Below the pieces are notes generated by a model. It saw only the letters and a list, made by a program, of their open reading frames with translations, was not told where the DNA came from and searched no databases. Shown piece after piece: positions 1 through 26,081 of a stretch of DNA of 26,081 nt (positions are counted from its first letter, which is position 1; the number at the start of each line of letters is the position of its first letter). The DNA is from a virus: positions 1-26,081 of the IMG/VR virus record IMGVR_UViG_3300017917_002452; one strand, written 5' to 3'. A program made the translations under genes and the position numbers.

Positions 1-1074
1 GCATTCCCTTATACGGGTTCTGCGGAGATTACTGGTAGTTTAGGTATTACAGGTTCATTCAACTTACCTAAAGGAACAACTGCACAAAGACCGGCTAATG
101 CACCAAGCGGAAGTTTAAGATTTAATACAACAACCGGCTCATTAGAAAATAGAGTAAATGGTAATTGGGAACCTGTTGGTAGTGGATTTGGTGCTACTGG
201 TGGAACAATTAAAATAACTAAAATTGATGATACTTTTGAAACTTATTTTAGTGGTTCGTATTTAGTTACACATTATTTTGCTGGAGCTTATGGAGATAAA
301 ATCTTTACTGTAACAGGTGGTGGTACTGTAAACTATGTTATTGTAGGTTCCGGTGGTGGAGGCGGTGGAGCTGAAGACTCTATGATGGGCAACTATGGTG
401 GAGGCGGCGGAGGCGGCGGACAAGTATTAACCGGCTCTATCTTTTTACAACAAGGTAATTATCCATTGCAATATAGCGCATTTGGTGGCGGTGGTGGTTA
501 TGGTAATTCAGCTGGTTATGAAGGCTACCCTACACAAGCATTAGGTTTAATAGCTTATGGTGGTTCAGGTGGTGGCTCTAATAGTGCTGGTATGAATGGA
601 CAACCTATACCAAATAGTGTAACAGGCTCATTAGGTGGAGCAATAGGACCTGCTGGTGGCGGTGGTGCTGGTAGTTCTACTGCTGGTGGAGTAGGTAATA
701 AAAACGGAGGTGCAGGTGTAACAGATGCTGGTGGCGGCGGTGGTGGACAAGAAACTGCTGGTGGTGCTGGAGCTACTGGAACTGGTGGTAATGGTGGAGA
801 TGGTATCCAAGTTTATGATGGTACTGGCTTCCTTGTTTACGCTGGTTGCGGTGGTGGAGGTGGCGGCCTATTTAGTGGTGGAGCTGGTGGTAATTTCTAT
901 GGTGGTAATGGTGCAAACGGAGATGAGGATGGTGGAAGTCCATTTAACGGTGGATGTGGAGGTGGAGGCGCCTTTGCACAAGGTGGAGCAACTAGAGTAG
1001 GTGGTAATGGTTCAGGTGGATTTGTAACTATATGGTATGTAATCAATGACCCAAAGCTAGGTAGAATAAGTTAA
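1..1074 (+). CDS. Glycine-rich tail (or head) fibre protein, 5' truncated by window edge
   Basis: The frame is open from base 1, so the true start lies upstream; 357 residues are visible. Residues about 22-62 match the recurring phage fibre motif GTTAQRP...GSLRFNTTTG..E....GNWEPVG, a short repeat unit common in T4-like and Bacteroidota phage fibres. Residues about 75-115 form a beta-rich link leading to YVIVGSGGGG. After that comes a glycine-rich domain of about 230 residues with many GGGG runs, like the glycine-rich adhesin domains at fibre tips that contact receptors. It ends in a short hydrophobic beta segment (GFVTIWYV). No chaperone gene follows directly. Role as a host-binding fibre is inferred from family resemblance; whether it belongs to tail or head cannot be told from the fragment. 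Confidence 0.75.
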   Translation, partial: AFPYTGSAEITGSLGITGSFNLPKGTTAQRPANAPSGSLRFNTTTGSLENRVNGNWEPVGSGFGATGGTIKITKIDDTFETYFSGSYLVTHYFAGAYGDKIFTVTGGGTVNYVIVGSGGGGGGAEDSMMGNYGGGGGGGGQVLTGSIFLQQGNYPLQYSAFGGGGGYGNSAGYEGYPTQALGLIAYGGSGGGSNSAGMNGQPIPNSVTGSLGGAIGPAGGGGAGSSTAGGVGNKNGGAGVTDAGGGGGGQETAGGAGATGTGGNGGDGIQVYDGTGFLVYAGCGGGGGGLFSGGAGGNFYGGNGANGDEDGGSPFNGGCGGGGAFAQGGATRVGGNGSGGFVTIWYVINDPKLGRIS

Positions 1075-1138
1075 TAAAAATCAATAAAAATAAACAATAA
1101 ATCGTTATATATATAAAGCACAAATAAAATAAAATAAT

Positions 1139-1852
1139 ATGAATGCAAGAACAGTTTTGGACAAGATAATCGGTATGTTTAATGAAGCTGCTGAGCCTGT
1201 ACAAATGGAAACTTACGCAAAATTAGCAGATGGCACTATTGTATATTCTCCTAGTTTTGATGTAGACCAACCGTTAGAAGTTGTGTCAGAGGATGGAACA
1301 AAATCTCCAGCACCAGACGGAGAACACGAATTAGTGTTAAAGGATAGCGAAGGCTACGAAAGCCGCTTTAAGGTTATCACTAAAGATGGTAAAATTGTAG
1401 AAAGAGAAAATGTTGAATTGCCAGAAAGCGATGACGCTGAGGAAATGAAAGCAGAAACAGTAAAAACAAAAGAACTTCCAAACACAACTATGGAGGACAA
1501 GGCAAATGAAGTTAAGGAATTAGCTGAAATGGACCCGTTGCCTTCAGGAGATGGTGTAGAGGAAGACGCTGAACCAATACCAGCAGATACAGATATGGGT
1601 GCAATGGTTGAGAAATTGCAGTATCGTATTGAGGAAATGGAAAAGAAAATGTCTATTATGGAAGCAGCAATGAAGCCAGTAGAGGAAACAAAGAAAGAAG
1701 CAGATGTTAAAATGGAAGACGATGTTAAATTACCAAAATTAGACGGAGCTCCAGTAGAAAACACTAATCTTTCTGCGGTTGCAAACACAAAAACTAAAAA
1801 TTCAGTAGGGAACTATCAGGAGACATTCTTGAATAGACTTTACAACAACTAA
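1139..1852 (+). CDS. Putative head scaffold protein
   Basis: A 237-residue, very acidic protein placed 20 bases before the capsid gene, the usual place for a scaffold. Residues about 20-90 look like a small beta domain (LADGTIV... PAPDGEHELVL... DGKIVERENVEL) of a kind I recall upstream of capsid genes in Bacteroidota phages. Residues about 155-190 are a predicted coiled coil (MVEKLQYRIEEMEKKMSIME). The C-terminus is basic and polar (NYQETFLNRLYNN), as in scaffold tails that bind capsid protein. The start is preceded by an A/T-rich leader without a Shine-Dalgarno. Function is inferred from position, charge and coiled coil; no catalytic motif is present, so it is not itself the protease. Confidence 0.6.
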   Translation: MNARTVLDKIIGMFNEAAEPVQMETYAKLADGTIVYSPSFDVDQPLEVVSEDGTKSPAPDGEHELVLKDSEGYESRFKVITKDGKIVERENVELPESDDAEEMKAETVKTKELPNTTMEDKANEVKELAEMDPLPSGDGVEEDAEPIPADTDMGAMVEKLQYRIEEMEKKMSIMEAAMKPVEETKKEADVKMEDDVKLPKLDGAPVENTNLSAVANTKTKNSVGNYQETFLNRLYNN

Positions 1853-1872
1853 TTAAAATAAACAAAAAAAAG

Positions 1873-2850
1873 ATGAGACAAAATCAAAACTTTACAAATC
1901 CAGTTGTAACTAGTACTTACGCTGGTGAATTTGCTTCAAAATATATTGCAGCAAGTTTACTTTCAGCTAAAACGCTGGATAACAAGTACATAACAATCAT
2001 GCCGAATGTTAAGTACAAAGAGGTAATCTCTAAATTAGCAGTTGATAGCATTATATCAAACGCTTCTTGCGATTTTACAGCAACAGGTTCAGTAGCATTA
2101 ACTGAAAGAATTATCACTCCAAAAGAATTACAAGTAAACTTACAATTATGTAAGCAAAACTTCGTAAACTCTTGGGAAGCTTTACAATTAGGATACAGTG
2201 CATTTGATACTATCCCTGCATCATTTACCGATTACTTGGTATCTTATGTTGGTGGAAAAGTAGGAGAAGCAACTGAAATCGCTATTTGGCAAGGTGTTGA
2301 AGCAACTAATGGTTCATTTGGTGGTTTACAAACAGCTTTCTCTGCATCAATCGCAGTAGGTGGAGCAACAGATGTATTACCAGCAAGAGCAACAGGTGGT
2401 AGCTCAGCAATCATATCTGGTTCAGTAACTTCAGCGAATGTGTTATCTAAATTGGACTCTTTAGTTCAATCTATTCCTGATACAGTTTATGGTAAGGAAG
2501 ACTTGTTAATTTATGTGCCAACAAATGTAGCAAAAGCATACCAACAAGCATTAGCAGGTGGTGCAGTAGGTGCTAACGGTTGGAACAATCAATTGAATGT
2601 GGGTGAAAAACCATTCAACTTTAATGGTATTGAAATCGTTATGTGTCCTGGTATGGCAGCTTCAACTATGGTAGCAGCACAAAAATCTAACTTATTCTTT
2701 GGTACTGGCTTAATGAGCGATTACAACGAAGTTAAAGTATTAGATATGGCTGACTTGGATGGCTCGCAAAACTTTAGAGTAATTATGAGATATACTGCAG
2801 GTACTCAATTTGGTATCGGACAGGACATCGTTTACTACGGAGCATACTAA
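1873..2850 (+). CDS. Major capsid protein
   Basis: A 325-residue protein. Residues about 80-125 carry the segment TPKELQVNLQLCKQNFVNSW...GYSAFDTIPASF, followed by a helix (YLVSYVGGKVGEATEIAIWQG), a layout I recognise from major capsid proteins of Bacteroidota phages, presumably with the HK97 fold. The C-terminal half includes VLSKLDSLVQSIPDTVYGKEDLLIYVPTN-like features and ends in a beta-rich segment (RVIMRYTAGTQFGIGQDIVYYGAY) typical of capsid C-termini. It follows the scaffold-like gene and precedes the probable tail tube gene. Low cysteine, high Ala/Gly/Thr. A stable hairpin follows the stop. The call rests on recalled family resemblance plus position. Confidence 0.8.
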   Translation: MRQNQNFTNPVVTSTYAGEFASKYIAASLLSAKTLDNKYITIMPNVKYKEVISKLAVDSIISNASCDFTATGSVALTERIITPKELQVNLQLCKQNFVNSWEALQLGYSAFDTIPASFTDYLVSYVGGKVGEATEIAIWQGVEATNGSFGGLQTAFSASIAVGGATDVLPARATGGSSAIISGSVTSANVLSKLDSLVQSIPDTVYGKEDLLIYVPTNVAKAYQQALAGGAVGANGWNNQLNVGEKPFNFNGIEIVMCPGMAASTMVAAQKSNLFFGTGLMSDYNEVKVLDMADLDGSQNFRVIMRYTAGTQFGIGQDIVYYGAY

Positions 2851-2862
2851 TATATAAAGTAA

Positions 2863-2892
2863 GGGGAGTGACATGTAGGAATGAAGCTCCCC
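2863..2892 (+). promoter_or_regulatory. Hairpin after the capsid gene
   Basis: GGGGAG (2863-2868) pairs perfectly with CTCCCC (2887-2892) across an 18-nt loop, 12 bases after the capsid stop. No U-tract follows, so it is unlikely to be a full intrinsic terminator. It could partly stop transcription, or protect the 3' end of the capsid message. The role is inferred. Confidence 0.45.
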
Positions 2893-2932
2893 ACACTTTA
2901 ACAACAACACAAACAATTAAAACAGAAATAAC

Positions 2933-3484
2933 ATGGCTTGTAATTTAACATTAGGAAGAAATGAAGTTTGTAAAGACAGCGTTGGTGGATTGGCAGGGGT
3001 TTACTTTATCAATTACACAACAGGTTCTTTCACACATACTTCAGGCGAAGGCACTCCAATAACTGCCTTTCCGTCCGGCTCAACTGCATACTATTATCAG
3101 TTGAAAGGTACAAGTGCATATACGGAAACTGTAAATAGCTCTAGAGAAAATGGTACTACATTCTTTTCACAGGAATTAGTATTAAATCTTAAAAAGCTTA
3201 CAAATGAGATGACAACTCAATTGCGTTTAATGGCTTATGGTAGACCTCAAATTGTGGTTCATACTATGGCTGGAGATGCATTGTTAGTTGGTGAAAATGA
3301 AGGTGCAGACCTTACCGCTGGAACAATCCAAACAGGAGCAGCGTTGGGAGACCTTTATGGATACTCGGTAACATTTACTGGACAGGAGCAATATAACGCT
3401 TCTTTCTTGAGTGGCTCTACATTAGATAATCCATTTGCTGGTGTAAGTAATGCACCAACAGTGGTTTACGGAACAAATAGCTAA
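2933..3484 (+). CDS. Probable major tail (tail tube) protein
   Basis: A 183-residue protein starting MACNLTLGRNEVCKDSVGG. The core TSAYTETVNSSRENGTTFFSQ followed by a helix (LKKLTNEMTTQLRLMAYGRP) and then GDLYGYSVTFTGQEQYNASFL is a pattern I recall from a conserved structural family of Bacteroidota phages, usually abundant in virions and thought to form the tail tube. The mix of beta strands with one amphipathic helix fits a tail-tube fold. It lies after the capsid gene and is closed by a strong terminator, consistent with a highly expressed capsid-tube pair. A minor capsid or decoration role cannot be excluded. Confidence 0.55.
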   Translation: MACNLTLGRNEVCKDSVGGLAGVYFINYTTGSFTHTSGEGTPITAFPSGSTAYYYQLKGTSAYTETVNSSRENGTTFFSQELVLNLKKLTNEMTTQLRLMAYGRPQIVVHTMAGDALLVGENEGADLTAGTIQTGAALGDLYGYSVTFTGQEQYNASFLSGSTLDNPFAGVSNAPTVVYGTNS

Positions 3485-3509
3485 TCTCGTATATAGCATA
3501 TAAATAATT

Positions 3510-3538
3510 AAAGGAGGCCCATAAGGTCTCCTTTTTTT
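3510..3538 (+). terminator. Rho-independent terminator after capsid/tail tube genes
   Basis: The left arm AAAGGAGGCC (3510-3519) pairs with GGTCTCCTTT (3525-3534) with one mismatch, leaving a 5-nt loop. The T-run continues to 3538. This is a textbook intrinsic terminator and ends the scaffold-capsid-tail tube unit. Confidence 0.88.
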
Positions 3539-3548
3539 GTATGCTCTC

Positions 3549-3557
3549 AATACTTAT
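3549..3557 (+). promoter_or_regulatory. Putative phage promoter box (AATACTTAT)
   Basis: It lies just after the terminator and about 45 bases before the next gene. It matches the TATACTTAT box found at other operon starts in this window (12426, 19759, 20047, 20338) at eight of nine positions. It resembles the Bacteroidota -7 element TAnnTTTG only loosely. Confidence 0.4.
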
Positions 3558-3603
3558 ATGTAATAAAACTATATAGCGTTTCGTTATATAAGTAGATAAA
3601 TAC

Positions 3604-3972
3604 ATGATAATGCAAGCTTATTACATAACAGGAAGTAACCTATTTACATTTAGAACAGAGCAATTAACCACCACAAGCAATCTTATGTTGGAATTGCAAG
3701 ATATGTACACCTTAACAAATACAAGTCAATCTATAATATCGGCATCATACAACGAATATGAGTCTTTGTTATCATTTACAGCTAGTATTGCAAGTGCTAG
3801 TGTTGCTAGTGAATATAGAGCAACCATTTTATCAGGTTCAACTCCAGTATGGCATGGTAGTATCCAAGTATATGATATTAGAGCAAATGAACCTAAATCA
3901 ACATACCAAAATCAAAATACGCAATACAAATCAATAGTAAGCGATAACGAATACATAATAATTGAAGACTAA
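3604..3972 (+). CDS. Hypothetical protein, probable virion component
   Basis: A 122-residue protein that I do not recognise with certainty. It is Ser/Thr-rich and looks beta-rich, with no membrane segment or signal peptide. The end (TYQNQNTQYKSIVSDNEYIIIED) resembles the tails of small proteins I recall next to portal genes in Bacteroidota phages (pattern YxxNNxxxxYxIxxD). The stop is one base before the portal ATG, so the two are probably co-translated. Start may be 3604 or the in-frame ATG at 3610. It is the first gene after a terminator and a putative promoter. Confidence 0.55.
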   Translation: MIMQAYYITGSNLFTFRTEQLTTTSNLMLELQDMYTLTNTSQSIISASYNEYESLLSFTASIASASVASEYRATILSGSTPVWHGSIQVYDIRANEPKSTYQNQNTQYKSIVSDNEYIIIED

Positions 3973-3973
3973 T

Positions 3974-5242
3974 ATGAAACAACAACAAAACTTTTCAATA
4001 GTAAATCTAGCTCAGCAAGATGTACCTGTAATAAGAGAGGATATAAAGACAAGATATAATTGGGTGCCATTCGGTGTTTATATGCAGGATGACTTTTATC
4101 CAATCATTACACAAACATATAATACCTCAACTACTCATGCAGCTAGTGTAGAGGGTATTAGTGACCTTATATTTGGTAAGGGACTATATACTAAAAACGA
4201 AGCTTTTACTGAAGCATTGACAAAATTAATACCTCAAGACGAGTTGCGTAGAGTAGTATTTGACTTAAAATTATATGGTAATGGTGCTTTTCAAGTAATT
4301 TGGAATGATGACCATACTAAAGTTGTAAAATTATACCATACGCCTATCCAAACTTTAAGAGCGGAAAAGCTTTATGACAATGTTAAGATACAAAATTATT
4401 ACTATTGCGTTGACTGGTATGATATGAAAGCGCAAAAGAATAAGATTAGAATACCTGCTTACGGAACTTCAAAAGAACAAAGAGAGATATTATGGATTAA
4501 GAATTATACGCCAGGTAAATACTATTATTCATTGCCTGATTGGGTATCTGCATTACAATTTACTATGGCTGAGGCAGAATTATCTAACTTACATATAAAC
4601 AACATTGAGAATGGTTTCTTGCCGTTAGTGATGATTAATATGAATAGTGGAGTACCTGCACCAGAGGAGAGAGATACAATAGAGGATTTAATTGAGCGTA
4701 AATTTACAGGCACTAGAAACGCCGGCAGATTTATGTTGAGTTTTAATGATGATGTTGCACAAAAGCCTACTGTGGATATAATCAATATAGAAAATTTACA
4801 TGAGAAATTCCAATATGTAGCTGAATACGCTCAAGATAGAATATTAGTAGCACATAGAATTACCTCTCCATTACTATTTGGTATTAGAACAGAGAATAAT
4901 GGATTTAGCTCACAGTCAGAGGAAATGAAAACGGCTTACTCAATCTTACAAACAATGACAATAACTCCTTTTCAAAATGTAATAACAAACATTCTTACAG
5001 ATGCATTAGAGGCTGGCGGTTATACTGATACTCAATTATACTTTGAACAATTAACTCCGTTAGTAATCTTGTCAGAAACAGCAGATGAAACTGGTCAAAC
5101 AGTAGATGAGGTGCAAACTGATATAAATGATGCAAGCGAAAACCCTGAGTCAGTAGAACAAACACCTGTTGAAAGTGAAAATTTGGCAGAGTTTCACCCC
5201 TCAAATCCAAACTTTTCTAAAAACTTTGTAACATATAAATAA
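3974..5242 (+). CDS. Portal protein
   Basis: A 422-residue protein that forms the dodecameric DNA channel at the capsid vertex. Around residues 285-320 it has RILVAHRITSPLLFGIR followed by TENNGFSSQSEEM, a strong signature of phage portal proteins (the helix and loop lining the channel). Residues about 55-75 (HAASVEGISDLIFGKGL) and about 95-115 (DLKLYGNGAFQVIW) match the usual N-terminal portal elements. The acidic C-terminus (ETADETGQTVDEVQTDI...) is probably disordered. I chose ATG 3974 over an upstream TTG at 3962 because it follows the previous stop by one base. Length is usual for HK97/SPP1-type portals. Confidence 0.88.
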   Translation: MKQQQNFSIVNLAQQDVPVIREDIKTRYNWVPFGVYMQDDFYPIITQTYNTSTTHAASVEGISDLIFGKGLYTKNEAFTEALTKLIPQDELRRVVFDLKLYGNGAFQVIWNDDHTKVVKLYHTPIQTLRAEKLYDNVKIQNYYYCVDWYDMKAQKNKIRIPAYGTSKEQREILWIKNYTPGKYYYSLPDWVSALQFTMAEAELSNLHINNIENGFLPLVMINMNSGVPAPEERDTIEDLIERKFTGTRNAGRFMLSFNDDVAQKPTVDIINIENLHEKFQYVAEYAQDRILVAHRITSPLLFGIRTENNGFSSQSEEMKTAYSILQTMTITPFQNVITNILTDALEAGGYTDTQLYFEQLTPLVILSETADETGQTVDEVQTDINDASENPESVEQTPVESENLAEFHPSNPNFSKNFVTYK

Positions 5243-5248
5243 AAACCT

Positions 5249-5767
5249 ATGAGCTACGCACTATTTATTACTAGAAACGATATAATAAAAAACACACCGC
5301 TAAATGGGGCAATTGATGCGGATAAACTATTGCCATTTGTAAGAACAGCACAAGACAAATACATGCTTAACTTTTTAGGTACTGTATTATTCTACAAATT
5401 ACAAGCAGATATTGAAGCAGGCACTATAAGTCAATTAGGCCCATATTATCAAGACTTAATCAACGAACATATAAAACCAACTCTTATTTGGTATAGTTGT
5501 GTAGAATATATTCCTTTCTCACAAATTAGTTTTAAGAGTGAGGGTGCAGTTAAGCATCAAAGTGACCAATCGGTAGCTCCAACTAAAGGGGATATAGATT
5601 ATTTACTTGCAAAAGCTACAAATAACGCTGACTGGTATGCAACTAGATTACAAAATTACTTAATATCTTATAGCACTCAAATACCTGAATACTTGGAGAG
5701 CGTAGGAAATAATACACAAATCTACCCTGATATGTCTAACGCGTATTTTGGTGGTATAAATCTATAA
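5249..5767 (+). CDS. Putative head-tail connector protein
   Basis: A 172-residue, mainly helical protein directly after the portal. The N-terminal half (ADKLLPFVRTAQDKYMLNFLGTVL...) and the middle (HIKPTLIWYSCVEYIPFSQI) match a family I recall behind Bacteroidota phage portals (DUF6712-like), whose position corresponds to gp6/gp15-type connectors that extend the portal ring. No enzyme motif is visible. The gene starts 6 bases after the portal stop and ends 3 bases before the next start, within one operon of head-tail joining genes. Function is inferred from order and helical character. Confidence 0.6.
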   Translation: MSYALFITRNDIIKNTPLNGAIDADKLLPFVRTAQDKYMLNFLGTVLFYKLQADIEAGTISQLGPYYQDLINEHIKPTLIWYSCVEYIPFSQISFKSEGAVKHQSDQSVAPTKGDIDYLLAKATNNADWYATRLQNYLISYSTQIPEYLESVGNNTQIYPDMSNAYFGGINL

Positions 5768-5770
5768 TAT

Positions 5771-6301
5771 ATGGCATGTTTTACAGCAAATACTAATAAA
5801 AGCTTTACATTATACTACAATTTACTTGAGTATTTTAGAGTAATAATGACAAATCACCCGTCAATTAATAGAGTTACGCAAGGTGATGTATTTTCAGTTG
5901 ATACAGACGAGTACCCAACATATCCTATTGGTAATATATTGGTTACAAATACTGCATTTAACGATAAAAATACTGTATTTACTTGTCAATTAACAGTAGC
6001 TGATAAGGTTAAACTTAAAAATAACGAAAGCATTGGCGAAAGAAATGAGGATATAATTGCATTTTACGGCACCGATGATGTTGTTGATATACATACAAAT
6101 ACGCTTAATATCTTAAATGACTTAATTGCATTTACTCAATTGTCACCTACAACAGATGCATTTGAAATAAGCACTGTAATTAATTGTGTTCCATTTAGAG
6201 ATAATTTTGATAATGGATTGGCTGGTTGGGTAGCTACATTTGATTTAGTTACGCACAATAATAGAGATAGATGTTTATATAACCTTTTAGGAGATTGCTA
6301 A
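5771..6301 (+). CDS. Putative tail terminator / head-tail joining protein
   Basis: A 176-residue protein in the head-tail joining cluster. Residues about 15-60 (LLEYFRVIMTNHPSINRVTQGD...EYPTYPIGNILV) start with a helix and lead to a beta segment. Residues about 70-140 alternate strands and a helix (NTLNILNDLIAF). The closing segment (DNFDNGLAGWVATFDLVTH) resembles the end of tail-terminator-like proteins in Bacteroidota phages, where a beta sheet packs on helices. Its stop overlaps the next ATG (TAATG), suggesting coupled translation and a fixed ratio with the gp10-like protein. Exact neck position is inferred. Confidence 0.5.
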   Translation: MACFTANTNKSFTLYYNLLEYFRVIMTNHPSINRVTQGDVFSVDTDEYPTYPIGNILVTNTAFNDKNTVFTCQLTVADKVKLKNNESIGERNEDIIAFYGTDDVVDIHTNTLNILNDLIAFTQLSPTTDAFEISTVINCVPFRDNFDNGLAGWVATFDLVTHNNRDRCLYNLLGDC

Positions 6302-6648
6302 TGATAACGCTAGACCAAATAAAGACAACATATAAAACTCTAGCACAATCATATCTAACAATGCAATCACCAGTACCTATTAAAACAGGTAGGTTATTAC
6401 AAAGTATAGATGTCATTGAAACAGTAGGAGATAAACCTGATAGCATAACTTTAGATTTGAAGACTGTGTATTATGGTTACTTTGTCAATTTTGGAACAAG
6501 ATATATGATAGCTAGGCCATTTGCAACACAAGCTTCAAACGATGCTAGATTAAAAGATATGATAGTAGAGTATTCAGCAGAAAAAGTTAATGCAGAAATC
6601 TTTGCTAGTTTAGAAAAAAGACTTGGCAAATATTGGAAATCTAAATAG
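6301..6648 (+). CDS. HK97 gp10-like head-tail/tail component
   Basis: A 115-residue protein. The region VPIKTGRLLQSIDV (25-38) followed by VYYGYFVNFGTRYMIARPF (56-74) is the hallmark of the HK97 gp10 family: a 'T/KTGxLxxSI' start, then 'YYxxFVxFGTxxMxARPF'. The family acts at the head-tail junction or in tail completion. I chose ATG 6301, whose A is the last base of the preceding stop (TAATG), rather than the TTG two codons upstream. The basic C-terminus (KRLGKYWKSK) fits a protein meeting DNA or an acidic partner. Confidence 0.75.
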   Translation: MITLDQIKTTYKTLAQSYLTMQSPVPIKTGRLLQSIDVIETVGDKPDSITLDLKTVYYGYFVNFGTRYMIARPFATQASNDARLKDMIVEYSAEKVNAEIFASLEKRLGKYWKSK

Positions 6649-6666
6649 GGTGTAATACAGGTTAAT

Positions 6667-6685
6667 AAAATAAAGTTAAATAGTA
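6667..6685 (+). repeat. 19-nt leader repeat, copy 1
   Basis: AAAATAAAGTTAAATAGTA occurs here and again, base for base, at 17861-17879. Each copy lies just upstream of a gene (6695 and 17883). A shorter form (AGTTAAATAG) lies at 15668-15677 before the gene at 15680. It may be a translation enhancer or weak promoter. Confidence 0.55.
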
Positions 6686-6694
6686 AAAGACAAT

Positions 6695-7855
6695 ATGGCT
6701 CTAACAATAACACAATATCCAGCAACTGCTTCATTAGCACAATCACCGATAGCATTTACAGTATCTAGCACAACGCCTGTTACTGCAAGTCAATTTCAAT
6801 ATGTGGGTGATTTATATTACTGGGATGGTACTGAAGCAGCTAGTGGTAGTGTAAAATATACATTGGTTAAATTCCCTAATACTAGCTTAGTTGGTATTTT
6901 TGATGTTGGTAGAATAATAAACTCTACATTAACTGATTTAGCACAAGCGAATACCTCAAATGTAAAATACTTCAAAGTTGATTTTTATTCACAATACTAT
7001 GATACTAATGGTAATTATCAAACAGGCTCACATGCAGTTACTGGAGTTTACAAAGCATTAGATGGTTATGGGTTATTTCAGGAGCCAATAGGACAGGCAA
7101 TAAACAGCAAAACTCCTCATTGGCCTATTATGACTAGTGGACCTGCAACTCAATCATTTTTTGAGAATAATAGAGGGCAAGGCGCAGTATATGTAGGTAA
7201 TGTAGGAACAACAGTCCCAACAAAGATAATTTATTCAGGCTCAAATGCAAATGGAAGCGTTAATGTTAGTGGTAATACTACAACAAGCGGACAGATAGCT
7301 CAATTTCCCCTTTTTCCTGGTCAACCTGGCTTTCCTTTTAGCTCGGCAGGGTTAGAGTATTATACAGTACAAGCTTACTCAGGAGCAACCGCTTTAGGGA
7401 CGCCTATTCGTTATGAAATAGCATGTCAACAAAAGTATCCTAATGTAAGAATTAAATGGAAAAATAGATTTGGGCAATTTGACTGGTTTAACTTTAACAT
7501 GGTTAGTAGAACAAGCTTTTCAGTTGATAGAAAGAATTTCCAACCGCAAATTGGTAGCTGGGATGCTAGTAGCTTATCATATAATAACTATGACTCTCAA
7601 AATCAAACTTATATATCCAATGCAAAGCAAGGATTGTCTGTAAATACTAATTTTATTAATCAAGACTATAACGATATAATTAAACAATTGCTATCGTCTG
7701 ACGAAGCGTATTGGGTATATGATGAAGCAAATAGCTTATTAAGACCTATAACAATAGATACAAACTCAATAGTATTTAAGACTGGAGTTGTAGATAAAAC
7801 AATTCAATACGCATTTGATTTTGTATATGGACAAGAATATAAATTGCTAATATAA
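6695..7855 (+). CDS. Tail protein, possibly distal-tail/baseplate
   Basis: A 386-residue beta-rich protein. The N-terminal half is rich in Ser/Thr/Gly and short strands (residues 1-130). A variable Gly/Asn segment follows (residues about 160-215). The C-terminal part (about residues 245-386) contains KYPNVRIKWKNRFGQFDWF and then SFSVDRKNFQPQ, a pattern I recall from conserved tail proteins of Bacteroidota phages lying just before the large hub-like protein. It ends next to the following ATG (TAATG), implying coupling. No enzyme motif. A distal-tail role is inferred only from order; it could also be a baseplate wedge or receptor-binding subunit. Confidence 0.5.
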   Translation: MALTITQYPATASLAQSPIAFTVSSTTPVTASQFQYVGDLYYWDGTEAASGSVKYTLVKFPNTSLVGIFDVGRIINSTLTDLAQANTSNVKYFKVDFYSQYYDTNGNYQTGSHAVTGVYKALDGYGLFQEPIGQAINSKTPHWPIMTSGPATQSFFENNRGQGAVYVGNVGTTVPTKIIYSGSNANGSVNVSGNTTTSGQIAQFPLFPGQPGFPFSSAGLEYYTVQAYSGATALGTPIRYEIACQQKYPNVRIKWKNRFGQFDWFNFNMVSRTSFSVDRKNFQPQIGSWDASSLSYNNYDSQNQTYISNAKQGLSVNTNFINQDYNDIIKQLLSSDEAYWVYDEANSLLRPITIDTNSIVFKTGVVDKTIQYAFDFVYGQEYKLLI

Positions 7856-9987
7856 TGGGAGTAACGAATACAAATGTAATTGCATATAAATTAGTTGCTA
7901 GTGGTAGTGTTATATTAGACCTATTTAATGATGAGGATATATTAATCTCAAATAACATTACAGGTCTTTTTGATATTGGTGTACTTCCAGCTGAATTTTC
8001 TAGAACAATTTTACTGCCAGGTACACAAAAGAACAACGCTTTCTTTGAGCATGTATATGATATATCGGTTGACAATCCTTATTTGTTTGCAACCAATGTA
8101 AAAGTGCCGGCTTATTTAGATTTTGACGGAATTTATATAGCAAGTGGATATTTGCAGCTTAATAAAGTTAATTTTTACGAAAGTGATGGTATTGAGTCTT
8201 ACGAAGTATCATTATTTGGTAGCGTAAGTAACTTTAGTAGGGATATAAATAGATTATTCCTTACTGATTTGACCTCTTTAAGACAATTTAATCATACTGC
8301 CTCATATAATGCAATTACCTCTAGTTGGAATGGTGAATTATTTAATGGCGCAATAGTATATCCAATGGCTGAGTATGGACAGGCAATGACTTTTATACCT
8401 AGCGATACAACATTTGGAATTAATACAACTTCAGGTTCATTAAATGTGCAAGACTGGAAGCCTTCTATACGATTAAAAGAGGTATGGGATGCAGTTTTTG
8501 ACACATTAGGTTATACATATACAAGCGAATTTTGGGATGAACCGTTTTTGAATAATGTATATATGATTTGTAATAATAATCTAAAATACATACAGTTAGA
8601 AGGCGATTACTATGGTTCAGCATCTATTGATTTAGAAAACTATGGCACATTTAGAATAACTTCGCCACCCTCAAGTAGTGCATATACTCCTAGAACACCA
8701 ATGACTGCCGGTAGTAAATTGGCATTACCTTGGAATAGTATTGAGGGTAATCGCTCAGGCTTATTAAATAGTAGTTTAGAATATAACTTGCCAATAAGTA
8801 GCTCGTTGCTTGGTGAAATGAAATTAGTGCTTGAGGTATCACAATCCTCAACACCTGGTAATGGTGTTCCTGCATTTGAATTAGTTATATCAGGCTCAAG
8901 TGGAAATGCAACTGTGCCTTTAGATGCAGTTAATACTTTCTTTAATAATGTTAAGAGAGCGGATATTACGCAAGGTGTGCCAACTGCTACTAGAATTTAT
9001 ACAGTAGCACAACAATTCAATAGTGGATACTTAAACCCTGGTGTATATAAGTTTTATTTAAGATATACAAACAATGGTGGAACTAACTTTGGTATATTTT
9101 TAGATGCAAACAGTAAGCCAGAAAGTTATTTACAATTAAAGAAAGTAAAGAATGCTGGTGAGGGATTACTATTAGATATTCCAAGCAACATGCCTTTTGG
9201 AACAACTGGTATTAAGTTAGTTGATTTTATTAAGGGTGTGCAAAAGAAATTTAATTTAGTGCTATACCCTGATAATACAAAGCCTAATGCATTTATAGTT
9301 GAGACATTTAATAATTGGTATAATAATGGTAGAGTAAAAGACTTTAACAAATTTATTAATCTTAACGATAGAGTTGAATGTATTCCTGCAAATGATTTAG
9401 CAGTTAATGAGCTAGATTTTGGAGATACGCTAGATACAGACTATGTGTCACAACAATTTAGTAAAGGGGCAAATAGAGAATATGGTAAGAGTTATTATAT
9501 TGATACAGCAAACTATTTCTCACAAGGTAAGTTTGAGGTAAAAACAACATTTGCATCGTCACCATTATTATATGTAACAGGTACTGGGCAATCCGGTTCA
9601 GCTGCAGTTACTAATTATGAGGTAAGCGTTGCTGACGGATTTGATAGTTTAGTGCCGGTTACTTGTTTAGGAACTAGCTATGATGATACATTCTATGCAA
9701 CTACTATTACTTTATATGATGACCAGGGTAATGTAACAACCAACTATGGAGCAGATATAATTGTTTCAGTTGATTATACTATTACACCTTGTGTCGGTTC
9801 ACCATTCACTCAAACAGTTGATATAATTGTTGGATATGGAGCTACTGGTGCAACTTATGTATATCCACAAACAGCTTATGTAGATTGTGGTAGCTCTCCT
9901 TGTGTTACAGAAACCAAAGTTATTGATTGCATATCAGCAGTTACTAACGCAACAATTAAAACCAGTTCACCAATAATAGCTTGCTAA
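7855..9987 (+). CDS. Large tail hub/baseplate-like protein
   Basis: A 710-residue protein. Residues 1-130 form a beta-rich domain (DLFNDEDILISNNITGLFDI... FSRTILLPGTQKNNAFFEH) typical of a conserved Bacteroidota phage tail protein. Residues about 200-240 contain PSIRLKEVWDAVFDTLGYTY, and about 445-480 contain VDFIKGVQKKFNLVLYPD. These two helix-strand units recall the domains of gp27-like tail hubs. The last 120 residues hold several cysteines and short strands (SPCVTETKVIDC... PIIAC), like the Cys-bearing domains of the next gene. Its first ATG overlaps the previous stop. Hub assignment is tentative; a virion tail location is more secure. Confidence 0.55.
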   Translation: MGVTNTNVIAYKLVASGSVILDLFNDEDILISNNITGLFDIGVLPAEFSRTILLPGTQKNNAFFEHVYDISVDNPYLFATNVKVPAYLDFDGIYIASGYLQLNKVNFYESDGIESYEVSLFGSVSNFSRDINRLFLTDLTSLRQFNHTASYNAITSSWNGELFNGAIVYPMAEYGQAMTFIPSDTTFGINTTSGSLNVQDWKPSIRLKEVWDAVFDTLGYTYTSEFWDEPFLNNVYMICNNNLKYIQLEGDYYGSASIDLENYGTFRITSPPSSSAYTPRTPMTAGSKLALPWNSIEGNRSGLLNSSLEYNLPISSSLLGEMKLVLEVSQSSTPGNGVPAFELVISGSSGNATVPLDAVNTFFNNVKRADITQGVPTATRIYTVAQQFNSGYLNPGVYKFYLRYTNNGGTNFGIFLDANSKPESYLQLKKVKNAGEGLLLDIPSNMPFGTTGIKLVDFIKGVQKKFNLVLYPDNTKPNAFIVETFNNWYNNGRVKDFNKFINLNDRVECIPANDLAVNELDFGDTLDTDYVSQQFSKGANREYGKSYYIDTANYFSQGKFEVKTTFASSPLLYVTGTGQSGSAAVTNYEVSVADGFDSLVPVTCLGTSYDDTFYATTITLYDDQGNVTTNYGADIIVSVDYTITPCVGSPFTQTVDIIVGYGATGATYVYPQTAYVDCGSSPCVTETKVIDCISAVTNATIKTSSPIIAC

Positions 9988-9988
9988 T

Positions 9989-12409
9989 ATGTCAAACCAA
10001 ATATATATACCGTCTTTTATTAGTGACCAAAACTTTAACCCAAATAGAGTCTTACCTAGATTATATTTTTACAATGGATTAAAACAAAGTGAAACTTATT
10101 TTATACAAAGCGGGTCTGCGAATTTACCACAAAACGCTTTCCCTTACTTTAATCATTACAGCGGAGAGCCAACGCAAGGCTCCCTTTCTTTATTATTTAA
10201 TAACGAAACAAGCCCATACGGCACAACTCCTATTGACTCTTTATACACAAGGTATTGGGAGACATATATAGATTTATTATATAATCCTAAAACGAGATTA
10301 TTTAACGCCTCCGCAATTATTCCTTTAGCTGACTATTTTGATATTAAGCTGAATGATATAGTGCAATGGAGAGGCAATTATTATCATTTAAGAGCTATTA
10401 ATGATTACAACTTAAAAACAGGTGAGTGTAAAATTCAGTTGTTAGGGCCTATTATTACCAATGCATTAGATAAGGTAGAATATACAACCACAACCACATT
10501 AACACCTACTACAAGTACAACTTCAACTACTACTGCTAGTCCAACAACTACCAGTACAACAACTGCTAGTCCAACAACTACAAGCACTACTACGGCAGCG
10601 CCTACAACTAGCACAACTACGGCTGTACCTACTACTACAAAATCACCTACTACAAGCACAACTACATTAACGCCTACTACTACTACAACACTTTGTCCTT
10701 GCCAAGCAGATATACAAATTACTGTTACAACTGCAGGAACAATAAGCTGGGTTGATTGCTTTGGTGTAACACAAACTGGCGGTTATACTGTTGGCAACTT
10801 TACTATACCTGGTTGTATCCAGCCATTTAGTATTGATTTTGGATTAGAAGCTGCAGGCTTTGTAACTGATTATGGCACATGTTGCACAGTAACAACCTCA
10901 ACTACTTTAAGTCCTACAACTAGCACCACAACTGCATCGCCAACAACAACTACTACAACGACACTTTGTCCTTGTCAGACAGGAGTTCAATTTACTGTAA
11001 CTACACCTGGTATTATTACTTATGTTGATTGCTTTGGAGTAACTCAAAGTGGTGGTTATTCAAATGGTAATTACACAATTTTTGAATGTATCCAACCATA
11101 TAGCATTGACTTTGGTTTAGAAGCTGCAGGCTTTGTAACTGATTATGGAACTTGTTGTACTGTAACTACAAGCACAACAACTACGGCAGCGCCAACTACA
11201 AGCACAACAACAGCGCCACCAACAACTTCAACTACTACTGCTAGACCTACTACAAGTACAACTACTATTAGACCGACAACTAGCACCACAACTGCAGCAC
11301 CTACTACAACGACAACTCTTTGTCCTTGTCAATCAGGAGTGCAGATTACTGTAACAACAGCAGGAACTATAACTTGGATTGATTGCTTTGGTGATACGCA
11401 AGTAGGTGGATATAGTGTTGGTAATTATACTATGCCTGGCTGTATTCAACCATTTAGTATTGACTTCGGTTTAGAAGCAGCTGGATTTGTAACTGATTAT
11501 GGAACTTGTTGCAGTGTTACGACTTCTACTACTTTAAGTCCTACTACTACAACTATATCTCCTACTACAAGTACAACCACAGCTGCACCAACTACAAGCA
11601 CTACAACAGCGCCGCCAACAACTAGTACTACAACAGCAGTGCCAACAACTAGTACTACAACAGCAGTGCCTACTACAACAGCTGCACCAACAACAACTAC
11701 AACACTTTGTCCTTGTCAATACGAAGTGCAGATTGAAGTAACGCTTCCTGGTATTGTAAGTTATACTGATTGTTTCGGTAATAGCTCAAGCGGATATTAT
11801 GGAGCAGGAACTTATACTATATACGAATGTATTCAACCAACAACTATTACATTTGAATACCCAACTGAAGGTCAGATAATTGATTTTGGAACTTGTTGCA
11901 CTGTAACTACTAGCACTACTTTAAGTCCTACTACAACAACAATAGCACCAACTACCTCAACTACTACGGCAGTTCCTACAACTACTGCAGCTCCAACTAC
12001 AAGCACTACAACAGCAGTGCCTACTACAACAGCTGCACCAACAACAAGTACAACTACGGCTCCGCCAACAACAAGTACAACAACAGCGCCTCCTACTACA
12101 AGCACTACAACAGCAGTGCCAACTACTACGGCAGCGCCTACAACTTCTACTACTACGGCAGTGCCAACTACTACTGTTGCACCAACGACTAGCACAACAA
12201 CAATTCAACCAAGCGATTGTTATGAATTTATAGCACCTGGTGAGTGTACTGTTGAATACTATGATTGTTATGGTAATCTTACACTTATTGAGATACCACC
12301 ACAGGATGCTGGATTATACTTTAATTTCTGTGCACAATCAATAGTTAGTAATAGTTGTAACGCATTTGCTACTGGAGTTTGTATAGATTGCGCTTGTCCT
12401 CCGAGTTAG
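9989..12409 (+). CDS. Mucin-like tail fibre: Thr/Pro stalks alternating with six-Cys domains
   Basis: An 806-residue protein. Residues 1-165 form an anchoring domain (RLYFYNGL... RYWETYIDLLYNPKTRLF... IIPLADYFDIKLND...GECKIQLLGP) resembling the C-terminal part of Bacteroidota phage hub proteins. Five Thr/Pro/Ser stalks follow (about 166-234, 300-325, 391-443, 509-572, 638-742), built from units like PTTSTTTAP. Between them lie four 65-residue domains (235-299, 326-390, 444-508, 573-637) starting LCPCQ and ending GTCC, with six cysteines at fixed places. A divergent Cys-rich domain closes the protein (744-806). The design suggests rigid extended spacers carrying disulfide-bonded knobs for host contact. 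The stalks are plausible O-glycosylation substrates, and four glycosyltransferase genes follow directly. Glycosylation itself is inferred. Confidence 0.72.
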   Translation: MSNQIYIPSFISDQNFNPNRVLPRLYFYNGLKQSETYFIQSGSANLPQNAFPYFNHYSGEPTQGSLSLLFNNETSPYGTTPIDSLYTRYWETYIDLLYNPKTRLFNASAIIPLADYFDIKLNDIVQWRGNYYHLRAINDYNLKTGECKIQLLGPIITNALDKVEYTTTTTLTPTTSTTSTTTASPTTTSTTTASPTTTSTTTAAPTTSTTTAVPTTTKSPTTSTTTLTPTTTTTLCPCQADIQITVTTAGTISWVDCFGVTQTGGYTVGNFTIPGCIQPFSIDFGLEAAGFVTDYGTCCTVTTSTTLSPTTSTTTASPTTTTTTTLCPCQTGVQFTVTTPGIITYVDCFGVTQSGGYSNGNYTIFECIQPYSIDFGLEAAGFVTDYGTCCTVTTSTTTTAAPTTSTTTAPPTTSTTTARPTTSTTTIRPTTSTTTAAPTTTTTLCPCQSGVQITVTTAGTITWIDCFGDTQVGGYSVGNYTMPGCIQPFSIDFGLEAAGFVTDYGTCCSVTTSTTLSPTTTTISPTTSTTTAAPTTSTTTAPPTTSTTTAVPTTSTTTAVPTTTAAPTTTTTLCPCQYEVQIEVTLPGIVSYTDCFGNSSSGYYGAGTYTIYECIQPTTITFEYPTEGQIIDFGTCCTVTTSTTLSPTTTTIAPTTSTTTAVPTTTAAPTTSTTTAVPTTTAAPTTSTTTAPPTTSTTTAPPTTSTTTAVPTTTAAPTTSTTTAVPTTTVAPTTSTTTIQPSDCYEFIAPGECTVEYYDCYGNLTLIEIPPQDAGLYFNFCAQSIVSNSCNAFATGVCIDCACPPS
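10691..11899 (+). repeat. Four copies of a 195-nt six-cysteine domain
   Basis: Copies encode residues 235-299, 326-390, 444-508 and 573-637 of the fibre, each exactly 65 residues. Copies 1-3 share long identical stretches (IDFGLEAAGFVTDYGTCC), while copy 4 has diverged in its second half. All keep cysteines at domain positions 2, 4, 23, 42, 64 and 65. This indicates internal duplication with later divergence of the fourth copy. Confidence 0.85.
11900..12214 (+). repeat. Longest Thr/Pro low-complexity stalk
   Basis: Encodes residues about 638-742 and consists almost only of Thr, Pro, Ala, Ser and Val in 6- and 9-residue units (PTTTAA, PTTSTTTAP). The DNA is a near-microsatellite of ACN codons. 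Unequal recombination could change stalk length in codon multiples. Confidence 0.8.
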
Positions 12410-12425
12410 TAAATTGTAATTGATA

Positions 12426-12434
12426 TATACTTAT
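12426..12434 (+). promoter_or_regulatory. Putative phage promoter (TATACTTAT)
   Basis: It lies 20 bases before the first glycosyltransferase, in a 45-base gap. The surrounding 13 bases (12424-12436) are identical to those at 20045-20057, which lie before the candidate RNA gene. Confidence 0.5.
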
Positions 12435-12454
12435 TACTATAACAAATACTAATT

Positions 12455-13381
12455 ATGAGATTTATATGCGCACAACCAGCTACAACTTATTATAGTTGGC
12501 AAGTAGAGGTAATGATAAACAATTTTATGGAACTAGGTATAAATCCTAATCACATAGATATTGTTTGCTGGAAGCCTAATGGAGAAATACCTGATGATTG
12601 GTCTAAATTGGCTAATAGATATAACACAGTTCGCTTCTTTTTTTATGATGATACTAGAGAAACTAAACACTATATATCCTCTATCCGTCCTAATGTATTA
12701 AGACAGCATTGGGAAGCTAGACCGGAAATATGGAAAGATACTATATTCTATCATGATTGCGATATAGTATTTACAAAGTTGCCAGACTTTAAGCAATTTG
12801 AAAATGATGATAAGTGGTATGGTAGCGATTGTAGATGGTATATAGGACATGATTATATATTATCTAAAGGACAAGATGTTTTGGATGCTATGTGTGATAT
12901 AACTGGAATGAATGCTGACATTATTAAAGCTAATGAATTAAACAGTATAGGTGCACAATATATATTAAAAGGTGTAGATGCAAATTATTGGAGAGATGTT
13001 GAAGCAGATAGTGAAAGACTATTTAAGGATATTACGGAGCTTAACAACAAAAAGAAAAAATTAGACCCAACTCACCACGAATTACAAATATGGTGTGCTG
13101 ATATGTGGGCTGTATTATGGAATGGGTGGAAGCGTGGAAAGGAAACTGTTTGTCATAACGATTTAACATTTGCTTGGGCAACTTCAGCTGAAAAAGAATG
13201 GCATGAATTTTATATCTTTCATAATGCCGGCGTAACAAGCAATAAAGATGGCTATTTTTACAAAGCAGATTACATAAATAAATTACCATATAATGAGACT
13301 ATTCAAGTAAAAAAAGATAGTGCATCATATCATTACTGGGAATTGATACAAAAAACAGCCAAAATCTCATGCTTAATATAG
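12455..13381 (+). CDS. Putative GT-A glycosyltransferase
   Basis: A 308-residue soluble protein. The start MRFICAQPATTYYSWQVEVM is a beta strand and helix of a Rossmann-like nucleotide-sugar fold. IFYHDCDIVF (residues 97-106) gives a DxD (Asp101, Asp103) expected to bind the metal and the UDP/GDP-sugar. Later segments (HELQIWCADMWAVLWNGWKRG and FYIFHNAGV) look like acceptor-side elements. It is the first of four glycosyltransferase genes sharing short overlaps: its end overlaps the next by 13 bases. No signal peptide or membrane helix, so it should act in the cytoplasm. Sugar donor and acceptor are unknown. Confidence 0.6.
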   Translation: MRFICAQPATTYYSWQVEVMINNFMELGINPNHIDIVCWKPNGEIPDDWSKLANRYNTVRFFFYDDTRETKHYISSIRPNVLRQHWEARPEIWKDTIFYHDCDIVFTKLPDFKQFENDDKWYGSDCRWYIGHDYILSKGQDVLDAMCDITGMNADIIKANELNSIGAQYILKGVDANYWRDVEADSERLFKDITELNNKKKKLDPTHHELQIWCADMWAVLWNGWKRGKETVCHNDLTFAWATSAEKEWHEFYIFHNAGVTSNKDGYFYKADYINKLPYNETIQVKKDSASYHYWELIQKTAKISCLI

Positions 13382-14352
13382 ATACCATATACTTTTTTTG
13401 GGAGGGACACATTCACCCAACACGCTTAAAGATACTGCAAGATTGCTTGTATTCAACTAGAGTATTCAATCCTAATAGAAAAATATGCTTATTTAGTAAT
13501 ACTATAACAAAAGATATGTTAGATGCTAGATATGATATAATAATTTTTAGATGGACAAATGAAATGTTCAAAGGATTACCTATACCTTATGAGCATTTAG
13601 AAAAGCATTATTTGCATACTAGCCCTAGAGAATTAAGCGATTTAATGAGATTTATATTGCTTTACAAGTATGGTGGAACTTACATTGATACAGACGATTT
13701 AGCTATTAAACCAATATCTGACACAAAGAATATAGTTTGCCGTAGTTATGACCCGCATACCTCATTCTACAATAAGATTACAGACGAACAATGCATTGAC
13801 GGTAAGCATAGAGAAATAAGAGGATACGATAATATACCAATGTTTCCACGCAATGACTGTTGGCATAATTTTGAACCTAACTCAAACTTTTTATTGCAAC
13901 TATTATCTAATCCTAAAATAACAAGCGTAGATAAAGCAATATACATAGGTGATAATTTTAGTTGGCAATCGTTGACACATGAAACAATACAAGCTAATAT
14001 AGATAAAATAGGAGTTGAATTTAATTTTGCTTTAACGCTATTGTATTTGTATGAGGATTTTGTTGCCGGTTCGTCTTACTGGGATAGATGCATGTATGGT
14101 GGTGAGATGTGTGACTTATGGAAAGAAATGCCTAATGTAGATAGTATGGAGTGGGGTAGCTATAAATGTAACAGAGACACTGCTTTAAGCCTCTATAATA
14201 AAATAGTGGATAGATACCCTCACCTTTCGCATTTATGGTTACACAGCAAAGATATGAAACAGGAATGGTTATTGCCTGAATTGACCGATGAACTATATTC
14301 TCCGTCAACTTGGATATTAAACGAAGTAAGAAATAAAATACATGCATTCTAA
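13369..14352 (+). CDS. DXD-type glycosyltransferase (Gly_transf_sug / GT32-like)
   Basis: A 327-residue protein. SDLMRFILLYKYGGTYIDTDD (residues 90-110) is the signature of the DXD sugar-binding family: an R in the helix, YGG-Y-D, then Asp107-Thr-Asp109. The N-terminus IYFFWEGHIHP matches the usual first strand of the family (xxxIPKIIHFxW-like). Later WHNF and HETIQ fit the acceptor part. Members transfer hexoses in capsule, LPS or protein glycosylation. Its overlaps (13 bases before, 11 after) show it belongs to one translational unit with its neighbours. Cytoplasmic, no membrane helix. Confidence 0.8.
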   Translation: MLNIDTIYFFWEGHIHPTRLKILQDCLYSTRVFNPNRKICLFSNTITKDMLDARYDIIIFRWTNEMFKGLPIPYEHLEKHYLHTSPRELSDLMRFILLYKYGGTYIDTDDLAIKPISDTKNIVCRSYDPHTSFYNKITDEQCIDGKHREIRGYDNIPMFPRNDCWHNFEPNSNFLLQLLSNPKITSVDKAIYIGDNFSWQSLTHETIQANIDKIGVEFNFALTLLYLYEDFVAGSSYWDRCMYGGEMCDLWKEMPNVDSMEWGSYKCNRDTALSLYNKIVDRYPHLSHLWLHSKDMKQEWLLPELTDELYSPSTWILNEVRNKIHAF

Positions 14353-14968
14353 ATTTACAGTAATAATTCCTACGCTTTGGAGGTCAGCTCATATACACAC
14401 TATGCTTGACGCCTATGAGCAGTGCGAACTTGTTGGTGAGATAATACTAATTGACAACGATAATGCTGCTAGTGACAAATTAAATAAGCAATACACAAAG
14501 CTTAGAGTATTACCACAGCAAGAAAACATTTATGTAAACCCTGCTTGGAATTTAGGAGTTAGTTTTGCTAATTACAGTAAGATAGCTATTGCAAACGATG
14601 ACATATTATTTAGCAGTGATATATTTGAATGGGTTAAAGACCACATGGATACAGGCGTAATAGGAATGTGTTGTAGTGCTTATGACCCGATTGATAGGGA
14701 TTTACCTTATGAGTTAGAGAAAGTTGATAGGCGTCCACCGGGATGGGGTTGCCTGATGTTTATAGAGAAGCACAACTATACACCAATACCACTATGGCTT
14801 AAAATAGCGTGTGGTGATGATTACTTGATGCATAATGTAAGCGGAGGCGCATATATATTAAAGAATTTAAGAGTTGGTGGCACAATGTCAGCTACTTCTT
14901 TACTGGGAGATTATGTTAGAGTGGCAGATGAAGACATAGAAAAATATAAACAAATGAACAATGATTAG
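14342..14968 (+). CDS. Family 2-like glycosyltransferase (short)
   Basis: A 208-residue protein. FTVIIPTLWRS (5-15) is the first strand of GT2 enzymes. EIILIDNDNA (33-42) is the second strand with the nucleotide-binding Asp. NPAWNLGVSFA (66-76) is the classical GT2 'xxNxGxxxA' element. IANDDILF (83-90) supplies the metal-binding acidic pair. GDDYLM near residues 158-163 may hold the catalytic base. It is shorter than most GT2 enzymes and lacks a membrane tail. It overlaps the flanking genes by 11 and 8 bases. Confidence 0.75.
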   Translation: MHSKFTVIIPTLWRSAHIHTMLDAYEQCELVGEIILIDNDNAASDKLNKQYTKLRVLPQQENIYVNPAWNLGVSFANYSKIAIANDDILFSSDIFEWVKDHMDTGVIGMCCSAYDPIDRDLPYELEKVDRRPPGWGCLMFIEKHNYTPIPLWLKIACGDDYLMHNVSGGAYILKNLRVGGTMSATSLLGDYVRVADEDIEKYKQMNND

Positions 14969-15659
14969 CGTATTAACACTTACTTACCAAAGACATCACT
15001 TATTAGAGGAAGCAATACACTCTTTCTTATCGCAAGACTGGGATGGTGAAGCTGAAATGGTTATTATTAATGATAGCCCAATAGTCAAATATGAAATTGA
15101 CAATCCAAAAGTTAGAATTATTAACTGCGATAAACGCTTTAGTTCAATTAGTAGAAAGTTAGAGTTTGGTTTTAAGCAATGTAAAGGTGATTACATATAT
15201 AGATTAGATGATGATGATTTAATGGCACCTTGGGCTTTAACACTACATGCACAATATAGAGAGCTAAGACCAAATATGGATGTTTATAGATGCCAAAAGC
15301 ATTATTTCTTTTGCGAAAACAAGTATCAAGCATTGTCTGACAGCATTAATAATGGTAATACATATAAAAAAGAATATATAGAAAGAATACCATTTAACGA
15401 TAGTAGCATGGGTGAGGATAATTATATAACATTCTTTCATAACGCAACAATATATACAGCTGATTTAGGCAGATATACTATGATTTATCGCTGGGGAATG
15501 AATACTTTCCATGTATCAGGTATGGGTGGTGATAAAGGACCTGATTATGTAAACAATGCAGTAGATGCGGCTGTTAAGCATATTGAAGGTACTGTAAAAT
15601 TGCAACCTAAATTTAAGAGTGATTACTACGCTCTATTACCAGAGTATAAGAAAGATTAG
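14961..15659 (+). CDS. Family 2 glycosyltransferase
   Basis: A 232-residue protein with clear GT2 features: ISVLTLTYQRHHLLEEAIHS (2-21) as first strand and helix, MVIINDSP (33-40) as second strand with the nucleotide-binding Asp, and GDYIYRLDDDDLMAPWAL (76-93) with the DDDD metal site. MGEDNYITF (about 150-158) probably carries the catalytic Asp/Glu (the ED motif). It is the last of four overlapping glycosyltransferases. Cytoplasmic, no membrane segment. Substrates are unknown. Confidence 0.82.
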   Translation: MISVLTLTYQRHHLLEEAIHSFLSQDWDGEAEMVIINDSPIVKYEIDNPKVRIINCDKRFSSISRKLEFGFKQCKGDYIYRLDDDDLMAPWALTLHAQYRELRPNMDVYRCQKHYFFCENKYQALSDSINNGNTYKKEYIERIPFNDSSMGEDNYITFFHNATIYTADLGRYTMIYRWGMNTFHVSGMGGDKGPDYVNNAVDAAVKHIEGTVKLQPKFKSDYYALLPEYKKD

Positions 15660-15679
15660 TCCAAAATAGTTAAATAGAT

Positions 15680-15829
15680 ATGTTAAAGAATATATTAAAC
15701 ATGCTGCAAAGTGATAACCTGTATGGAGTATCACATAATATAGATATTGCAAAAGGTAAGTACAAGATACCACAAAGTATGTCTGAAGCTAAAAAGCAGA
15801 TAAAACTAATTTGGAAAAGTAAAAGATAA
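15680..15829 (+). CDS. Small basic protein upstream of the tape measure
   Basis: A 49-residue protein, MLKNILNML to KLIWKSKR, with a basic C-terminal helix. Its stop shares a base with the tape-measure ATG (TAATG), so translation is probably coupled. The leader contains AGTTAAATAG, as at two other genes. In many siphophages the genes before the tape measure encode tail assembly chaperones, but this product is far too short to be a normal one. I do not recognise it; it may be a remnant or a translational lead-in. Confidence 0.5.
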   Translation: MLKNILNMLQSDNLYGVSHNIDIAKGKYKIPQSMSEAKKQIKLIWKSKR

Positions 15830-17850
15830 TGGCAGAAAACAAAACTACATACGAAACAACCATTGATGTTAATGTTGATGGTGCCGATGAGATACAAGAT
15901 TTAGGTGATAAAGCCGAACAAGCGGACGGTAAGTTTACCCCATTGCGTAGACAAATTAGAGAAACTACTGTTGCCTTACAAAAATTGGCATCAGAGGGTA
16001 AAGCAGGTGGAAAAGAATTTACAGAATTAAGTAAAAAATTAGACCAATTAAAAGACGCACAAGCTAGAGTAGCATTCCAATCAGGTCAAATTGAGGATAA
16101 ATTAGCTGCATTACCTGGTCCAATTGGGCAAATAGGTAGAGGCTTCCAAATGGCTAAAGAAAGCGTTGAAACATTTGGTAAAACATTAGCTATATCATTA
16201 GGAGTAGTTACATTAATTATTGGTGCTATATTAGCATTCAAAGAGTCTTTAAGTAGAACAGAGGAGGGACAAAAGAAACTAAACAAAATTAGTGAAGCAT
16301 TTGAAAAAATAATGAATGCAGTATTTGCTGTATTAGAACCTATTGCTAATGCGGTGGCTGATTTTACATTATCTTTATTAACCAACGAAAAGGTAATGAA
16401 AGGATTATCGGTTACTATGGGTATATTATCAGGCATAGTTACTGGATTATTTGGCACAATTAAAGCATTAGGTGGATTTATTATTAATAACCTAGTCAAT
16501 TATTTTACAACGCTTATTAACATAGCATCAAATACAGGTAAAGTATTAAAGGGTGTATTCACATTTGATTTAGATTTAATTAAAGAGGGTGTTGCCGGCG
16601 TAGGTGATACTGTTAAAAAAGGATTTACTACTTTTGTTGATAATGTAAAGGAAACAGCTAAAGGTATTGGTACAGCAGTTAAAGATGGATATGATAGTGC
16701 AACTAAATCCGTAGATGAAGGTCTTAAACGAATGACCAAAAAGGAAAAAGAAGCTAAAGCTGCTAGAGATAAAGCGGCAAAAGAAGCTAGAGATAAAGCA
16801 GCTGAGGAAGCAAGAAAGCAAAGAGAAAAGGAATTAGCTGATTTTATTAAAGGACAAGAGGATTTATTAGCTGAACTTAAAAAGTATAAAAAGGCTGGTA
16901 GTGATGTATTAAAGAGTGAAAGAAAGAAAGAATTAGATGATGCAAGATTACAGTATGTAGAATTATTAAATCAAGCAGCTAAATTTGGTGCTGATACTGT
17001 TGGTATTGATGAAGCATATAGAGCTCAAAGAGATGCAATTAATAAAAAGTTTGATGATGCCGATGCCGAAAAGAAAGCTGAAAATGATAAAAAAGCATTA
17101 GATGACAGATTATTAGGTATAGAAACTGAATTATCTAATGTTGGTTTGGATTATGATAGAAGACGAGAATTAACTAAACAAAAAGAAGCTGAATTATTAA
17201 GCGATATAACTCTTACAGAAAATCAAAGAAAGGCAATCAAGTCAGCTACGGCTAAAGAATTGATGGAGATTGACCAGGCTGAGATAGATGCTAGAATAGA
17301 GTTACAATTAAAATACGCTGATTTAGTAAGTCAATTTGGTGGAGTATTACAACAATTTGCAGGTAAGAATAAAGCATTGGCAATAGCTGGTGTTGTTATT
17401 GAACAAGCTGCATCAATTGCAAAAATAATAATGAATACAAATGCTGCTAATTCGGCAGTTAAATTGAAATACGCATTAGTGCCAGGTGGACAAGCATTAG
17501 CAGCTACTGAAATTTTAATAAACAAAATTAGTGCTGGATTAAGTATAGCAGGTAGTGTGGCAGCAGGAGCTAAAGCAATACAACAAATTACAAGTGCAGG
17601 AACTGGTGGAGGCGCTGGAGGTTCGCAAGGAGCATCGGTAAGTGCTACTATTCCGTCACCAACTGTATCAGGCACAACAGTACCACAAATACAAACAGGT
17701 ACTAGTGTAAATCCTACTGCACAAATTGGAGAAACAGTAGCATCTGCAACAAGTATGGAAAGAAAACCAATAAAAACTTATGTAGTAGCTCAGGATGTAT
17801 CCTCTAAACAAGCATTTGATAGGAGAGTAAACTCAGCGGCAACATTGTAA
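15829..17850 (+). CDS. Tape measure protein
   Basis: A 673-residue protein that would set tail length and be ejected with DNA. The order is: N-terminal charged helices (residues 20-110), a hydrophobic helix (119-137, ISLGVVTLIIGAILAF), further hydrophobic helices (about 190-235), a long charged coiled coil (about 305-450) with Ala/Lys/Glu repeats, a second hydrophobic region (about 505-590), and a Gly/Ser/Thr-rich low-complexity tail ending SKQAFDRRVNSAATL. This alternation is diagnostic for tape measures. At the usual 0.15 nm per residue, a tail near 100 nm is expected, which fits a sipho- or myovirus and not a podovirus. Confidence 0.82.
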   Translation: MAENKTTYETTIDVNVDGADEIQDLGDKAEQADGKFTPLRRQIRETTVALQKLASEGKAGGKEFTELSKKLDQLKDAQARVAFQSGQIEDKLAALPGPIGQIGRGFQMAKESVETFGKTLAISLGVVTLIIGAILAFKESLSRTEEGQKKLNKISEAFEKIMNAVFAVLEPIANAVADFTLSLLTNEKVMKGLSVTMGILSGIVTGLFGTIKALGGFIINNLVNYFTTLINIASNTGKVLKGVFTFDLDLIKEGVAGVGDTVKKGFTTFVDNVKETAKGIGTAVKDGYDSATKSVDEGLKRMTKKEKEAKAARDKAAKEARDKAAEEARKQREKELADFIKGQEDLLAELKKYKKAGSDVLKSERKKELDDARLQYVELLNQAAKFGADTVGIDEAYRAQRDAINKKFDDADAEKKAENDKKALDDRLLGIETELSNVGLDYDRRRELTKQKEAELLSDITLTENQRKAIKSATAKELMEIDQAEIDARIELQLKYADLVSQFGGVLQQFAGKNKALAIAGVVIEQAASIAKIIMNTNAANSAVKLKYALVPGGQALAATEILINKISAGLSIAGSVAAGAKAIQQITSAGTGGGAGGSQGASVSATIPSPTVSGTTVPQIQTGTSVNPTAQIGETVASATSMERKPIKTYVVAQDVSSKQAFDRRVNSAATL

Positions 17851-17860
17851 TAAAAAAATA

Positions 17861-17879
17861 AAAATAAAGTTAAATAGTA
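17861..17879 (+). repeat. 19-nt leader repeat, copy 2
   Basis: Identical to 6667-6685 and placed 4 bases before the ATG of the protease fusion gene. The spacing to the ATG differs from copy 1 (9 bases there), which argues against a simple ribosome-binding role. Confidence 0.55.
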
Positions 17880-17882
17880 TAT

Positions 17883-19226
17883 ATGGAAGTTTACGAATTA
17901 AAAATAGATGACGATAATGTTGATGAGGTATTTGCTATATCATTAGTAGAAAACCCTGCAATTGAACTTGACTTTGTGTATTTTAACAAAGAAGCAATTC
18001 AATTTGCTGCAGTAAATGCCGAAAAGCGTTTAGTTATGGGGCCTATATTAGTGCCTGATAAGAAAATAAAACGCTTAGATGGTGAAAATAAAATGTATGA
18101 GGTATTTTTTAAGCCTGAAACAGTAAAAAGATTGTCAGAAATGTATTTAGAAAAGAAATATACTGACAAAACAACATTAGAACATACTGCACCTATTAGT
18201 GGTGTAACATTAGTTGAGTCTTGGATTAAAGAAAGTAAACTTAATGACAAGTCAAATATGTATGGCTTCAATGTACCTGTTGGAACATGGATGGGAACAT
18301 TTAAGATTGCAAATGAGGATATATGGCAAGATTTTGTAAAGACTGGTAAAGTAAAAGGATTTAGTATTGAAGGTCTATTCTCACATAATTTAGTAGCTGC
18401 ATCCGCTATTGACTTGGTTTTGGATAAAGATATTGCGGATTTAGATGATGCTGAAGCAGAAATTGTTTTAGCTAAGATTAAAGAAATTGTAAAAAAAAAC
18501 ATTAATTTAGAAACATACGCTGATTATGGTAGTGGCATTAGAAACAATGCCAAAAGGGGTATAGAACTAAATGAAAAAAATAATAACAAATGTGCAACAC
18601 AAACGGGTAAGGTAAGAGCACAACAGTTAGCAAGAGGAGAAGCTTTATCAGTAGAAACGATAAAAAGAATGTATTCCTATTTAAGTAGAGCGGAAACATA
18701 CTATGATGAGAATGATATGAATGCATGTGGCACTATATCTTACTTGTTATGGGGTGGTAAAGCTGCATTAAGTTGGAGTAGAAATAAATTAAGAGAGCTT
18801 GGTTTATTAGAGGAAAATGAAGGTCAACCAAGTATTGCATCAACATACCCTGGTCAAGCGGCATCTGGTAGTATATCGCCGGCATTATTAGCTGGAGAAA
18901 AGGTATCAATAGATTATGATGATACTTTATCTACAATTAAAGGACAAGCATTAGCACAAAGACTTATTAATACTGGATTTGATGTGCATATAGTAACAAA
19001 GCGTAATTCAAACTATTCCGCTGAGGTATATCAAACTGCTGAAAAGGTGGGTATTGCAAAAGATAAAGTGCATTTTACTAATGGACAACCTAAATGGAGA
19101 ACATTAAGTAGATTAGGTATTAGTAGACATTACGATAATAACCCAGACGAAATAAAATCAATAGAGGATAACACAGCTGGAATAAGAGCAATTAAATTCG
19201 CTACAATCAACGATGACACCGAATAA
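17883..19226 (+). CDS. Prohead protease (XkdF-like) fused to a middle domain and a HAD-like domain
   Basis: A 447-residue, three-part protein. Residues 1-175 match the XkdF-type phage serine protease: KRLVMGPILVPDKKI, then TLEHTAPISGVTLVESWI with His101, VPVGTWMGTFKI, and GFSIEGLF with the likely nucleophile Ser161. Residues about 213-305 (SGIRNNAKRG...KVRAQQLARGEALSVETIKRMYSYLSR...WGGKAALSWSR) form a domain I recall as a module in phage head proteins, function unknown. Residues 340-440 look like a HAD phosphatase: IDYDDTLS (Asp344, Asp346, Thr348), VTKR (Thr372), Lys404 and HYDNNPDE (Asp418). Placement after the tape measure, far from the capsid gene, is unusual. The HAD part may be catalytic or only structural. 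Confidence 0.7.
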   Translation: MEVYELKIDDDNVDEVFAISLVENPAIELDFVYFNKEAIQFAAVNAEKRLVMGPILVPDKKIKRLDGENKMYEVFFKPETVKRLSEMYLEKKYTDKTTLEHTAPISGVTLVESWIKESKLNDKSNMYGFNVPVGTWMGTFKIANEDIWQDFVKTGKVKGFSIEGLFSHNLVAASAIDLVLDKDIADLDDAEAEIVLAKIKEIVKKNINLETYADYGSGIRNNAKRGIELNEKNNNKCATQTGKVRAQQLARGEALSVETIKRMYSYLSRAETYYDENDMNACGTISYLLWGGKAALSWSRNKLRELGLLEENEGQPSIASTYPGQAASGSISPALLAGEKVSIDYDDTLSTIKGQALAQRLINTGFDVHIVTKRNSNYSAEVYQTAEKVGIAKDKVHFTNGQPKWRTLSRLGISRHYDNNPDEIKSIEDNTAGIRAIKFATINDDTE

Positions 19227-19527
19227 GGTATATAGTAAGATAGTTGAATTTGCGTTTCAGGAGATAACGCAAAATGAGTTTGAAGCAATGCTTAGGAGCA
19301 CTACTGCTTCTAATACTATGTGGATATACTGGAAAAAGTTAGATGGTGATAGAACTAGGAGAGAAATGTATTGGGGCAAATATGCCGGCGGTGCAGCTAG
19401 TATTACTAGAAGTCAAAGAGGAGAGCTGGCATTAATAAGCGATAGTGATAATGGGGAATACCGCACTATACAATTAGATACTGTAACTCTAATAAGATAT
19501 AATGGAAAAACATACACAGTAAAATAA
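19213..19527 (+). CDS. Hypothetical small protein (DUF2693-like?)
   Basis: A 104-residue protein starting inside the end of the protease gene (14-base overlap). A helical start (NKVYSKIVEFAFQEITQNEFEAML) is followed by strands (MWIYWKKLDGDRTRREMYW) and an end GEYRTIQLDTVTLIRYNGKTYTVK. That closing pattern is like the 'W/YRxFxxDxVxxI' end of DUF2693-type proteins of Bacteroidota and their phages. This is a weak resemblance. Function unknown. Confidence 0.55.
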   Translation: MTPNKVYSKIVEFAFQEITQNEFEAMLRSTTASNTMWIYWKKLDGDRTRREMYWGKYAGGAASITRSQRGELALISDSDNGEYRTIQLDTVTLIRYNGKTYTVK

Positions 19528-19532
19528 ATAAT

Positions 19533-19757
19533 ATGCCAATACCAAAACCAAAACAAAAAGAACCTCAAGCTGATTATGTTAGTAGATGCATGAGTGTAAT
19601 ATCAGGAGAGTATGATAGTAATGAACAAGCGATAGCTGTATGCATTAATACTTACGAAAAAGAAACAATGTCAATGTCTAAACAAAGTAGAGTTGGCATT
19701 AGAATTGAGGGAACTAATATAATAAATCAATTTAGAAATAACAAAATTGTAAATTAA
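19533..19757 (+). CDS. Small conserved phage protein
   Basis: A 74-residue protein. Residues 1-45 (MPIPKPKQKEPQADYVSRCM...EYDSNEQAIAVCINTYEKE) match a short motif recurring in many phages, either as a separate peptide or attached to portal or protease proteins: 'P-P...E....F..RCM......EYxxxxQRxAVC'. Function is unknown. The two conserved cysteines could bind metal. It starts 5 bases after the preceding stop, and the remaining 30 residues are polar and probably disordered. Confidence 0.6.
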   Translation: MPIPKPKQKEPQADYVSRCMSVISGEYDSNEQAIAVCINTYEKETMSMSKQSRVGIRIEGTNIINQFRNNKIVN

Positions 19758-19758
19758 C

Positions 19759-19767
19759 TATACTTAT
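19759..19767 (+). promoter_or_regulatory. Putative phage promoter (TATACTTAT)
   Basis: It lies 14 bases before the ATG at 19782, directly after a stop codon. If the start site is about 5-7 bases past the box, the leader would be only about 10 nt long. Confidence 0.4.
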
Positions 19768-19781
19768 ATAAAAGAAAGATT

Positions 19782-19967
19782 ATGTTTAAGAACTTATTTA
19801 GAAAACAAACTTGCTGTGATAAATGCAAATGTGGAGATAGATTATCAAGACTGGAAGCATTAGTAGAACAGAATACAAAAGACATTGAGGATATTAGAAT
19901 TGCAATGGTAAACTTAAAAGCATCAGTAGAGCAATTATCCTTGATTATTAAAAACGAATTCATTTAG
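19782..19967 (+). CDS. Small coiled-coil protein with a Cys cluster
   Basis: A 61-residue protein. TCCDKCKCG (residues 10-18) offers four cysteines that may bind zinc. Residues 19-58 are a regular heptad helix (RLSRLEALVEQNTKDIEDI... SVEQLSLIIKN), expected to form a coiled-coil oligomer. I do not recognise the family. It is the last gene before a strong terminator and may have its own promoter. Confidence 0.6.
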   Translation: MFKNLFRKQTCCDKCKCGDRLSRLEALVEQNTKDIEDIRIAMVNLKASVEQLSLIIKNEFI

Positions 19968-19986
19968 TAGTGATTGTTATAGTTAA

Positions 19987-20016
19987 AGAGGGCGTTAGAA
20001 ATAGCGCTCTTTTTTT
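19987..20016 (+). terminator. Rho-independent terminator
   Basis: AGAGGGCG (19987-19994) pairs with CGCTCTTT (20005-20012), including two G-U pairs, around a 10-nt loop, and the T-run extends to 20016. It closes the tape measure/protease operon. Confidence 0.8.
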
Positions 20017-20046
20017 ATGCAATTTTTTATGTTTTTTTATTTTCTA

Positions 20047-20055
20047 TATACTTAT
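20047..20055 (+). promoter_or_regulatory. Putative phage promoter (TATACTTAT) for the RNA region
   Basis: It sits in a T-rich tract between the terminator and the GC-richer non-coding region. The 13 bases 20045-20057 equal 12424-12436. Confidence 0.5.
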
Positions 20056-20059
20056 TAAT

Positions 20060-20300
20060 GTAGAACTTCTGACAGGACAAAGGAAGTTTATCGCCCAAAG
20101 GGTATAATCGGCACGGAACGAGAGTATGGGTCTTACTGGTGGGGTAGTTCCAAATAGGAAACAAGACATACCAGCTACAAAAAAGGTTTACACTCATAAT
20201 ATGAATATGGGGCAATTATTAAGTATGACACGCTTAATATAGACTGGTTCATAGAAGTTTGTAGGCTGTGTAAAATGTAAGGAGACTGAAGTGTGTCCAA
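20060..20300 (+). ncRNA. Candidate structured phage RNA
   Basis: This 383-base gene-free gap (19968-20350) holds a terminator, two promoter boxes and, between them, about 240 bases that are visibly GC-richer than the surroundings and have no start-to-stop frame of note on the + strand. Complementary segments suggest helices: 20064-20069 with 20083-20088 (AACTTC/GAAGTT), 20115-20119 with 20147-20151 (GGAAC/GTTCC), 20187-20193 with 20268-20274 (TTTACAC/GTGTAAA), and inside it 20217-20223 with 20233-20239 (TATTAAG/CTTAATA). GGACA (20075-20079) can pair with TGTCC (20294-20298). An imperfect hairpin (20281-20298) followed by a T-rich run may end the transcript. It matches no RNA family I know. 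A degraded gene is the main alternative. Confidence 0.45.
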
Positions 20301-20337
20301 TTTATACTTTCTTTTTTTATTTTATTTTTACTTTATT

Positions 20338-20346
20338 TATACTTAT
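20338..20346 (+). promoter_or_regulatory. Putative phage promoter (TATACTTAT), possibly leaderless
   Basis: The box ends only 4 bases before the ATG at 20351, inside a T-rich stretch. Transcription from it would begin at or very near the start codon. Confidence 0.4.
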
Positions 20347-20350
20347 CTGT

Positions 20351-20743
20351 ATGGAATTTAATAATATAATACTTAACAATTTAGATGAAAATACTTTTAT
20401 TTTATATGGTTACTTAAAAGATATGCACTGGAAGCAATTTGCAGACGCTTGTAAAGAATTTGATAAAGAAGCAGTAGTAATTACTCACAAGTCTACTGAT
20501 GTTGAACCTTATCAATATAAACCTTATCCAGCTCACTTTAGAGTTATATTATCTTATCCTAAACTATTGCATTGGGAAGTCAGTCAAAGCGGTTTAGACC
20601 AAGTATTAAAGAACAAAGCTAAAATATATAAGAAACAATATGGTGGAATTATCGTCAATGATTTGCTGCTATGTGGAGACAGAACCAGAGATGGATATAA
20701 AGCTCCAAGTATCAGCGGCTCATTTTGGAATACAGTTGCATAA
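20351..20743 (+). CDS. Hypothetical protein overlapping the next glycosyltransferase
   Basis: A 130-residue protein starting MEFNNIILNNLDENTFILYG. I chose this ATG over a GTG at 20291, whose extra residues come from a T-rich promoter tract. It has helix-strand alternation (KQFADACKEFDKEAVVITHK... VILSYPKLLHWEV...) and no motif I recognise. Its last 29 codons (from 20658) overlap the glycosyltransferase in another frame. That end may be non-functional sequence read past GGIIVNDLLL, or the two frames may be joined by a +1 shift. Real protein status is likely but its proper end is uncertain. Confidence 0.5.
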   Translation: MEFNNIILNNLDENTFILYGYLKDMHWKQFADACKEFDKEAVVITHKSTDVEPYQYKPYPAHFRVILSYPKLLHWEVSQSGLDQVLKNKAKIYKKQYGGIIVNDLLLCGDRTRDGYKAPSISGSFWNTVA

Positions 20744-21380
20744 TTTAGGTAAAGGTAAGCACTGGGATAACTACTTTACTAAAAATGAATGTTATATTGC
20801 TGAATTAAAGCAATTAAGACAAAAGTATGATTATGTACTTGGTGTAGATGCAAGAGATGTCTTATTCTTTGATACTTTACAGGCAATTATAGATGCATAT
20901 AATACATACTATTCAGGTAAATTAGTTTTTAATGCTGAAGACTTTACTGGAAAAGCTGCTAGTTATGATTTAGGAACTAGAACTACTAGAGTAAAGTATG
21001 AAAATCATAGATTAAATTTACCTTATACCTCAGCAAATAAATACAAGTATCTTAATTCAGGTTGCTTTATAGGGCCTATTGATTTAGTTATTACTGCAAT
21101 GGAAGCTGCATACGCTTACAAAGATAAATGGGGCAATTCAGTAGACAATGGACCTATGGAGGAAGTCTATTTATCCAGCGATTATATAGTGCTTGACGAA
21201 CAATGCAGAATTTTTCAAATAATGTCAGAGAATGAAAGCGGTGGTGTCAACTTTGATTTAGTATATAAGCAAGGAAAGCCATACAATAGATATACTAATA
21301 GCTATCCAAAGATATTACATGCAGCAGGCCATTCGCATTTTATACAAGCGTGGAGAATTTTAACTGGAAATTATTATTAG
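20658..21380 (+). CDS. PLOD/GT25-like glycosyltransferase
   Basis: A 240-residue GT-A protein. Features of the PLOD/GT25-like family appear in order: a first strand (MICCYVETEPE), SAAHFGIQLHNLGKGKHW (19-36), YDYVLGVDARDVLFFD (57-72) with Asp64 and Asp67 as the metal/sugar site, GKLVFNAED (87-95), YLNSGCFIGP (131-140) and IVLDEQCRIFQ (177-187). Relatives galactosylate or glucosylate proteins (collagen hydroxylysine in animals); viral and bacterial relatives act on proteins or glycans. Possible starts are 20640, 20658 and 20691; 20658 keeps the first strand. It overlaps the previous gene by 86 bases, which is unusually long. Substrate unknown. Confidence 0.75.
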   Translation: MICCYVETEPEMDIKLQVSAAHFGIQLHNLGKGKHWDNYFTKNECYIAELKQLRQKYDYVLGVDARDVLFFDTLQAIIDAYNTYYSGKLVFNAEDFTGKAASYDLGTRTTRVKYENHRLNLPYTSANKYKYLNSGCFIGPIDLVITAMEAAYAYKDKWGNSVDNGPMEEVYLSSDYIVLDEQCRIFQIMSENESGGVNFDLVYKQGKPYNRYTNSYPKILHAAGHSHFIQAWRILTGNYY

Positions 21381-21384
21381 CAAA

Positions 21385-21421
21385 TTTATCGTTTTATTTT
21401 TTTTATTATATTTATTCTTGA
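21385..21421 (+). promoter_or_regulatory. Duplicated T-rich promoter, copy A
   Basis: TTTATCG (21385-21391), 21 bases, then TATTCTTGA (21413-21421). 33 of the first 36 bases equal copy B at 21649-21684. Conservation of both ends at fixed spacing looks like paired -35/-10-type elements. It lies 31 bases before the gene at 21453. Confidence 0.55.
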
Positions 21422-21452
21422 GGTTACAATCAAACAATTAAAAACTACTAAA

Positions 21453-21620
21453 ATGAAAACATTCAAATTAAAAAACAACAAAACTAAAATCAACGGCGTT
21501 ACATACTCTAGCACTCCAGCAGAGACACCAGTAAAAATAAAAGGCATGTACGGAAACATACATTCTATATCTATCGCAGGTAAAGTAATGTATCCTATAT
21601 CAGGCATTTTTACTAATTAA
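21453..21620 (+). CDS. Small hypothetical protein
   Basis: A 55-residue basic protein starting MKTFKLKNNKTKINGVTY and ending PISGIFTN. It looks like a compact beta fold: alternating polar/hydrophobic strands with Gly turns (VKIKGMYGNIHSISIAGKVMYPI). Supported by its own promoter-like element and by the leader AAAACTACTAAAATG shared with the endonuclease gene. No family recognised. No membrane segment. Confidence 0.6.
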   Translation: MKTFKLKNNKTKINGVTYSSTPAETPVKIKGMYGNIHSISIAGKVMYPISGIFTN

Positions 21621-21648
21621 AAATAAAGTTTACAAAAAACAGTTATTT

Positions 21649-21685
21649 TTTATCGTTTTATTTATTTTGTTATATTTATACTTGT
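21649..21685 (+). promoter_or_regulatory. Duplicated T-rich promoter, copy B
   Basis: TTTATCG (21649-21655) and TATACTTGT (21677-21685), with the same 21-base spacing as copy A. The following leader repeats GTTACA.TCAAAC and AAAACTACTAAAATG from copy A but holds an added hairpin segment. Confidence 0.55.
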
Positions 21686-21720
21686 AAGAACAATGAGGAA
21701 TTTGCCATTCAACATAAAAA

Positions 21721-21744
21721 GCGGAGAGAATAAACGCTCTCCGC
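21721..21744 (-). terminator. Perfect 8-bp hairpin in the endonuclease leader; terminator shape on the minus strand
   Basis: GCGGAGAG (21721-21728) pairs perfectly with CTCTCCGC (21737-21744). On the + strand no T-run follows, but five A's precede it, so on the minus strand it reads as a stem plus T-run. It could stop antisense transcription, or act as a 5' leader stabiliser or attenuator for the endonuclease. A 22-codon frame (21693-21761) runs through it. Confidence 0.5.
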
Positions 21745-21783
21745 AGTTACATTCAAACTAAAACAAAACAAAAAACTACTAAA

Positions 21784-22317
21784 ATGGAAGCACAAACACA
21801 ACCAAAAATGAAAACTTGTTACGAAACTGGTAAAACATTACCATTAACTCCAGAGTATTGGCATCGTAATAAAGCTAGTAAAGATGGCTTTTTAGGTAGA
21901 TGCAAAGAAGCTCAAATGAAGCATGTTACAAAATATAATAAAGAAAACCCTGATTACTTTAAGAAATGGAATGAGGTGAACAAAGAGCATGTTGCGGAAT
22001 ATAATAAACAAAATCATTCAGCTAATACTAATTGTAAGGTTTACGGTATTGTGAATATGCTTGGTGAGGTATATGTAGGTATGACAAAATTAAATAAGAT
22101 TGAGAAGCGTTTTGCACAACATAAAAGTTATTATGAAAATAACAAAGGTGCTTTACCAAGACTACATAACAGCTTTGCTAATCACGGACCTTTATGGCAC
22201 GCTGTATTTTTAATTGAAGAATTGAAAACAGATGATAAGAAAGAGGGATTAAAAAGAGAACATTACTGGATAGAATATTACATGAAACAAAACAAATCAT
22301 TAAATTATAGACCATAA
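21784..22317 (+). CDS. GIY-YIG endonuclease (probably a free-standing homing enzyme)
   Basis: A 177-residue protein. The C-terminal domain (85-177) is GIY-YIG: KVYGIVNMLGEVYVGMT (YGI near 87-89, YVG 97-99), then an Arg in KRFAQHK (Arg109) and a Glu in LKREHYWIEYY (Glu159) as metal ligand. The N-terminal part (9-45) has TCYETGKTLPLTPEYWHRNKA...CKEA, a zinc-ribbon-like phage module with fewer cysteines than usual (Cys12, Cys40), perhaps for DNA binding. Between them lies a linker with repeated 'KYNKENPDY / EYNKQN' units. No intron is visible around it, so it is probably free-standing. It has a separate promoter and leader. Confidence 0.82.
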   Translation: MEAQTQPKMKTCYETGKTLPLTPEYWHRNKASKDGFLGRCKEAQMKHVTKYNKENPDYFKKWNEVNKEHVAEYNKQNHSANTNCKVYGIVNMLGEVYVGMTKLNKIEKRFAQHKSYYENNKGALPRLHNSFANHGPLWHAVFLIEELKTDDKKEGLKREHYWIEYYMKQNKSLNYRP

Positions 22318-22354
22318 TCAGTTACAAATTAATCAAAACAAAAACAAAAACAAA

Positions 22355-22540
22355 ATGAACAAATTAAAAAACAATTATTTAACAGGCCTTTTATTAGGTG
22401 CAGTAATCTTATTAGCTGGATATGCTATCATTGATTACACTCAACAATCAAAAGTAGTTACAACAAGCGATACAACTGCAGTAGCAGTAGATACATTGGT
22501 TACAGCTAAAGACTCGGTTACAACTGACTCAATTAAATAA
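22355..22540 (+). CDS. Small single-pass membrane protein
   Basis: A 61-residue protein: basic N-terminus (MNKLKNNYL), one transmembrane helix (about 9-28, LTGLLLGAVILLAGYAII), then a Thr/Asp/Val-rich acidic tail that should face the periplasm. Size and topology fit a holin-like or superinfection-exclusion protein, but no family signature is visible. It lies 20 bases before another secreted protein, so the two may work together at the envelope. Leader is A-rich with a GTTACAA motif shared with two upstream leaders. Confidence 0.55.
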   Translation: MNKLKNNYLTGLLLGAVILLAGYAIIDYTQQSKVVTTSDTTAVAVDTLVTAKDSVTTDSIK

Positions 22541-22560
22541 CCAACAAACAATCACTACAA

Positions 22561-23136
22561 ATGGAAAACAACAAACTTCAACAAATCGCAAAAGTAATAG
22601 TTACAATAGCAGCAATCTTATTAGCATCTGCAGTATTAAATAAAACATGGGCACAAGAAAGACTAGTATCATTCTCTCCTAGAGTGTATGATAGTGGAAT
22701 GCCTGGCAATATATACTTTGGAAATGGATTAACTTATAGCAACATAGGGATGCCTATTTATTATTCTTATTCAGGCTTTGATAGTAAGCAAGGGTTCTTT
22801 ACAGAGGAAAGACAAAATGCATACAAAAAATTTGAATGGGATAATGAAACTAAAGTTAAAACAAAAGGCTGGTATTTAATTAACGAAAAAGAACAAATTA
22901 TTAAATACGGTAATGAGTTTGTAGAATATGCAGAAAAAGTAGCTGTGGATAAAAACATAACAGTATATAAATTATCTAAAGAAAAAAATAGTGATTATGT
23001 ATGCATACACAGAATAAGCAACTTGTTTGTTGTTTGGCGTAGAGGTAATAAAGAAATGTTTTACCTAAGCGATAAAGCAATGAGAACAGGTACTGTTATA
23101 GAAAACAATGAAATGGTTATAGCACAAAATAAATAA
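22561..23136 (+). CDS. Secreted or membrane-anchored protein of unknown function
   Basis: A 191-residue protein with a signal-like N-terminus: basic start (MENNKLQQIAK), hydrophobic core (about 12-26, VIVTIAAILLASAVL) and a possible cleavage site after TWA, before QERL. The mature part is mostly polar, with a Tyr/Gly-rich segment (NIYFGNGLTYSNIGMPIYYSYS) and then alpha/beta sequence (WYLINEKEQIIKYGNEFVEYAEKVAV). I recognise no domain. Expected location is periplasm or membrane, possibly changing host entry or lysis. It follows the small membrane protein and precedes a Cys-rich small protein by 3 bases. Confidence 0.55.
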   Translation: MENNKLQQIAKVIVTIAAILLASAVLNKTWAQERLVSFSPRVYDSGMPGNIYFGNGLTYSNIGMPIYYSYSGFDSKQGFFTEERQNAYKKFEWDNETKVKTKGWYLINEKEQIIKYGNEFVEYAEKVAVDKNITVYKLSKEKNSDYVCIHRISNLFVVWRRGNKEMFYLSDKAMRTGTVIENNEMVIAQNK

Positions 23137-23139
23137 GTT

Positions 23140-23328
23140 ATGAAAATTTGCGTTATTAAAATAGGTAACATAGTAGATGGTCTAATTAATGTAATCACAC
23201 TCGGCTGGGGTAAAGACTTGGCCGGGTGGATTGCATTTAAGCTGTTCCATACTCATGATTGCGGTTGTGAAGCTAGACGCATCTGGCTTAATGAATTCTT
23301 TGGATGCGAAGACGGTGTAAAATTATAG
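23140..23328 (+). CDS. Small Cys-rich protein
   Basis: A 62-residue protein. The end (HTHDCGCEARRIWLNEFFGCEDGVKL) has a C-x-C...C pattern with an R-R-x-W-L-N helix that I recall in small phage peptides of Bacteroidota phages. His/Cys spacing may bind a metal. The first half has a hydrophobic stretch (VDGLINVITLGWG...LAGWIAFKLF) which may associate with membrane. Function unknown. Flanking genes are 3 and 2 bases away, so it is operonic. Confidence 0.55.
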   Translation: MKICVIKIGNIVDGLINVITLGWGKDLAGWIAFKLFHTHDCGCEARRIWLNEFFGCEDGVKL

Positions 23329-23330
23329 AC

Positions 23331-23564
23331 ATGAATAAAGAAACAATTAGAGAACCAAATACAAACGCTACTCCAGAGGATGTTCAGCGTATTAAAGAAA
23401 AGAATAAAAGACGCTTTGACGAGATAATAGCAAACGATGCTTTATGGAGAACAATATTTGCAGAGGAAACACCCAGACAAAAATCGTATCAAAAGCAAAA
23501 GCAAAAGAATTATATTAAAACAATCAATGCAAAGAATGTATGGATAATAACGAGCAAAGACTAG
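23331..23564 (+). CDS. Small basic hypothetical protein
   Basis: A 77-residue protein starting MNKETIREPNTNATPEDVQRIKEKNKRR. An upstream in-frame ATG (23304) would overlap the previous gene, so 23331 is preferred (2 bases after its stop). It is highly charged and Lys/Arg-rich at the C-terminal half (RQKSYQKQKQKNYIKTI), suggesting nucleic acid binding, but no fold is recognisable. Confidence 0.5.
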   Translation: MNKETIREPNTNATPEDVQRIKEKNKRRFDEIIANDALWRTIFAEETPRQKSYQKQKQKNYIKTINAKNVWIITSKD

Positions 23565-23710
23565 ATACAACAGGCTGGTCAAAAGAAAAGATAGAAGCTT
23601 ACGAGCAGAACCTATCTAAATTAAAGTTACTTGAAGAAATGAATATAGCAGCAGCAAAATTAATTAAAACATGGACACAAAATATACCAAAGAACAATAC
23701 GAACAATTAA
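23540..23710 (+). CDS. Very small hypothetical protein bridging two genes
   Basis: A 56-residue helical protein (MDNNEQRLDTTGWSKEKIEAY... LSKLKLLEEMNIAAAKLIKTW). It overlaps the end of the previous gene by 25 bases and the start of the next by 40. Regular amphipathic helix content favours coding, but double overlap makes it less certain. It fills an otherwise unexplained 106-base gap between its neighbours. Confidence 0.42.
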   Translation: MDNNEQRLDTTGWSKEKIEAYEQNLSKLKLLEEMNIAAAKLIKTWTQNIPKNNTNN

Positions 23711-23919
23711 AGAATGATTATACAGCAGTAGGTGCAAGATTAACAGATGGAGCATTAGCTGGTAGAATATGGGGTCACTACCGAGCAATTAGTGGAAATA
23801 CTACTGAACCTCAACCTTGCTTATGCGGCAGTAGCAGTGGCTTATGGAGCAAAGCTGTTACTGTGGTTAGAGATTATATAAACCAACAAGATGCAATTAA
23901 CAACACAACAGGAGAATAG
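23671..23919 (+). CDS. Small conserved phage-like protein with C-x-C
   Basis: An 82-residue protein. An N-terminal helix (YTKEQYEQLKNDYTAVGARL) is followed by PCLCGSSSGLWSKAVTVVRDYI. The 'PCxCxxSSGLW' segment is a motif I recall from small Bacteroidota phage proteins of unknown role; the cysteines may bind metal. Its end overlaps the sigma-like gene by 29 bases, which suggests co-expression. Confidence 0.55.
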   Translation: MDTKYTKEQYEQLKNDYTAVGARLTDGALAGRIWGHYRAISGNTTEPQPCLCGSSSGLWSKAVTVVRDYINQQDAINNTTGE

Positions 23920-24490
23920 TAATAGAGTTGACTTATTATATCGTAAGTATAACAGTAAGCTTCTAAAGTATTGCCATAGATTACAAATGAAATACAATAG
24001 ATTAGATAACGCTAATGCTGATGATATAATGCAAGAACTTTATATATATCTATTAGAAAAATGCAATCCTGCTTTGTGGTATGAGGACACATTTAATTTA
24101 CGCTGGTGCCATTTATATATTCGTAGTAGAGCAATAGATAAAATCAAAGCTAAGAATGGTAAGCCTGCTGAATATATTGAGGGAGCTAACTATGATGCTA
24201 TTGACTTGGATTATGTAGATAGTTTAATTGAAGCTGATACTATACAAGCGGACAAGATAGATAAAGCATATAGTGAGGTAATGAATGAGTTAGAAGCAAT
24301 AAAGAAAGAAAAGAAATGGAGTTCAGCTATGTTGTTTGAATTGCATACAGTAAAAGAAATGAGCTATAAAGAGATAAAAAAACAAACAAAAATCGCAAAT
24401 TCTACTATTTATACTAACAACAAATACATTAAAGATAGACTTAAACAAACAATTAAAAACCCATTTAACGATGACACCAGCATTCAATAG
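23891..24490 (+). CDS. Sigma-70-family (ECF-like) RNA polymerase sigma factor
   Basis: A 199-residue protein. Residues about 14-57 (LLYRKYNSKLLKYCHRL...ADDIMQELYIYLLEK) match sigma region 2, including D-x-x-Q-E. LRWCHLYIRSRAIDKIKAK (70-88) fits the end of region 2, which melts and reads the -10. Residues about 143-186 (WSSAMLFELHTVKEMSYKEI... STIYTNNKYIKDRLK) match the helix-turn-helix of region 4. No region 1 or 3, so it is ECF-like. It probably directs host RNA polymerase to phage promoters such as TATACTTAT or the TTTATCG-N21-TATWCTTG pair. It is translated in a chain of overlapping genes. Confidence 0.75.
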   Translation: MQLTTQQENSNRVDLLYRKYNSKLLKYCHRLQMKYNRLDNANADDIMQELYIYLLEKCNPALWYEDTFNLRWCHLYIRSRAIDKIKAKNGKPAEYIEGANYDAIDLDYVDSLIEADTIQADKIDKAYSEVMNELEAIKKEKKWSSAMLFELHTVKEMSYKEIKKQTKIANSTIYTNNKYIKDRLKQTIKNPFNDDTSIQ

Positions 24491-24701
24491 AGTACAACAA
24501 TTATACAACAAAGGCCTCCGCCACAAATATGAGGGAGAGGAAGCTGTAGCGTATTTAGACAAGTTCATTTTCGCATTAGAACAATTGGCTGAGGAATTGC
24601 CTACATATAGACATGAACTTAAAATAGTTAGAAAAGAAATACTTAACACGCTGAAAGAGGATTTACCGATGCCTGATGCAGCACATGATAATTACCTATG
24701 A
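24471..24701 (+). CDS. Small helical hypothetical protein
   Basis: A 76-residue, mainly helical, acidic protein (KFIFALEQLAEELPTYRHELKIVRKEIL) with no recognised family. Its start overlaps the end of the sigma-like gene by 20 bases and its stop overlaps the next ATG (ATGA), so translation of the chain is coupled. Being next to a sigma factor it might be a regulator of it, but this is only a guess from position. Confidence 0.55.
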   Translation: MTPAFNRVQQLYNKGLRHKYEGEEAVAYLDKFIFALEQLAEELPTYRHELKIVRKEILNTLKEDLPMPDAAHDNYL

Positions 24702-26017
24702 TAGATATAACCGCATTTACAGTAGACCCATACGAAACCGAACAATACGATTACAAAGTATTAATCTATGGTAACTACACATATAGAAAGAATTTAGAAG
24801 CAGATAGCTTAGTAGAGGTATTGCGTAGAGTTATTCCTTTTATGTCAAAGAAACATAAGATACACTTTACATTACTTACGCCAGAATTTATTAAGTCACT
24901 AGCGTTTCCAAATGTTGAGCAAAGAATATATGAATTGCCAACCTATATTAATCAAATGCGAACACACTTTAATTCTATTGAGTTTATGCAACATATTGAT
25001 TGGCAGCGTAATGACTGGGATATAATCTATTCGCATTTACCTGAACACACCAATCAAATAGCTAATTCAATATATAACAATAGCAATATAGTTCCAAAGA
25101 TTATAGGATACTCACATTGGTTTGAAGTACCTGAAAACGCTCCTTATCTAAAAACTATGCTTGACACTAATCTAAATGGTATGTTACAAATGGACGAGTG
25201 TGGTGTTAATAGTAAATGGCTAAAGGATTTGGTTTTGACTTATGCGGAAAAGACATATAATAAAGATATAATAGCTAAATTAGATAAGATTATACAGCCA
25301 CATTATTTAGGTGTGGATAGAGTAGAAGCAAGAACAAAGTATAGAGATAAGACTGTAGTATTTAACCATAGAGATGCAGGATATACAGGTTGGGAATGGT
25401 TTGTGAAAGTAGTAGACGAGATATGGAAGACAAGAAAAGACTTTAAGGTATATACAACATTAGCACAAGTAGATAGAGAATGGAACACTAAAGTAGAATT
25501 AACAGGCAGAGATGAGTATATGCAGTTTCTATCACAGGTTAAATTTGGAGTAGCTACCTTTCAAACATATTCTGCTTGGAGCATATCAACTACGGACGGA
25601 TTAAGCGTTGGAGTTCCTTATCTGCTACCAAATAAACTATGCTATCCTGAAATGGTGACTGCAGATTATCCATACTTATACAATGATAAAGCTGACTTCA
25701 TACAAAAGTTTAATGAGATGTTAGATGCTGATACGCAATATGATACAACGCAGATAGCTAAAGATATGTTATGGGAGCAGAGAATAGATAAATGGTTTAA
25801 TGGTTGGGATAATGTATTTGATGGAGTTAAGATTAAAGATGGCGAAGGATTGCAAAAGATAGTAGCAATCATTAAAAGAAATAGATTTGCAACTAAGCAT
25901 GATATATTAAAAGAACTTAACTGGGGTGTTAGGATTAAATGGACACCTTATAGAAATGCTTTAAGAGATAATCCTAATATAAGATTTACAAAGAAAGGTT
26001 ACGAATGGGTGGATTGA
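24698..26017 (+). CDS. GT-B glycosyltransferase with a C-terminal winged-helix-like domain
   Basis: A 439-residue protein. It has two Rossmann-like halves: residues about 18-200 (YKVLIYGNYTYRKNLEADSL...IIGYSHWFEVP) and about 215-375 (KTVVFNHRDAGYTGWEWFVKV...KDFKVYTTLA). The sugar-nucleotide site is SISTTDGLSVGVPYLLPN (295-312), a GT4/GT1-like element, followed by PYLYNDKADF. Residues about 385-439 (LQKIVAIIKRN, TKHDILKELNWG, YRNALRDNP, IRFTKKGYEWV) look like a winged helix-turn-helix. This tail suggests DNA as a possible target, as with phage DNA glucosyltransferases, though protein or glycan targets are equally open. Its last 10 bases are the 5' end of a tRNA gene. Confidence 0.72.
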   Translation: MIDITAFTVDPYETEQYDYKVLIYGNYTYRKNLEADSLVEVLRRVIPFMSKKHKIHFTLLTPEFIKSLAFPNVEQRIYELPTYINQMRTHFNSIEFMQHIDWQRNDWDIIYSHLPEHTNQIANSIYNNSNIVPKIIGYSHWFEVPENAPYLKTMLDTNLNGMLQMDECGVNSKWLKDLVLTYAEKTYNKDIIAKLDKIIQPHYLGVDRVEARTKYRDKTVVFNHRDAGYTGWEWFVKVVDEIWKTRKDFKVYTTLAQVDREWNTKVELTGRDEYMQFLSQVKFGVATFQTYSAWSISTTDGLSVGVPYLLPNKLCYPEMVTADYPYLYNDKADFIQKFNEMLDADTQYDTTQIAKDMLWEQRIDKWFNGWDNVFDGVKIKDGEGLQKIVAIIKRNRFATKHDILKELNWGVRIKWTPYRNALRDNPNIRFTKKGYEWVD

Positions 26018-26078
26018 CCGAGCAGTTAGGTGCTGGTTTGCAAAACCAGTTAGACGGGTGCAACTCCTGTATCCACCT
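26008..26078 (+). tRNA. tRNA-Cys (anticodon GCA), CCA not encoded
   Basis: The acceptor stem GGTGGAT (26008-26014) pairs with ATCCACC (26071-26077) and is followed by discriminator T, the Cys identity base. The D arm has a short ACC/GGT stem. The anticodon stem CTGGT/ACCAG holds the loop TTGCAAA, giving anticodon GCA. The variable loop is TTAG. The T arm ACGGG/CCTGT holds loop TGCAACT, with G instead of the usual T at position 55. Its first 10 bases are the last codons and stop of the glycosyltransferase gene. The 3' end is followed only by TTA-like flank before the window ends, so no CCA is encoded. Confidence 0.85.
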
Positions 26079-26081
26079 CTA

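Follow-up and report, generated by a model that had tools for sequence, protein, structure and literature searches.

A fibre with threonine stalks and the glycosyltransferase genes behind it: a probable virion self-glycosylation module in a phage

What do four glycosyltransferase (GT) genes do directly behind a phage fibre gene that encodes long threonine-rich stalks? The question is raised by the window, the whole stretch of 26,081 nucleotides that we analyzed (IMG/VR virus record IMGVR_UViG_3300017917_002452). A preliminary description, made from the letters alone, had proposed that the genes form a cassette for building a stepwise glycan on the fibre itself. The features involved are the following.

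7855 to 9987, + strand: conserved tail gene, upstream of the fibre gene; left border of the variable stalk/GT interval
9989 to 12409, + strand: fibre gene, 806 aa; conserved N-terminal tail-anchoring part of ~165 aa, five Thr stalks, Cys-rich C-terminal end
10472 to 10708, + strand: Thr stalk 1, residues 162-240
10874 to 10984, + strand: Thr stalk 2, residues 296-332
11144 to 11338, + strand: Thr stalk 3, residues 386-450
11504 to 11719, + strand: Thr stalk 4, residues 506-577
11891 to 12217, + strand: Thr stalk 5, residues 635-743
12455 to 13381, + strand: GT1, phrog_4417 family, GT-A fold; proposed priming (first-sugar) enzyme for stalk Thr/Ser
13369 to 14352, + strand: GT2, DXD glycosyltransferase, PF04488; proposed extension enzyme
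14342 to 14968, + strand: GT3, family-2-type glycosyltransferase, PF00535; proposed extension enzyme
14961 to 15659, + strand: GT4, family-2-type glycosyltransferase, PF00535; proposed extension enzyme
15829 to 17850, + strand: tape-measure gene; right border of the variable stalk/GT interval, kept with or without the cassette

The five Thr/Pro/Ser stalks that had been picked out in the fibre are real. They lie within residues 162-743, are separated by Cys-rich repeats and total 362 residues, with 190 Thr, 37 Ser and 42 Pro; the whole 806-aa fibre contains 235 Thr. The four GT genes behind it are likewise arranged as described, as co-directional open reading frames on the + strand (12455-15659) that overlap by 13, 11 and 8 bases, with GT1 starting 45 bases past the end of the fibre gene. 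The cassette thus described consists of phage-encoded glycosyltransferases genetically linked to a structural protein. The promoter-like box reported ahead of the GT genes was not supported: sigma-70-type matches were at shuffle level (25 versus 20.8 +/- 5.3 in shuffled sequences), a promoter and terminator scan of the region gave chance-level results, and by eye TAnnTTTG is absent from the 45-base gap between the fibre gene and GT1.

The glycosyltransferase signatures read from the sequence were confirmed for all four genes, by two routes. GT2 matches PF04488 (1.2e-10), and GT3 and GT4 match PF00535 (5.8e-6 and 1.5e-13, respectively), all above the Pfam cut-offs. GT1 is a full-length match to phrog_4417 (E 1.5e-72, residues 1-301 of 308 against 1-291 of 293), a family also named 'prophage pi2 protein 34' and listed with function unknown. 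Structure prediction, which had been suggested as a check on these enzymes, was applied to GT1 and gave a confident AlphaFold2 model (pLDDT 96.6, pTM 0.92). The best structural matches of this model in the PDB are GT-A enzymes (UGGT, WbbM, LgtC, glycogenin, xyloside xylosyltransferase and COLGALT1; best E 1.8e-7), and several of these GT8/GT24-type enzymes act on proteins (glycogenin, UGGT, COLGALT1). In addition, D101 and D103 of the D101-x-D103 (DXD) motif are invariant in 47 GT1 sequences. From the model and this motif, we are confident in predicting that GT1 is a GT-A glycosyltransferase. Its likeness to glycogenin, LgtC, UGGT and xyloside xylosyltransferase is structural only, in the modeled fold and the DXD, whereas identity is only about 6-13% and TM about 0.4-0.5; with no match in Pfam, NCBIfam or the PDB sequences (the last searched with a GT1 profile), we do not count GT1 as a member of CAZy family GT8 or GT24.

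One check suggested for the proposal is whether stalks and GTs co-occur and sit adjacent in related phages, and in the phage family of the window they do. We compared the interval between the conserved tail gene and the tape-measure gene in relatives. These were retrieved with the capsid gene, the N-terminus of the fibre and the upstream tail gene as queries (all independent of GT1), and also with GT1. Of 41 loci that span the interval completely (a contig may contribute more than one), 26 have both a stalk and GT1, 15 have neither, and none is discordant. The 24 distinct contigs picked independently of GT1 divide in the same way, with ten having both, 14 having neither, and no discordant case of either kind (Fisher p 5e-7). 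Eleven of the 14 contigs without stalks encode a fibre product of 170-213 aa that is the N-terminal part alone; the remaining three encode fibres of 441-533 aa with other C-terminal parts, and the GTs are absent there too. In an IQ-TREE phylogeny built from the upstream tail protein (40 rows), the stalk/GT1 label changes nine times, at least six of them on well-supported branches, and the independent pairs on this tree are concordant in six of six cases (p 0.031, sign test on six pairs). Because the labels change jointly and no locus is discordant, stalk loss repeatedly accompanies GT1 loss, while the tape measure stays.

The association extends beyond this family. Most of the best 80 GT1 relatives in IMG/VR have a Thr/Ser-rich gene directly upstream. 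For GT1 representatives dereplicated at 90%, a Thr run lies within 1.2 kb upstream in 39 of 55 and downstream in five more; for other genes on the same contigs the upstream count is 14 of 382. These counts use Thr runs; an ORF-based stalk threshold misses short poly-Thr tails. In the converse direction, we collected 107 contigs chosen only by a DNA pattern for TTTTTAPTTTT. Twelve of their 13 GT1-family genes, which form about 10 groups below 60% identity, are immediately downstream of a stalk gene (p 6e-14, kinship ignored), and we note that kinship overlap among stalk contigs makes such very small p-values overstate the independent evidence. Many of the 107 contigs have no detected GT1, so a stalk does not as a rule imply GT1. 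Similarly, among long contigs found through GT4, together with three found through GT1, Thr runs occur in 18 of 19 with GT1 and in six of ten without it, which indicates association, not exclusivity: stalks need not accompany GT1. One group of contigs (L002-L019 and similar) has GT1 beside genes without stalks; those of at least 56 kb have several Thr runs elsewhere, and several shorter fragments have none. The arrangement that had been named as counting against the proposal, a GT cluster beside stalk-less fibres, was thus found nowhere in the window's family, but GT1 with a stalk-less direct neighbor does occur in this group.

A megablast comparison of named phages with the window gave no match. 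At the protein level (tblastn), GT1 homologues are present in 74 named-phage records, mostly from Lactobacillus, Enterococcus, Staphylococcus and Lactococcus phages. We examined 19 of them (25-39% identity to GT1, mostly Firmicutes phages). In 17 of these, six or more consecutive Thr/Ser residues are encoded within, overlapping or just after a structural gene, most often the one for the major tail or capsid protein. For instance, the major tail protein of the Enterococcus phage phiFL1A ends in TTTTTSTTTTTTSSTTTTTTTQASSK and GT1 is the next gene, orf13 of Lactococcus phage 1706 ends in TTTTTTTTTTHHD, and the capsid protein of CHPC836 ends in PTTTTTTQATTTTTSHA. Chryseobacterium phage MA9V-3 is also among the records with such a run; 521B and LP65 have Thr-rich segments that are interrupted. 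The major tail protein of R3.3, a phage with GT1, ends in TTTTTTSHA, whereas the members of this protein family in seven phages that lack GT1 (Bassarid, phiJL-1, Javan163, Javan311, GBSInt4, AS1 and Bacillus 049ML001) have no poly-Thr end.

Several details of these tails deserve mention. The poly-Thr tails of six loci from Lactococcus and Lacticaseibacillus phages close with similar tripeptides (HHD, RHD, SHA or SHV), perhaps a recognition end. The Thr segment of SA2, TPWB06, Planchet and VFW is read in a frame that overlaps or follows that of the structural gene. Five loci in all have poly-Thr segments in a frame that overlaps the major tail or capsid gene or sits just behind it, in bIL285 in frame past the stop of that gene. 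These positions suggest that programmed frameshifting or readthrough may add the tail to some copies of the protein. In phiFL2A the GT1 homologue match covers residues 1-248 only and no gene is annotated, so GT1 may be broken there; the poly-Thr tail remains.

Could the target of GT1 instead be ordinary sites on a structural protein encoded next to it (tape measure, tail tube or capsid), the Thr runs being only linkers that travel with it? The gene order would allow this, as GT1 stands behind a major tail or capsid gene in Firmicutes phages and precedes the tape-measure gene in the window. However, the tape measure is kept where GT1 and the stalks are lost, and homologous tail proteins differ by their poly-Thr end, with GT1 found only beside the poly-Thr-tailed versions among those examined. 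We consider this explanation unlikely.

GT1 is the constant gene across loci, and the genes behind it vary. The order GT1-GT2-GT3-GT4 is common to the window and six other contigs (GT2 52-55% identical). Elsewhere, GT2-GT4 are replaced by a class I methyltransferase and/or a family of 288 residues, or by family-2 GTs. The 288-residue family gave a model of medium quality (pLDDT 69) whose best PDB matches are all glycosyltransferases, and it is likely to be another GT-A enzyme. Such variation behind GT1 is as expected for glycan diversification, and the idea of a stepwise glycan agrees with the exchange of GT2-GT4 for other GTs or a methyltransferase. The cassette also travels. The end of the stalk gene and GT1-GT4 are about 90% identical in DNA between L184, a phage of the window's type, and L188, a 57-kb contig with a T4-like recombination gene (identified by eye). 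In the stretches compared, the two have no further DNA similarity, which indicates that the cassette is passed as a whole from one phage to another, unrelated one.

The extension enzymes themselves could be taken to favor a different target, the host cell envelope, with serotype conversion or superinfection exclusion as the outcome and a coincidental gene order. Weak matches link GT3 and GT4 to phage GT and GtrB-like O-antigen-conversion families, and GT4 is similar to polysaccharide GTs. However, the most hydrophobic 19-residue segment in GT1-GT4 (Kyte-Doolittle mean 1.08) falls short of what a membrane helix needs, and neither a flippase nor an undecaprenyl partner adjoins them; the membrane-anchored GtrA/GtrB/Gtr set of serotype conversion has no counterpart among GT1-GT4 or the adjoining genes. 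The cassette moreover sits inside the tail operon and is absent whenever the stalks are absent. Serotype conversion was set aside on these grounds, and we give the envelope explanation slightly less weight than that of a neighboring protein.

Cellular relatives point to the probable host and perhaps to the substrate. A scan of cellular genomes for GT1 relatives found 17 loci, all in Bacteroidota, and the closest cellular-genome contigs with GT1 are Bacteroidota MAGs; the host of the window phage is probably a bacteroidete. Some Bacteroidota loci that look like RiPP operons (Sphingobacterium, Pedobacter, Chitinophaga and Mucilaginibacter) encode a GT1-like region (32-38% identity). They differ from the phage cassette in being cellular and in fusing the GT1-like domain, at the N-terminus, to further sequence; of the two such fusions scanned, one has a second GT domain (PF02709) after it. 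Several of these RiPP-like loci contain genes for GG-leader peptides (TIGR04149-like, below the cut-off), a C39 exporter and LanC-like proteins. The precursor core is WTTTTTTSSVPVTYRG in one locus (L411) and WTTTTTTSSVP in one operon. A Thr-rich precursor core beside a GT1-like enzyme suggests that the GT1 family may act on Thr/Ser-rich peptides. As peptide natural-product operons with a GT1-like domain, the Bacteroidota loci L400-L413 are candidates for glycosylated RiPPs.

Bacteroidota possess a general protein O-glycosylation system. A bacteroidete host might therefore prime the stalks, which would be spacers, and the phage GTs would only extend the host glycan. Both this system and the cassette would produce O-glycans on Thr/Ser. 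However, the stalks lack the D-S/T-hydrophobic sequon, as had been observed from the sequence; the sole D-[ST]-[AILVMT] match in the fibre is DSL at residue 83, outside the stalks. The phage enzymes also differ in being soluble and cassette-encoded, the stalk-GT1 pair occurs in Firmicutes phages as well, and GT1 is constant while the other enzymes vary. Priming by the host is accordingly improbable in our estimation. Phage GTs that glycosylate DNA exist, but modification of DNA or bases was set aside as highly improbable here, given that the best structural matches of GT1 are protein- or glycan-directed GT8/GT24-type enzymes and GT2-GT4 match PF04488/PF00535, none of these matches being a T4-type DNA glucosyltransferase, that no base hypermodification gene adjoins the cassette, and that the stalk association would be left unexplained.

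Most likely, then, the enzymes behind the fibre attach sugars to its Thr stalks, and the proposed self-glycosylation cassette gains support both from the stalk/GT1 agreement in the phage family and from the association in unrelated phages. In the sequences compared, stalk and GT1 are adjacent, are gained and lost together and move together. We think it very probable that they form a virion self-glycosylation module in which the stalk Thr/Ser are the acceptor, GT1 primes and GT2-GT4 extend. In the cytoplasm, ahead of tail assembly or while it proceeds, GT1, as a soluble GT-A enzyme, would transfer the first sugar from a host nucleotide-sugar to Thr/Ser of the stalks, and GT2, GT3 and GT4 would extend or branch it into a short oligosaccharide. 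The stalks would become mucin-like rods, stiff and resistant to proteases, that keep the Cys-rich fibre domains at a distance from the tail, and the role could be stiffening, protection, or changed binding or recognition. The reaction, the first place of GT1, the way in which the glycan grows, its sugars and a mechanical or shielding role are our inferences from this arrangement.

A broader reading, which we hold to be probable with somewhat less assurance, is that of a portable glycosylation tag. Thr stalks or C-terminal poly-Thr tails would be grafted on capsid, tail-tube or fibre proteins, each with a cognate GT1 (phrog_4417) and swappable extension enzymes, in phages of Bacteroidota and Firmicutes, and the enzymes would be related to those of Bacteroidota peptide-natural-product operons. 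Glycosylation of phage virions is itself known. Phage GTs of actinobacteriophages (Che8 and relatives), some with a methyltransferase, are reported or proposed to glycosylate the phages' own structural proteins (PMC11256854, PMC13313380, citing Freeman et al. 2023); glycosylation is reported for major capsid proteins, and the GT genes of Maravista lie near the 3' genome end (PMC11256854). The likeness to the window lies in phage-encoded GTs with own structural proteins as reported or proposed targets, and the difference in a GT that adjoins a Thr-rich stalk or tail varying with it. No description of the poly-Thr/phrog_4417 pairing or of Thr stalks with GTs was found in the literature searched, which is weak evidence because most subscription papers lie outside it; to that extent the pairing appears to be new. 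That GT1 accompanies Thr-rich tails in many phages unrelated to one another suggests a route of virion self-glycosylation that is widespread and, in the literature searched, undescribed.

If this is true, a widespread phage protein family of so far unknown role (phrog_4417) would gain a function, and the acceptor would have been identified from sequence alone, as a poly-Thr tail beside its own GT. Named phages, phiFL1A and 1706 among them, would allow a direct test of virion glycosylation, and the finding would bear on the surface chemistry and stability of phages, on receptor binding and on recognition by the immune system. The pair may also supply a simple two-part tool for protein O-glycosylation.

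The window contains further genes of interest outside the cassette. Near its start (382-1074) is a very Gly-rich open reading frame of 230 aa. A fifth glycosyltransferase (20640-21380) has a PLOD GT domain (PF25342, 3.2e-13), and its sole PDB sequence match is a chain named R699 (9dyt_A, 2.5e-8), which we take to be a Mimivirus protein. Finally, a 439-aa protein (24698-26017) looks by eye like a GT-B glycosyltransferase, with no Pfam, NCBIfam or PDB sequence match, and the 3' end of its gene is overlapped by a tRNA-Cys gene (26008-26079).
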